Below, one piece after another: positions 1-64,000 of a DNA stretch of 64,000 nt (position 1 is its first letter; the number at the start of each line of letters is the position of its first letter). A program made the position numbers and the translations under genes. The stretch comes from Rhodocyclales bacterium (lineage in GTDB: Bacteria; Pseudomonadota; Gammaproteobacteria; Burkholderiales; Rhodocyclaceae), in NCBI GenBank assembly GCA_016235165.1, contig JACRLX010000022.1:1-64000 (forward strand). The letters run 5' to 3'. The notes beneath the pieces are model-generated. The model saw only the letters and a program-made list of their open reading frames with translations. It was not told the origin of the DNA and did no database searches.

Positions 1-513
1 CCGTGCTTCGATGGCTTCGATGCGCGCACGGGCCGCTTCCGGCTCGCTGCCGGGCTGGCTGTCGTTGATGGTGACCAGGATGTGGCGCAGGCGGCGGGTT
101 TCGGGGCGGCGGAAGCGTTCGCGATGCATGAACCAGAAGATCTCGACGTCGGTCGCGCTGACCGTGGCGGCGCGGCTGGCGACGCGCTCGAGCACGGCCT
201 CGACGCGCAGGTCGCGCGTGATCTCGTCGCGCAGGGCGTCGAGGTCGAGTCCGGTGGATTCGAGGGCGCGCCGGAAGTCATCCTCCTCCGGATAGCGCTT
301 GCGGATCTCGCGCAGGGCGTCGTCGATCGAGGGTTCCGGTACCTGCACCTGGGCGGCCTCGGGCGTGGCGAGGATCAGTGCCTCGATCTCGCGCTGCTTT
401 TCGGCGGCGGCGTGTACGCGCTGGCGCTCGGCTGCGTCGAGTGCCTCCGGCGCCTTGCCGAATAGTCGCGTGGCGAGCTTGAGCTCCCGGTAGGGATGGG
501 TCGCGTCACTCAT
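1..513 (-). CDS. nifM: NifM-like peptidyl-prolyl cis-trans isomerase, C-terminus runs off window edge
   Basis: Manual reverse-strand translation from ATG at 513: MSDATHPYRELKLATRLFGKAPEALDAAERQRVHAAAEKQREIEALILATPEAAQVQVPEPSIDDALREIRKRYP...VEIFWFMHRERFRRPETRRLRHILVTIND; rotamase onset, directly downstream of nifZ. Confidence 0.8.
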   Translation of the reverse strand, partial: MSDATHPYRELKLATRLFGKAPEALDAAERQRVHAAAEKQREIEALILATPEAAQVQVPEPSIDDALREIRKRYPEEDDFRRALESTGLDLDALRDEITRDLRVEAVLERVASRAATVSATDVEIFWFMHRERFRRPETRRLRHILVTINDSQPGSEPEAARARIEAIEAR

Positions 514-958
514 CCTCGATCTCCCGCAGGGCGCCCTCCGGCACGAGTAGCGGATTGCCGGGCAGGCAGTCGAAATGCACGTGGTAGGCCACCGGGCGAC
601 CTTCCTCGCGTTCGAGGTTGAGCACTTCGCCGCGGCTGCCGGCGGGCACCTTGAGCTCGCCGCGGATCGCCAGCGGCACGGCGGCGCAGAGCTTCTGCCG
701 CACTTCGAAACGGCTTTCGATCCAGGGCTCGTCGATGCCGATCAGTTCTTCTTCGCGGCAACCGACGATGCGCTCCTCGTCGAGGAAATGCACGGAGTAG
801 ATGATCTGGTCCTGGAGGAAGCTGCCGACGTTGCGCACATGGCCGATGCGGCCGCGGCGGACCAGCAGGTCGCCCATCGCGGCGCCGGGAAAGGTGCCGT
901 CGTTGCGCACGTTGCGCGTCACGCGCACGGCATCGCCGTAGTCCCAGCGCGGCAGCAT
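506..958 (-). CDS. nifZ: NifZ-like nitrogen fixation protein
   Basis: 150 aa, MLPRWDYGDAVRVTRNVRNDGTFPGAAMGDLLVRRGRIGHVRNVGSFLQDQIIYSVHF; NifZ-type motif, nif operon context. Confidence 0.9.
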   Translation of the reverse strand: MLPRWDYGDAVRVTRNVRNDGTFPGAAMGDLLVRRGRIGHVRNVGSFLQDQIIYSVHFLDEERIVGCREEELIGIDEPWIESRFEVRQKLCAAVPLAIRGELKVPAGSRGEVLNLEREEGRPVAYHVHFDCLPGNPLLVPEGALREIEDE

Positions 959-961
959 GGC

Positions 962-1276
962 TCAGCCCGTCAGCGAGGACAGCGGCAGGAAGCTCGAACC
1001 CTCGGCCTTGCGATAGACCGCGAGCACCTTCTCCTGTTGCGCGCTGGAGTCGACGAAATCCCGGTAGGCCAGCTCCAGCCACTTGCGCCAGGCCTGGTAT
1101 TCCGGCGCCTTGCCGGCTTCCTGCTTGGCCAGGTAGTCGTGGTAGCGCTGCAGGATGTGCAGGCGATTGACCTGCACCACGCGCGCGTCATAGTCGATGC
1201 CGAAGTAATCGAGAAAGTCCTCGGCGGAACTCAGGTCGTCCAGGTCGTCTGCAAAACTGTCGGCATCGCATCCCAT
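962..1276 (-). CDS. nifW: NifW nitrogenase stabilizing/protective protein
   Basis: 104 aa, LSSAEDFLDYFGIDYDARVVQVNRLHILQRYHDYL; NifW-like. Confidence 0.9.
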   Translation of the reverse strand: MGCDADSFADDLDDLSSAEDFLDYFGIDYDARVVQVNRLHILQRYHDYLAKQEAGKAPEYQAWRKWLELAYRDFVDSSAQQEKVLAVYRKAEGSSFLPLSSLTG

Positions 1277-1297
1277 GGGGCTTCTCCTCGTGGCGTT

Positions 1298-1819
1298 TCA
1301 ACAGGTGTCGGCCGTCGCGGCTTCGCGCTCGGCAAGGGTGGCAAGCAGGGCGTTGGCGCCAAGGGCATCGCGCTCGTCGATCTCGGCGATTTTTTCCAGG
1401 CGGTGGCGCGCTTCGTCGATGCGGCCCAGGCGCAGCAGGATCACCGCCGAGCCCTTGAGCGCCAGCAGGTGGAAGCGCAGCAGGCCGATCGAGCGCATCA
1501 CCGCCTCGCCCAGCGAGACCGGGCCGATGCCGCGCCAGCCGTCGACCAGGTGCAGGCGGCCGGCGGTGACGTCGAGCGCACGCTCGGCGACCAGCAGGGC
1601 GTCTTCCAGTCGGTGCTGGTAGAAGTAATAGCGATACAGCGCGACCAGCACCGAGAGCTGGTTCGGCGCCAGGAAGTAGGCGCGCAGCAGGAAGGGCTCG
1701 GCCTCGGGGCCGTAATGCCTCGCCGCCTGGACGATCAGGGCGTCGACCTCAGCCGGGCAAGGCTCGTCGAAATACAGCCCCTCGCCATCCAGCTCCAGCA
1801 GGTCGATGCCTTCAGCCAC
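1298..1819 (-). CDS. TPR-like hypothetical protein embedded in nif operon
   Basis: 173 aa helical repeat-like sequence ([16 protein letters not shown]...[11 protein letters not shown]) between cysE and nifW, overlapping cysE by a few bases. Confidence 0.7.
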
Positions 1820-2645
1820 GGCCGTGTTCCTCGCAACAGAGTTCGCCGGCGGCGCAGGCCTGGCAACCGCCGCGCTGCGGCGCGGGCAGGCCGCGCAGCT
1901 CGCGCACTTCGGTTTCCAGGCTGCCGATGCGGTCGAGCAGGCACTGGATGGCCTTGCCCACCGGATCGGGAATCAGGTGATGGTCGAGGTTGATGGCGTG
2001 AATCGCCGTTACCTGCCCGCGAAGCGGCGTTCCAGGTACGCAGAGCGCACCAGCGCCGACTCTTGAAGCCGACTCGCCGACCAGCCGCGCCGGGATGCCG
2101 ATCGCCGTGCGGCCGGCCGGCACCTCGCGGATGACGACCGAATTGGCGCCGATGCGCGCGGCGTCGCCGACCGCGATCGCGCCGAGGATCTTGGCGCCGG
2201 CGCCGATCACCACGCCGCTGCCCAGCGTCGGATGGCGCTTGCCCTTGCTCCAGGTGGTGCCGCCCAGGGTGACGCCGTGATACAGCGTGACGTCGTCGCC
2301 GATTTCGGCGGTTTCGCCGATCACCACCCCGGCGCCGTGGTCGATGAAGAAACGGCGGCCGATGCAGGCGCCGGGATGGATGTCCACGTTGGTCAGCAGG
2401 CGTGCCAGCCAGGCCAGCCAGCGTGCAGTGAAGCGCCAGCCGTTTTGCCACAGCGCATGCGCCGGGCGGTGCAGCAAGATGGCATGCAGGCCGGGGTAGG
2501 TGAGCAGCACTTCGAGGCGCGAGCGCGCCGCCGGATCGCGCGCGAAAACGCAGGCGAGGTCTTCGCGGGCCAGTGCCAGCAGGCCCGGCGGCGGTGCGGC
2601 GGCGGCCTCGGCCAAGGGCAGTGTGCCGGCGAGGTCGTGGCTCAT
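1812..2645 (-). CDS. cysE: Serine O-acetyltransferase (nif-associated)
   Basis: 277 aa; hexapeptide repeat region [45 protein letters not shown] typical of CysE. Confidence 0.92.
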
Positions 2646-3766
2646 TTTCCGGCTCCCAGCAGGGCCAGCAGTTCGGACTCTGAGGGCGGGTGCTTGGCGG
2701 CGAGGACGAAGGCGCGCACACGGCCCAGCATTTCGCGCGCCGCCTCGTCCGAGAGCGGGTGGCCGAGCTCGGCCATCACGCGCTGCACGGCGCGCGCACC
2801 CGAGTGCTTGCCGAGCACCACGCGATGATGGCGGCCGACAAGGTGCGGATCGAAGCCCTGGTAATTGGCCGGGTCCTTCAACAGGCCATCGACATGGATG
2901 CCGGCTTCATGGGTGAAGGCGCCTTCGCCGACCACGCTCTTCTGCCAGTGCAGCGGGCGGCCCGAAGCCAGCGCGACGCGGCGCGAGATTTCGGGGAAGC
3001 CCTTGAGTTCGATGCCGGTGGCGATGCCGTGGCAGACGTGCAGGCCGAGCACCACTTCCTCCAGCGGCGCGTTGCCGGAGCGTTCGCCCAGACCATTGAC
3101 CGTGGTGTTGAGGTGGGTGGCGCCGGCCTTCGCCGCGGCCAGGGTGTTGGCCGTGGCCATGCCGAGGTCATCGTGGGCGTGCATTTCGATTTCGAGGTCG
3201 CAGGCGGCGCGCAAGGCGGCGATGCGCTCGAAGGTGGCGAAGGGGTCGAGCACGCCCAGGGTATCGGCAAAGCGGATGCGGCGCGCGCCGGCCGCCTGCG
3301 CGGCCTCGGCAATCGCGGCGAGCAGCCCGGGGTCGCCGCGCGAGGCGTCTTCGGCGCCGACGCCGACATCGAAGCCCAGGTCGCGCGCATAGGCGACGTG
3401 CTCGGCGATGGCGCGCAGCAGCCAGGCGCGGTCCTGGCGCAGCTTGGAGCGCAGGTGCTGGTCGGAGGCCGGCACCGAGATGTCGATCAGGGCTATGCCG
3501 AGCCCGGCGGCCAGGGCGATGTCCTCGCGCTGCATGCGGCTCCAGACCATCAGCCGGGCCTTGAGCCCGAGCGCGGCGACGGCGCGGATGCTCTCGCGCT
3601 CGGCCTCGCCCATGGCCGGGATGCCGATTTCGAGTTCGGGTACGCCGATGGCGTCGAGGCGGCGCGCGATGTCGAGTTTTTCGGCCAGGCTGAAGGCGAC
3701 GCCGGCCGACTGTTCGCCGTCGCGCAGGGTGGTGTCGTTGATGCAGATTTGTGCCGGCCTGTCCAT
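2642..3766 (-). CDS. nifV: Homocitrate synthase
   Basis: 374 aa, [30 protein letters not shown] superfamily, nif context. Confidence 0.92.
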
Positions 3767-3778
3767 GGGCCGGTAGTA

Positions 3779-3792
3779 GCAAAACCGGTGCC
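3779..3792 (-). promoter_or_regulatory. Putative sigma54 -24/-12 element upstream of nifV
   Basis: Minus strand GGCACCGGTTTTGC (GG-N10-GC), close to TGGCACG-N4-TTGC. Confidence 0.55.
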
Positions 3793-3842
3793 GGCAAAAT
3801 CGCCCCTTGAAAACAGCGGCTTATGGGCTGGTTGCGGCCTTC

Positions 3843-3858
3843 TGTCGGGTTTGCTACA
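3843..3858. promoter_or_regulatory. Putative NifA upstream activator sequence
   Basis: TGT-CGGGTTTGCT-ACA (TGT-N10-ACA), about 65 bp upstream of the sigma54-like element. Confidence 0.6.
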
Positions 3859-5257
3859 CGGCCTTGTAGCGCTCCAGGCTGCGGGCGCGGGCCAGCGCAT
3901 GGTCGACCACCGGCGCCGGGTAGTCGCGCCCGATGACGAGGCCGCATGCCGCCTGCTGCACGGTAGTCATGGTCCAAGGCGCGTGGATGAATTTTGCCGG
4001 CACGTTCGCCAGTTCCGGTACATGGCGGCGGATGAAGCGGCCCTCGGGGTCGAACTTCTCCGACTGGGTAACGGGATTGAAGATGCGGAACCAGGGCTGG
4101 GCGTCGCAGCCGGTCGAGGCCGCCCATTGCCAGCCGCCGTTGTTGGCGGCGAGGTCGAAGTCGAGCAGCTTTGCGGCGAACCAGGCTTCGCCCAGGCGCC
4201 AGTCGAGGCCGAGGTCCTTGCTCAGGAACGAGGCCGTGATCATGCGCAGGCGGTTGTGCATCCAGCCCGCATGCAGCAGCTGGCGCATTGCGGCGTCGAC
4301 CAGCGGGTAGCCGGTGCGGCCCTGGCACCATGCGGCGAACAGGTCCGGGCCATCGTCCCAGCGCAGCTTGTCGAATTCGGGTTTGAAGCACTGCGTGACG
4401 ACGCGTGGGTGGTGCCACAGGATGGCGTGATAAAAGTCGCGCCAGATCAGTTCCGAGAGCCAGGTCTGGGCGCCGCGTCCGCCGTGGCCATGGGCGTGGG
4501 CAGCCAGTTGCCGGATCGAGAGGGTGCCGAAGCGCAGGTGGGGCGAGAGGCAGGAGCAGCCCTTGACGGCGGGATAGTCGCGCGTGGCGGCGTAATCGTC
4601 GATGCGGTCGACGAAATCGCGGAACAGCGCTTGCGCCCCGCTCATGCCGGTGGGCAGGCACAGCGCCGGCAGGTCGGTGGCCTCGAAGCCAAGCTCGGCC
4701 AGGGTCGGCAGGCGCTCGCCTTCGCGCGGCGGCGCAAGCCGCGCGGCATGCGGCTCGACCGGCAGGGGGTTGAGCTCGGCGGGCGTGAGGCGCTTGAGCC
4801 AGGCGTTCCTGTAGGGCGTGAATACCGAGAAGGGCGTGCCGCCCCGGGTCATCACTTCGTCGCGCTCGAAGATCACCTGGTCCTTGAATTCGTGAAAGTC
4901 GGCGCTGGCAAGACGGCGTTTGACTTCCTCGTCGCGGGCTCTGGCGGCGGGCTCATAGTCGCGATTGACGAACACGGCGCCGGCGCCGAGCTCGGTGGCA
5001 AGGCGCGGAATCTCGTCGCGCGGGTCGCCGTGGCGCACGATCAGCCCGCCGCCCAGCGCGCGCAAGGCGGCGTCGAGTTCCTCCACCGCACGCAGGATGA
5101 ATTCGACGCGGCGGTCGCGGCGCGGCAGCGGGTCGAGGATGGTCGTATCGAAGACGAAAACGCAATGCACGCGGGAGTGGGCGAGCAGGGCGTGGTGCAG
5201 GGCGGCGTGGTCGTTGCTGCGCAGGTCGCGGCGAAACCAGACCAGGGCGGTCGTCAT
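3854..5257 (-). CDS. phrB: Deoxyribodipyrimidine photolyase / cryptochrome family
   Basis: [25 protein letters not shown]...; C-terminal FAD-binding region [34 protein letters not shown]. Confidence 0.93.
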
Positions 5258-5305
5258 GGGCGGGTACTCGGGAACGGACTGAGAGATTACAATGTCGAAC
5301 GCGCC

Positions 5306-5878
5306 ATGGAAACCGTCAGCCTCGCCAATCACTTCCTGATCGCCATGCCCGCCATGGACGATCCGAATTTTTCCCGCACGCTGACCTTCATCTGCGAACA
5401 CAACGCGGACGGCGCCATCGGCATCATCGTCAATCGTCCCACCGACATGAGCCTGGCCGGGCTCTTCGACCGGGTCAGCATCCCGCTCGAGGATCAGGCC
5501 GCCGAAACCCGCTTTGCCGAGCTGCCTGTGTATTTCGGTGGCCCGGTGCAGACCGATCGCGGCTTTGTCCTGCATCGCCCGGCCGGACAGTGGCAGTCTT
5601 CGCTCAGCATCAGCGACAGCATCGCCCTGACCAGCTCGCGCGACATCCTGCAGGCGATGGCCGGCACCGGCGAGCCGGCCGAGGTGCTGGTCAGCCTGGG
5701 TTATGCCGGCTGGACTGCCGGGCAACTGGAGTGGGAACTGTCGCAGAACTCCTGGCTCACCGTCGGCGCCGACGCCAACATCATCTTCGCCACCCCGCCC
5801 GAGGAGCGCCTGCCGGCGGCGATGCAGCTGCTGGGCGTGGATTTCGCCAGGCTTTCCGAAGTCGCGGGTCATGCCTGA
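5306..5878 (+). CDS. YqgE/AlgH family protein
   Basis: [47 protein letters not shown]; classic YqgE/AlgH N-terminus. Confidence 0.93.
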
Positions 5879-6323
5879 GGCCCAGGGCTCCATACTCGCG
5901 TTCGACTTCGGACTCAAGCGCATCGGCGTCGCCGTCGGCACCCAATTGGCCCCCGGCCGGCTGGTCGCGGTACGCCCCCTGACCACCATCGCCGCTGCCG
6001 CCAACGATGCGCGCTTTGCCGCGATTGCCGCGCTGATCGCCGAATGGCAGCCGCGGCGCCTGCTGGTCGGCCGTCCGCTCGGCGACGACGGCAGCCCGCA
6101 CGAAATGACGGCGCGCTGCGAACGCTTCGCCGACCAGTTGCGCGGGCGCTTTCGCCTGCCGGTGGACGCGGTCGATGAACGATACAGCTCGGTCGAGGCC
6201 GACTCGACGCTGCGCGGACATGGCCTCGACTGGCGACAGCGCAAGGCGCGGGTCGACGCCGAGGCCGCCGTGATCATCCTTCAGGATTGGAACGATACCC
6301 ATGCCTGCTCCGCAACTGCCTGA
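5871..6323 (+). CDS. ruvX: Holliday junction resolvase-like RuvX/YqgF
   Basis: [18 protein letters not shown]... [45 protein letters not shown]. Confidence 0.93.
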
Positions 6324-6807
6324 CGCCGAAGCCCTCTGCGCCGCCCTGGCCGAGGCCATGCGGGCCAGGGTCGACCCCGCCGTCACCGCCCTGGTCGGCA
6401 TCCACACCGGCGGCGTCTGGGTTGCCGAACGCCTGCATGCCGCGCTCGGGTTGAAGATTCCCCCCGGCTCGATCGACGTCTCCTTCCATCGCGACGACTA
6501 CCACCAGCGCGGCCTGCACGCCGGAAACAAGAGCTCGCAGATTCCCTTCGACGTCGAGGCCGCGCACATCGTCATCGTCGACGACGTGCTTTACACCGGG
6601 CGCACCATACGCGCCGCGATGAACGAGCTGTTCGACTACGGCCGGCCGGGCCGCATCGACCTCGCCGTGCTCTGCGATCGCGGTGGACGCGAGTTGCCGG
6701 TGGCGCCGACCTGGTGCGCGCATTCCCTGAGCCTGCCGGCATCGCAGATGCTGGCCCTGGAACGCGCCGACGACGGCCGCCTGTCCTTCCGCCTGATGGA
6801 GAAATGA
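6301..6807 (+). CDS. pyrR: Bifunctional pyr operon regulator / uracil phosphoribosyltransferase
   Basis: 168 aa, PRPP loop [20 protein letters not shown]. Confidence 0.93.
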
Positions 6808-7781
6808 GCGTGACCACTACCGGCGGCAATCCGCAACTCAACCGGCATGGCGAACTCAAGCACCTGCTGACCATCGAGGGTCTGCCGCGCGAGGTGCTCG
6901 AGCGGATCCTCGACACCGCGGCACCCTTCACCGAGGTCGCCGAACGCGAGGTGAAGAAGCTGCCCTTGCTGCGCGGCAAAAGCGTGTTCAATCTCTTCTT
7001 CGAAAATTCGACGCGCACCCGCACCACTTTCGAGATCGCCGCCAAGCGGCTTTCCGCCGATGTCATCAACCTCAACATCAGCACCTCGTCGGCGAACAAG
7101 GGCGAGACCCTGCTCGACACCGTGGACAACCTCGCCGCGATGCAGGCCGACATGTTCGTCGTGCGCCACGCGTCCTCGGGCGCGCCCTACCTGATTGCCC
7201 AGCATCTTGCCGCTACCGGGCGTGACCACATCCACGTGGTGAATGCCGGCGACGGGCGCCATGCACACCCGACACAGGGCCTGCTCGACATGTACACCGT
7301 GCGCCACTACAAGAAGGACTTCACCCAGCTCACCGTGGCCATCGTCGGCGACGTGCTGCACTCGCGCGTGGCGCGCAGCCAGATCCACGCCCTCAACATC
7401 CTCGGCGTGCCCGAGATCCGGGTGATCGCGCCGAAGACGCTGCTGCCCACCGGCGTCGAGCGTCTCGGCGTGCGCGTCTTCAACGACATGCGCGAAGGCT
7501 TGCGCGGCGTCGATGTGGTGATGATGCTGCGCCTGCAGAACGAGCGCATGCAGGGCGCACTGCTGCCCTCGACCCAGGAGTTCTTCAAGTCCTGGGGCCT
7601 GACGCCGGAGAAGCTGGCGCTGGCCAAGCCCGACGCCATCGTCATGCACCCGGGGCCGATGAACCGCGGCGTCGAGATCGATTCGGCAGTGGCCGACGGC
7701 AACCAGGCGGTGATCCTGCCGCAGGTGACCTTCGGCATCGCCGTGCGCATGGCGGTGATGGCCATGCTGGGGGGGAACTGA
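6804..7781 (+). CDS. pyrB: Aspartate carbamoyltransferase catalytic subunit
   Basis: [43 protein letters not shown]. Confidence 0.95.
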
Positions 7782-7784
7782 GCC

Positions 7785-9068
7785 ATGAAGATCCACATCA
7801 AGAACGGTCGCCTGATCGACCCCGCGAGCAGGACCGACAAGCTGCTCGATGTTTTCATCGGTGCCGGACGCGTGGTCGGCATCGGTAGCGCGCCGGCCGG
7901 GTTCGAAGCCAATAGCGTGCTCGACGCCAGCGGCTGCATCGTCTGCCCCGGCCTGGTTGACCTTTCGGCACGCCTGCGCGAACCCGGCTTCGAGTACCGG
8001 GCGACGCTGGAATCCGAGATGGCGGCCGCCGTCGCCGGCGGCGTCACGCGCCTGGCCTGCCCGCCGGACACCGACCCGGTGCTCGACGAACCCGGCCTGG
8101 TGGAAATGCTGACCCATCGCGCGCGCCTGCCCGAGTTCGCCCACGTGCATCCGGTCGGCGCGCTGACCACCCAGCTCGAAGGCAAGGCCCTGACCGAGAT
8201 GGCGGAACTTGCCGAGGCCGGCTGCGTTGCTTTCGGCCAGGCCAACCGCGCCGTGGTCGACACCCAGGTGCTGCTGCGGGCGATGATGTACGCGGCGACT
8301 TTCGACTTCCCGGTCTGGCTGCAGGCGCAGGATCCCTTCCTGGCGAAGAAGGGTGTCGCCCACGACGGTGAGGTCGCCGCGCGTCTCGGCCTGGCCGGCA
8401 TACCGGTGGCGGCGGAGACCATTGCGCTCGCCACCATGCTGCAACTGGCGCGCGAAACCGGCGCCCGCGTCCATGTCACACGCATTTCATCGGCGGCCGG
8501 GGTCGAGATGATCGTCGCTGCGCGCGCCGCCGGGATCGGCGTGACCTGCGACGTCGGCGCGCACCACCTGCACCTGTGCGAAAACGACATCGGCTTCTTC
8601 AATGCCCACGCCCGCCTCGATCCGCCCTTGCGCACCACCGGCGATCGCGACGCGCTGCGCCGTGGCCTGGCCTCGGGCGCGATCAATGCGCTATGCTCTG
8701 ACCATACCCCGGTCGATGACGATGGCAAGCAGATGCCCTTCGACGAGGCCGAGGTCGGCGCCACCGGGCTGGAACTGCTGCTGCCGCTGACCCTGAAGTG
8801 GGCGCAGGAAATGAAGCTGCCGCTGGTCGAGGCGCTGGCCCGCGTCACCTGCGAACCGGCACGCATCCTCGGCGTCAAGGCCGGCAGTTTGGCGGTCGGC
8901 GCCACCGCCGATGTCTGCGTCTTCGATCCCGCCGCCGACTACCTGGTCAGCCGCGAGACCCTGAAAAGCCAGGGCAAGAACACGCCCTTTCTCGGCTATG
9001 CCTTTCCCGGCCGGGTGCGCTATACGCTGATCGACGGCCACCTGGCCTTCGACGGCACGCTTAGCTGA
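7785..9068 (+). CDS. pyrX: Dihydroorotase-like protein, probably non-catalytic PyrC' / PyrX
   Basis: 427 aa amidohydrolase fold; expected HxH metal motif replaced (GLVDLSARLREPG); immediately downstream of pyrB. Confidence 0.85.
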   Translation: MKIHIKNGRLIDPASRTDKLLDVFIGAGRVVGIGSAPAGFEANSVLDASGCIVCPGLVDLSARLREPGFEYRATLESEMAAAVAGGVTRLACPPDTDPVLDEPGLVEMLTHRARLPEFAHVHPVGALTTQLEGKALTEMAELAEAGCVAFGQANRAVVDTQVLLRAMMYAATFDFPVWLQAQDPFLAKKGVAHDGEVAARLGLAGIPVAAETIALATMLQLARETGARVHVTRISSAAGVEMIVAARAAGIGVTCDVGAHHLHLCENDIGFFNAHARLDPPLRTTGDRDALRRGLASGAINALCSDHTPVDDDGKQMPFDEAEVGATGLELLLPLTLKWAQEMKLPLVEALARVTCEPARILGVKAGSLAVGATADVCVFDPAADYLVSRETLKSQGKNTPFLGYAFPGRVRYTLIDGHLAFDGTLS

Positions 9069-9345
9069 GTTTTGCCCGCGCCGTGTCGGCGCTGACCCCG
9101 GCGACACGCAGGCGTTTGCCGCGCGATGTTTCGCCGCTCAGCAGTTCGACGGCGGATTTCGCCACGCCCAACTGTCGGGCAAGGAATTCAACCAGGCAGG
9201 CATTCGCCTTGCCATCCACGGGCGGCGCGGCGAGGCGGATCTTCAGGGCATCGCCATGCAGGCCGGCGATTTCGGTTTTTTTCGCGCCGGGCTGGACGTG
9301 CAGGCGCAGGCTGACGCCGTCGCCGTCGGCGACCAGCCAGTTCAT
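9061..9345 (-). CDS. yggU: DUF167 (YggU) family protein
   Basis: LRLHVQPGAKKTEIAGLHGDALKIRLAAPPVDGKANACLVEFLARQLGV. Confidence 0.9.
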   Translation of the reverse strand: MNWLVADGDGVSLRLHVQPGAKKTEIAGLHGDALKIRLAAPPVDGKANACLVEFLARQLGVAKSAVELLSGETSRGKRLRVAGVSADTARAKLS

Positions 9346-9914
9346 AGCATCGCCGGCAGGATGCCCTGGCGCAGACCGGCGAGGACGAACAGCGCGATTT
9401 GCAGCACCAGCAGCAGGGCCAGCGGCGACAGGTCGACGCCGCCCACCGGCGGGATGACGCGGCGGAAAGGCCGCAGCAGCGGATTGGTCAGGGCGTTGAA
9501 AATGCCTGCCATCGGCGCATAGGGATTGACCCAGGAAAAGATGGCCGAGATCAGCACCGCGCCCATCAGCAGGTAGAGCCCGATCTTCAGCACTTCGAGC
9601 ACGGCCAGGATCAGCACCAGCAAAGTCGGCTCCAGCGACACGGCGAACAGCAGGCCGCTCAAGCCCAGCGCCAGGCCGTGATAGATCACTTGCCAAAGCC
9701 AGGCCAGGAGCAGGCTGGCCATGTCAAGGCCGAACAGTCCGGGGATCAGGCGGCGGACAGGACGCACCATCCAGTCGGTGACGGCGACAATGAATTGCCC
9801 GAGCGGATTGCGGAAGGGCGCACGCACCCATTGCATGACGAAGCGCAGCAGCAGTGCCAGCGTAAAGAAGCCGCAGACCGTATCGAGGACGAAGAGCAGG
9901 ATCTTGAGCAGCAT
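9342..9914 (-). CDS. yggT: YggT family membrane protein
   Basis: 190 aa, two YggT repeats (RFVMQWVRAPFRNPLGQFIVAVTDWMVRPVRRLIPG ; FSWVNPYAPMAGIFNALTNPLLRPFRRVIPPVGGVDLSP). Confidence 0.92.
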   Translation of the reverse strand: MLLKILLFVLDTVCGFFTLALLLRFVMQWVRAPFRNPLGQFIVAVTDWMVRPVRRLIPGLFGLDMASLLLAWLWQVIYHGLALGLSGLLFAVSLEPTLLVLILAVLEVLKIGLYLLMGAVLISAIFSWVNPYAPMAGIFNALTNPLLRPFRRVIPPVGGVDLSPLALLLVLQIALFVLAGLRQGILPAML

Positions 9915-9922
9915 GTCGACGC

Positions 9923-10736
9923 TCAGTCCTTGCCCAGCAGCTCGCCCAGTTCGCGGCCGCGCGCGTCGGCGGCGGCGATGCCGCGAGCGATGCCCGCGGC
10001 CACGCCGCCGGCATCGAAGGCATTCAGCGCCGCTTCGGTGGTGCCGCCCTTGGAGGTGACGCGGGTACGCAGGGTGGCGAGCGATTCGGGGCTGTCGCTG
10101 GCGAGTTTCGCCGCGCCGATGAAGGTTTCCACCGCCAGCTGGCGCGCGGTGGCGGCGTCGAAGCCGAGCTTGAGGCCGGCGGCTTCCATGGCTTCGAGAA
10201 AATAAAAGACATAGGCCGGGCCGCTGCCGGAGACGGCGGTGACGGCGTCCATCTTTGCTTCGTCATCGATCCAGAGCGTGGCGCCGACCGCGCGCAGGAC
10301 TTTCTCCGCGTTCTGGCGTCCTTCGAGATCGACGCTGGGGTCGGCGCACAGGGCGGTGATGCCGGCGCCGATCAGGGCCGGCGTGTTGGGCATGCAGCGC
10401 ACCAGCTTGCAGTAGCCGCCCAGCCAGCGCGCCATGTCGACCATGCGCAGGCCGGCGGCGATGCTGACCACCAGTTGCCCGGAGAGCTTGCCGGCCAACG
10501 GCGCCACGGCGTCCTTCATCTGCTGCGGCTTGACCGCCAGCACCAGCACTTCGCAGTTCAGGGCGGCGGCATCGACGCTGGCGGCGCAGCGCACGCCGAA
10601 GTTTTCAGAGAGCTTGTCGCGGGCTTCGGCAAAGGGCTCGACGACCTGGATTGCCGCGGCGGAAAAGCCCTGGCGGCGCAGGCCGCCGATCAGGGCGACG
10701 GCCATGTTGCCGCCGCCGATGAAGGTGATTTTCATG
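9923..10736 (-). CDS. proC: Pyrroline-5-carboxylate reductase
   Basis: MKITFIGGGNMAVALIGGL... VRCMPNTPALIGAG ... AVSGSGPAYVFYFLEAM. Confidence 0.95.
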
Positions 10737-11427
10737 TTGTGTAATCCCGTTTGCCGAAGATGGCGGTGCCGACCCTGACCATGGTCGCGCCTTCCATTAT
10801 CGCCGCTTCGAGGTCGTCGCTCATGCCCATCGACAGCGTATCCAGCGGGCTTCCGGTTTGTGCCGAAATCGTCGCCAGGGCTTCGCGCAGGCTGGCGAAA
10901 CGCCGGCGCTGCAAGGCGGTGTCGTCGGTCGGCTCCGGGATCGCCATCAGGCCGCGCAGACGCAGGCCCGGCAGGCGTACGATGGCGGCGGCCACGGCGG
11001 GCGCCTCGGCCGGCGCGCACCCGCTTTTCGATGCCTCGCCGGACACATTCACCTGCAGGCAGACGTTGAGTGGCGGCAGGTTTGGCGGGCGCTGCGCGGC
11101 AAGGCGTTCGGCGATCTTGAGGCGATCCACCGAATGCACCCAGGCGAAATTCTCGGCCACCGCGCGGGTCTTGTTGCTCTGCAAGGGGCCGATGAAATGC
11201 CACTCCAGGGCAAGGGCCTGCAGGGTGGCGATCTTGTCCAGGGCCTCCTGCACATAGTTTTCGCCGAAGGCGAGCTGCCCGGCGCCGGCGGCATCGCGCA
11301 GGGCGCTTGCCGGCCAGGTCTTGGACACGGCGAGCAGCGAGACGGAATCGGCCGGGCGCCCCGCCGCCCGGCAGGCGGCGCCGATGCGCTCACGCACGGC
11401 TTGCAAGTTGGCGGCGATTGATGTCAT
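10732..11427 (-). CDS. yggS: YggS family pyridoxal phosphate homeostasis protein
   Basis: LLAVSKTWPASALRDAAGAGQLAFGENYVQEALDK ... LSMGMSDDLEAAIMEGATMVRVGTAIFG. Confidence 0.95.
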   Translation of the reverse strand: MTSIAANLQAVRERIGAACRAAGRPADSVSLLAVSKTWPASALRDAAGAGQLAFGENYVQEALDKIATLQALALEWHFIGPLQSNKTRAVAENFAWVHSVDRLKIAERLAAQRPPNLPPLNVCLQVNVSGEASKSGCAPAEAPAVAAAIVRLPGLRLRGLMAIPEPTDDTALQRRRFASLREALATISAQTGSPLDTLSMGMSDDLEAAIMEGATMVRVGTAIFGKRDYTT

Positions 11428-11472
11428 ATAGCGCCTGCAAAGTATATCGCACCCCAAACACAGGAAAGCGCC

Positions 11473-12516
11473 ATGGACATTACCGAACTGCTCACCTTCG
11501 TCGTCAAGAACAAGGCTTCCGACCTGCACCTTTCCGCCGGCATGCCGCCGATGATCCGCGTCCATGGCGACGTGCGCAAGATCAACCTGCCGCCGATGGA
11601 ACACAAGGATGTCCATAGCATGATCTATGACATCATGAACGACGGCCAGCGCAAGTTCTTCGAGGAGAATCTGGAGTGCGACTTCTCGTTTGCCGTGCCC
11701 AACCTGGCGCGTTTCCGCGTTAACGCCTTCGTCCAGAACCGCGGCGCGGCGGCGGTGATGCGGACCATTCCTTCCAAGATCCTTTCGCTGGAAGAACTCA
11801 AGTGCCCCAAGATTTTCGAGGAACTCGCCGACCAGCCGCGTGGCCTGGTGCTGGTAACAGGGCCCACGGGTTCGGGCAAGTCAACCACGCTGGCAGCGAT
11901 GGTGAACCACAAGAACGAGGTCGAGTACGGCCATATCCTGACCGTGGAAGACCCGATCGAATTCGTGCATGAATCGAAGAAGTGCCTGATCAACCAGCGC
12001 GAGGTCGGCCCGCACACGCTGTCTTTCAACAATGCCCTGCGCTCGGCGTTGCGCGAAGACCCGGATGTCATCCTGGTGGGCGAAATGCGCGACCTGGAGA
12101 CCATCCGCCTCGCCATGTCCGGCGCCGAGACCGGCCACCTGGTGTTCGGCACCCTGCACACCTCCTCGGCGGCGAAGACCATCGACCGCATCATCGACGT
12201 CTTCCCCGCGGCGGAAAAGGAAATGATCCGCGCCATGCTATCGGAATCGCTGAAAGCGGTGATTTCGCAGACCCTGTGCAAGACCATGGACGGTGCCGGC
12301 CGCGTAGCCGCGCACGAGATCATGGTCGGCACGCCGGCGATCCGCAACCTGATCCGCGAGGCCAAGGTGGCGCAGATGTATTCGGCAATCCAGACCGGAC
12401 AGCAACATGGCATGCAGACCCTGGACCAGAACCTGCAGGATCTGGTGAAGAAGAAAATCATTGCGCCGGCCGAGGCACGCAGCAAGGCCGCGAACAAGGA
12501 TAACTTCCCGGTCTGA
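11473..12516 (+). CDS. pilT: Type IV pilus retraction ATPase PilT
   Basis: MDITELLTFVVKNKASDLHLSAGMPPMIRVHGDVRKINLPPM; Walker A GPTGSGKST. Confidence 0.96.
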   Translation: MDITELLTFVVKNKASDLHLSAGMPPMIRVHGDVRKINLPPMEHKDVHSMIYDIMNDGQRKFFEENLECDFSFAVPNLARFRVNAFVQNRGAAAVMRTIPSKILSLEELKCPKIFEELADQPRGLVLVTGPTGSGKSTTLAAMVNHKNEVEYGHILTVEDPIEFVHESKKCLINQREVGPHTLSFNNALRSALREDPDVILVGEMRDLETIRLAMSGAETGHLVFGTLHTSSAAKTIDRIIDVFPAAEKEMIRAMLSESLKAVISQTLCKTMDGAGRVAAHEIMVGTPAIRNLIREAKVAQMYSAIQTGQQHGMQTLDQNLQDLVKKKIIAPAEARSKAANKDNFPV

Positions 12517-12536
12517 CGACCGGGAGTTATCCTTGT
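12494..12536 (+). terminator. Very long hairpin spanning pilT stop codon
   Basis: acaaggataacttcccggtc-TGAC-gaccgggagttatccttgt; about 19 bp with one bulge; stop TGA in the loop. Confidence 0.7.
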
Positions 12537-12640
12537 CGCAATATAAACGCCCACCCCTCCCATCCTCCCCTCTAGGGGAGGCTACTGATTAGAGCCGCTG
12601 GCGCGGCTTAGCTGATAAGAAACAACCGGAGAATTGCACC

Positions 12641-13777
12641 ATGGAACGCGATGAAGGCTTGAAGTTCATGTACCAGCTTCTGACGATGATGATGCAGAAG
12701 AAGGGTTCGGACTTGTTCATCACGGCGGGTTTCCCGCCGGCGATCAAGATCGACGGCAAGATGACGCCGGTGACCACCCAGCCCCTGTCGCCGCAGCATA
12801 CGCAAGAGCTGGCGCGGGCGATCATGAACGACAAGCAGGCGGCCGAGTTCGAGGCGACCAAAGAATGCAACTTCGCCATCTCGCCCGCCTCGATCGGCCG
12901 CTTCCGCGTCAATGCCCTGGTCCAGCGCGGCAACGTGGCCATGGTGCTGCGCGTGATCAACGTCAGCATCCCCGACTTCGACGACCTCAAGCTGCCGGCG
13001 GTGCTGAAGGACGTGTCGATGACCAAGCGCGGCCTGGTGCTGTTCGTCGGCGGCACCGGCTCCGGCAAGTCGACCTCGCTGGCGGCGATGATCGGCTATC
13101 GCAACAAGAACTCCTACGGCCACATCATCACCATCGAGGACCCGGTCGAGTACGTGCATGACCACATCAATTGCGTGATCACCCAGCGCGAAGTCGGCGT
13201 CGATACCGACAACTGGCATATCGCCCTGAAGAACACCCTGCGCCAGGCGCCCGACGTGATCCTGATCGGCGAGATCCGCGACATGGAAACCATGGAGCAT
13301 GCCATTGCCTTCGCCGAGACCGGCCACCTGGCGATGGGCACGCTGCACGCCAACAACTCCAACCAGGCGATGACGCGGATCATCAACTTCTTCCCCGAGG
13401 AGCGCCACCAGCAGCTCTACATGGACTTGTCGCTGAACCTGCGCGCGGTGGTTTCGCAGCGCCTGATTCCGGTCAAGGAAGGCAAGGGCCGCGCCGCCGC
13501 CGTCGAGGTACTGCTGAACTCGCCGCTGATCGCCGACCTGATCCTCAAGGGCGAGATCCACGGCATCAAGGAGATCATGAAGAAGTCGAAGGAACTCGGC
13601 ATGCAGACCTTCGACCAGGCGCTGTTCAACCTGTTCGAGGAAGGCCGCATCACCTACGAGGATGCGCTGCGCTTCGCCGATTCAATGAACGAAGTGCGCC
13701 TGATGATCAAGCTCAACAGCAAGGAATCCCAGGCCGCCGACCGCAACGCCGGCATCCAGCACCTGGATATTGTCTGA
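12641..13777 (+). CDS. pilU: PilT/PilU family type IV pilus ATPase PilU
   Basis: MERDEGLKFMYQLLTMMMQKKGSDLFITAGFPPAIKIDGKMTPV; GGTGSGKST. Confidence 0.95.
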   Translation: MERDEGLKFMYQLLTMMMQKKGSDLFITAGFPPAIKIDGKMTPVTTQPLSPQHTQELARAIMNDKQAAEFEATKECNFAISPASIGRFRVNALVQRGNVAMVLRVINVSIPDFDDLKLPAVLKDVSMTKRGLVLFVGGTGSGKSTSLAAMIGYRNKNSYGHIITIEDPVEYVHDHINCVITQREVGVDTDNWHIALKNTLRQAPDVILIGEIRDMETMEHAIAFAETGHLAMGTLHANNSNQAMTRIINFFPEERHQQLYMDLSLNLRAVVSQRLIPVKEGKGRAAAVEVLLNSPLIADLILKGEIHGIKEIMKKSKELGMQTFDQALFNLFEEGRITYEDALRFADSMNEVRLMIKLNSKESQAADRNAGIQHLDIV

Positions 13778-13800
13778 CTTCGACGAAGTCGAAGTCAGAC
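13772..13800 (+). repeat. Perfect 13-bp inverted repeat spanning pilU stop codon
   Basis: GTCTGACTTCGAC-GAA-GTCGAAGTCAGAC; TGA stop inside left arm. Confidence 0.85.
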
Positions 13801-13828
13801 GGGCACCCACAAGTGGGTGCCCGCTTTT
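13801..13828 (+). terminator. Intrinsic terminator after pilU
   Basis: gggcacccacaagtgggtgcccgctttt. Confidence 0.85.
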
Positions 13829-13837
13829 CTTGAACGT

Positions 13838-13875
13838 CCCCCACCCCCAACCCCCGCCCCGGGGCGGGGGCCTAA
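13838..13875. repeat. REP-like GC palindrome
   Basis: cccccacccccaacccccgccccggggcgggggcc; central palindrome cccgccccggggcggg. Confidence 0.5.
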
Positions 13876-13896
13876 GTTTGCTCGCTGCGCTCGAAA

Positions 13897-15087
13897 CTAC
13901 GGGTCGCTTCGATTGGGCGCCGAGGCTTGCGTACCCTGTTCCCTTCGATGGCTGCCGGCCACAATATCGAAGCCATAGAGACGGCACTCAATCGGGCCGT
14001 TGAAGAGCGGGATTTTGCGCGCGGTCTGTAGCCGGATCAGCTTGGGCAGGCGCGTGTCGGCAGAGAGGAACCAGCATTGCCAGCCGGCAAAGCGTTGCTT
14101 CAGCGCATTGCCCAGCGCCGGGTAGAAGGCGGCGAGCTCCTCTTCGCTGCCGAGCCGCTCGCCATAGGGCGGGTTCGCCACCATGACGCCGGAATCGGCT
14201 GGCGCGGCGCGTGTCAGCAGGTCGGCCCGTTCCAGCGTGACCAGGTCGTCGATGCCGGCGCCGGCCAGGTTTTGCCGCGCCCTCGCCACCGCGTCGGCGT
14301 CGAGGTCGCTGCCGAAGATGGGTAGGGCGCCTGCCTCGCGCCGTCGTTCCGCCGCTTCGATTTGCAGCCTGCGCCAAAGCCCGGCGTCGAAGGACTTGAG
14401 CTGCTCGAAGCCGAAGCCACCCGCATCGCGCGACAGGCCCGGCGCATCGTCGAGCGCCATCTGCGCCGCTTCGAGCAGGAAGGTGCCGCTGCCGCACATC
14501 GGGTCGAGCAGGGGTGTTCCGGCTTGCCAGCCGGACAGGCGCAAAATGCCGGCGGCGAGGTTTTCCTTGAGCGGGGCGCCGACCTTGGCCAGCTTGTGCC
14601 CGCGCAGGTAAAGGGGCTCGCCCGAGGTATCGAGGTAGAGCGTCGCCTGGCTGTCGGTAAGGAAGACGTGGATGCGCACCTCGGGGTTCCTGGTGTTCAC
14701 GCTGGGACGCCGCCCGGTGTCGGCGCGGAAGCGGTCGCAGACCGCATCCTTGACCTTGAGCGTGATGAATTCGATGCTCTTCAGCGGCGAGCGTATTGCC
14801 GTGACATAGACGCGTATCGATCGATCCACCGAGAACAGGCGCGACCAGTCGACCTCGTGCGCGAGGCGATAGACGTCGGCCTCGTTGCGATAGCCGCCCA
14901 GCGCCTGGCGCCACAGCAGGCGCGTGGCAATGCGCGATTCGAGGTTGACGCGGTAGGCGGTCTCCAGCGTTCCCTGGCAGCTCGCACCGCCCGGCACTGT
15001 GGCGACCGTCTTGCCGCCGGCGGCCGCCATATCCTCGGCCAGCAGGCCTTCCAGCCCGCGCGGGCAGGTGGCGAAATAGTGGCTCAC
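13897..15087 (-). CDS. rlmL: THUMP-domain 23S rRNA/RNA methyltransferase (RlmL N-domain-like)
   Basis: MSHYFATCPRGLEGLLAEDMAAAG... LLDPMCGSGTFLLEAAQMA ... VMVANPPYGERLG. Confidence 0.88.
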   Translation of the reverse strand: MSHYFATCPRGLEGLLAEDMAAAGGKTVATVPGGASCQGTLETAYRVNLESRIATRLLWRQALGGYRNEADVYRLAHEVDWSRLFSVDRSIRVYVTAIRSPLKSIEFITLKVKDAVCDRFRADTGRRPSVNTRNPEVRIHVFLTDSQATLYLDTSGEPLYLRGHKLAKVGAPLKENLAAGILRLSGWQAGTPLLDPMCGSGTFLLEAAQMALDDAPGLSRDAGGFGFEQLKSFDAGLWRRLQIEAAERRREAGALPIFGSDLDADAVARARQNLAGAGIDDLVTLERADLLTRAAPADSGVMVANPPYGERLGSEEELAAFYPALGNALKQRFAGWQCWFLSADTRLPKLIRLQTARKIPLFNGPIECRLYGFDIVAGSHRREQGTQASAPNRSDP

Positions 15088-15094
15088 AGCCGGA

Positions 15095-15512
15095 TCAGAA
15101 GGGCTTGACCACGGCGAGGATGCAAATCACCAGCAGGGCGAGCACCGGCACCTCGTTGAAGACACGGAACCAGACATGGCTCTTGATCGAGCTGCCGGTG
15201 CGGAACTCGGCCAGCAGCATGCCGCACCAGGCGTGGTAGCCGACCAGGCCGATCACCAGCGCGGTCTTGGCGTGCAGCCAGCCGCCGCTGAAGCCGTAGC
15301 CGAACCAGAGCCAGAGCCCCAGCGCGATGGCAAGCACGCCTAATGGGGTCATGAAGCGGAACAGCTTGCCGGCCATCAGCAGCAGGCGCTCGCGTTCGGC
15401 GCTGCTGTCGGCCGGCACCATGGCGAGGTTCACGAAGATGCGCGGCAGGTAGAACAGGCCGGCAAACCAGCTGATGACGAACAGGATGTGGAAGGCTTTT
15501 ACCCAGAGCATG
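15095..15512 (-). CDS. CopD/HemJ-like integral membrane protein
   Basis: MLWVKAFHILFVISWFAGLFYLPRIFVNL... four hydrophobic segments. Confidence 0.75.
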
Positions 15513-16383
15513 TGATTTCCCCTGCCGCGGCGATGCCCGCCATCACCGTCGGGTAGCGCAGGCGTAGCCGCAGCTCGCGCTTCATGCGCGCGTTGTCGAG
15601 CCGGCGCGATTCGCTCATGAATGACCACTGCATTGCCGGCACCGCGCGCCTGACTTCCTCACGCGGCAGGCGCGGCGCGCGCGGCAGGCCGAAGCGGTCG
15701 GCGAGCAGGTCGAACCATTCGCCCATGGCCAGCGCCGAATCGTCGCTGATGTTGTAGGCGCGGTTGGCGCCGCCGTGGGCCAGCGCGGCGATGCAGGCGC
15801 GGCCAAGGTCCTCGGCGTGGATGTGGTTGGTATGGCTGTCCTCGTCGTGACGCACCAGAGGCAGGCCGCGCCGCAGGCGTTCCAGGGGCAGGCGGTCGCC
15901 GGCGTAGATGCCCGGTGCGCGCAGGATGCTGACGCGACAGGCACCGCCATGGCGGCGACCGAAGCGGCGCAGGCGGCGTTCGGCGTCGACGCGCCGTGAC
16001 GCCCGCGCCGACTTTGCGCTGGCGGCACGCGTTTCGTCGACCCGCGCGCCGCCGCAATCGCCATACACCCCGCTGGTGCTGATGTAGATCAGGCGCCGTG
16101 GTAGACTTTTCCCGCGTTGCAGCAGGGCAAGCAGGCGTGCGGTACGCGGGTCTCCCTTGCCTTCCGTGGGAGGTGGCGCGCTGTGGATAACGGCATCGGA
16201 AATGCCGGACAGGCGCGCCAGGGTTTGCGGCTGGTCGAGATCGCCTTCGATTTGCGTCACGCCCAGGGCGGCGAGCGCGGGATCGCGGCGGCGCACCAGC
16301 GCCATCACCCGCCAGCGGCGCACAAGTTGCGGCAGCGTGCGGCGCATCACGTCGCCGCAGCCGATTATCAGCAATCTACGCAT
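15499..16383 (-). CDS. NAD(P)-dependent SDR-family epimerase/reductase
   Basis: MRRLLIIGCGDVMRRTLPQLVRRWRVMALVRR ... RLIYISTSGVYGDCGG. Confidence 0.85.
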   Translation of the reverse strand: MRRLLIIGCGDVMRRTLPQLVRRWRVMALVRRRDPALAALGVTQIEGDLDQPQTLARLSGISDAVIHSAPPPTEGKGDPRTARLLALLQRGKSLPRRLIYISTSGVYGDCGGARVDETRAASAKSARASRRVDAERRLRRFGRRHGGACRVSILRAPGIYAGDRLPLERLRRGLPLVRHDEDSHTNHIHAEDLGRACIAALAHGGANRAYNISDDSALAMGEWFDLLADRFGLPRAPRLPREEVRRAVPAMQWSFMSESRRLDNARMKRELRLRLRYPTVMAGIAAAGEITCSG

Positions 16384-16397
16384 CGGACGATTATCGC

Positions 16398-17423
16398 ATG
16401 GCCCCAGTTGCTCCCTTCCGCGTCACGCTCCAGCCCAGCGGCCACAGCTTCACCACCGATGGCGGCGAAACAGTGTTGCAGGCGGCGCTCGACGCTGGCC
16501 TGACCCTGCCTTACGGTTGCCGCAGCGGATACTGTGGCGCCTGCAAAGGCAGGGTCTTGGACGGCATGGTGGATCACGACCGGACCCAGGAACAGGGTTT
16601 GCCGATAGCGGATCGTGCCGCCGGCATGGCGCTCTTCTGCTGCGCCAAACCGCTTTCCGACCTGGTGCTGGAGGTTCGCGAGGTGGCCACCGCGCGCGAC
16701 ATTCCGGTCAAGATCCTGCCTTGCCGCGTCCAGGCGCTTGAGCGTGCAGCTGATGACGTGATCATCCTCAGCCTGAAGCTGCCAGCCAACGAGCGCCTGC
16801 AGTTCCTCGCCGGGCAGTACCTCGAGTTCATGCTCAAGGACGGCAAGCGCCGCGCCTTTTCGATCGCCAATGCGCCGCACGACGACGGCTACCTGCAGCT
16901 GCACATCCGCCTGGTGCCAGGCGGCGAGTTCACCGGGCATGTCTTCGGCGCGATGAAGGAAAAGGACATCCTGCGCTTCCAGGGCCCCTACGGCAGTTTC
17001 TTCCTGCGCGAGGAGTCGAAGAAGCCGATGATCCTGGTTGCCGGCGGCACCGGCTTCGCGCCGATCAAGTCGCTGGTCGAGCACGCAATCCACGGCAGGA
17101 TCGAGCGACCGATGGAAATCTACTGGGGCGCGCGCGACCGCGCCGGGCTCTACCTGCCGGAGCTGCCTCCGGCTTGGGTGCGCGAAAACCCACACATCCG
17201 CTACATCCCGGTGCTGTCGGACGCCACGCCGGCCGATGCCTGGGAAGGTCGCACAGGGCTGGTACATCGCGCCGTGCTGGAAGACCACCCCGAGCTTGCC
17301 GCGTACCAGGTCTATGCCTGCGGTGCCCCGGTGATGATCGACGCCGCTCGCGCCGACTTTGCGGCGGCGGGTTTGCCTGCGGAAGAGTTCTTCGCCGATT
17401 CGTTTACCTTTGCCGCGACGTAG
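16398..17423 (+). CDS. 2Fe-2S ferredoxin-NAD(P)H reductase (CDP-6-deoxy-delta-3,4-glucoseen reductase-like)
   Basis: LPYGCRSGYCGACKGRVLDG plus FNR domain RAFSIANAPHDDGYLQLHIR, GGTGFAPIKSL. Confidence 0.9.
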   Translation: MAPVAPFRVTLQPSGHSFTTDGGETVLQAALDAGLTLPYGCRSGYCGACKGRVLDGMVDHDRTQEQGLPIADRAAGMALFCCAKPLSDLVLEVREVATARDIPVKILPCRVQALERAADDVIILSLKLPANERLQFLAGQYLEFMLKDGKRRAFSIANAPHDDGYLQLHIRLVPGGEFTGHVFGAMKEKDILRFQGPYGSFFLREESKKPMILVAGGTGFAPIKSLVEHAIHGRIERPMEIYWGARDRAGLYLPELPPAWVRENPHIRYIPVLSDATPADAWEGRTGLVHRAVLEDHPELAAYQVYACGAPVMIDAARADFAAAGLPAEEFFADSFTFAAT

Positions 17424-17486
17424 GGGCGAAAGTTATGCGGAGCGGGATCCCCTGGGACAGCACTGGCGACATGGCGGGCGTTGCGT

Positions 17487-17909
17487 TTAGCTGCCTTCCC
17501 ACGGATTCAGCAGCGTTACTCCGGTAGCCTGAAAGTCGCCAATATTGCGCGTGACCACGGTCATGCCATGCACCAGCGCCGTGGCGGCAATCAGGGCGTC
17601 GCGCCCGGCGCCGGGATCGGGGACGTGAAGGCGGGCGCAACGCAACGCCACGACGGCGTCGACGGGCAGAATCCGGTTGTGGAATGCGGGTAGCACGTGC
17701 TGGTCCATCCACGTGCGCAGGATGGCTCCCTGCGCGGAATCGCGTCGCTCCAGCAGCAATACCCCGGTTTCCAGTTCCAGCAACGTGATGACGGAGATGA
17801 ACAGGCTGCCGGAGGCAATACTGCCGGCCCATGCAATTACGTTTGCATCTGCCTTGCCGGATTTGGCCTTGCGCAACTCGGAAACGACATTGGTGTCGAG
17901 CAGGAACAT
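17487..17909 (-). CDS. vapC: PIN-domain ribonuclease toxin VapC family
   Basis: MFLLDTNVVSELRKAKSG ... DALIAATALVHGMTVVTRNIGDF; acidic PIN residues. Confidence 0.92.
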   Translation of the reverse strand: MFLLDTNVVSELRKAKSGKADANVIAWAGSIASGSLFISVITLLELETGVLLLERRDSAQGAILRTWMDQHVLPAFHNRILPVDAVVALRCARLHVPDPGAGRDALIAATALVHGMTVVTRNIGDFQATGVTLLNPWEGS

Positions 17910-18163
17910 TACGAGAAATCCGCCGGCTTGGCGATGCCACGGACGCGGGGCGGGGCAAAGTCGATATCATCCGCGCCCGGCATGGCCAGCATGTCGACGA
18001 TGGTGGACGATGTCCCGACAAGACACTGGTAGTCCTCTACCGACAACAGTACATGCGCCAGGCGACCTCGGTCGGTGATGAAAACCGGCCCGTCTTTGGT
18101 TGCCTTTTTGGCGCGGCTGGCATCTTGATTGAACTCCCGGCTTGAGAGGGTGGTGATCGGCAT
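17909..18163 (-). CDS. Phd/YefM-family antitoxin
   Basis: 84 aa MPITTLSSREFNQDASRAKKATKDGPVFITDRGRLAHVLLSVEDYQ; overlaps toxin start. Confidence 0.9.
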   Translation of the reverse strand: MPITTLSSREFNQDASRAKKATKDGPVFITDRGRLAHVLLSVEDYQCLVGTSSTIVDMLAMPGADDIDFAPPRVRGIAKPADFS

Positions 18164-18178
18164 GGTGCGGCCCTTTTG

Positions 18179-18206
18179 ATTAATGTAGACACATTACTAC
18201 ATTAAT
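18179..18206. promoter_or_regulatory. Operator-like inverted repeat upstream of antitoxin
   Basis: ATTAATGTAG-acacatta-CTACATTAAT, perfect 10-bp arms; overlapping TAATGT-agac-ACATTA. Confidence 0.75.
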
Positions 18207-18236
18207 CCCGTGTGGGCAAGCCGGTGGCGTGACGCG

Positions 18237-18930
18237 CTACTCGCCGAGATAGGCCGCCCGCACGCGCGGATCGGCCAGCAGATTCGTGGAGGTGTCGGCC
18301 ACCGTGATCGCGCCGCTTTCCATGACGTAGCCGCGCGCGCAGAGTTCCAGCGCCAGCTTCGCGTTCTGTTCCACCAGCAGCACCGTCATGCCTTCGGCGG
18401 CGACGGTGCGGATGACTTCGAAGACCTTTTCCACCATCAGCGGCGCGAGGCCCATCGAGGGCTCGTCGAGCAGCAGCAGTTTCGGCCGACCCATCAGGGC
18501 GCGGCCGATGGCCAGCATCTGCTGTTCGCCGCCGGAGAGCGTGCCGGCGACTTGCGCGCTGCGTTCCCTGAGCCGCGGCAGCAGGCCGTGGATGCGCTTC
18601 AGGTCGGCGGCGATGCCGGCCTTGTCGCTGCGATGGTAGGCGCCCATGGCGAGGTTCTCGGCCACCGTCAGGCGGGCAAAGATGCCGCGCCCCTCGGGTA
18701 CCAGCGCGAGGCCCCTGGGTATCAGTTCGTGCGGCGGGGTGGCGTCGATGCGTTCCGCACCGTAGTGGACCTCGCCGCGCGAGGGCAGCAGGCGCGCCAG
18801 GGCCTTGAGCGTCGAGGTCTTGCCGGCGCCGTTGGCGCCGATCAGGCAGACCATCTCGCCTTCCTCGACGGCGAAGGAGACCCCCTTCACAGCGGCAATC
18901 CCGCCGTAATGGACTTCCAGGTTCAGGACC

Positions 18931-18950
<20 letters not shown>
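18237..18950 (-). CDS. livF: Branched-chain amino acid ABC transporter ATP-binding protein LivF (likely TTG start)
   Basis: IEVLNLEVHYGGIAAVKGVSFAVEEGEMVCLIGANGAGKTST ... GTLSGGEQQMLAIGRALMG. Confidence 0.93.
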
Positions 18951-19697
<747 letters not shown>

Positions 19698-19701
<4 letters not shown>

Positions 19702-20741
19702 TTGCGGTCCGCGTCGAGTTCGCGCCTGTGCCGCGTCTCCGGCCACAGCCCGGCCGGGCGGAAGCGCATGGTCAGCACCAGGGCGAAGCCGAAGATCAGC
19801 ATGCGCAGCACTTCGGGATCGACCAGCATCCTGCCGAACAGCGCCTTCTGCGCCGGTTCGACGGTATAGCGCAGCAGCTCGGGCATGAAGGACAGCAGCA
19901 GCGCGCCGGCGATCACGCCCCAGATGTTGCCCATGCCGCCCAGCACCACCATGGCCAGGATCATGATCGATTCGTTGAGGATGAAGCTCTCCGGGCTGAC
20001 GAAGCCCTGGATCGCGGCGAACATGCCGCCGGCAATTCCGCCGAAACTGGCGCCCATGGCGAAGGCCAGCAGCTTGATGTTGCGCGTGTCGATGCCGGCC
20101 GCCTTGGCCGCCACCTCGTCCTCGCGGATCGCCACCCAGGCGCGGCCGATGCGCGAATCCTGCAGGCGGCGGTTGATCACGATCACGGCGAGCAGCACGA
20201 TGAGCAGGAAGTAGTAGTACTTGATCGGCCCGCTCAGGGCGCCGGCGGTCGTCGCGAAGCTGAAGTCGCCGATGCGGAAGGGGTCGATCAGGTTGATGCC
20301 CTTCGGCCCGTTGGTGATGTTCAGCGGTGCCGAGAGGTTGTTCATGAAAATGCGCACGATCTCGCCGAAGCCGAGCGTGACGATGGCGAGGTAATCGCCG
20401 CGCAGGCGCAAAGTCGGCGCTCCCAGCACGGCGCCGGCCAGCCCCGCCACCAGCGCGCCGATCGGCAGGATCACCCAGAACGGCAGGTGCAGGCCAAAAT
20501 GCGGCGAGGCCAGCAGGGCATAGACGTAGGCGCCGACGGCGAAGAAGGCGACATAGCCGAGGTCGAGCAGGCCGGCGAAACCGACCACGATATTGAGCCC
20601 CAGAGAGAGCAGGATGAACAGCACGGCGAAATTGGTGATGCGCACCCAGGCCGTGCCGGCCATCGCCAGCACGAAGGGCAGGGCTATCAGGGCCACCGCC
20701 ACGGCGACCAGGCCCAGCTTGTGTTTTACGCTCCAGCCCAT
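19698..20741 (-). CDS. livM: Branched-chain amino acid ABC transporter permease LivM
   Basis: FILLSLGLNIVVGFAGLLDLGYVAFFAVGAYVYALLA. Confidence 0.94.
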
Positions 20742-21733
20742 CAGGCCCTCTCCGAAACGCGCTCGCCGAGCAGGCCGGAGGGCCGCAGCACCAGCACCAG
20801 GATCAGCATCAGGAAGGCGAACACATCCTGGTAGTTGCTGCCGAACAGCACGAAGTGGGCGCCGTCGGCGCAGCGCTCGCCCATCCAGCCGCCTTCAGCG
20901 GCGCCGGGCCAGCGGCAGAGGTCGGTGTAGTCGCCGATGTAGCCGGTGCCCAACGCCTCGACCAGGCCCAGCAGCAGGCCGCCGACCATGGCGCCGGGGA
21001 TGTTGCCGATGCCGCCCAGCACGGCGGCGGAAAAGGCCTTGAGGCCGAGGACGAAGCCCATGGTGTAGTGGGCGATGCCATAGTAGCTGCCGTACATCAC
21101 CCCCGCCATGGCGCCCAGCGCGGCGCCGATGACGAAGGTGGCGGCGATCACGCGGTCGGCATTGACGCCCATCAGGGAGGCGACATGCACGTTCTCGGCG
21201 GTGGCGCGGATGGCGATACCGAAGCGGGTGCGATAGACGAGCCAGGACAGGCCGCCCATCATCAGCAACGAGATCGCGATGATGGCGATCTGCACGCCGC
21301 TGATCGCCGCGCCGCCGATGCCGTAGCTCGGGTTCTCGATCAGCTGCGGGAAAGCGATCGGGTTGCGGCCCCAGACCAGCAGCGCCAGGTGTTGCAGGAT
21401 GATCGACATGCCGATTGCGGTGATCAGCGGCGCCAGGCGCGGCGCGTGGCGCAGCGGGCGGTAGGCGATGCGCTCCAGGCCGTAGCCCAGGAGCATGCAG
21501 GCGGGCACGGCGGCGAGTACGCCGGCCAGCACGATGACCGCCGGTGGCAACGCGCTGCCGGCCAGCGCCGCGATCACCGCGAAGGCGACCATGGCGCCGA
21601 TCATCACCACTTCGCCGTGGGCGAAGTTGATCAACTGGATCACGCCGTAGACCATGGTGTAGCCCAGCGCCACCACGGCATACACGCTGCCGGTGGTGAG
21701 GCCGTTGATGATCTGCTGCAGCAGGATGTCCAT
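20741..21733 (-). CDS. livH: Branched-chain amino acid ABC transporter permease LivH
   Basis: MDILLQQIINGLTTGSVYAVVALGYTMVYGVIQLINFAHGEVVMIGAMVAF. Confidence 0.94.
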   Translation of the reverse strand: MDILLQQIINGLTTGSVYAVVALGYTMVYGVIQLINFAHGEVVMIGAMVAFAVIAALAGSALPPAVIVLAGVLAAVPACMLLGYGLERIAYRPLRHAPRLAPLITAIGMSIILQHLALLVWGRNPIAFPQLIENPSYGIGGAAISGVQIAIIAISLLMMGGLSWLVYRTRFGIAIRATAENVHVASLMGVNADRVIAATFVIGAALGAMAGVMYGSYYGIAHYTMGFVLGLKAFSAAVLGGIGNIPGAMVGGLLLGLVEALGTGYIGDYTDLCRWPGAAEGGWMGERCADGAHFVLFGSNYQDVFAFLMLILVLVLRPSGLLGERVSERA

Positions 21734-21784
21734 GATCGGCGCGCGCAGTCCTCTGGATACCGTCCGCTCGTTCCTCGCGGACAT

Positions 21785-21819
21785 AAAAACGGGGAAGGCG
21801 CGTGAGCGGCTTCCCCGTT
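21785..21819 (-). terminator. Intrinsic terminator downstream of livJ-like gene
   Basis: aacggggaag...cttccccgtt perfect 10-bp stem, T-tract on minus strand. Confidence 0.85.
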
Positions 21820-21838
21820 GTGCTGCGTCGCTATCCGC

Positions 21839-23140
21839 TTACTTGGCGGGAGCGGGTGCGGAAGGTGCGGCAGGTGCGGCAGGTGCAGCGGGAGCCGCCG
21901 CTGGAGCGGCCGGAGCAGCCGCGGCGGCGGGAGCCGACAGCGCGGCATACTCGTCCAGGGTCAGCGACTTGCCACCCTTGATAATGGCCAGCGGCGTGAT
22001 CTTGCCATCCTTGAGCGTGAAAACGGTCATCTCGGCGTCCTTGCGGTCGCCCTTCTCGTCGAACTTGATGTTGCCGCTGGCACCGTTGTGGTCGCTGGCG
22101 GCGAGCGCGGCCAGGTACTTGGCGGGCTCGGCCGAGTCGGCCTTCTTCATCGCCGCGATCAGCAGGTTGGCGGCATCGTAGGTGAAGGGCGAGTAAAGGA
22201 TGGGGTCGACCTTGAACTTCGCCTTGTAGGCGTCGAGGAACTTCTTGCCCGCCGCCTGCACCGGGATGCCGGCCTGCGAGCAGATCAGGCCTTCGGCCGC
22301 CGCTCCGGCGAGCTCGGCCATCTTGTCGGTACAGGCGCCGTCGCCGAACGAAAATACTGATGTCATCTTGAGTTCGCGCGCCTGCTTGATCAGCGGGCCG
22401 GCCGTGGCGTCCATGCCGCCGTAGAACACGGCGTCGGGCTTCTTGCCCTTGACCTTGGTCAGCACGGCCTTCCAGTCGACCGTCTTGTCGGTGCCCTTCT
22501 CGCGCGGCAGCACCTTGATGCCGGCCGCCTTGAGGGTCTTCTCGACCTCGTTGGCAAGGCCTTCGCCGTAGGCGGTGGCATCATCGATCACGGCCACGGT
22601 CTTTGGCTTGTTGGAGGTGGCCAGGTAGTTGGCGACGGCAGGGCCCTGCTGGTCGTCGCGACCGACGACGCGGAACACGCCCTTGAAGCCCTGCTCGGTC
22701 AGCGCCGGGTTGGTTGCCGAGCCGGAGATCATCGGCAGATTGGCACCGTTGTAGATGGTCGAGGCGGGAATCGTGGTGCCGGAATTCAGGTGGCCGACGA
22801 TGCCGGCGACCTTGGCGTCGACCAGCTTTTGCGCCACGGTGTTGCCGACCTTCGGGTCGGCCTGGTCGTCCTCGGAAATCAGTTCGAACTTGACCTCGCG
22901 GCCGCCCAGCTTGGGCTTGGCGGCGTTGGCTTCGTCGACCGCCAGGCGCGCGCCGTTTTCGTTGTCCTTGCCCAGGTGGGCGATGCCGCCGGTGAGCGGG
23001 GCGACGCTGCCGATCTTGACCACCAGCGGGGGCGGCGGGGCCTGGACAGGAGGCGGGGGCGGCGGCTCTTCCTTGCCGCAGCCCATCATGGCAACGGCGG
23101 CGATTACGGACAGCGAGAGGGCTTTCATGGGCACGTTCAT
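21839..23140 (-). CDS. livJ: Branched-chain amino acid ABC transporter substrate-binding lipoprotein with Pro-rich N-linker and Ala/Pro C-tail
   Basis: MGCGKEEPPPPPPVQAPPPPLVVKIGSVAPLTGGIAHLGKDNENGARLAVDEANA; tail APAAAAAPAAPAAAPAAPAAPAAPSAPAPAK. Confidence 0.9.
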   Translation of the reverse strand: MNVPMKALSLSVIAAVAMMGCGKEEPPPPPPVQAPPPPLVVKIGSVAPLTGGIAHLGKDNENGARLAVDEANAAKPKLGGREVKFELISEDDQADPKVGNTVAQKLVDAKVAGIVGHLNSGTTIPASTIYNGANLPMISGSATNPALTEQGFKGVFRVVGRDDQQGPAVANYLATSNKPKTVAVIDDATAYGEGLANEVEKTLKAAGIKVLPREKGTDKTVDWKAVLTKVKGKKPDAVFYGGMDATAGPLIKQARELKMTSVFSFGDGACTDKMAELAGAAAEGLICSQAGIPVQAAGKKFLDAYKAKFKVDPILYSPFTYDAANLLIAAMKKADSAEPAKYLAALAASDHNGASGNIKFDEKGDRKDAEMTVFTLKDGKITPLAIIKGGKSLTLDEYAALSAPAAAAAPAAPAAAPAAPAAPAAPSAPAPAK

Positions 23141-23228
23141 GGGTGGGCTCCGGTATGTTCGGGGGATGCGAAGCGCGAATGATAAATCAGGCAGCGTGAA
23201 TGCGCGCCATCCGCCGCCATGAAAGAAA

Positions 23229-23259
23229 AGGCCGTTCCCGCCATGGGCGGAAACGGCCT
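23229..23259 (-). terminator. Terminator downstream of cytochrome c gene
   Basis: aggccgttcccgccatgggcggaaacggcct hairpin followed by CTTTTCTTTC on the minus strand. Confidence 0.75.
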
Positions 23260-23278
23260 GTCGGAGCAGGAATGCGGC

Positions 23279-23587
23279 TTACTTGGCGCCGCCGAGCACC
23301 CATTTGACGAGGGTCTTCAGATCCTCGTCCTTGAGCTTGTCGTTCGGCGGCATCGGGATCTGGCCCCAGTTGCCCTTGCCGCCCTTCTTGACCTTGTCCA
23401 CCAGCATGGCTTCATCGCTGGCCTTGTACTTCTTGGCGACGTCCTGGTAGGCCGGGCCGACCAGTTTCTTGTCCACGGCGTGGCAGGCCATGCAGCCGCT
23501 CTTGGTGGCGAGATCCTTGTTGGCGAAGGCCGGCGCCGAGGCAACCAGGCCGGTGGCGATCAAGGCGGAGAGCAGAACCGATTTCAT
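23279..23587 (-). CDS. Small class I cytochrome c (c551/c552-like)
   Basis: signal peptide MKSVLLSALIATGLVASAPAFA, CMACH heme motif, distal IPMPP Met ligand. Confidence 0.92.
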   Translation of the reverse strand: MKSVLLSALIATGLVASAPAFANKDLATKSGCMACHAVDKKLVGPAYQDVAKKYKASDEAMLVDKVKKGGKGNWGQIPMPPNDKLKDEDLKTLVKWVLGGAK

Positions 23588-23677
23588 GTGAATTCCTTTG
23601 TATGGGTAGATGAGAGGTGTCCCGGGCACGGGCCGGCGAAAGCTACCGGATCTCGCCGGGCCGAAAAATGCTTCAGA

Positions 23678-25660
23678 TCAATTCAGGAGATCCTCAATGT
23701 TCGCCGTCGGGGCAGAGCAAGTAACGCCGCGACAGACCCAGGCGTTGACAGTGTCGCTTTCCGGCTTGGCCAGTGGCGGGGGCAGACCGGCCGTTCCATT
23801 GGGCAGGGCCAGTACTACGCGGCGCGGGCTGGCGCCGAGCCTGGCGACCCAGTTCGCCAGGGGGACGGCCGGGCCACGCAGGATCACGATATCCGGCGCG
23901 ATCATGGCCTCCCCGGCGGCACGCAGCAAGGAGGCGAAGCCGCCGGGCGCCTGGCGGATCTGCGGCCAGAACAGCTGTATCGTGCGTTCGGCCGCTGCCA
24001 GGTAGCGCGTTTCCCCCAGCAGGTGCCCGAGGCGTTGCAGGGCGAAGGCGGCGATGCCGTTGCCGGAGGGCGTGGCATTGTCGTGGCCGCTCTTGGGACG
24101 ATGCATCAGGGCTTCGTGGTCGTGGGCGGTGAAAAAGAAGCCGCCGGCATCCCTGTCCTCGAAGCGCTCCAGCAGGCTGTCGGCCAGTGCGACGGCAAAT
24201 TCGAGGTCTTCGTTGTGGTATTCGGCCTGCAGCATTTCCAGCAGCGCGGCAAGCAGGAAGGCATGATCGTCGAGGTAGGCGTCGAGATGGGCCCGCCCGC
24301 CGCGCGCGGTGGCCAGCAGGCGGCCGTCGCACCACAGCGTCGAGCGCAGGAACTCCAGAGCCCGACGTGCCGAAAGCAGCCAGTCCGGGCGGCCGAAGAC
24401 ACGGCCGGCGTGGGCCATGCCTTCGATCATCAGCGCGTTCCAGCTGGTCAGGATCTTGTCGTCGCAGCCGGGGCGCACGCGCCGTTCGCGCGCGGCGAAC
24501 AGCTTTTGCCGGGCGCCGGCGAGCAGGGCCTCTTCGTCCGCTGTGATGGCGGCCGCAACACGTGGATGCCAGTGGCGATTTTCGAAATTCGGCGGGCCGT
24601 CGAAGCCCCAGCGCCGTGCCGCCAGAGCCGACTCCTGGGGCGTCAGCAGGCGCGCGACTTCCTCGCGATCCCAGACGTAGTACTTGCCTTCCTCGCCTTC
24701 CGAGTCGGCATCCAGCGCCGAGAAGTATCCGCCCTCCGGCGCCTGCATTTCACGGCAAACCCAGGCCGCGGTTTCCTCGACGATGCGGGCGAAAGCCGGC
24801 TCGCCGCTCAGTGCCCAGGCATCGGCGCAGAGCGCCAGCAGCGGGCCGTTGTCGCAGAGCATTTTTTCGAAATGCGGGATCTCCCAGCGCTCATCCACGC
24901 TGTAACGGGCAAAGCCGCCGCCGATCTGGTCGTGGATGCCGCCTTCGCCCATGCGGCGCAGCGTGGTCAGGGCCATTTCCCGCGCCGGCGCGCTGTCGCG
25001 GCCGAGCAGGAAGGCGAGATCGGTCGGGTGGGGGAATTTCGGCGCGCCGCCGAAGCCGCCGTATCTGGTATCGAAGGCGCGCGTCAGCAGGGCTTCGGCT
25101 GCGTCCAGCGGCGCGTGATCCAGGATCGCCCGGTCGCCGGGCGCTCTCGGCACGGTGTCCAGCATCGCCGCGCGCAGCTCGCCGGCCTGGGCGGCGATAT
25201 CCTCGCCGCGCTCGCGGTAGGCCGCAGCCACCTGTTGGCAGACATCGGCGAAGCCGGGCAGTCCGTAACGCGGCGCCTTCGGAAAATAGGTACCGCCGAA
25301 AAAGGGCGTGCCATCCGGGGCAAGGAATAGGGTCAGCGGCCAGCCGCCATTGCGCCGGGTCAGCAGGTAATGCGCGGTCTGGTAGATCTGGTCGAGGTCG
25401 GGACGCTCCTCGCGATCGACCTTGATGTTGACGAACAGGCGATTCATCACCGCCGCCACGTCTTTGTCCTCGAAGGATTCGTGGGCCATGACATGGCACC
25501 AGTGGCAGGCCGAATAGCCGATGGAAAGCAGGATCGGGCGGTTCTCGCGGCGCGCAAGAGTCAGTGCTTGCTCATCCCAGGGCTGCCAGTGCACGGGGTT
25601 TGCGGCGTGTTGCAGCAGATAAGGCGAAGTTTCGGCGGCAAGCCGGTTACGGGCAGTCAT
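23678..25660 (-). CDS. Thioredoxin-domain protein of YyaL/DUF255 family
   Basis: 660 aa, [29 protein letters not shown] ... [45 protein letters not shown]. Confidence 0.93.
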
Positions 25661-25768
25661 GGAGTGGCATCGAGGGGTAAAACCGGACTATAGCCGATAA
25701 AAACACTCGGGTATATGCGTCATGACCGGGCGCCTGTCGCGTCTGCCAGCGGGGAGCCGGGATCCGGC

Positions 25769-26191
25769 TCAGATGCCCATCTTTTCGAAGACGGTGTCGA
25801 GCTTTTCCTGCAGGGTTGCGGCGTTGAAGGGTTTGACGATGCAGCTGGTGACGCCGGCGCGCATCGCGGCGTTGAGCTTTTCCTGCTTGGCTTCGTTGGT
25901 GATCATGATGAAGGGCAGGGTCTGCAAGGCCGTATCGGCGCGGACATTGCGCAGCAGGGTGAGGCCGTCCATGTTGGGCATGGTCCAGTCCGAGACCACG
26001 AACTCGAAGCCGCCTTCGCGCAGCTTGCTGAGGGCCACGGCGCCGTCTTCGGCTTCCTCGACATTGGTGAAGCCCAGTTCCTTGAGCAGGTTGCGCACGA
26101 TGCGGCGCATGGTCGAGAAATCATCGACGACGAGGAACTTGAGGGCGGTGCGGTCGGGCAGGGTCTCGGTGCTCAGGGCCATGGCCGCCAC
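25769..26191 (-). CDS. cheY: CheY-like response regulator
   Basis: [38 protein letters not shown] ... [20 protein letters not shown]. Confidence 0.93.
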
Positions 26192-26241
26192 TATGCCTGA
26201 GCCCTCCGACGCCCAAAACCGGGAATACCGGGCGGAACCGC

Positions 26242-26679
26242 CTAGCTATCCCGGAAAAGGGCCTGCCACCAGCGGCGGCGGCCGGCGGGTGCCGGATTTT
26301 CCACGCCCAGGCCCACCGGCGCCAGCCGGCTCATGACCCAGCCCGGCCCGGGAGGATTTTTCGACGAGCCGCAGGAGGAACCGAGATTGTTCGGATCGTA
26401 AATCTTGATCAGGCTGGGATTTGCCAGGTCATCCGTATAGACGATGCCGCAATAGGATTCGCGATGCTCCTCCCGCAGCAGGGCGTCGATGCGCTGGATG
26501 AATGCCGCCACCGTGGCGGCGTCCGCCGGTGCGGATGTCGCGGCGGCCGGGGCGTCGACCCCGAGCGCCAGCAGGTACCAGCCGGCGGCCGGGTCGATGC
26601 GCCGCCACAGCGCCGCCAGCTGGTCCCAGCCCAGCACCGACCAGAGCCGGCCGGTGTAAAGGCGGCGGAATTCGCTCAC
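26242..26679 (-). CDS. Hypothetical protein at end of sulfur/cytochrome operon
   Basis: 145 aa [40 protein letters not shown]...[14 protein letters not shown], 7 bp downstream of triple-rhodanese gene. Confidence 0.7.
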
Positions 26680-26685
26680 GCCGGC

Positions 26686-27843
26686 CTACTTCTTGGCCAC
26701 CATGGTGTAGCTGCCGTCGGCGTTGAACTTGGTGTCGGCGTCGATGAACCACGCCAGTACCTTGCCGCCCAGCAGCTTCACCGTGTCGTAGGCTTCTCCG
26801 GCGCGGGCGCCGGTGCCGCAGAGGAAGACCACCGGCTTGTCGGTGGGCAAAGTGCCGACCTTCTTTTCGAGCTCGTTCATCGGGATGTTGACTGAGCCCT
26901 TGATCATGCCGGCGGACACTTCCTTCGGGTCGCGCACATCGACCAGCATGATCGAGCCGGGACTGGCCTGCCACAGTGCCTGGAAGGACTCGACCGTGAC
27001 CGAGCCCTTTTCCTTGCCGGGTACCAGTACAAGAGTCGGCGCCGGCGACACGGCGGCGGCAGCCGTCGCCGCGGCGGCGGCGGGGGTGCCATGCAGCTTT
27101 TCCCACTCCGGATAGCCGGGCGGGTAGGTCAGGACGTTGGTATAACCGAGCTTCCTCGCCTTTTCCGCCGACTTGTCGGAGAGCACGCATTCGAGGCCGC
27201 CGCAGTAGTAGATCAGCGGCGTCGCCTTGTCCGCGGGCAGCTTGTCGACGTGCTTGTCGAACTCGGTGTCGGAAATGTTGATCGCGTTCGGGATCATGCC
27301 CTTGTCGGCGACGCGCTTGGGTCGCGCATCGATCAGCACATGGGGGGTCTTGTCCTCGGCCAGTTTCTTGAGGTAAGCGGCCGATACCGACACCGGGCCG
27401 CCCTTGGCTTTCCAGTCCGGCGAGCCGGCCGGGTAGACCTTGATGTTGGTATAGCCCAGCTTTTCCGCCTTGAAGGCCGAGTTGTGGCTCAGCATGCACT
27501 CCAGGCCACCGCAGTAGAACAGCAGCAGCGTGGCCTTGTCGGCCGGCAGTTTGTCGACCAGCTTGTCGAACTGGCTGTCGGGGATGTTGATCGCGCCCGG
27601 AATGTGACCCGGATCGTACTGGCGCGCCGCGGGGCGCGAGTCGATGATCATCACGCCCTTCTTCGGCGGGATGCCGACGTTCTGCCTGACGAAGTCGTAG
27701 TCGACCAGCGCCTTGTTGTACCAGCCGTCCCTGGGCTGGATGCTTGCCGCGTCGGCGGCGAAAGTCGGGATCGGATAGACCAGCGGCGCCGTGCCCAGGG
27801 CAGCGATCACTGCGATCAGCAGCTTGAGTTTTCTCGCTCTCAT
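26686..27843 (-). CDS. Secreted protein with three tandem rhodanese-like domains
   Basis: signal peptide; VMIIDSRPAARQYDPGHIPGAINIPDSQFDKL...FYCGGLECMLS; VLIDARPKRVADKGMIPNAINISDTEFDK...YYCGGLECVLS; IMLVDVRDPKEVSAGMIKGSVNIPMNELEKK...FLCGTGARA. Confidence 0.9.
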   Translation of the reverse strand: MRARKLKLLIAVIAALGTAPLVYPIPTFAADAASIQPRDGWYNKALVDYDFVRQNVGIPPKKGVMIIDSRPAARQYDPGHIPGAINIPDSQFDKLVDKLPADKATLLLFYCGGLECMLSHNSAFKAEKLGYTNIKVYPAGSPDWKAKGGPVSVSAAYLKKLAEDKTPHVLIDARPKRVADKGMIPNAINISDTEFDKHVDKLPADKATPLIYYCGGLECVLSDKSAEKARKLGYTNVLTYPPGYPEWEKLHGTPAAAAATAAAAVSPAPTLVLVPGKEKGSVTVESFQALWQASPGSIMLVDVRDPKEVSAGMIKGSVNIPMNELEKKVGTLPTDKPVVFLCGTGARAGEAYDTVKLLGGKVLAWFIDADTKFNADGSYTMVAKK

Positions 27844-27854
27844 GATGATCTCCT

Positions 27855-29096
27855 TTATAGAAGAGTGAATTTTTCCGTCGATTCGTTGTAGCGCACCAGC
27901 GCGTACCAGAGCAGCAGCAGGGCGCCTCCAAAAAGCAGGGTCCAGCCCCAGCCGTGCCACATCTCGGGCAGGTAGGCCTGGAAGCCGATTCGGGTCATCT
28001 CCCAGGTTTCGACATTGGTTTCGTCGATGGTGGTGAGGCCGAGCTTCTTGAACACGGCGCTGGCGGTCGAGCCCATCCAGGAAAAGAAGAACATGGTTAC
28101 CCACAGCTTGAGGTGGCCTTCGCCCATGCGCCACAGCGAGCCCGAGGCGCAGCCGCCGGCGAAGACCATGCCGATGCCGAAGATCAGGCCGCCGACCAGC
28201 GAGCCGATCCAGAACGCGGGCGGGATCGCCAGGTAGGGGTCGATGACCTTCTTCTGGAACAGCAGCGCGGCGATCGGTATGCCGATGGCCAGCGCCAGGA
28301 TCACGGCCTTGGTCATGTCGCCCTCGGCGGTCATGAAGGGTTCGCGGAAGGCGCGGGCGAAGCACAGGCGCGAGCGGTGCATGATGAAGCCGATGGCGAA
28401 GCCGGCGACCACGATCACCGCGCGCGCGGCGAGCTTCTCGTCGGCCGAGCCCCACCACTGCGTGGCCCACAGCAGCACGCCGACGATCACCGCCAGGCCG
28501 AGCCAGGGAAAATTGTTGCGCAGGCCTTCCGGCACATCGAGGGCCGGCGGCGCCTGCATGCCCCATTCGATGTGGTCGAGCGTCCACAGCAGCAGCTTGA
28601 GCCCGATCGCGGCGCCGGCCAGCAGCCCGGCCCACATCGCCCAGCCGGCGGGCGAGGAATGCAGCACCGGATTGAAGAAGCCGCCCGTGGTGCAGCCGCC
28701 GGCCAGCGCCGCGCCGATCCCGAGCAGGCTGCCGCCCGCGGCGGCCCAGGCGTATTCCAGCGGCGGCGGCCGGTTGGGGCTGAACTGGCGCGACAGCAGC
28801 GCGGCGGCGAAGGCGCCCAGCACCAGCATGATGTTCATCAGCGACATGCGGTGCATCAGCCAGCCGTCGAGTTCCTGCGGCACGCCGAGGATGGGGCCAA
28901 GGCCGATCAGGTTGTTGAACCAGTCGCCCCAGAACTTGACGCCGCCGAACACGCCCCAGACCAGGCCCGAGAGCATCAGTCCGATGATGGTCAGCACCAG
29001 CAGCATGGCGCCGACGAAGGGCGACCATTCCTCGACGAAGATCGTTTGGTAGTCGGCCTTGAAGCCGGCCCGCCAGGGGGAACCGTTCTCGCTCAT
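27855..29096 (-). CDS. YeeE/YedE (TsuA-like) sulfur-compound transporter, full length
   Basis: 414 aa polytopic; GIGAALAGGCTTGGFFNPVLH, GFIMHRSRLCFARAFREPF, GIGMVFAGGCASGSLWRMGEGHLK. Confidence 0.9.
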   Translation of the reverse strand: MSENGSPWRAGFKADYQTIFVEEWSPFVGAMLLVLTIIGLMLSGLVWGVFGGVKFWGDWFNNLIGLGPILGVPQELDGWLMHRMSLMNIMLVLGAFAAALLSRQFSPNRPPPLEYAWAAAGGSLLGIGAALAGGCTTGGFFNPVLHSSPAGWAMWAGLLAGAAIGLKLLLWTLDHIEWGMQAPPALDVPEGLRNNFPWLGLAVIVGVLLWATQWWGSADEKLAARAVIVVAGFAIGFIMHRSRLCFARAFREPFMTAEGDMTKAVILALAIGIPIAALLFQKKVIDPYLAIPPAFWIGSLVGGLIFGIGMVFAGGCASGSLWRMGEGHLKLWVTMFFFSWMGSTASAVFKKLGLTTIDETNVETWEMTRIGFQAYLPEMWHGWGWTLLFGGALLLLWYALVRYNESTEKFTLL

Positions 29097-29704
29097 GTTG
29101 TGGGGCAGGCGCCCTCGACCGCCTCCTGGGCGGTGACCGGACCGCCCTTGCGGCGTTCGAGCCAGGAGCCGACAAAAAACACGCCAACCAGCGCGACCAC
29201 GAGTATGGCGATCATCACCGGGTCGGAAATCTCGTAGGCGTCGGCGAAGGTGTCGCCCTCGGCAATGAGGCCGGCGGATTTCAGCGATTTCAGCGTGGCG
29301 CCGTAGAACACGGCGAATCCCGCCGTGCCGGTGATGACGCCGACGACGAAGACCAGGGCGTCGATGCGACCGGAGAACAGGCCGGCGACCGAGGTGCCGG
29401 GGCAATAGCCGCCGACGGCGAAGCCGGCGCCGACCAGCGCGCCGCCCACGGCAGCGGCCACCAGCGCGGCCTGCGGTACCGCGATCGAGTCGGGCTTGAG
29501 CAGGCCGGTGAGGCGCAGCAGCCAAAGGCCGACAGCCGCCACCACGATGGCGGTAAACATCACCTTGAACACCGCCCAGTCGCGCAACCTGAATTGCGCG
29601 CTCAGTTTCACGGGGCTGCCGAAGCCGGCGTTTTCCAGCACGTAGCCGAACAGGATGCCGCAGAGCAGGCCGGAGATCATTCCATTGTCGTTGAGCGGGA
29701 ACAT
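29093..29704 (-). CDS. YeeE/YedE half-size transporter protein
   Basis: 204 aa, MFPLNDNGMISGLLCGILFGYVLENAGFGSPVKLSAQF ... GAGFAVGGYCPGTSVAGLFSGRIDAL. Confidence 0.88.
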   Translation of the reverse strand: MFPLNDNGMISGLLCGILFGYVLENAGFGSPVKLSAQFRLRDWAVFKVMFTAIVVAAVGLWLLRLTGLLKPDSIAVPQAALVAAAVGGALVGAGFAVGGYCPGTSVAGLFSGRIDALVFVVGVITGTAGFAVFYGATLKSLKSAGLIAEGDTFADAYEISDPVMIAILVVALVGVFFVGSWLERRKGGPVTAQEAVEGACPTT

Positions 29705-29705
29705 T

Positions 29706-30230
29706 TCACACCCCCTTGACCAGGCGACTGACAATCATCCCGGTGACGAAAAACAGCGCGAGGAAGACGAAGGCGGAGACGCCCAGCGCGGCCGAGCCGG
29801 AAAGGCCGATACCGCTGGTGCAGCCGCCGGCGATGCGCGCACCGAAGCCGGCGAAGAAACCGCCCGCCAGCGACTTGATCAGCCGCGACCGGGCACCGAC
29901 GCTGCGTTCGCCGTCGAGTTGCACGCGGAAGCGTCCGGCCATGAAGGCAGCGAACAGCGCGCCGATGGCGACGCCGACGATTTCCCAGGTCATCCACGAG
30001 CCGAGCGGGCTGCCGTCGGCGACTTGCGGCCCGAGGTAGCCGTTGGCTTTGGTCGCCTCGGGCGCCAGTTGCAGGCCGACGCCGGCCACCAGATCATTGG
30101 CGGCGCCGCTGGCACCGAGTCCATGGCCCGAGAGCACGAAGGTAAGCAACAGGACGAGGCCGAGCACGATGCCGGCGACGAGGGGCGGCCAGAAGGGTTT
30201 GACCGGCCGCTTGTGGTTTGGAGTGTTCAT
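29706..30230 (-). CDS. YeeE/YedE half-size transporter protein
   Basis: 174 aa, LAGGFFAGFGARIAGGCTSGIGLSGSAALGVSAFVFL. Confidence 0.88.
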   Translation of the reverse strand: MNTPNHKRPVKPFWPPLVAGIVLGLVLLLTFVLSGHGLGASGAANDLVAGVGLQLAPEATKANGYLGPQVADGSPLGSWMTWEIVGVAIGALFAAFMAGRFRVQLDGERSVGARSRLIKSLAGGFFAGFGARIAGGCTSGIGLSGSAALGVSAFVFLALFFVTGMIVSRLVKGV

Positions 30231-30331
30231 GGTCTTGCCTTTCGGTGTCGGGGGTTTCGCCGCGCGTCCGGATCATGACGAGCGGAAGCATCGCCGGGAC
30301 GGCGACGCTGCCACTTGCGATCGATCCGGAA

Positions 30332-30718
30332 TCAGCTGCAGGTGGCGGGGGCGTCGCCGTCCTTGGCACCCTTGGTCAGGAAGGCGGAAATGTCGTCCAT
30401 CAGTTCCTGGTCGGGGGTGTCGGCGAACTTCTCGGCCGCCTTGTTGCCGGACTTGATGCTGGCGCGGTAGGCCTTGCTGACGTATTGCTTGACCGTGTCC
30501 TTGCCCTTGGCGTGCTTGTCGGCTTTCAGGTAGGCGGCCCATTCGGCCTTGGTCTTGGTGCTCGGATTGATCGAGCCGACCGGCATCGCGGCATGGCAGG
30601 AGGTGCACACGCTGCGGTAATAGACGCGGCCGCGCTTCCAGTCGGCGTCGTAGGCGGAGGCCGAGGCGGCAATGACAGAGAGGATGGCGCCGGCGGCGAG
30701 GGTCTTGACGAGTTTCAT
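30332..30718 (-). CDS. Periplasmic cytochrome c
   Basis: signal peptide and CTSCH motif; 128 aa. Confidence 0.88.
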   Translation of the reverse strand: MKLVKTLAAGAILSVIAASASAYDADWKRGRVYYRSVCTSCHAAMPVGSINPSTKTKAEWAAYLKADKHAKGKDTVKQYVSKAYRASIKSGNKAAEKFADTPDQELMDDISAFLTKGAKDGDAPATCS

Positions 30719-30742
30719 GATTGTCTCCGTTGATGGTGGTTG

Positions 30743-31339
30743 TTAATCGACTTCTTCCCAGCCGGTGATCATGGCCTTGATGTGGGCCATGGGCGTGTGA
30801 CCGGCGGTGGTGAGATAGACGTGGGCGATGAGGAAGGCCAGCATCATGAAGGCGCCGATGGTGTGGCCGGTGGCGACCCATTCCAGCGACAGGTTGCCCA
30901 GGCCCCAGGCCGCCCACTTGTCGTAGAACAGGTAGAGCCCGCCGGTGACCCACAGCAGCGGGCCGACACAGACCAGGATGAACAGGTAGGCCAGGCGCTG
31001 CAGCGGGTTGTGCTTGCGCAAGGTGGTCAGGCGGAAGGGGTGGGGGGCGTTCTTGAAAATGCCGAACAGGTAGTAGTTCATCATGGCCACGACTTTCTCC
31101 GTGGTCGGGATGTACTGCTTCCACTCGCCGGTGGTGAAGTGCCAGAAGATGGCGAACACCCACAGCCCGATCAGCGTCCAGGCCGCCGTGCTGTGGTAGG
31201 CCACGGCCTTCTCGAAACCGAAGATCGAATAGACGCCATGGATGTCGAAGGCCGTGAGCATCAGGAAGATGATCAGCGCCGCCTGCGACCAGTGCCAGAA
31301 GCGTTCGAAGCGCTTGAAGACGTAGATACGTTCGGACAT
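30743..31339 (-). CDS. Cytochrome b561-like / NapC-partner type membrane cytochrome b
   Basis: MSERIYVFKRFERFWHWSQAALIIFLMLTAFDIHG... multiple TM His (HWSQ, YHSTAAWTLIGLW, GHTIGAFMMLAFLIAHVYLTTAGHTPMAHIKAMITGWEEVD). Confidence 0.88.
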   Translation of the reverse strand: MSERIYVFKRFERFWHWSQAALIIFLMLTAFDIHGVYSIFGFEKAVAYHSTAAWTLIGLWVFAIFWHFTTGEWKQYIPTTEKVVAMMNYYLFGIFKNAPHPFRLTTLRKHNPLQRLAYLFILVCVGPLLWVTGGLYLFYDKWAAWGLGNLSLEWVATGHTIGAFMMLAFLIAHVYLTTAGHTPMAHIKAMITGWEEVD

Positions 31340-31350
31340 GATTCTGCTCC

Positions 31351-32961
31351 TCAATTCTTGCGGCGCGTGACGATGCGCAGCGTGCCGTGGCCGATGACAC
31401 CGAGCAGCGTCAGCAGGACGATGGTCCAGCCGGCGGTGTCGATCAGCCGGTTGTTGTCGCGGGCGGGAAGATACACCCCGGTGATGCCGGCCAGGCGGCT
31501 TTCCCGGGCATGGCATTCGACGCAGCCCATGGCTTTGTCCTTGGGCGCCACCATGTGGGTGATCGGCCAGGACATTTCGGTCTTGATGAAGTCGTACTTG
31601 CCCGAGTACGGCGTGCCGGAATCCTTCATGCCGACCGGAATCGCCTTGTCCCAATCCAGGTTCTTCCAGAAGCCGGTGTCGTCGTTGCCGGCGGTGTGCG
31701 GCGTGATCAGGGTCTTGTTCACCGGGTCGTAGGGCTGCGAACCACGGAACACCTTCATTGGCCAGATCATCGACTTGCCGTCGGCCGGGCTGCCGCCCAT
31801 GCGGTTGATCGGCGTGCGCTGCTCTGACTTCTCGATCTTGTCGGTCAGCAGCGTGTACTTCACCTCGCCGTTGAACCAGGCGTACTCGGGCTTGACGTTC
31901 TCGGCCAAGGTGAAGTCGCCCTTGCGCGATTCGTAGGTGATGCGGCCCTTGGCGTCCTTCAGCGTGATGTGCTTGCCGTCCTTGTCGCGCTTTCCGGCGG
32001 TGGACCAGTCCCAGGTTATCTTGGTGGCGATGCCGCCGCGGGCGTAAGTCGGGATGTGGCAGGTCTGGCAGGCGATCCTGGTCGCGTGCTGGTTGAGGCG
32101 TGCCTCCTTCTTGTGCGGGGCGTTGTCGTGGCAGGCGACGCAGGTGGCCGGGTTGCCGCTGCCAGCCTTGCCGCGCACCTGGATGCCCTTGTCGTCCTTC
32201 GCTGTGGGCGTATAGCGGCTGCCGGCGACATCATGGCTCGATGACTTGTGGCAGGTGCCGCAGGTGAAGTCGAGGCCCTCGGCATCCATATGCACATCAA
32301 TGGCCTTGGTCGGCGCGGCGAGCGAGGAATCCATGTCGCCGTGCTTGACGCCGTCGCCGCCGCCGCCGTTGAAGTGGCAGCTGCCGCAGGTGTCGCGGCT
32401 GGACTTGCCGACCTTCTGCGCGATCTTGGAAAGGTCGATGCCCTTGATGATCTTGCCCGAGCCGGGCGGGAACTCGGTGTCCCTGGTCACCGGGTTGCCG
32501 GCGAATCCGGGCGGCTTCCTGTAGTTGCCCGTGGTGTCATGGCAGACGATGCAATCGACGTTCTCTTCCTTCGAGAAATCGAAGTTGGCGTCCTTCCAGC
32601 CGTAGCCGACGTGGCAGGAGGTGCAGGAGGCGTAGTTGGAGGGAATCGAGATGCAGAAGTTGTTGAGCACTTTCTTCTTGCCCAGCACCTGTTTGGTGTC
32701 CGGGTTCATGAACTCCCACTTCCAGTGCTTGGTGCGGTGGATCTGGCCGGCGGCCTCGGTGTGGCATTCGAGGCAGGCCTTGGTGACCTCCGGACCGGAG
32801 TCGAAGGTCTTTTGCAGTTGCTTGAATTTTGTGTGGTCGGCCGTCGTCGTCAGCTTGACGGGCTTGGGTTCGGGCTTGGTTTCCTCAGCGTATGCTGGGC
32901 CTGAGGCCAGCCAGCTGGCGCAGCACAGTGCCAGTGTGGTCTTGATCAAACGGGTTTTCAT
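31351..32961 (-). CDS. Octaheme c-type cytochrome, tetrathionate reductase (OTR) family, membrane anchored
   Basis: Eight CxxCH motifs (CLECH, CTSCH, CIVCH, CGSCH, CGTCH, CVACH, CQTCH, CVECH), signal peptide, C-terminal TM helix. Confidence 0.87.
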   Translation of the reverse strand: MKTRLIKTTLALCCASWLASGPAYAEETKPEPKPVKLTTTADHTKFKQLQKTFDSGPEVTKACLECHTEAAGQIHRTKHWKWEFMNPDTKQVLGKKKVLNNFCISIPSNYASCTSCHVGYGWKDANFDFSKEENVDCIVCHDTTGNYRKPPGFAGNPVTRDTEFPPGSGKIIKGIDLSKIAQKVGKSSRDTCGSCHFNGGGGDGVKHGDMDSSLAAPTKAIDVHMDAEGLDFTCGTCHKSSSHDVAGSRYTPTAKDDKGIQVRGKAGSGNPATCVACHDNAPHKKEARLNQHATRIACQTCHIPTYARGGIATKITWDWSTAGKRDKDGKHITLKDAKGRITYESRKGDFTLAENVKPEYAWFNGEVKYTLLTDKIEKSEQRTPINRMGGSPADGKSMIWPMKVFRGSQPYDPVNKTLITPHTAGNDDTGFWKNLDWDKAIPVGMKDSGTPYSGKYDFIKTEMSWPITHMVAPKDKAMGCVECHARESRLAGITGVYLPARDNNRLIDTAGWTIVLLTLLGVIGHGTLRIVTRRKN

Positions 32962-32992
32962 GATTCATCCCCACGGGTATCGGAATATCAGA

Positions 32993-33011
32993 TGTTATGA
33001 AAATCATTATC
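32993..33011. promoter_or_regulatory. Fur-box-like sequence upstream of octaheme cytochrome operon
   Basis: TGTTATGAAAATCATTATC, 15/19 to GATAATGATAATCATTATC by hand count. Confidence 0.4.
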
Positions 33012-33032
33012 TGCTTATATACGCGATGGGTT

Positions 33033-33046
33033 TTGACCGAAGTCAA
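33033..33046. promoter_or_regulatory. FNR/FixK/Dnr-family box upstream of octaheme cytochrome operon
   Basis: TTGAC-CGAA-GTCAA perfect dyad, about 78 bp upstream of start codon. Confidence 0.5.
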
Positions 33047-33089
33047 AGAAATCATTCAGATAGAGCCCCGTACTTGCCGCAGCTTGACG

Positions 33090-34937
33090 TCAGGACAGCT
33101 GTGAAATGTCCCTCACCGCGCCGGTATCGGCCGAGGTGGTCAGCGCGGCATAGGCCTTCAGCGCCGCTGACACCTCACGTTGGCGGGAGGCCGGCTTCCA
33201 GGCCGCGGTACCGCGCGCTTCCATTGCCGTTCGCCGTGCCGCCAGCGCCGACTTTTCGACCATCAGTTCGATGCGCCGATTGGGGATGTCGATTTCGATC
33301 GTGTCACCCTCCTCGACCAGGCCGATGGTGCCGCCGGCCGCCGCTTCGGGCGAGGCGTGGCCGATGGAAAGCCCTGAGGTGCCGCCTGAGAATCGCCCGT
33401 CGGTGAGCAGGGCACAGGCCTTGCCCAGGCCCTTGGACTTGAGGTAGCTGGTCGGGTAGAGCATTTCCTGCATGCCTGGCCCGCCCTTGGGGCCTTCATA
33501 GACCACCACCACGATGTCGCCGGCGACGATCTGGTCGGCGAGAATCTTTTCCACTGCCTCTTCCTGCGACTGGCAGACGCGGGCGCGGCCGGTGAAGCGC
33601 AGGTTCGAATCATCGACGCCGGCGGTCTTGACGATGCAGCCCTTCGCGGCGATGTTGCCGAACAGCACGGCCAGGCCGCCGTCCTGCGAATAGGCATGCG
33701 CCTGATCGCGGATGCAGCCCTTGGCGCGGTCGAGGTCCAGCGTCGGGTAGCGGCGCGACTGCGAGAAGGCCACCTGGGTCGGCACGCCGCCCGGCGCGGC
33801 GCGGTAGAACTCATGCACGGCCGGGGTGTGGTTACGCTTGACGTCGCAGCAGTCCAGCGCCTCGCCCATGGAGGGATACAGTACGGTCGGGCACTCGCGG
33901 TTGATCAGCCCGGCGCGGTCGAGTTCGCCAAGGATGGCCATGATGCCGCCGGCGCGATGCACGTCTTCCATGTGGTACTTCTGCGTCGCCGGCGCCACCT
34001 TGGCCAGGCAGGGCACCTTGCGCGACATGCGGTCGATGTCGGCCATGGTGAAATTCACGCCGCCTTCGCGCGCGGCGGCCAAGAGGTGCAGCACGGTATT
34101 GGTCGAGCCGCCCATGGCGATGTCCAGCGCGATGGCGTTTTCGAAGGCGCCGATGCTGGCAATCGAGCGCGGCAGCACCGAGGCGTCGTTGTTGTCGTAC
34201 CAGCGCTCGCACAGTTCCACGGCGAGCTGCCCGGCCTTGACGAACAGTTTCTTGCGGTCGGCGTGGGTGGCGACGATGGAGCCGTTGCCCGGCAGCGCCA
34301 GGCCCAGCGCTTCGGTCAGGCAGTTCATCGAGTTGGCGGTGAACATGCCCGAGCAGGAGCCGCAGGTCGGGCAGGCGGAGCGCTCCATGGCATTGACATC
34401 GGCGTCGGAGTTCTTCGAATCCGCGGCTTCGATCATGGCGTCGATCAGGTCCACCATGCGGTACTCGCCATGCCACTTGACCTTGCCGGCTTCCATCGGC
34501 CCGCCGGAAACGAACACGGTGGGAATGTTGAGGCGCAGCGAGGCCATCAGCATGCCTGGGGTGATCTTGTCGCAGTTCGAGATGCAGACCATGGCATCGG
34601 CACAATGCGCATTCACCATGTACTCGACCGAGTCGGCAATCAGTTCGCGCGAAGGCAGCGAATACAGCATGCCGCCGTGGCCCATGGCGATGCCGTCATC
34701 GACCGCGATGGTGTTGAACTCCTTGGCCACGCCGCCGGCGGCCTCGATCTCGCGCGCCACCAACTGGCCGAGGTCCTTCAGATGCACGTGGCCGGGCACG
34801 AACTGGGTGAAGGAATTGACCACCGCGACGATGGGCTTGCCGAAATCGTTGTCCTTCATGCCGGTGGCACGCCACAGGGCGCGCGCGCCGGCCATGTTGC
34901 GGCCGTGGGTCGAGGTGCGGGAACGATAGGCGGGCAT
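33090..34937 (-). CDS. ilvD: Dihydroxy-acid dehydratase
   Basis: 616 aa, [58 protein letters not shown]. Confidence 0.96.
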
Positions 34938-35049
34938 CGGGAGTCTCCGTGGCGAAGCGGCTGGGCGAAGCGCGCATTTTATCGCCGTCCCGCCAGCGCC
35001 AGCGCTCTGCGTCCCTCCGGGAACTTTGCTGCCGGCTAGAATCGCCGGC

Positions 35050-35847
35050 ATGCTGATCCACCCCCAATTCGACCCCGTCGCCATTGCCATCGGCCCGCTC
35101 GCCGTGCGCTGGTACGGCCTGATGTATCTCGCCGGCTTTCTGGCCTTCATCTGGCTGGGCAAGCGGCGTGCGGCGCGCCAGCCCTGGCATGGCATGAGCG
35201 CGCAGGATGTCGATGACCTGCTGTTCTATGGCGTGTTTGGCGTGATCCTCGGCGGGCGGCTGGGTCAGGTGCTGTTCTACGAGCCGGGCTATTACCTTTC
35301 GCACCCGCTGGAGATTCTCGCCGTGTGGAAGGGCGGCATGTCCTTCCACGGCGGTTTCCTTGGCGTGCTGGCGGCGATGGCGCTCTGGGGCCGCAAGGCG
35401 GGCAAGGGCTTCTTCCAGGTTACCGACTTCATCGCGCCGCTGGTGCCGCTGGGACTGATGGCGGGGCGCATCGGCAATTTCATCAATGGCGAACTTTGGG
35501 GACGGGTGGCCGATCCCGGCCTGCCTTGGGCGATGGTGTTCCCGCATGTCGACCCCTTGCCGCGCCATCCGTCGCCGCTGTATCAGGCGGCCGGCGAAGG
35601 CTTGCTGCTGTTCCTGCTGCTGTGGTGGTTTTCGGCGCGGCGGCGAAACACCGGCGCCGTTTCGGGCATGTTCCTGGTCGGCTATGGCGGCTTCCGTTTT
35701 CTTGCCGAATACTTTCGCGAGCCCGACCATGGCATCTTCGGGCTGTCCTACACGGTCAGCATGGGGCAATGGCTGAGCCTGCCCATGGTCTGCTTCGGCC
35801 TTTGGTTGCTGCTGAGAAAAAAATCGGGCACTCCGGATGCCGGCTGA
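35050..35847 (+). CDS. lgt: Prolipoprotein diacylglyceryl transferase
   Basis: [33 protein letters not shown] ... [14 protein letters not shown]. Confidence 0.96.
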
Positions 35848-35876
35848 GGAGGAGGTGCAGAGTTGCCGGCATCCGG
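35833..35876 (+). repeat. Perfect 12-bp inverted repeat spanning lgt stop codon
   Basis: CCGGATGCCGGC-(TGA...20 nt)-GCCGGCATCCGG. Confidence 0.85.
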
Positions 35877-36039
35877 TGGCGACTTTGTGCCGAAGCCGCC
35901 AAGGCCCAAGCAGCCATACCGGGGTAATTCTCGGGGAATTCCCTCCGGCGCCCGTCCGTACCCAGGAGACGGGCTGACTGCCTGAAAACAGTCTCGCGCA
36001 GGCGGGGATTCCCGGCCATCGGGGAAACCCCTATTTGCG

Positions 36040-36708
36040 TCAGTCGGGCGTGATCAGCCCGTTGCGCATGGCAAAACGCGTGAGGCCGGCGACGTCACGG
36101 ATACCCAGTCTTTCCATGATCTGCGCACGATGGGTTTCGACGGTCTTGATGCTGATCGAGAGCTTGTCGGCGATGCTGCGTGTGGAGTGACCTTCGGCAA
36201 CCAGCTGGAGGATTTGCCGCTGGCGCGGGGTGACCTGGTCGAGGGGTTTGGGCGCCGCATCCGAGCCGGCTTGTGCCTGCTGCAAAAGATCGTCGGCAAT
36301 GCGCCCGGCGATGCTCGCCGACAGGTAGCGCCCGCCGCCTGCCACCACGCGGATGGCCAACGCAAGTTCCTCGGGGGCCGTGTCCTTGACCACGTATCCG
36401 GCGGCGCCGGCGCGCAGTGCCTCCAGCACATAGCTTTCGGCGGTATGCATGGACAAGGCGAGGCAGCGCGTGGTTGGTGCGTCCCGCGCCGCGCGGGCGA
36501 TCACGTCGAGGCCGGAAAGCCCTGGCATGGTCAGGTCGACCAAGGCCACGGCGGGCTGCAGCTGGCGGATCAGGCGCGCGGCCTCGATACCATCCGCCGC
36601 TTCGGCGACGACTTCGCAACTCGGAATGCCTCCCAGCAGGGCGCGCAGGCCGGCGCGCATCAGGGCGTGGTCGTCAGCCAGCAGCAGACGAGTGCGTGGA
36701 GCGTTCAT
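36040..36708 (-). CDS. NarL/FixJ-type response regulator
   Basis: LLLADDHALMRAGLRALLGG ... VTPRQRQILQLVAEGHSTRSIADKLSISIKTVETHRAQIMERLGI. Confidence 0.94.
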   Translation of the reverse strand: MNAPRTRLLLADDHALMRAGLRALLGGIPSCEVVAEAADGIEAARLIRQLQPAVALVDLTMPGLSGLDVIARAARDAPTTRCLALSMHTAESYVLEALRAGAAGYVVKDTAPEELALAIRVVAGGGRYLSASIAGRIADDLLQQAQAGSDAAPKPLDQVTPRQRQILQLVAEGHSTRSIADKLSISIKTVETHRAQIMERLGIRDVAGLTRFAMRNGLITPD

Positions 36709-37906
36709 CGGCGGTCAAATCGAAATGGACATGGATGCGGGTTCCTTCGCCAAGCCGGCCCTGGAGTCTGAGTCGGCCGCCGAGCGTTTCAATCCGTTCG
36801 CGCATGCCGGGCAGGCCGACGCCGGGGCGGATGTTCCTGCTGTCGAAGCCGCAGCCATTATCGACGATGGACAGGTCGAGTCTGTCGTCCGCCGCCCGGA
36901 TCTCGATCTCGATGCGACTGGCCGCCGCGTGCTTGAGGGCATTGGTGATGCCTTCCTGGGCGATGCGATACACGGCGGTGGCCAGGTCCGGCGGCAGCGT
37001 TGGCAAGGGCGTCGCGGCGAAGGCGATGGCCACTCCGCTGCGCTGTGCCTGCTGGCGGCAGAGCCAGTCCAGTGCCGCGGCGAGGCCCAGGTCGTCGAGC
37101 AGGGCGGGACGCAGGTCGAGGGCGCGGTCGCGAATCCGGGCGATGGTGGCGTCGACGATCTCGATGCCGTCGCGGACGCGTGCTGCGTTGTCCGCGCCAT
37201 TGCCTGCCAGCGCCTTGAGATTGAGCTTGATGGCGCCAAGCTGCTGTCCCACTTCGTCGTGCAGTTCGCGCGCCAGCGCGCGGCGCTCATCTTCCTGCAC
37301 CCGTAGCAGGCGCCGCGACAACTCGCGCTGGCGCGACTCGGCGAGTCGCTGTTCGGCAGTTCGGGCGGCGACGCGAATTTCCAGTTCTTCGTTGCTGCGC
37401 TTGAGCTGGTCCTCGGCGGCGCGCCGCTGGCGGTTGTCGCGGATCACGATCGAAAAGGCGGCGGCCAGCAAGAGCACGACCACCGCGCCGCCGATGATCA
37501 GTGCAAAGCGTGCCTGACCGGACTCCTTTGCCAGTGTCCGGCGCCTGTCCAGCAACAGGCCGGTTTCTTCGCCGATCAATTCCTCCACGCGGTTGCGTGC
37601 GCGTTCGCGACCAAAGCCGAGATCGACGGCAATCGCCTCCAACGCTTCCAGCGTCCGGCCACGTTCGGCCATTTTCTCGCGCAGCGCAACTACCATGCCC
37701 AGCGCGCGCGGCGTTTGCGTCGGGCCGTCATCGATGGTGGCGAGCAGTTGCTGCAAGCGGGCGCGGACATCGAGCGAATGCGACACCCAGTCGGCGGCCT
37801 CGAAGGCGTTGTCCTGCTGGCGCAGCAGGGAAGCGATCAGGCCGGCTGCCAGCACCAGCGCGGCAAGGAAAAAGACTAGGCTCAGGTGCAGGCGGCGCGA
37901 CGACAT
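36674..37906 (-). CDS. Membrane sensor histidine kinase (HisKA_3, CHASE3-like)
   Basis: RRLLRVQEDERRALARELHDEVGQQLGAIKLNLKAL ... HATPase motifs; overlaps response regulator. Confidence 0.92.
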   Translation of the reverse strand: MSSRRLHLSLVFFLAALVLAAGLIASLLRQQDNAFEAADWVSHSLDVRARLQQLLATIDDGPTQTPRALGMVVALREKMAERGRTLEALEAIAVDLGFGRERARNRVEELIGEETGLLLDRRRTLAKESGQARFALIIGGAVVVLLLAAAFSIVIRDNRQRRAAEDQLKRSNEELEIRVAARTAEQRLAESRQRELSRRLLRVQEDERRALARELHDEVGQQLGAIKLNLKALAGNGADNAARVRDGIEIVDATIARIRDRALDLRPALLDDLGLAAALDWLCRQQAQRSGVAIAFAATPLPTLPPDLATAVYRIAQEGITNALKHAAASRIEIEIRAADDRLDLSIVDNGCGFDSRNIRPGVGLPGMRERIETLGGRLRLQGRLGEGTRIHVHFDLTADERSTHSSAAG

Positions 37907-37927
37907 TGGCTGTCGGCTATCGACAGG

Positions 37928-38788
37928 CTAGCGAAATACCACCGTCTTGTTGCCGTGGACCAGCACGCGGTCTTCGAGGTGGTAGCGCAGGCCGCGGGCG
38001 AGGACCGTCTTTTCGATGTCCTTGCCGTAACGCACCATGTCCTCGGGGGAATCCGAATGGTCGATGCGGATCACGTCCTGTTCGATGATCGGCCCCTGGT
38101 CGAGCTCCGAAGTCACGTAGTGGCAGGTGGCGCCGATCAACTTGACGCCGCGCTGATAGGCCTGGTGGTAGGGCTTGGCGCCGACGAAGCTGGGCAGGAA
38201 GCTGTGGTGGATGTTGAGTATCTGCCCCGGATAGGCGGCGCACAGGTCGGGAGAGAGAATCTGCATGTAGCGGGCCAGAACCATGCTGTCGCCGCGGGAC
38301 TCCTCGAACAGGCGGCGCACCTCGGCATAGGCCTGCGATTTGTTTTCCGCCGTCACCGGGACATGGTGGAAGGGAATGCCATGCCATTCGACGAAGCCGC
38401 GAAAGCTATCGTGGTTGGAGATCACGCAGGGGATCTCGATGTCGAGTTCCTTCGACTGCCAGCGCGCCAGCAGGTCGTAGAGGCAGTGCTCCTGCTTGCT
38501 GACCATGATCACGACGCGCTTCTTGACCGCCGAGTCGCTGATGCGCCAGGTCATTTGCAGCGACTCGGCGAGCGGCCGGAAACGCTCGCGAAACTCGGCC
38601 AGCATGAAGGGAATCGAATCCGCCTTGACCTCGATGCGCATGAAATAGCGCCCGTCGAGGCTGTCGGCGTGGAAGCTGGATTCGAGCACCCAGCCCTGGT
38701 GTTCGGCGATGAAGCCGGTGACGCGGGCGATGATGCCGACCTGGTCGGGGCAGGAGGCGGACAGTGTGTAGAAGCGTTCCCTGTGCAT
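37928..38788 (-). CDS. purU: Formyltetrahydrofolate deformylase
   Basis: YTLSASCPDQVGIIARVTGFIAEHQGWVLESSFHAD ... ILNIHHSFLPSFVGAKPYHQAYQRGVKLIGATCHYVT. Confidence 0.95.
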   Translation of the reverse strand: MHRERFYTLSASCPDQVGIIARVTGFIAEHQGWVLESSFHADSLDGRYFMRIEVKADSIPFMLAEFRERFRPLAESLQMTWRISDSAVKKRVVIMVSKQEHCLYDLLARWQSKELDIEIPCVISNHDSFRGFVEWHGIPFHHVPVTAENKSQAYAEVRRLFEESRGDSMVLARYMQILSPDLCAAYPGQILNIHHSFLPSFVGAKPYHQAYQRGVKLIGATCHYVTSELDQGPIIEQDVIRIDHSDSPEDMVRYGKDIEKTVLARGLRYHLEDRVLVHGNKTVVFR

Positions 38789-39396
38789 CAGATGCGGGCG
38801 GATGCCTTGTCGATTTCGGCGCGCAGCTCGGCGTAGTTCATGGTCACCGGGAACTGCGGGAACTCGTCGATCACGTTCTGCGGCGGGTGGAACAGGATGC
38901 CGGCGTCGGCCTCGGCCAGCATCGCGGTGTCGTTGTAGGAATCGCCTGCGGCGATCACCTTGAAGTTGATTTCCTTGAAACGCTTCACCGATTCCATCTT
39001 CTGGTTCGGCATGCGCAGGTGGTAGTTCACCAGGAAGCCCTCGGCATTCGCTTCCAGCTTGTGGCAGAACAGCGTCGGCATGCCGAGCTGGACCATCAGG
39101 GGCATGGCGAATTCGTAGAAGGTGTCGGACAGGATGATCACCTGGTAGTCGCGGCGCAGGGCATCGAGGAAATCCCTGGCGCCGGCCATCGGGCCCATGT
39201 CGGAGATCACCTGCTGGATGTCGGGCAGGCCCAGCTTGTGGGTCTTCAGCAAGTCCAGCCGGTATTTCATCAACTTGTCGTAGTCTGGCTCGTCACGCGT
39301 GGTGCGGGAAAGCGCGGGGATGCCGGTGCGTTTGGAGAACTCGATCCAGATTTCCGGGACGAGCACGCCTTCGAGGTCGAGACAGACGAGTTGCAC
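38788..39396 (-). CDS. thrH: ThrH-type bifunctional phosphoserine phosphatase/homoserine phosphotransferase (GTG start)
   Basis: VQLVCLDLEGVLVPEIWIEFSKRTGIPALSRTTRDEPDYDKLMKYRL. Confidence 0.93.
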   Translation of the reverse strand: MQLVCLDLEGVLVPEIWIEFSKRTGIPALSRTTRDEPDYDKLMKYRLDLLKTHKLGLPDIQQVISDMGPMAGARDFLDALRRDYQVIILSDTFYEFAMPLMVQLGMPTLFCHKLEANAEGFLVNYHLRMPNQKMESVKRFKEINFKVIAAGDSYNDTAMLAEADAGILFHPPQNVIDEFPQFPVTMNYAELRAEIDKASARI

Positions 39397-39693
39397 TGAA
39401 ATTCTCCAGGAGTCGGCGCTGGCGAGACGCCGATTTTGGGCCGTGGATAGCCCGCGTAGTGAAATAAGGAATTTTAACCGCTGGGCGCCGAGCTTGCAGC
39501 CCGCCAAGAGCGAAGCCAGGCGTCGAAACGGCACTGTTTGCGCCGGTTTGGCCGGGATTTCCCTGGCCGGCGCCCAATATAATTGCGCTTTCCGGGCCAA
39601 CAGTATTCCCCGCTGCCGCCTTGTCGTTTGTCCCGGATCGGTTTCTAATACGCGCTGATTGATTTTTTCGCGGCGTTACAAGGTCTTATCGAC

Positions 39694-40947
39694 GTGCAGT
39701 TGTACGCTCTTGGCATCAACCATCATACGGCCCCGCTGGCGGTTCGCGAGCAGGTGGCGTTCGACCCCTCGTGCATGGGCCAGGCCCTGCACGACCTGTT
39801 GCGCGAGAAGTCGGTGCGCGAAGCCGCCATCCTCTCCACCTGCAATCGCACCGAGCTGTACTGCGCTGCCGAGCATCCGCAGTTCGCCGCCAACTGGCTG
39901 GCCGAATACCATTCGCTGCCACCGCAGAAGATCCACCCTTACCTCTACCAGCATCCGCAGCAGGATGCCGTGCGCCACATGTTCCGCGTCGCCGCCGGTC
40001 TCGATTCGATGGTGCTGGGCGAGCCGCAGATCCTCGGCCAGATGAAGCAGGCGGCGCGTGCCGCCGAAGAGGCCGGGACGCTGGGCACGGTGCTGGGCAA
40101 GCTGTTCCAGCGTACCTTTGCCGTGGCCAAGGAAGTGCGCTCGACCACGGCGATCGGCGCCAACACGGTTTCCATGGCCGCCGCGGCGGTGCATCTGTCG
40201 GCGCGAATCTTCGACAGCCTGGGCACGCAAAAGCTGCTCTTTGTCGGCGCCGGCGAAATGATCGAACTCTGTGCCGCGCATTTCGCCGCGCACAAGCCCA
40301 AACGGTTGACGATCGCCAACCGCACCGTCGAGCGCGGCGCCGACCTGGCGGCGCGCTTTGGTGGCGACGCGATGCGCCTTGACCAGCTTGGCGAGCGCCT
40401 GGCCGACTACGATATCGTTGTCTCCTGCACCGCGAGTTCGCTGCCCATCATCGGCCTCGGCATGGTCGAGCGGGCGCTCAAGGCAAGGCGCCACCGGCCG
40501 ATGGTGATGGTCGATCTGGCGGTGCCGCGCGACATCGAGGAAGAAGTCAGCCGGCTCGATGACGTCTTTCTCTACACCCTCGACGATCTCGGCCAGATCG
40601 TCGAATCCGGTCTCGAATCGAGGCAGGCGGCCGTGGTCGAGGCCGAGGCCATCATCACCGACCGGGTCAGCGGCTTTTTGCAGTGGCTGGAGTCGCGCGA
40701 GACGGTGCCGACCATCCGCGCCCTGCGCGACGCCGGCGAACGCGCCCGCCGCCACGAGGTCGAGCATGCGCTGAAGCTGCTGGCCAAGGGTGAGGACCCG
40801 GCCAAGGTGCTCGACGCCCTGTCGCACGGCTTGACCAACAAACTGCTGCATCCGCCGACCCAGGCCCTGAACCAGTCCGAAGGCAATGACAGGGCCGAGG
40901 TCTCGGCGCTGATTTCGCGCATCTATCGCCTCAACGCCGGGGAGTAG
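39694..40947 (+). CDS. hemA: Glutamyl-tRNA reductase (GTG start)
   Basis: [22 protein letters not shown] ... [12 protein letters not shown] ... EPQILGQMK. Confidence 0.96.
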
Positions 40948-41001
40948 CGGCGTGGCCCCGCAATCATCGCCAGGCGCCCAGGTGCGCCGGATCGCCCGCC
41001 C

Positions 41002-43485
41002 GTGAGCCGCCCGGCCATCCTTGATTTTTCCGGCTGGGTGCTCAACATTCTGCGCCGGCTGCTGTACCTCGTCACGCGCACCCAGGTCTTCCCCGAGTCC
41101 GCCGGGGCGCTGGGTCTGCGCGCCGACCGTGCGGTGTGCTACGTATTGCACGAGCAGCATCTGGCCAACCTGCTGGTGCTCGATCACGAATGTCGCCGCT
41201 TCGGCCTGCCGCCGGCCCTGCGGCCGCTGCGTGACGATGCCTTCAGCGCGCCGCGCTCGTATTTCTTCCTCTCGCGCAACCTGCGCGGCAACATCGTGCC
41301 CAACCCGCGCATCGACCACGCGGCGATGCTCAAGTCGCTGGTAAAGGCGGCTTTCGCTGATCCGGGGTTCGATGTCCAACTGGTGCCGGTGACCCTGCTC
41401 TGGGGGCGCGAACCGGGCAAGCAGGATTCGGTGCTCAAGGCCTTGTTCGCCGAGACCTGGCAACAGGTCAGCACCTTGCGCCACCTGTTTGCAATCCTGA
41501 TCCACGGCCGCCATACCGTGGTGCGCTTCAACGATCCAATCTCGCTGCGCGAGGCGATCGGCGAAAGTCGCGACGAGTCGCGTGCCTTGCGCAAGCTGGG
41601 TCGCATCCTGCGCGTGCATTTCCGCCGCCAGCGCGAAATGGCCATCGGCCCCGACCTGTCGCACCGCCGCACCCAACTGCACAACCTGGTCACCACGCCG
41701 ACGGTGCGCGAAGCGATCGCCCTCGAAGCGGGCAAGGAGGGCGGCTCATATGCCGAGGCCGCGCGCAAGGCACGCGACTATGCCTACGAGATCGCCTCGG
41801 ACTACACCTATTCTGTGGTACGGGCCTTCGCCTTGTTCCTGACCTGGGTCTGGAACCGGGTCTACAACGGCGTCGAGGTGCATAACTTCGAGCGGGTGAC
41901 CACCGTGGCGCCGGATCACGGCATCATTTATGTGCCCTGCCATCGCAGCCACATCGACTACCTGCTGCTGTCCTACATCATTTTCACGCGCGGCCTGATG
42001 GTCCCGCACATCGCCGCCGGCGCGAACCTCAACCTGCCTGTCGTCGGCTCCATCCTGCGTCGTTCGGGGGCTTTCTTCCTGCGCCGCAAGATCAAGGGCG
42101 ATCCGCTGTACACGGCGGTGTTCCTCGAATACCTGCACATGATGATCGATCGCGGCTTCCCGATCGAATACTTCATCGAGGGTGGCCGCAGCCGCAGCGG
42201 CCGCATGCTGGCGCCCAAGGCCGGCATACTGGCGATGACCGTACAGAGCTTCGTCCGCAGCCGGGCAAGGCCGCTGGTGTTCGTGCCGGTGTACATCGGC
42301 TACGAAAAGCTGATGGAGGGCAAGAGCCATCTCGCCGAACTCAATGGCCGGCCGAAGAAATCCGAGTCCCTGACTGGCTTGATCGGCGCCGCGCGTCTGC
42401 TGCGGCGCAATTTCGGCAAGGTGCATGTGAATTTCGGCAAGCCGCTGCCGCTGGCGGAATTCCTCGATGCCCGCCACCCGTCCTGGCGCGAAGACGAGTT
42501 CGATGTCCAGGCGCCCTGGCTGCGGCGCGCCGTGGATGCGACGGCAACGACATTGGCACGCGACATCAATGCGGTCGCGGTGGTCAATCCGGTGAATCTG
42601 GTTGCGCTCACCCTGCTGTCGACACCCAAGCACGCGGCCGACCTGCAATTGCTGGCGCGCCAGATCGGGCATGTGCAAGCCCTGCTCGCCGACTCGCCCT
42701 GGGCGGCAAGCATCGTCCCCTGCGCTCTTGCGCCGGACGCCGTGATCGACTATGTGATCGGCCTCGACATGATCCAGCGTCACGCCCACCCGCTGGGCGA
42801 CATGGTGCGCGCCGACGAGGTGCAGGCGGCGCTGCTGGCCTACTTCCGCAACAATGTGCTGCACCTGCTGGCCCTGCCCGCCCTGCTGGCCTGCCTGGTT
42901 AGCCATAACCAGAGCCTCAGCCGCGAGCGTGCGCGTGCGGCGATCCGGGGTATCTATGGTCTTCTGGGTGCCGACCTGTTTCTGCCCTGGCAGGGCGAGG
43001 AACTGGATGCCGTGATCGACGGAGCCGAATTGTCCCTGCGTCGGCGCGGCCTGATCGTGGGCGATGGCGGCGACGAGTTGCGCGCACCGCCGCCCAACAG
43101 CCAGGCCGGGCCAGAGCTGAGGCAACTCGGCGAGATCATTCGTCCCACGCTGGAACGCCAGTTCCTCACCCTCGCGCTGTTGCAGCATGCCGGCAGCGGT
43201 ACGTTGACGCGCGCCAGGCTCGAAGAAGATACCCACCTGCTGGCGCAGCGCCTGGCGATGCTCTACGAATTCAACCCGACGGAGTTCTCGGAAAAGCTGT
43301 TGTTTGCGAATGTCATTCGCAGCCTGATCGACGGCGGCCTGCTCGAAATCGATGGCGATGGCCTGTTGCGCTTCGACGAACGCATTACCCAGGCGGTGGC
43401 CCAAACCGAGTTGCTGCTGGCGGCCGAGGTGCGCCATAGCATCGAACTGATCGCCCGCAGCGCACCCGCCGCGACAAACCACTGA
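41002..43485 (+). CDS. plsB: Glycerol-3-phosphate 1-O-acyltransferase
   Basis: 827 aa, IIYVPCHRSHIDYLLLSYIIF ... FIEGGRSRSGRMLAPKAGIL. Confidence 0.95.
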   Translation: MSRPAILDFSGWVLNILRRLLYLVTRTQVFPESAGALGLRADRAVCYVLHEQHLANLLVLDHECRRFGLPPALRPLRDDAFSAPRSYFFLSRNLRGNIVPNPRIDHAAMLKSLVKAAFADPGFDVQLVPVTLLWGREPGKQDSVLKALFAETWQQVSTLRHLFAILIHGRHTVVRFNDPISLREAIGESRDESRALRKLGRILRVHFRRQREMAIGPDLSHRRTQLHNLVTTPTVREAIALEAGKEGGSYAEAARKARDYAYEIASDYTYSVVRAFALFLTWVWNRVYNGVEVHNFERVTTVAPDHGIIYVPCHRSHIDYLLLSYIIFTRGLMVPHIAAGANLNLPVVGSILRRSGAFFLRRKIKGDPLYTAVFLEYLHMMIDRGFPIEYFIEGGRSRSGRMLAPKAGILAMTVQSFVRSRARPLVFVPVYIGYEKLMEGKSHLAELNGRPKKSESLTGLIGAARLLRRNFGKVHVNFGKPLPLAEFLDARHPSWREDEFDVQAPWLRRAVDATATTLARDINAVAVVNPVNLVALTLLSTPKHAADLQLLARQIGHVQALLADSPWAASIVPCALAPDAVIDYVIGLDMIQRHAHPLGDMVRADEVQAALLAYFRNNVLHLLALPALLACLVSHNQSLSRERARAAIRGIYGLLGADLFLPWQGEELDAVIDGAELSLRRRGLIVGDGGDELRAPPPNSQAGPELRQLGEIIRPTLERQFLTLALLQHAGSGTLTRARLEEDTHLLAQRLAMLYEFNPTEFSEKLLFANVIRSLIDGGLLEIDGDGLLRFDERITQAVAQTELLLAAEVRHSIELIARSAPAATNH

Positions 43486-43512
43486 TACGGCCGAAGTCCG
43501 GCACGGAAGGCA

Positions 43513-44589
43513 ATGAAACCCAGCATCCTCGAAAAACTTGAACACCTCAGCGAACGCCTGGCCGAAATCGACGGCCTGCTCGGCGGCGAACAGGCTGCGC
43601 GCGACATGGACAGTTATCGCAAGCTGACCCGTGAACGTTCCGACATCCTGCCGGTGGTCGAGTTGTTCCATGCTTACCGTACCGCCAGCGCCGACTTTTC
43701 CAGTGCCGGAGAGATGCTCGACGATCCGGAGATGAAGGAGCTGGCGCTGGCCGAGCAGGAGGCCGCCAGCGCCGAAATGGCCCGCCTCGACATCGAGCTG
43801 CAACGCGCCCTGCTGCCCAGGAATCCCAACGACGATAAGAACCTGTTTCTCGAAATCCGCGCCGGCACCGGCGGTGACGAATCCGCGCTGTTCGCCGCCG
43901 ATCTGTTCCGCATGTACAGCCGTTATGCCGAACGCAAGCGCTGGAAAGTGGAGATCGTCTCGCGCAGCGAATCCGACCTCGGCGGTTTTCGGGAAATCAT
44001 CGCCCGCGTCGAAGGCGGTGGCGCCTACTCCCGACTCAAGTTCGAATCCGGCGGCCATCGCGTGCAGCGCGTGCCGGTGACCGAAACCCAGGGCCGCATC
44101 CATACCTCGGCCTGTACCGTGGCGGTGATGCCCGAGGCCGACGACCTGGGCGAGGTCGACATCAATCCGGCCGACCTGCGGATCGACACCTTCCGCGCCT
44201 CGGGCGCCGGTGGCCAGCACATCAACAAGACCGATTCCGCGGTCCGCATCACCCACCTGCCGACCGGCATCGTGGTCGAATGCCAGGATGATCGTTCCCA
44301 GCATCGCAACAAGGCGCAAGCCATGTCGGTGCTGGCAGCGCGCATCAACGACGCCAAGCAGCGCGAACAGCAGCAGCAGATCGCCAGCACGCGCAAGAGC
44401 CTGATTGGCTCGGGCGATCGCTCGGAGCGCATCCGTACCTACAACTTCCCGCAAGGGCGGGTGACCGACCACCGCATCAACCTGACGCTGTACAAGATCG
44501 ACAGCATCATGGACGGCGAGCTCGACGAACTGCTGGGTGCACTGACCGCCGAGCATCAGGCCGAGCTGCTGGCGGCCCTGGCGGAATGA
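43513..44589 (+). CDS. prfA: Peptide chain release factor 1
   Basis: [21 protein letters not shown] ... [31 protein letters not shown]. Confidence 0.97.
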
Positions 44590-45479
44590 CCACGGTCGCG
44601 GCGGCGCTGACGGCGGCGCGCGGCAAGCTGCCCGCCGGCGAAGCGCGGCTCCTGCTCGGACATGTTTTGCAACGCCCTGCCGCCTGGCTGCTGGCGCACG
44701 ACGATTTTCCGCTCGGCGAGGATGCGATGCTGGCGTTTGCCTCGCTGGTGGCGCGTCGCGCCGGCGGCGAGCCGGTGGCGTATCTGGTCGGCTATCGCGA
44801 GTTTTTCGGCCGCCGCTTTGCCGTCACTCCGGCGACCTTGATCCCGCGACCGGAAACCGAGCTCCTCGTCGATCTGGCAATCGGCAAAGTCGGCGCCGGC
44901 AGCACGGCGAGCATCCTCGATCTGGGTACCGGCAGCGGTTGCATCGCCATTTCACTGGCCCTGGAACTGCCGGCGGCCCGGCTCACCGGCGTCGATTTCT
45001 CGGCCCTCGCGCTGGAGGTGGCGCGTGCCAATACGCTGGCTCTGGCGGCCGATGTCTGCCTGCGCCAAAGCGACTGGTTTGCCGCGCTCGACGGCGAACG
45101 CTATGACGTGATTGTCGGCAATCCTCCGTATGTCGCCGCCGCCGACCCGCATCTGGGCCGGGGCGACCTGCGCCATGAACCGCTCACGGCACTGGCCAGC
45201 GGCGGCGATGGCCTGGACGCCATCCGGCGCATCGTCGCGACGGCGCCCCGGTTCCTGAAACCCGGTGGTGCACTGCTGCTGGAACACGGCCATGACCAAG
45301 GGCCGACGGTGCGCGAATTGATGATGGCCGCCGGGTTCGGGAAGCTGGCGCAGCACAGGGATCTGGGCGGAATCCCGCGGGTGACGTCGGGTATTTTCGG
45401 CGATGAGACTTCCGGATGCACGAGTGCCGATAGAATTGATGCCGAGGAGCAGGTGCGGCAGCGCAAGGAAAAGCAATGA
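44586..45479 (+). CDS. prmC: Release factor glutamine methyltransferase
   Basis: [16 protein letters not shown]... [20 protein letters not shown] ... [14 protein letters not shown]. Confidence 0.95.
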
Positions 45480-45880
45480 AGTGGAACAACAGCTTTGCGA
45501 TCGGGATCGAAACGATCGACGAGCAGCACAAGAAGATTTTCGAGCATTTGCTCGCCATCGAAAACGCCGTCGCCAAGCGTGACCCGTGGCATATCCAGCG
45601 CTTTCTGCTGTCGCAGTTGGCCGACTACATGAAATTCCACCTCGCGGTCGAGGAAGCTTTGCTGGAAATCGTCGGCTACCCCGGGCGGCTTGGCCATAAA
45701 GAGGCGCATTCGCACATTCTGGAGCAGTTGGCCGAGCTTGAGCGTGGCATGAAGGAGAACCCTTCGGCCGACAATCTGGTGCGCTTTTTCGAGAACTGGT
45801 TCCTCAACCACGTGCTGCAAGGCGATCGCGAGTATGTCGTCTACATTCGCAAGGAAATGCCCGCTCTGCTGCGCGCCTGA
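45476..45880 (+). CDS. Bacteriohemerythrin
   Basis: [25 protein letters not shown] ... HLAVEEALL ... HKEAHSHIL. Confidence 0.93.
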   Translation: MKWNNSFAIGIETIDEQHKKIFEHLLAIENAVAKRDPWHIQRFLLSQLADYMKFHLAVEEALLEIVGYPGRLGHKEAHSHILEQLAELERGMKENPSADNLVRFFENWFLNHVLQGDREYVVYIRKEMPALLRA

Positions 45881-45904
45881 GGTGGATGGCGCGGGATTGG
45901 AAAA

Positions 45905-45935
45905 GCAAAAAGGCCCGGAATTCCGGACCTTTTGC
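45905..45935. terminator. Bidirectional terminator between bacteriohemerythrin and cytochrome c4
   Basis: gcaaaaaggcccggaattccggaccttttgc. Confidence 0.85.
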
Positions 45936-45952
45936 TTGCAGCGGGACTGAAA

Positions 45953-46594
45953 TTAACGCAGGCCGGCGATGTAATCCGACACCGCCTTGATTTCCGCGTC
46001 GGTCATCTTGATGGCGACCATGCGCATCATCTTGTTCGGGTCGTTGGCGCGGACGCCGTCGCGAAAGGCCTTGAGCTGGGCTTCGGTGTACTCGGCAAAC
46101 TGGCCGCCGATGCGCGGGTACTGTGCCGGGATGCCGGCGCCGGCCGGGCCGTGGCAGGCGGCGCAGGCGGGCAGGCCCTTGGCCTGGTCGCCACCGCGAT
46201 ACAGCTTCTGGCCGAATTCGACGGTGTCGCGATTTTTCGCGGTTTCGCCCTTTTGCGATTGCGCCGCGAAGTAGGCGGCGATGTCGCGCATCTGGCCTTC
46301 GTCGAAGGCGGCGATCATGCCATTCATGATGGCGCTGACACGTTCCGGCTGCTTGCCGTCGGCCGCCTTGAAGTTCTTCATTTGCTTCAGCAGGTACTCG
46401 GGATGCTGACCGGCCAGTTTCGGGTTGGCGGCGAGCTGGCTGTTGCCGTCGGCGCCGTGGCAGGCGCCGCATACAGTGGCGGCGATCGGCTGGCCGCGGG
46501 CGGCATCGCCTTTCGGCGCGGCCTTGGCCGCGTCGGCGGCCTGGACGCCGAAAGCTGTCAGCGCGCAAAGCAGGGCTAGCAGGGAACGCTTCAT
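45953..46594 (-). CDS. Diheme cytochrome c4-type
   Basis: signal peptide, two CxxCH (CGACH, CAACH). Confidence 0.92.
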   Translation of the reverse strand: MKRSLLALLCALTAFGVQAADAAKAAPKGDAARGQPIAATVCGACHGADGNSQLAANPKLAGQHPEYLLKQMKNFKAADGKQPERVSAIMNGMIAAFDEGQMRDIAAYFAAQSQKGETAKNRDTVEFGQKLYRGGDQAKGLPACAACHGPAGAGIPAQYPRIGGQFAEYTEAQLKAFRDGVRANDPNKMMRMVAIKMTDAEIKAVSDYIAGLR

Positions 46595-46709
46595 GGGGAA
46601 AACTCCTCGGAACGCCGGGATTCAGAATTTGGAAACCTGATATTCTATCCCAGCTCGACCGAATCTCCACGTCGGCCATTGATGGAGGCGCGCTTCAGGT
46701 ATCCGGTTC

Positions 46710-47327
46710 ATGTCCGTCTTTCGCCACGCCGCTTTCGAGATTTCCGTCGCCAAACCCGATGGCCTGCCCCCGGCCGAAGCCCCCGAAATCGCTTTTGCCG
46801 GGCGCTCGAACGCCGGTAAATCGAGTGCGATCAATACCCTGGTGGGGCATACCCGGCTAGCCTACGTCTCCAAGACGCCGGGGCGCACGCAGCTGATCAA
46901 CCTGTTTCGCCTGAAGAACGGCGCTGCCCTGGTCGATCTGCCGGGTTATGGCTTTGCCCAGGTTCCGCTTGCGGTGCGCCTGCAATGGCAGGGTTTGCTG
47001 GAACACTACCTGATCCGGCGTCCGAACCTGGTCGGGCTGGTGCTGATCATGGATGCGCGCCGGCCGCTGACCGAGCTGGACCGCAAGATGATCGACTGGT
47101 TCGCGCCAACCGGCCGGCCTATCCACTGTCTGCTGACCAAATCAGACAAGCTTACCCGTCAGGAACAGGCCAAGACCCTGCGTGAAACCCGCAGTACCCT
47201 GGCCGAACATGGCGCGCAGATTACGGTGCAGATGTTTTCCAGCCTGAAAAAGACCGGGGTCGACGAGGCCGAAGCATCGATAGCCAACTGGTTGAGCAAG
47301 GACGGACCTGTCGTTTCGGCTAGCTGA
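46710..47327 (+). CDS. engB: Ribosome biogenesis GTPase YihA/YsxC
   Basis: EIAFAGRSNAGKSSAINTLVGHTRLAYVSKTPGRTQLINLF ... LVDLPGYGFAQ. Confidence 0.95.
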   Translation: MSVFRHAAFEISVAKPDGLPPAEAPEIAFAGRSNAGKSSAINTLVGHTRLAYVSKTPGRTQLINLFRLKNGAALVDLPGYGFAQVPLAVRLQWQGLLEHYLIRRPNLVGLVLIMDARRPLTELDRKMIDWFAPTGRPIHCLLTKSDKLTRQEQAKTLRETRSTLAEHGAQITVQMFSSLKKTGVDEAEASIANWLSKDGPVVSAS

Positions 47328-47419
47328 TGCCGTCAGCCTGATCGCCCGCTGTCCCGAATGGCGGGTTGGGCGATAGCCTTATAATTTGCCCGACGGGCTC
47401 TTGGCGAGGCCAAATAAAA

Positions 47420-47527
47420 GCCCTCGACCAAAGGGGGAAGGCCGAGGGCAAAACACCTTGAAGAATTCAAGGCACCCGCTCAGGGAGGTGAAGCGGGAGG
47501 TGGCGCAAACGAGAATCGTTCGCCACC
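47420..47527 (+). ncRNA. Candidate structured RNA/5' leader upstream of hemB, four consecutive hairpins
   Basis: Stems: gccctcg/cgagggc, ccttgaa/ttcaagg, cccgct/agcggg, ggtggcg(ca)aacga-gaa-tcgttcgccacc; TATAAT at 47380-47385. Confidence 0.45.
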
Positions 47528-47545
47528 ACCTGATAACTATGATAA

Positions 47546-48610
<1,065 letters not shown>

Positions 48611-48614
48611 TTTC

Positions 48615-50243
48615 TTGAGGTTTCCGGCGCAGTTTCTGCTTCTCGGTTTCGATACCTTCATCCGGCGGCCGGCGTGGTGGCCGCTTTTGATCCTGTTCTG
48701 GGGTCTGGTCACCGTGGCATCCTACGCTTGGCATATCCATGAATTGGAGCAGCATGCCTACGCGATGGCGGCAGCGCGCGGCAGGCTGGTATTCGAGATG
48801 CTCGAAACCACCCGCCTCTGGGCCGCGAACCACGGCGGCGTGTATGCTCCGGTAAGCCCCTGGAACCCTCCCAACCCCTGGCTGGATGTGCCGGACAAGA
48901 CCATCACCACGCCCTCCGGCGTGCTGCTGACGATGATCAATCCCGCCTACATGACGCGTCAGCTCAACGAACTGATCGGTTCGGAGCGTGACATGCGGGT
49001 GCGCCAGACCAGTCTTGACCCAATCAATCCGGGAAACCGGCCCGATCCCTGGGAACGCGAATCGCTCGAAGGCTTCGCGACCAGCCGTACCGAACGGATA
49101 TCAATAGTCGGCACCGGCGCCACGGCGAGTTTCAGGTACATGGCGCCGCTCGAAGTCCGGGAGCCCTGCATCGTTTGTCACGTCAAACAGAACTACACGC
49201 TGGGGACCGTGAGCGGCGGCATCAGCGTCAGCTTCCCCGCCGGTTACATCTACGCCATCATCAATGCGCAAAAGCGCGGCTTCATGATCATTCACATCGC
49301 GGTGTTTGCCATTTTCGCCTTGCTCGCCTGGGGCAGCCTGCTGATGACGCGGCGCAACGTGCTGGCGCTGGAAGCCGTACGCGGCGATCTGGTCGAGAGC
49401 GAGAAGATGGCCTCGCTGGGGCGCATGGTTGCCGGTTTCGCTCACGAAGTGAACACGCCAGTCGGCGTAGCCGTGGGCGCGGCCTCGCAATCGCGGGAAC
49501 TTGTTGCCGAAATCGGACGCCTGATCGATCAGCCGGAAGTCAGCGAGGACGACCTGCGCCAGCGCATGCAAATGCTCGACGAGGCTTCGAGCCTGATACT
49601 GGGGAACCTCAGGCGTGCCGCCGCCATGGTGCAGAGTTTCAAGCGTACGGCGGTCGATCAGACTTCGGAGGCCGAGCGCGAGTTCGACCTCGCGGAAGTC
49701 ATCGATGACGTACTGAAGTCCCTGAAGGGAACCTTCAAGAACACGCAGATCAGGATCATCGTCGACTGTCCGCCGCAGATCCGCGTCTACGGCTCGGCTG
49801 GCGCGCTGGCACAACTGCTGACCAATCTGCTGCAGAACGCCCACCTCCACGCCTTCGAAGATGGCGGCAGATCGGGCGCCGTCCACATCCGCGCGCGAAT
49901 CGCCAACAACCAGGTTTGCATCGAATTCGGCGATGACGGGATCGGTATGGACGAGGCAACGCTGCGGCGTGCTTTCGAGCCTTTTTTTACCACGCGCCGT
50001 GGGTCCGGCGGCAGCGGTTTGGGCTTGTACATCGCCTACAATATGGTGACACAAGGACTGGGCGGAACCATCAGTTGTACCAGCCGAAGAGGAAAGGGAG
50101 CCCGGTTCACCATCGAGTTTCCCCAGCGCAGCGCCGTTCGGGAGGCGGCGAGCAATGAAGATCATCCGCAAACTGCCGGGCGCAAACCACCCCGGCGTGG
50201 CCAGGCCGCGAGTCAGTCCCTGGAAGATCCTGGTGGTGGATGA
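48615..50243 (+). CDS. Sensor histidine kinase with DUF3365-like c-heme sensor domain
   Basis: periplasmic CIVCH motif (REPCIVCHVKQNYTLGTVSGGISVSFPA), TM helix, FAHEVNTPVGVAVGAASQ H-box, HATPase G-boxes. Confidence 0.88.
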   Translation: MRFPAQFLLLGFDTFIRRPAWWPLLILFWGLVTVASYAWHIHELEQHAYAMAAARGRLVFEMLETTRLWAANHGGVYAPVSPWNPPNPWLDVPDKTITTPSGVLLTMINPAYMTRQLNELIGSERDMRVRQTSLDPINPGNRPDPWERESLEGFATSRTERISIVGTGATASFRYMAPLEVREPCIVCHVKQNYTLGTVSGGISVSFPAGYIYAIINAQKRGFMIIHIAVFAIFALLAWGSLLMTRRNVLALEAVRGDLVESEKMASLGRMVAGFAHEVNTPVGVAVGAASQSRELVAEIGRLIDQPEVSEDDLRQRMQMLDEASSLILGNLRRAAAMVQSFKRTAVDQTSEAEREFDLAEVIDDVLKSLKGTFKNTQIRIIVDCPPQIRVYGSAGALAQLLTNLLQNAHLHAFEDGGRSGAVHIRARIANNQVCIEFGDDGIGMDEATLRRAFEPFFTTRRGSGGSGLGLYIAYNMVTQGLGGTISCTSRRGKGARFTIEFPQRSAVREAASNEDHPQTAGRKPPRRGQAASQSLEDPGGG

Positions 50244-51768
50244 CGAGCCGGATGTGCGTCAACTGACTGCACTCAACTTGCGCGGCTTCGAATTCGCCAG
50301 CCGCCCCTTGCTCTTGATCGAGGCCGGTTCGGTGGCCGAAGCCGAACGCTTGCTGCGCAAGGAAACGGATGTCGCGGTGGCCCTGATCGATGTCGTGATG
50401 GAAGCCGATGACGCTGGGCTGCGACTGGTTTCGTTCATCCGCAGCGAGCTTGGCAATGCCATGATGCGGCTGGTGATTCGTACCGGCCAGCCGGGCTTGG
50501 CGCCTGAGCGCTATGTGATCGACAATTTCGATATTGACGACTACAAGGACAAGACCGAACTCACAGCGCAAAAGCTCTACACCACGGTGCGCTCGGCACT
50601 GAAGAGCTATCGTGACCTGCAGACCATCGAAGTCAATCGCCTCGGCCTGCGGCGCATTCTCGACGTCACCCCCGAACTCTACAATCTGGACCGCCATCAG
50701 CTCGAAGACTATTTTCGCGGCCTGCTGCTGCAGATCATCGGTTTTTGCAAGCTGGGAGGGTCGGCGCTGATCTCGACCATTGACGGCTTGATGGCGACGA
50801 TCGAAGGCGAACAAATCAGGATTCGTGCCGGAACCGGCGATCTCGACGACGTGCCGGGGAACGAAGTGCGCCGCCGCGAGATTGTCGAATTGTGCTCGCA
50901 GGCCATGCTGACCCAGGAAGCGCCGAGCAGACTGCGCAGTGGCTCGATGACCGTTCCGCTGAGAAGCCGCGACAAGACCTTCGGCTTCGTCTACCTCGAG
51001 GCGGGCGAGTGCCTCAGCGCGGTCGACGGGGAGCTGATCCAGATCATGGCCAATCAATGCGCTGCCGCGATACACAATTTCTACCTGCACCGCCGCCTCG
51101 AGAAATCCTATGACGAAGCCATTGACATGCTGGGCGAAGTCGCCGAGTTCAAGGACAACACCACGGGGCAGCATATTCACCGCATCGAGGAATACACCCG
51201 CAGGTTGGCCCTCGAACTGGGCCTGGATGCGGACACCGCCGCCGCCTACGCCCAGGCCAGCCGCCTTCATGACGTCGGCAAGGTCGGTATCCCGGACAAT
51301 ATCCTGGCGAAGCCGGAGGCCCTGACCAGCCATGAGTTCGCCGTGATGCAGACGCATCCGCGCATTGGCGAAGCAATCCTGATCCATAGCTCGTCGCTGA
51401 CGCTGGCGCGTTCGGTTGCGCTTACGCATCACGAGCGCTGGAACGGTGCTGGCTATCCCGATGGACTCAAGGGGGAGGAAATCCCGCTCGAATCGCGCAT
51501 CGTCGCCGTGGTGGATGTCTTCGACGCGCTCACCAGCGACCGTCCCTACAAGGAAGCCTGGGAGCCGGAGCGGGCGGTTGAACTGCTGCGGAAGGAATCC
51601 GGGGGCCATTTCGACCCGCGTGTGGCGGACGCCTTCCTGCGTCTCTACGCCTCCGGCGCGCTGGATGATCTGATCGCCAGTTCCCAGGCCGAGAATTCGC
51701 TCGCCGCCAGGTCTAGGCGCGCAGAATCGGCCACTGCGCCGTCCATCCGGCCAGCGGATCGTCCTTGA
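50155..51768 (+). CDS. Response regulator with DUF3369-like region and HD-GYP phosphodiesterase domain
   Basis: ILVVDDEPDVRQLTALNL ... HIHRIEEYTRRLALELGL ... RLHDVGKVGIPDNILAKP ... HHERWNGAGYPDGLKGEEIPLESRIVAVVDVFDALTSDRPYK. Confidence 0.92.
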   Translation: MKIIRKLPGANHPGVARPRVSPWKILVVDDEPDVRQLTALNLRGFEFASRPLLLIEAGSVAEAERLLRKETDVAVALIDVVMEADDAGLRLVSFIRSELGNAMMRLVIRTGQPGLAPERYVIDNFDIDDYKDKTELTAQKLYTTVRSALKSYRDLQTIEVNRLGLRRILDVTPELYNLDRHQLEDYFRGLLLQIIGFCKLGGSALISTIDGLMATIEGEQIRIRAGTGDLDDVPGNEVRRREIVELCSQAMLTQEAPSRLRSGSMTVPLRSRDKTFGFVYLEAGECLSAVDGELIQIMANQCAAAIHNFYLHRRLEKSYDEAIDMLGEVAEFKDNTTGQHIHRIEEYTRRLALELGLDADTAAAYAQASRLHDVGKVGIPDNILAKPEALTSHEFAVMQTHPRIGEAILIHSSSLTLARSVALTHHERWNGAGYPDGLKGEEIPLESRIVAVVDVFDALTSDRPYKEAWEPERAVELLRKESGGHFDPRVADAFLRLYASGALDDLIASSQAENSLAARSRRAESATAPSIRPADRP

Positions 51769-52300
51769 AACCGCTCTTGACGAAACGCTGCCAGCGTCCC
51801 AGCGCATAGCAGACCAGCAGGTTGGCGTGGGCACCGAAGTCGTGCTCGGCAGAAAGCGCGCCCTGCGCCGCGGCCACCTTGAGCGCTTGTTTGAGCGTGG
51901 TGTCGATGCGGTCGAGCAACTGGTTTATGCGCAACTGCAGGCGTGGGTTCTCATGGACCAGTGCGTCCCCGACCAGGACGCGTGTCAGCCCGCGATTTTT
52001 TTGCGCGAACCGGAGCAGCGACGCGACGATGGCTTCGGCCTGCTTGAGTCCTGACTCCTCGCCAGTCTCGATCTGGTTGATCACCGAGAACACCCCGGTC
52101 TCGATGAACTCGATCAGGCCTTCGTACATCTGCGCCTTGCTGGCGAAGTGGCGATAAAGGGCCGCTTCGGATACCTGCAACTGCTTGGCCAGCAGCGCAG
52201 TGGTGACTTTTTCCGCTGCCGGGCGTTCCAGCATCTCGGCGATGGTTTGCAGGATCAGCAGTTTTTTTTCGCCGACCTTGGCAGCCCGTTCGTCGTTCAT
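51713..52300 (-). CDS. slmA: Nucleoid occlusion factor SlmA (TetR-like)
   Basis: EKKLLILQTIAEMLERPAAEKVTTALLAKQLQVSEAALYRHFASKAQMYEGLIEFIE. Confidence 0.95.
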   Translation of the reverse strand: MNDERAAKVGEKKLLILQTIAEMLERPAAEKVTTALLAKQLQVSEAALYRHFASKAQMYEGLIEFIETGVFSVINQIETGEESGLKQAEAIVASLLRFAQKNRGLTRVLVGDALVHENPRLQLRINQLLDRIDTTLKQALKVAAAQGALSAEHDFGAHANLLVCYALGRWQRFVKSGFKDDPLAGWTAQWPILRA

Positions 52301-52322
52301 CGCGTCCTCCTCGTGCTGGCGT

Positions 52323-53222
<900 letters not shown>

Positions 53223-53275
53223 TTAGTGGTAACTCCGCCCATTCTACCGAGAGCCCGGCGTTGCGCCAGAATGAA

Positions 53276-53298
53276 AAGGCCGGGAAGCTCCCGGCCTT
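53276..53298 (-). terminator. Orphan perfect-palindrome terminator (minus-strand T-tract)
   Basis: aaggccgggaagctcccggcctt, minus strand continues TTCATT; no annotated minus gene upstream of it. Confidence 0.6.
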
Positions 53299-53389
53299 GA
53301 GGTCTTGAGAATGCAAGTCCCATTTGAGCATGCCGCCCGCAAGGGGAAGAAGGCAACAGTTTGTAATCGTCGCGCCAACGCATAGCGAT

Positions 53390-53463
53390 TTCCTATTCAT
53401 CAAATCGGAAAATCGTCTTGGACAATCCATTTTTGATCCAACAAAATTGAATCATCAAGGTTT
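53390..53463. promoter_or_regulatory. Copy 1 of shared regulatory element (predicted LysR site plus promoter) upstream of cbiM-cynS
   Basis: ttcctattc-N5-atcggaaaatcgtcttggacaa-N15-acaaaatt..., ungapped match to 57698-57771. Confidence 0.85.
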
Positions 53464-53590
53464 AAAGCGTTGACGCGATGGGGCTCTCGTTTCTGGCAAG
53501 CCGGCGCCAGGCAATCGATTCGTAGTCTGTAAATGTCGCTGCCGTAAGCACGGCGGTATTGTTGCACTGCACTCAAGAGGAGAAGCAAGC

Positions 53591-54274
53591 ATGCATATCG
53601 AACCTGGCATCGTTGTCGGAGCCACCAAACTGGCCCTGGGTTACGCCACGGCCGCCGGCGCGATCGGCTATTCGGCCAAGCTCGCGCTGGATATGGCGAA
53701 AAAAGATGGTGTGGGTACCATGGCGGCCCGTACCTTGATCGCCGCGGCGCTGGTCCTGAGCTTCTTCGAGCTGTTGCCGCATTACCCGGTCGGGGTTTCC
53801 GAAGTACATTTCATCCTCGGCTCGACGCTGTTCCTGATGTTTGGCGCCGGTCCCGCCGCACTTGGCCTCGCCGCCGGGTTGCTGATTCAAGGCCTGTTGT
53901 TCGCGCCCGCCGACCTGCCTCAATTCGGCATGAATGTCACCAGCCTGCTGGTGCCCCTGCTGGCGGTCCACGCGCTTGCGGCCAGGATCATTCCCGCCAA
54001 TACCGCCTATACCGACGTCAGCTACGCCCAGGCGCTCAAGCTCTCGACTGCCTATCAGGGGGGCGTGGTGGCCTGGGTGGCCTTCTGGGCGTTTTATGGT
54101 GCCGGCTTTGGTGCCGAAAACCTGGCCAACGTTGCGGCATTCGGCGGTGCTTATCTGAGCGTGATCCTGATCGAACCTGTTCTCGACCTGGGCATGCTGG
54201 CCGTTGCCAAGACCCTGCGTTCGATGGAAAGCACCAAGCTGTTCCACGCCAGGATGTATCACCCCGCCATCTGA
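53591..54274 (+). CDS. CbiM-like energy-coupling-factor cobalt permease (solitary)
   Basis: MHIEPGIVVGATKLALGYATAAGAIGY..., N-terminal Met-His motif and polytopic CbiM-like sequence. Confidence 0.82.
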   Translation: MHIEPGIVVGATKLALGYATAAGAIGYSAKLALDMAKKDGVGTMAARTLIAAALVLSFFELLPHYPVGVSEVHFILGSTLFLMFGAGPAALGLAAGLLIQGLLFAPADLPQFGMNVTSLLVPLLAVHALAARIIPANTAYTDVSYAQALKLSTAYQGGVVAWVAFWAFYGAGFGAENLANVAAFGGAYLSVILIEPVLDLGMLAVAKTLRSMESTKLFHARMYHPAI

Positions 54275-54343
54275 TGGCGGATATGCGACGCGTCACCCCC
54301 ACCCCGCCCCACCTGCAAAAACTACAAATCAACGGAATCAGCA

Positions 54344-54785
54344 CATGAACAAAGCGGATATGAAAGATGCGATCCTCGATGCCAAGGACGCCAAGAAGCT
54401 CAAGTGGGCCGACATTGCCAACGCTGCCGGAGTCTCGCCGGAGTTCGTCTGTTCGGCCTGCCTGGGCATGAATCACCTGGAGAAAAAGCCGGCCGATGCT
54501 GTTGCCAAGGTGCTTGGCCTGGGCAAGGAGGTTTCGGCGGCCCTCCAGCGATTCCCGAAAAAGACCTGGACCCAGACCATTCCCACCGATCCGTTGATCT
54601 ATCGCTGGTATGAAATCGTCGGGGTCTATGGCGAAACCATCAAGGAAATCATCAACGAGAAGTTTGGTGACGGCATCATGAGTGCGATCGACTTCTCGAT
54701 GGATATTCAGAAGCAGGAAGATCCCAAGGGTGATCGCGTGGTGGTTACCCTGAACGGCAAGTTTTTGCCCTACAAGGCTTGGTAA
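54344..54785 (+). CDS. cynS: Cyanate hydratase (cyanase)
   Basis: MNKADMKDAILDAKDAKKLKWADIANAAGVSPEFVCSACLGMNHLEKKPADAVAKVLGL ... IPTDPLIYRWYEIVGVYGETIKEIINEKFGDGIMSAIDFSMDIQKQEDPKGDRVVVTLNGKFLPYKAW. Confidence 0.97.
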
Positions 54786-54808
54786 GCTTCCAGGTCAGAC
54801 TTGCAAAG

Positions 54809-54841
54809 AAAACCGGGTACCGCACTGCGGTCCCGGTTTTT
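54809..54841 (+). terminator. Intrinsic terminator after cynS
   Basis: aaaaccgggtaccgcactgcggtcccggttttt. Confidence 0.88.
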
Positions 54842-54894
54842 GCGTTCAATGGCGTAGCGCGACAGCGTCGATTTCGTCTGCGTGGGGACTATTC

Positions 54895-55728
54895 ATGACG
54901 GCGAAAGACCCACACAGATTTGTCAATGAACTTGACGCAGCAGCTATTGAGCGCCTGATTGCGCGGCTGGAGAGCCGCGCCAAGGACAAGGTTTTCACCC
55001 GACTGTTCGATCGTTACGCTGCCGAACTGATACCCGGGGCCGCGGGGCGCGTGCTGGAGGTGGGTTGCGGTACCGGGGCCACGTTGCGCGCCTTGGTGCG
55101 CCGTCCGGATTTCACGGGGCGGGCCGTCGGTGTTGATCAGAGTGCGGACTTCATCGCGGCTGCGCGCAAGTTTGTGGTGACCGAAGCCGTTGTCGACCGG
55201 GTCGAGTTCGATGTCGGCGATGCGCATCGGCTGGACTTTCCGGATGCCAGCTTCGATATCGTTTTTGCCCATACGCTGATCAGCCATGTCACCGATCCGC
55301 TGTCGGTGCTGTGCGAGATGGTGCGCGTTGTCAAACCCGGCGGCAAGCTGGCGATCTTCGATGGCGACTACGCTTCGATGACCTATGCCTTGCCGGACCA
55401 TGATCTTGGCCAGCGCCTGGATGCCGCCCTGGTCAAGGCCAGCTTCAACAACCCGCGCATCATGCGCGACCTGCCGCGAATGATGCCGGAGTTTGGGCTC
55501 AAGCTCGAATCGGCTTGGGGCGAGGCGGTGGTCGAGATCGGCAGCGGCAGTTACTTCAAATCCTTCGTCGAGACCTATGCTCCTTACATCGTCAAGGCCG
55601 GCTTCTTCCCGACGGAGGTGGTCGAGCCATGGCTGGCCGCCCAGATCAAGGCGATTGAGGATGGCACGTTCTTCGCCGCCTGCACCTATTACACTTACAT
55701 CGCCCGTCGCGTCCGGTCTTGCGGGTGA
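54895..55728 (+). CDS. Class I SAM-dependent methyltransferase
   Basis: RVLEVGCGTGATLRALV ... VVKPGGKLAIFDGDYASMTY. Confidence 0.88.
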   Translation: MTAKDPHRFVNELDAAAIERLIARLESRAKDKVFTRLFDRYAAELIPGAAGRVLEVGCGTGATLRALVRRPDFTGRAVGVDQSADFIAAARKFVVTEAVVDRVEFDVGDAHRLDFPDASFDIVFAHTLISHVTDPLSVLCEMVRVVKPGGKLAIFDGDYASMTYALPDHDLGQRLDAALVKASFNNPRIMRDLPRMMPEFGLKLESAWGEAVVEIGSGSYFKSFVETYAPYIVKAGFFPTEVVEPWLAAQIKAIEDGTFFAACTYYTYIARRVRSCG

Positions 55729-55770
55729 GTGGCCGCTGACCAGCGCGTGCCGGCGGCAAACGAGAGTGCC

Positions 55771-56658
55771 ATGAGCCCGGATTTTTTTATCGTCGATGTT
55801 TTTGCCGAGCGCGCCTACGCCGGCAATCCGCTTGCCGTTGTGCTTGGCGCCGAGCGACTGAGCGACGAAACCATGCAACTGCTGGCGGCCGAGACCAATT
55901 ACTCGGAAACTACCTTTGTTTATACCGATCCGGAGGCGAATGGCGGCTACCGGACCCGCCTGTTTACTCCGGCCAGGGAAATCGCCTTCGCCGGACATCC
56001 CATACTCGGCACGGCCTGGGTCATCGGCAGGCATCTCGCGGGCGCGGCAAAGGATCCGGTCAGGCTTAATCTCCAGGTCGGTGAAATACCAGTTTATTGC
56101 GAACGAAACGGGCATGGCCTGGAAACCCTGTGGTTTGACGCCCCGCCGATTAGCGCCGGCATCCAGTGTGATCCGGCAAGAATGGCCTTGGCGCTGGGGC
56201 TGGCAATGGATGACATCGACCTGCGTTACCCGGTTCAGGTCATGTCGGCCGGCACGGCAGCGGCGATAGTTCCATTGCGCAGCCTGGTGGCTTTGCGGCG
56301 TGCGCTGCTGGATCTGAAGGCCTACGCCGGATTGATGGCAGAGGGCTTTCCTCCGCTCACCTATCTGTTCTGCGCCGAAACCCGGTCATCGGACAATGAC
56401 TTGTCGGCGCGCTTTTTCTTCGATGCGCACGGCGTCAGGGAGGATCCCGCCACGGGTAACGGTGCGGCCTTTCTTGCCGGGTATTTGCGGATGCATGAGG
56501 TGTGTCCGCGCGAGAAACGTTCCTGGCGTATCGAGCAGGGCCACGAGGTGCGACGGCCGTCGCTGGTGCAAATACGTATCGGCACTGCCGCCGATCCCGG
56601 AATCCAGGTCGGCGGCGGCGTGCTTGCCGCTATACAGGGAAACTTGATTCCGGGCTGA
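55771..56658 (+). CDS. PhzF family isomerase
   Basis: FFIVDVFAERAYAGNPLAVVL ... LAAETNYSETTFV ... RLFTPAREIAFAGHPILGTAWV. Confidence 0.93.
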   Translation: MSPDFFIVDVFAERAYAGNPLAVVLGAERLSDETMQLLAAETNYSETTFVYTDPEANGGYRTRLFTPAREIAFAGHPILGTAWVIGRHLAGAAKDPVRLNLQVGEIPVYCERNGHGLETLWFDAPPISAGIQCDPARMALALGLAMDDIDLRYPVQVMSAGTAAAIVPLRSLVALRRALLDLKAYAGLMAEGFPPLTYLFCAETRSSDNDLSARFFFDAHGVREDPATGNGAAFLAGYLRMHEVCPREKRSWRIEQGHEVRRPSLVQIRIGTAADPGIQVGGGVLAAIQGNLIPG

Positions 56659-56680
56659 GCGCGGCAAGCCGACAGCCGGT

Positions 56681-57691
56681 TCAGGCGACCGCGACCCCGG
56701 CCTTGGGCATCGGTGCCGCTTTGCTTGCCATTCGGGACTTTCTGGCAGGCGGCTCGATTGGCTGGTCAGGCGAGATCGGCGCACGCCCAAAATTCCATTC
56801 GGCGGCAAGCTTGCCGAAGGCACGGCAAGCGGGGCTTTTGTAAGTTCCATGTGGACCGATCAGGGCAATCGTGTGGTGGGGCAGTTCCGGAACCAGGGGA
56901 ACGGCATACAGGCGCGGCAGTGTGCAGGCGATGGTGGTGGGCAGCACGGTGATCAGGCGTCCGAGCCGTACCGATTGCACCATCATGCTTAATGAGTTGG
57001 TTTCGACGGCGATCCTCGGGTGTGTGCCATGCTCCATGCAGTACAGGTCGAAGTGACGGCGCAGGGCAAAATTCTGGTTCAACATCACCAGCGGTTCCTG
57101 TGAGAGCACTTCGATTCCCATGGGTTCCTGGCGTCCGGCGAGTGCATGGTCCGCGCCTACCGCAAGGCTAAGGGGTTCCATGAACAGCGTGTGCAACTCG
57201 ATCTTGCTCGGTTCCACCTCGCTCTGCGTCGAGTGGGTAAAGGCAATCCCGGCATCCAGCGTACCGTCGGCCACGCCGGCCTCGATCTGGTCCTGTGACA
57301 TTTCCATGGCGCTGACCGCGATGCCGGGATATCTCGCGTTGAATTCATCAACCAGCGAAGTGGTCAGGTATTCGGTAATTGGCGTCATGCCCAGGCGCAG
57401 ATAACCGCGGCTGAGGTCTTCCAGGTCGACCACCGCGCGCTTGGCGGCATCGAGCTCCTCCAGGGCGCGTCGGGCATGACGCACATAGACCTCGCCGGCG
57501 TCTGTCAGGCGCACGTTGCGTCCGGACCGATCCAGCAACTGCGCGTCCAGGGCCTCCTCGAGCAGCTTGATCTGTTGCGACAGCGTCGGCTGTGAAACGT
57601 GCAGCGCTTCCGCGGCCCGCGTGAAGCTATGGTTTTCGGCGACCGAGAGCAGATAGCGGATCGAACGGGGAAACATCAGCTTCGAATGCAT
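56681..57691 (-). CDS. LysR-family transcriptional regulator (CynR-like), divergent from scn genes
   Basis: FPRSIRYLLSVAENHSFTRAAEALHVSQPTLSQQIKLLEEALDAQLLDRSGRNVRLTDAG. Confidence 0.93.
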   Translation of the reverse strand: MHSKLMFPRSIRYLLSVAENHSFTRAAEALHVSQPTLSQQIKLLEEALDAQLLDRSGRNVRLTDAGEVYVRHARRALEELDAAKRAVVDLEDLSRGYLRLGMTPITEYLTTSLVDEFNARYPGIAVSAMEMSQDQIEAGVADGTLDAGIAFTHSTQSEVEPSKIELHTLFMEPLSLAVGADHALAGRQEPMGIEVLSQEPLVMLNQNFALRRHFDLYCMEHGTHPRIAVETNSLSMMVQSVRLGRLITVLPTTIACTLPRLYAVPLVPELPHHTIALIGPHGTYKSPACRAFGKLAAEWNFGRAPISPDQPIEPPARKSRMASKAAPMPKAGVAVA

Positions 57692-57697
57692 AACCAA

Positions 57698-57771
57698 TTC
57701 CTATTCTGCGGATCGGAAAATCGTCTTGGACAAATTTGCTTGAATTCCACAAAATTTAACCATCAACGATT
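57698..57771. promoter_or_regulatory. Copy 2 of shared regulatory element in lysR-scn intergenic region
   Basis: ttcctattc-N5-atcggaaaatcgtcttggacaa-N15-acaaaatt..., about 56/74 identities to copy 1 without gaps (hand count). Confidence 0.85.
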
Positions 57772-57948
57772 TACCGGTTTCCTTGCCGGGCAAAACGACT
57801 GGCAATGATACGACTAAAGGCAAATTGTTGATGGCGATCCGGAATCTGAAAGCCAAGGCCCAAAAAAGCGCGGCTCGCTGCAATAGCGTTGAATGCAGGC
57901 TCGACTGCCGTGATTCCGAACGACAACAATTTAAGGAGAAGTCCAGCC

Positions 57949-58389
57949 ATGTCATCAAGTACCAGAGACGAAGTGCTGCGGCATTTGCAGGCGGTGGTTG
58001 AAATCGAGCCTCCAGTGCAGCAGACCGGCAAGGCAATCTATGCATCCGACCTCACCCACGAGATGTTCCGCGCCTACACCCGTTCGCCGCACGATGTTGG
58101 CGGTCAGGTAGATGTGCCGGTCGAGTGGACGGAAGAGGAGTCCGAGGCTTGGGGCTACCGGGCCTACGTCACCACGGAGTGTCTTGCTTGGCGCGGCGTT
58201 TGGTGTGCCGAAGAGCGGCGTCGCATGCAAAACGTCGATCTTGGCACGACCCAGTACCTGGGCCTGCCTTACTACGGCCGTTGGCTGCTTTCCGCGGCCC
58301 GAATCCTGGTGGAGGGGCATCACATCACCCTTACCGAACTCATCAACAAAATCGACGAGGTGAAAAAGCGCCATGAGCCAGCACGATAG
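57949..58389 (+). CDS. scnB: Thiocyanate hydrolase beta subunit
   Basis: LFRAYTRVPHDVGG-type motif (FRAYTRSPHDVGGQVDVPVEW), CLAWRGVWCAEERRR, YLGLPYYGRWLLSAARILVE; RBS aaggag at 57933. Confidence 0.93.
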   Translation: MSSSTRDEVLRHLQAVVEIEPPVQQTGKAIYASDLTHEMFRAYTRSPHDVGGQVDVPVEWTEEESEAWGYRAYVTTECLAWRGVWCAEERRRMQNVDLGTTQYLGLPYYGRWLLSAARILVEGHHITLTELINKIDEVKKRHEPAR

Positions 58390-58738
58390 AACCCATCACG
58401 CCAGGATCGCCACCGGCAAGGGCGATCCCCAATGTTTCGCGGGCACGGCCGGCGGACCGTCAAAGTTCAAGGTGGGTGATCGCGTTCGCATCAAGGACAT
58501 GCCGGACATCTTCTACACGCGCTGTCAGGTGTATACCCGTGGCGCGGTAGGCGAGGTTGCCGTCGTCACGCACGAGAGCCCGGCGCCGGAAGACGAGGCC
58601 TGGGGGCACGTCGATAAGTCCGAGTGGTTCTACATCGTGCGTTTCAAGCAAACGGATCTCTGGCCAGAGTATCCGGCGGCGTTTGCCAACGATACCTTGC
58701 AGACCGAGTTCTCCGAGCGTTGGCTCGAAGCGGTTTAA
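58373..58738 (+). CDS. scnA: Thiocyanate hydrolase alpha subunit
   Basis: DRTHHARIATGKGDPQCFAGTAG...FKVGDRVRIKDMPDIFYTRCQVYTRGAVGEV ... WFYIVRFKQTDLWPEYPAAFANDTLQTEFSERWLE. Confidence 0.93.
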   Translation: MSQHDRTHHARIATGKGDPQCFAGTAGGPSKFKVGDRVRIKDMPDIFYTRCQVYTRGAVGEVAVVTHESPAPEDEAWGHVDKSEWFYIVRFKQTDLWPEYPAAFANDTLQTEFSERWLEAV

Positions 58739-58773
58739 CCGGCCGATCGGCTCCAGAAAAGGAAGGGAATTTC

Positions 58774-59472
58774 ATGTCACACGATCACGATCACAACGCT
58801 CCGGCGCCGATGGTGGATGAAATCAGCGACTTCGAGGCGCTCGAAATAGCGGTTCGCGAAATCTGTATCGAGAAGGGCCTGTTCTCCGCCGAGGACCATC
58901 GCAAATTCACCGAATTTGCCGAGCACATCGGCCCCACCCCTGCGGCGCGCATGGTCGCCAAGGCCTGGCTCGACCCCGAGTACAAGAAGCTGGTGATGAC
59001 CGATGCCATCGCCGCCAGCAAGGCTGTCGGGGTCGATTACCTCAATCCGACGGGCTTTGGCACGCCCAGCGACTATACCGACCTGCGGGTCCTGGAAGAT
59101 ACGCCCAGCGTGCATCATGTTGTGGTTTGCACCCTGTGCTCGTGTTACCCGCGCCCGATCCTGGGCTTCCAGCCGGAGTGGTACCGGACACCTAACTATC
59201 GCCGTCGCCTGGTTCGCTGGCCGCGTCAGGTGCTGGCCGAATTCGGCCTGACCCTGCCGGCGGAGGTTGATGTTCGCGTCGAGGATTCCAACCAGAAGTG
59301 CCGCTTCATCGTCATGCCCGTGCGCCCGGCAGGCACCGAGGGCTGGACCGAGGACCAACTGACCGAGATTGTTACGCGCGATTGCCTGATCGGTGTCGCC
59401 CTGCCCAAGCCTGGCGTGACGTCGAACCTCGAATTGTCCGTGCATCACGCGGCGAAGCCGGCGCATCACTGA
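58774..59472 (+). CDS. scnC: Thiocyanate hydrolase gamma subunit (Co-type nitrile hydratase alpha-like)
   Basis: Co-site motif VVCTLCSCYPRPILGFQPEWYR; SNQKCRFIVMPVRPAGTEGWTEDQLTEIVTRDCLIGVALPKPG. Confidence 0.96.
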   Translation: MSHDHDHNAPAPMVDEISDFEALEIAVREICIEKGLFSAEDHRKFTEFAEHIGPTPAARMVAKAWLDPEYKKLVMTDAIAASKAVGVDYLNPTGFGTPSDYTDLRVLEDTPSVHHVVVCTLCSCYPRPILGFQPEWYRTPNYRRRLVRWPRQVLAEFGLTLPAEVDVRVEDSNQKCRFIVMPVRPAGTEGWTEDQLTEIVTRDCLIGVALPKPGVTSNLELSVHHAAKPAHH

Positions 59473-59486
59473 GACGAGGAGCCATC

Positions 59487-59942
59487 ATGGCCATACCCGA
59501 GAAAATGCACGCACCCGCCGACATGGCGGAGTGCGCGGCGAACTGGACGCCGGTCCCGCTGCTTGAGGAAATCAAGGAGCATGGGCGGGTCTGGGGCGAT
59601 CTGGCGGAGCAGTATGGGGTTACCAATCCCGATCCTCCCTGGAAAACCAGCCTCGACGGCATGTGTGAAGTCCTGGCGTCAGGGTCGTGTTCATCAATGG
59701 CGGCGGCCGAAAAGCGCTGGCTGGCCGGTGATGTGGCTCGCGACGCAATGGATGCGCCTTTGCCGCTGCTCGAGCGTCGCTGGGAAGAAGACGAACTGTC
59801 GGCCACGCTTTACCAGGATGTCCCCTTCCCGGAGCGTCAATTGCTTGCGCTGACGCATTCGCTGATCAAGCGTGGTCTGCTCGATCCGGAAATTTTGAAG
59901 CAGAGAATGAAGGAAGTACACGTGCGGCTCGCCGCCACCTAG
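59487..59942 (+). CDS. P15K-like cobalt activator / nitrile hydratase accessory-type protein
   Basis: 152 aa directly after scnC; C-terminal part resembles NHase accessory/beta N-region (FPERQLLALTHSLIKRGLLDPEILKQRMKEVHVRL). Confidence 0.75.
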   Translation: MAIPEKMHAPADMAECAANWTPVPLLEEIKEHGRVWGDLAEQYGVTNPDPPWKTSLDGMCEVLASGSCSSMAAAEKRWLAGDVARDAMDAPLPLLERRWEEDELSATLYQDVPFPERQLLALTHSLIKRGLLDPEILKQRMKEVHVRLAAT

Positions 59943-60132
59943 CAAGGACGTCGGAGAAGCGAGGTTTCGCGTTTCGCGAACTCGCCGTGTTGAGGCGCGG
60001 TGCCCGGAGGGCGGGCGCGCAAAAGGAAGTGTCCAGCAAGCGGAGCTGTCGATAGGGCGGCGCACCGGGTTTGTCCGGTCGCCGGCCCGGCCGATGGAGA
60101 CTCCAGAAAAACCAGTCACGGAGAAATGATCG

Positions 60133-60963
60133 GTGTCAATCAGAGGAGTCGAAATCAACATCCACGGCCTGGGCTACCGTTACAATACGCGCGGCAATCC
60201 CACGTTCACCAATCTTCAGCTTCAGTCGGGGCGCGGCGAGGCATTGGCAATCATCGGACGCTCCGGTTGCGGCAAGTCGACGTTGCTGCATATCATCGCC
60301 GGCCTCAATCGCCCGACGGAGGGCGTCATCGAATTCGATGGCAAGAAGGTCGATGGTCCGTCCTCGCGCTGGGTCATGATGTTCCAGGCGCCCCACCTCT
60401 ACCCCTGGATGAAGGTTTCCCAGAACGTCGGTGTCGGCTTGAAGTTTGCCGGTTGGCCTGAAAAGGAGAAGGCCGAGCGCGTCGCCGAGGCCCTGCGTCT
60501 GGTCGAACTGCAGGATTACGCCGACGTCAGCGTGCAGGATCTTTCCGGTGGTCAGCAGCAGCGGGTAGCTTTGGCGCGCTCCCTGGTGATGGAACCGGAA
60601 CTGCTGCTGCTGGACGAGCCATTTTCCGCGCTGGATGCCTTCACCCGTTCGTCACTGCAACGCGATGTACGCTCGATTGCCAAGAAACTCGGCTTCAACC
60701 TGATCATCGTTACCCACGATATTGACGAAGCCATCCTGATGGCCGACCGGGCGCTGATCATGGCTGGCGCGCCGGGCAAGATCGTCACCGAATTCGAGGT
60801 ACCGTTGCCGGATCCGCGCCAGCGTCAGGATCCGGCCGTTCAAGCCATGCGTTCGCGCCTGATGGATGCCTTTCACAGCGCAGCCGGCAAGCCGACGGGG
60901 GCGGACGCCCATGGCGAAGAGGGTGTCGATACCGATTCCGAAAGTGTTACACAGCATGCCTGA
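60133..60963 (+). CDS. ABC transporter ATP-binding protein, nitrate/sulfonate/taurine (NrtD/SsuB/TauB) type (GTG start)
   Basis: IIGRSGCGKSTLLHIIAGLNRPTEG ... DLSGGQQQRVALARSLVMEPELLLLDEPFSALDAFTR. Confidence 0.94.
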   Translation: MSIRGVEINIHGLGYRYNTRGNPTFTNLQLQSGRGEALAIIGRSGCGKSTLLHIIAGLNRPTEGVIEFDGKKVDGPSSRWVMMFQAPHLYPWMKVSQNVGVGLKFAGWPEKEKAERVAEALRLVELQDYADVSVQDLSGGQQQRVALARSLVMEPELLLLDEPFSALDAFTRSSLQRDVRSIAKKLGFNLIIVTHDIDEAILMADRALIMAGAPGKIVTEFEVPLPDPRQRQDPAVQAMRSRLMDAFHSAAGKPTGADAHGEEGVDTDSESVTQHA

Positions 60964-61004
60964 CCCGTTGCAGGTCAGCAGACCATTACCCTGAGGAGAT
61001 CTCC

Positions 61005-62339
61005 ATGTGCATACTTTGCGATTCGCTTGCTGGCAAACATCATCCCGCGGATGAGCCCCACAAGGACTACAGGAAGCATGGCGATGGCATTAGCGATCCG
61101 AATCTGGTGATCGAGTACGACCCCCTGTTCAGCAGCGTCCTCGGCACCGGCGTCAATCGCCGCGAGCTCCTCAAGTGGGGTAGCCTTGGCGCGCTGGCCG
61201 GTTTGGCGCCCACCTCGGCCACCTTTGCCCAGGAAAAGAAGTGGGATCCCACGGTGCGTATTGGTTACATCCCGATCACCGATGCCTCCGCCCTGCTGGT
61301 TGCGCATGAAATGGGCTTCTTCAAGAAGGAGGGCCTGGAGTCTGCGCCGCCCACCCTGATTCGCGGCTGGTCGCCCCTGGTCGAGGCCTTTTCGTCGCAC
61401 CGCTTCAATCTTGCCCACCTGCTGATTCCGGTACCGATCTGGATGCGCTATGGCAACAAGTTCCCGATCAAGATCACGGCGTGGAATCACACCAACGGAT
61501 CGGGCATCGTGGTCGGCAAGGATAGCGGCATCAACTCTCCCAAGGACTTCGGTGGCAAGCAGTTCGCCGTGCCCTTCTGGTATTCGATCCACAACATCAT
61601 TTCGCAAAAGATCATGCGCGATGCCGGCATCACGCCGGTGATCAAGCCGCAGGATGCCAAACTGGCGCCGAACGAATGCAACTTCATCGTACTCAACCCG
61701 CCGGACATGCCGCCGGCCCTGGCCGCCAAGTCGATCGACGGCTACTGCGTTGCCGAGCCCTTCAATGCGCTGGGTGAAGTGCGTGCCGGCGCCAAGATGT
61801 TGCGCATGACCGGCGACGTCTGGAAGGGACACCCCTGCTGCGTGGTGGTGATGCACGAACAGGACACCATGGACCCGGCACGCGCTGCCTGGGCGCAGGC
61901 GGTGCATAACGCCATCGTTGCCGCACAGATCCATCTGGTCGAGAATCGCGCCGCCATGGCCGAGATGCTTTCCAAGGATGGCAAGGGCTACCTGCCTTTC
62001 CCGAAGGAAGTTGTCGGCCGTGCCATGATGCTCTACGACATTCCTTATCCTGGCAATGCAGCGGCGATCAAGAACAAGGATTGGGGCATGGATCGCATCA
62101 ACTTCCAGGGCTGGCCCTACCGTTCGGCCACCGAACTGGTGGTCAGCGATTTGAAGAAGACCATGATCACCGGCGACGCCGGTTTCCTGGAGAAGCTCGA
62201 TCCCAAGTTCGTTGCCAACGACCTGGTCAATTACAGCTTCATCAAGAAGGCGTTGGACGCGAATCCGAAGTGGAAGAACGACCATAGCGTGCCGAAGTCC
62301 GGCGATCCCTTCACCCGCACCGAAACCATCGTCCTATGA
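61005..62339 (+). CDS. NrtA/SsuA-like ABC substrate-binding protein with Cys/His N-extension and Tat motif
   Basis: MCILCDSLAGKHHPADEPHKDYRKH...NRRELLKWGSLGALAGLAPTSATFAQ, VRIGYIPITDASALLVAHEMGFFKKEGLE. Confidence 0.9.
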   Translation: MCILCDSLAGKHHPADEPHKDYRKHGDGISDPNLVIEYDPLFSSVLGTGVNRRELLKWGSLGALAGLAPTSATFAQEKKWDPTVRIGYIPITDASALLVAHEMGFFKKEGLESAPPTLIRGWSPLVEAFSSHRFNLAHLLIPVPIWMRYGNKFPIKITAWNHTNGSGIVVGKDSGINSPKDFGGKQFAVPFWYSIHNIISQKIMRDAGITPVIKPQDAKLAPNECNFIVLNPPDMPPALAAKSIDGYCVAEPFNALGEVRAGAKMLRMTGDVWKGHPCCVVVMHEQDTMDPARAAWAQAVHNAIVAAQIHLVENRAAMAEMLSKDGKGYLPFPKEVVGRAMMLYDIPYPGNAAAIKNKDWGMDRINFQGWPYRSATELVVSDLKKTMITGDAGFLEKLDPKFVANDLVNYSFIKKALDANPKWKNDHSVPKSGDPFTRTETIVL

Positions 62340-63181
62340 GCAATCAAGCCACATCCGGAGCGGCCACGGCCGCTTCCGGTGTGACCGGCGGCGCGGGCGC
62401 ACGCTATGCAATGGCGGCGTCCCGCGGTACCGCCAACTTCGTGCTCGGCCTGCTGATCCTCGCCGTACTGTGGGGGATAGGCGGTTACATGATTGCAAGC
62501 AATCCGAAGACGGCCAACTTTTCCGGCTTCGGCTTGCTGCCTACGCTGCAAGCCTTCCCCGAGTTGTGGGACATGGGCAAGTTGCAGAAGGCGACTTACG
62601 CCAGTGGCTATCGCCTTGCTTCGGGCATGCTGATTGCAATTCTGATCGGGGTGCCGCTGGGCATCCTCATGGGACGCGTGCAGTGGTTCCGCAAGCTCAG
62701 CAACTCGCCCTTCCAGTTGCTGCGGATGATCAGCCCCCTGTCCTGGATGCCGATTGCGGTCCTGGTTTTTTCTTCCTGGGACGGTTCGATCGTTTTCCTG
62801 GTGGCCTTTGCCTCGGTCTGGCCCGTGATGTACCAGACCGCAGCGGGACTGGCCAAGGTCGATCCTGCATGGTTCAAGGTGGCGCGCAATCTGGGTGCAA
62901 GCCAGGCGCAAATGCTGACGCAAATCATCCTGCCGGCGATCAGCTTCGACATCTTTACCGGAATTCGGCTTGCGCTTGGCGTAGCCTGGGTGGTGCTGGT
63001 ACCGGCCGAGCTGCTGGGAGTGACGTCCGGCCTTGGCTATGCGATCAAGGATGCGCGTGAAACCCTGGCCTACGACCACCTGACGGCAATGGTGCTGACC
63101 ATCGGCATCATCGGTTATGCGCTCGATACCATCTGCGCACAGTTGATCAAGAAGTTCAGCTGGCATCGCGGAGACGTGTGA
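62336..63181 (+). CDS. ABC transporter permease (NrtB/SsuC type), paralog 1
   Basis: FQLLRMISPLSWMPIAVLVFSSWDGSIVFLVAFASVWPVMYQTAAGLAKVDPAWFKVARNLGAS. Confidence 0.93.
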   Translation: MSNQATSGAATAASGVTGGAGARYAMAASRGTANFVLGLLILAVLWGIGGYMIASNPKTANFSGFGLLPTLQAFPELWDMGKLQKATYASGYRLASGMLIAILIGVPLGILMGRVQWFRKLSNSPFQLLRMISPLSWMPIAVLVFSSWDGSIVFLVAFASVWPVMYQTAAGLAKVDPAWFKVARNLGASQAQMLTQIILPAISFDIFTGIRLALGVAWVVLVPAELLGVTSGLGYAIKDARETLAYDHLTAMVLTIGIIGYALDTICAQLIKKFSWHRGDV

Positions 63182-63182
63182 G

Positions 63183-64000
63183 ATGAGTAGCAACGCAGCC
63201 ACGCTGGCAAACCCTTCAACGCAGTCGCGTTCTTCCGCCGCCTTGGGCAGTGCGGCTTCCGGCCTTGCTTACTTCGTGGCAGGCCTCGCAATCCTGATCG
63301 GATTGTGGTGGCTGGCGATCTATATTGCGACGAAGAACCCCGCTTTGTCACAGTTCGCCAACTTCGGACCGGTGCCCGCCTTCAAGGCCATACCCCATAT
63401 GTGGGACAACGGGCTGATTCCGAAGGCCTTGCAATCGAGCGGTTACCGGCTGGGCATGGGCCTGCTGATTGCGATCGCCATTGGGGTACCGATCGGCATC
63501 GTCATGGGGCGCAACAAGCGCTTCCGCGACTTGACCAATTCCCCGTTCCAGTTGATGCGCATGATCAGCCCCCTGTCCTGGGAGCCGATCGCCGTTATCG
63601 TGTTTGCCGGCTGGGATTCGGCCATCATTTTCCTGATTGCCATCGCCGCCGTGTGGCCAATCATGTTCTCGACCGCCGCTGGATTGGCCAAGGTTGATCC
63701 GGCATGGTTCAAGGTTGCCCGCAACCTTGGCGCCAAACCCTGGCAACTGGTGACCGAGATCATCATTCCAGCCATCATGTTCGACGTGGTCACGGGTATC
63801 CGGCTGGCTGTCGGCGTGGCCTGGATCGTGTTGGTGCCCGCCGAGTTTCTTGGCGTCACGTCCGGTTTCGGCTACACCATCGAGGATGCGCGCGAGTCGC
63901 TTGAGTATGAACACTTGATGGCCATGCTGCTGGTGATCGGTGCCGTCGGCTATGTACTCGACAGTATTTGCATGGTCTTGATCAAGCGCTATAGCTGGCA
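63183..64000 (+). CDS. ABC transporter permease (NrtB/SsuC type), paralog 2, truncated by window end
   Basis: FQLMRMISPLSWEPIAVIVFAGWDSAIIFLIAIAAVWPIMFSTAAGLAKVDPAWFKVARNLGAK; no stop before 64000. Confidence 0.92.
   Translation, partial: MSSNAATLANPSTQSRSSAALGSAASGLAYFVAGLAILIGLWWLAIYIATKNPALSQFANFGPVPAFKAIPHMWDNGLIPKALQSSGYRLGMGLLIAIAIGVPIGIVMGRNKRFRDLTNSPFQLMRMISPLSWEPIAVIVFAGWDSAIIFLIAIAAVWPIMFSTAAGLAKVDPAWFKVARNLGAKPWQLVTEIIIPAIMFDVVTGIRLAVGVAWIVLVPAEFLGVTSGFGYTIEDARESLEYEHLMAMLLVIGAVGYVLDSICMVLIKRYSW

What the first reader, a model, noticed from the sequence alone, without database searches (positions are those of the whole stretch)
53390..64000. Complete thiocyanate/cyanate catabolic island: Co supply, cyanase, LysR switch, scnBAC, activator and a dedicated ABC importer
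Seen: CbiM-like permease, cynS, methyltransferase, PhzF-like, divergent LysR, scnB-scnA-scnC, P15K-like protein, and a co-directional NrtA/SsuA-like ABC system (ATPase, binding protein, two permeases). Established: thiocyanate hydrolase is a Co(III) enzyme of the nitrile hydratase family converting SCN- to COS and NH3, and cyanase degrades cyanate. Inference: the ABC system imports SCN- and/or OCN-, and the CbiM-like protein supplies cobalt for ScnC maturation. Parts of such clusters are known from Thiobacillus-type organisms; the co-located regulator, cobalt permease and importer make this a testable complete pathway.
Basis: partly seen in the sequence, partly recalled or inferred. Interest (0 to 1): 0.9.

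Follow-up and report, generated by a model that had tools for sequence, protein, structure and literature searches.

The report
Known thiocyanate-degradation gene island
This betaproteobacterium carries a published type of gene island that imports and breaks down the pollutant thiocyanate; comparing about 80 relatives shows that its metal-supply and import genes are swapped for unrelated proteins of the same presumed job, which supports the guessed roles, although the enzyme that consumes the toxic gas it makes is not in the island.

Summary
ScnB, ScnA and ScnC match the three chains of Thiobacillus thioparus thiocyanate hydrolase (2dd4) far better than any nitrile hydratase. The LysR gene passes NCBI's CynR cut-off.

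The island is not new. Berben et al. 2017 (PMC5328954) describe the same layout in T. thioparus DSM 505. It also runs on past the window into DsrE, TusA, a type III sulfide:quinone reductase and a conserved small protein.

New here, from 81 ScnC loci. (1) The cobalt slot holds one of five systems (solitary CbiM-like, CbtAB, HupE/UreJ, NiCoT, CbiM-type ECF), never two. (2) Of 48 proteobacterial loci with the ABC importer none has an FNT anion channel; the three uncut loci without it all have one. (3) The binding protein's closest relatives all lie in scn islands; half of the next group lie near cyanase.

"Complete" is too strong: the island has no COS hydrolase, and the genome's only beta-carbonic anhydrase is ordinary. 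Cyanase is off the main route. Methyltransferase and PhzF roles are unknown.

The parts
53591..54274 (+). solitary CbiM-like membrane protein, presumed cobalt importer; keeps the N-terminal Met1-His2 (MHIEPG) and His73 in SEVHFILG
   Evidence: PF01891 59 bits; residues invariant in aligned homologues; no CbiQ in the genome; slot taken by unrelated Co/Ni transporter families in other loci
54345..54785 (+). cynS, cyanase
   Evidence: TIGR00673/NF002773 above cut-off; the only PF02560 match in the genome
54895..55728 (+). class I SAM-dependent methyltransferase of unknown substrate
   Evidence: PF08241 88 bits; NCBIfam models all below cut-off; in 34 of 53 proteobacterial scn loci
55771..56658 (+). 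PhzF-family isomerase, role unknown
   Evidence: TIGR00654 195 bits; in 25 of 53 proteobacterial scn loci
56681..57697 (-). CynR-type LysR regulator, divergent from scnB
   Evidence: NF008416 CynR equivalog 358 bits, cut-off 277; in 50 of 53 proteobacterial loci
57698..57948 (.). 251-bp divergent intergenic region, presumed CynR-controlled promoter of scnB
   Evidence: position between divergent genes; no binding site tested
57949..58389 (+). scnB, thiocyanate hydrolase beta subunit (split NHase-beta N-terminal half)
   Evidence: 183 bits to 2dd4_B, aligned 1-141 to 1-141, no other PDB hit
58373..58738 (+). scnA, thiocyanate hydrolase alpha subunit (split NHase-beta C-terminal half)
   Evidence: 168 bits to 2dd4_A against 39 bits to the best nitrile hydratase
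58774..59472 (+). scnC, thiocyanate hydrolase gamma subunit with Co-type motif V-C119-T-L-C-S-C
   Evidence: TIGR03887 383 bits, cut-off 291; TIGR01323 nitrile hydratase 210 bits, below its cut-off 250; 387 bits to 2dd4_C against 194 to the best nitrile hydratase; motif position
59487..59942 (+). P15K-like activator
   Evidence: no family hit; homologue directly after scnC in 52 of 53 proteobacterial and 28 of 28 actinobacterial loci; aligned
60133..60963 (+). ABC ATPase of the NitT/TauT type
   Evidence: PF00005; best NCBIfam model TIGR01184 ntrCD 203 bits, below its cut-off 292
61005..62339 (+). substrate-binding protein with twin-arginine signal (NRRELLKW); presumed SCN-/OCN- receptor; invariant C278-C279
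   Evidence: PF13379 128 bits; alignment A1; profile alignment to NrtA; relatives confined to scn islands and, further off, to a cluster often with cynS
62336..63181 (+). ABC permease 1
   Evidence: PF00528 79 bits
63183..64000 (+). ABC permease 2 (gene ends at contig position 64007, 7 bases past the window)
   Evidence: PF00528 77 bits; end seen in L002

Best explanation
This is a member of the known proteobacterial scn island for lithotrophic and/or nutritional use of thiocyanate by the COS pathway. A CynR-like LysR protein (effector probably cyanate or thiocyanate) controls two co-directional gene blocks. The NitT/TauT-type ABC importer brings in SCN- (and/or OCN-). The solitary CbiM-like protein brings in cobalt, P15K loads it into ScnC, and ScnABC hydrolyses SCN- to COS and NH3. 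COS is hydrolysed to H2S and CO2 by an enzyme outside the island, and H2S is oxidised by the SQR-DsrE-TusA module just beyond the window. Cyanase clears cyanate taken up with, or formed alongside, thiocyanate. Shown here: gene identities, family memberships, conservation of order, and replacement of the transporters by unrelated families. Inferred: every substrate, the regulation, the cobalt delivery and the flux.
For: Thiocyanate hydrolase identity of all three subunits. Island order conserved in known thiocyanate degraders, T. thioparus DSM 505 (L036) and Thiohalophilus thiocyanatoxydans (L064), and in Thiobacillus, Thiocapsa, Thiodiazotropha and Sulfuritalea loci; same layout published (PMC5328954). 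Cobalt slot: of 53 proteobacterial loci 27 have the CbiM-like gene, 9 CbtA/CbtB, 7 HupE/UreJ, 1 NiCoT and 2 a canonical CbiM-type ECF system, none has two, and 7 have none, of which 4 are cut contigs; in five loci hupE sits exactly between cynR and cynS where cbiM otherwise is. Importer: 48 loci with the ABC have no FNT channel, the 3 uncut loci without it all do (Fisher p = 5e-5, relatedness ignored). Binding protein: in 369 sampled genomes of the class all 8 matches of 63% identity or more lie in scn islands; of 10 matches at 47-56% five have cynS within the fetched flank. Nitrate-contacting K269 of NrtA aligns with invariant C279 (role of K269/H196 from PMC8786288). The genome has dsrA (511 bits), so a sulfide-oxidation route is plausible.
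Against: No substrate has been measured. No COS hydrolase orthologue in this genome: its only beta-carbonic anhydrase matches ordinary enzymes (292 bits for a single-domain one) and COSase 3vqj at only 23 bits. The CbiM-like protein is below every NCBIfam CbiM cut-off and has no CbiQ partner. The binding-protein model is mediocre (mean pLDDT 66), so no pocket could be read from it.
Confidence: 0.85

Rival explanations
1. The ABC importer serves cyanate, not thiocyanate: the regulator is CynR-like and cyanase is next door, while SCN- enters by another route.
For: LysR passes the CynR equivalog cut-off; second-nearest binding proteins sit near cynS without scn in 5 of 10 cases.
Against: The nearest binding-protein group is confined to scn islands (8 of 8), and the ABC is kept in scn loci in which no cynS was found (L015, L022, L081).
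Confidence: 0.3
2. The ABC importer is a nitrate, bicarbonate or sulfonate/taurine system that merely lies next to scn.
For: Best solved relatives are NrtA, CmpA, SsuA and an S. aureus zinc-bound protein; subfamily names are nitrate, SsuA and taurine.
Against: All curated scores are far below cut-off; nitrate-contacting K269 and Q155 positions are C279 and S166 here (Q155 as a ligand is from memory); linkage to scn in 48 of 53 loci and an FNT anion channel instead in the three uncut loci without it.
Confidence: 0.07
3. The sulfur leaves partly as H2S with cyanate (through a thiocarbamate intermediate) instead of COS, so that cyanase plus SQR replaces COS hydrolase.
For: cynS in 42 of 53 and SQR in 43 of 53 proteobacterial loci; a COSase orthologue of 76% identity or more in only 4 of 50 searched scn genomes; some scn genomes show no beta-carbonic anhydrase at all.
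Against: COS and ammonia are the reported products of the T. thioparus enzyme (PMC5328954, PMC6504805); 3 of the 4 COSase genomes also have cynS in the island, so cyanase does not stand in for COSase; ordinary beta-carbonic anhydrases also degrade COS (PMC5745022); several of the genomes are incomplete MAGs.
Confidence: 0.08
4. The CbiM-like protein is not a cobalt importer but a companion of unknown role.
For: Below NCBIfam CbiM cut-offs; no CbiQ in this genome and no strong CbiQ in 23 of 25 others with it.
Against: Passes Pfam CbiM and keeps Met1-His2 and His73; replaced by four other Co/Ni transporter systems, never together with one.
Confidence: 0.1

Closest known systems
scn island of Thiobacillus thioparus DSM 505 (PMC5328954, Fig. 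3; locus L036 here)
   Same: CbiM-like single cobalt subunit, cyanase, methylase, scnBAC, P15K, four NitT/TauT ABC genes, DsrE, TusA, SQR, small conserved protein, same order
   Different: here cynR lies between phzF and scnB and diverges from scnB, splitting the genes into two co-directional blocks, and phzF follows the methyltransferase; T. thioparus also has a COSase (L090), this genome does not
Thiocyanate hydrolase of T. thioparus THI115 (PDB 2dd4, 2zzd, 3vyg)
   Same: three separate subunits, Co-type VCTLCSC motif, 168-387 bits to the three chains
   Different: no activity or metal content measured here
Thiohalophilus thiocyanatoxydans scn locus (L064)
   Same: same block from cynR to SQR
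   Different: HupE/UreJ instead of the CbiM-like protein
NrtABCD/CmpABCD importers of cyanobacteria
   Same: NitT/TauT fold of binding protein and ATPase
   Different: two separate permease genes, K269 of NrtA replaced by Cys, about 15-20% identity
Carbonyl sulfide hydrolase of T. thioparus (3vqj)
   Same: expected next enzyme of the pathway
   Different: absent from this genome by beta-CA family search

Membership tests
Thiocyanate hydrolase (SCNase) | ScnC above the SCNase model and not above the nitrile hydratase model | tested here: met
   TIGR03887 383 bits > 291; TIGR01323 210 bits < 250
Thiocyanate hydrolase (SCNase) | beta chain of nitrile hydratase split into two genes, scnB (N half) and scnA (C half) | tested here: met
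   PF21006 in ScnB, PF02211 in ScnA; 2dd4_B and 2dd4_A best hits
Thiocyanate hydrolase (SCNase) | Co-type claw motif VCTLCSC in the gamma subunit | tested here: met
   identical in the alignment to 2dd4_C
Thiocyanate hydrolase (SCNase) | SCN- hydrolysis to COS and NH3, Co(III) with oxidised cysteines | not testable with these tools
   needs enzyme assay and structure
Proteobacterial scn island of the T. thioparus type | scnBAC-P15K-ABC-DsrE-TusA-SQR in one direction, cobalt transporter, cyanase and methylase nearby | tested here: met
   against PMC5328954
COS pathway with dedicated COS hydrolase | COSase orthologue in the genome | tested here: not met
   single beta-CA, ordinary type; 3vqj only 23 bits
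CbiMNQO ECF cobalt transporter | CbiQ and CbiO partners | tested here: not met
   no PF02361 match in the genome; CbiO was not searched for. So it is a solitary CbiM-like protein, not an ECF system
NrtA-type nitrate importer | basic ligand residues K269 and H196 | tested here: not met
   K269 position is Cys279; His196 appears kept by the S-x-H-N motif, read by eye
CynR LysR regulator | score above the CynR equivalog cut-off | tested here: met
   NF008416 358 bits > 277; effector not testable

The most novel reading that the evidence does not exclude
The island defines a thiocyanate-specific importer family (ABC type with a Cys-Cys binding protein, interchangeable with an FNT channel) and a solitary CbiM-like cobalt carrier that works without an ECF module; in most carriers COS is consumed by an enzyme not yet identified, possibly one of the unassigned conserved island genes (methyltransferase, small protein after SQR) or an ordinary carbonic anhydrase.
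Probability: 0.25. Interest if true: 0.6.

Novelty: new member of a known kind. Interest (0 to 1): 0.38.

Why it matters
I found no paper that characterises a thiocyanate importer. The replacement patterns give two independent, testable predictions: ABC and FNT proteins carry the same small anion, and five unrelated systems deliver cobalt to the same enzyme. The lack of a recognisable COS hydrolase in most island carriers raises the question whether such bacteria emit COS or use another enzyme, which bears on thiocyanate remediation and on COS budgets.

Tried and rejected
Nitrile hydratase reading of scnC: rejected by model and PDB scores. CbiM as part of an ECF system: no CbiQ. Cyanase as substitute for COSase: 3 of 4 COSase genomes also carry cynS. 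Clean empty site: four scn-free genomes of the genus align only up to about 53250, just past argB, but the genes after argB there include aspS, which lies on another contig here (C17), so the junction is rearranged and not a simple insertion. AlphaFold model of the binding protein: 91 low-confidence N-terminal residues, mean pLDDT 66; Foldseek finds only the NrtA/CmpA/SsuA fold class, so it did not settle the ligand. Methyltransferase: PDB and NCBIfam hits are generic. N-terminal CxxC of the binding protein: not conserved across loci, dropped. The 'DUF1641' label I first used for the small protein after SQR is not supported by Pfam. The sequence search of the CbiM-like protein against the PDB found nothing. 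The organism was not formally typed; nearest named loci are Rhodocyclales and Sulfuritalea MAGs.
Full report
WHAT IS THERE. From left to right: CbiM-like (53591-54274), cynS (54345-54785), methyltransferase (54895-55728), phzF (55771-56658), a LysR gene on the other strand (56681-57697), scnB (57949-58389), scnA (58373-58738), scnC (58774-59472), P15K-like (59487-59942), ABC ATPase (60133-60963), binding protein (61005-62339), permease 1 (62336-63181) and permease 2 (63183-64007, cut by the window end). Family scans support each except the P15K-like protein, which neither library covers; its position after scnC in 52 of 53 proteobacterial and all 28 actinobacterial loci identifies it. The contig goes on past the window, and four more genes in the same direction belong to the island: DsrE-like, TusA, a type III sulfide:quinone reductase-like protein and a conserved 144-aa protein. 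The intergenic region between the LysR gene and scnB is 251 bp.

THIOCYANATE HYDROLASE, NOT NITRILE HYDRATASE. ScnC scores 383 bits against the thiocyanate hydrolase model (cut-off 291) and 210 against nitrile hydratase alpha (cut-off 250). Against the PDB it scores 387 bits to the gamma subunit of the T. thioparus enzyme and 194 to the best nitrile hydratase, with an identical VCTLCSCY motif. ScnB has a single PDB hit, the beta subunit (183 bits), and ScnA has 168 bits to the alpha subunit against 39 for the best nitrile hydratase.

THE ISLAND IS ALREADY PUBLISHED. Berben et al. 2017 (PMC5328954) describe for T. thioparus DSM 505: cobalt-transporter subunit, cyanase, methylase, scnABC, a hypothetical protein, four NitT/TauT ABC genes, DsrE/F-like, TusA, SQR and another hypothetical protein, and note a different cobalt uptake system in Thioalkalivibrio thiocyanodenitrificans. 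Kantor et al. 2015 is cited for a conserved operon in bioreactor Thiobacillus (PMC5458468; the 2015 paper itself was not read). A search of the genome collection gave 80 ScnC loci; with the window's own they are 53 proteobacterial and 28 actinobacterial. The block is conserved in Thiobacillus, Thiohalophilus, Thiocapsa, Thiodiazotropha, Sulfuritalea and others; the actinobacterial loci hold only scnBAC and P15K. In this lineage cynR lies between phzF and scnB; in Thiobacillus it lies upstream of cbiM.

THE COBALT SLOT. Of the 53 proteobacterial loci 27 carry the solitary CbiM-like gene, 9 CbtA/CbtB (TIGR02458, PF09490, PF09489), 7 HupE/UreJ (PF04955), 1 a NiCoT (L057, PF03824) and 2 a canonical CbiM with other ECF parts (L045, L006). 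No locus has two of these, except that the ECF locus L045 also holds a NicO-family gene beside its CbiMQO genes. Seven have none: L007, L008, L012 and L070 are cut contigs, and L017, L019 and L068 seem to lack one. In L031, L046, L050, L064 and L067 hupE sits exactly where cbiM sits in the others, between cynR and cynS. These families are known or predicted Ni/Co transporters (PMC2667541, for Cbi/NikMNQO, NiCoT and HupE/UreJ; CbtAB by its Pfam and NCBIfam names). The CbiM-like protein keeps Met1-His2 and a His in SEVHFILG, the positions that bind metal in NikM/CbiM (from memory), but there is no CbiQ in the genome and strong CbiQ matches in only 2 of 25 other genomes that carry it, both Thiocapsa; a third, G005, has a marginal match at the cut-off. 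It probably works alone.

THE IMPORTER. In 369 sampled genomes of the class the binding protein has 18 matches at E <= 1e-40 in 17 genomes. The 8 closest (63% or more, its own included) all lie in scn islands. The other 10 (47-56%) do not; several of them sit in a recurring cluster with a sigma-54-type regulator, OsmC, an acyl-CoA-dehydrogenase-like flavoprotein and a rubredoxin/FAD oxidoreductase, and five have cynS within the fetched flank. Of the 53 loci 48 have the ABC binding protein and none of these has an FNT channel; L017, L019 and L068, the only uncut loci without the ABC, all carry an FNT homologue (PF01226, about 139 bits; 83-94% identical to each other). Fisher's test gives 5e-5 but ignores relatedness, and L017 and L019 are close. 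FNT channels carry monovalent anions such as formate, nitrite and hydrosulfide (PMC5525234 abstract). By profile alignment NrtA W102 aligns with W122, Q155 with S166 and K269 with C279, all three invariant on our side in 25 sequences. K269 and H196 as nitrate contacts are from PMC8786288; W102 and Q155 are from memory. The chain-to-NrtA numbering offset (29) is my inference from matching residues. Together this argues against nitrate and for SCN- and/or OCN-; the data do not separate these two.

WHAT IS MISSING. The COS pathway needs COS hydrolysis. T. thioparus DSM 505 has a COSase (L090, 384 bits over all 219 residues of 3vqj). The window's genome (99.99% complete) has one beta-carbonic anhydrase, at contig 13, 109933-110385, which matches ordinary carbonic anhydrases at up to 462 bits (292 for a single-domain enzyme) and COSase at 23. 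Of 50 searched scn genomes only 4 have a COSase of 76% identity or more; 14 others have weaker relatives at 41-64% and one a marginal match at 27%; none of the close relatives L003-L007, L010, L011, L013 and L014 has any. Five of 14 scn genomes show no beta-carbonic anhydrase, with the caution that several are MAGs. Ordinary beta-carbonic anhydrases also degrade COS (PMC5745022), so the genome's own enzyme may suffice. Cyanase is in 42 of 53 loci but does not replace COSase, since 3 of the 4 COSase genomes have both.

SETTING. In 200 genomes of the family only 3 have a ScnC above the cut-off, 2 of them among 6 genomes of the genus. In four scn-free genomes of the genus similarity stops at about 53250, just past argB, while a sister species (L145) carries the whole island at the same place. 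Other Sulfuritalea loci carry it without argB beside it (L010, L013, L014). The genome has dsrA. A patchily held trait, gained or lost often, of a sulfur-oxidising betaproteobacterium is the simplest reading. Nap-type genes follow the island directly (names by eye).

VERDICT. Real, well supported, and mostly known. The added value is the comparative test of the transporter roles and the missing COS step. Interest 0.38.

Noticed in passing
contig 13, 64080-66391 (L002 14080-16391), just past the window: DsrE-like, TusA, type III SQR-like and a conserved 144-aa protein without Pfam family complete the island; same order in more than 40 scn loci.
   Followed up: yes
L017 1739-2674, L019 1966-2901, L068 6936-7850: FNT-family channel in exactly the uncut proteobacterial scn loci that lack the ABC importer.
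   Followed up: partly
L127-L132, around the binding-protein relative: A recurring cluster with a NitT/TauT ABC, sigma-54-type GAF regulator, OsmC, acyl-CoA-dehydrogenase-like protein, rubredoxin/FAD oxidoreductase and often cynS, substrate unknown.
   Followed up: partly
L017, L019, L033, L048, L125 (second scnB-scnA pair): Extra scnB-scnA copies without an scnC of their own beside or opposite the main operon.
   Followed up: no
L006 5952-7187, L057 7518-8819, L068 1920-3212: A glycolate-oxidase-GlcF-like iron-sulfur protein (by eye) recurs beside scn islands; a cluster of such proteins occurs in 24 loci.
   Followed up: no
window 1-38000 against 38001-64000: G+C is about 0.62-0.70 in the first part and about 0.59-0.66 in the second, which holds the island at about 0.60.
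   Followed up: no
window 31351-32961: A 536-aa protein that looks like a multihaem cytochrome (CLECHTE motif seen by eye).
   Followed up: no
contig 13, 109933-110385 (L083): Ordinary beta-carbonic anhydrase that appears fused to an N-terminal GNAT-like domain in this lineage (ORF of 389 aa).
   Followed up: partly
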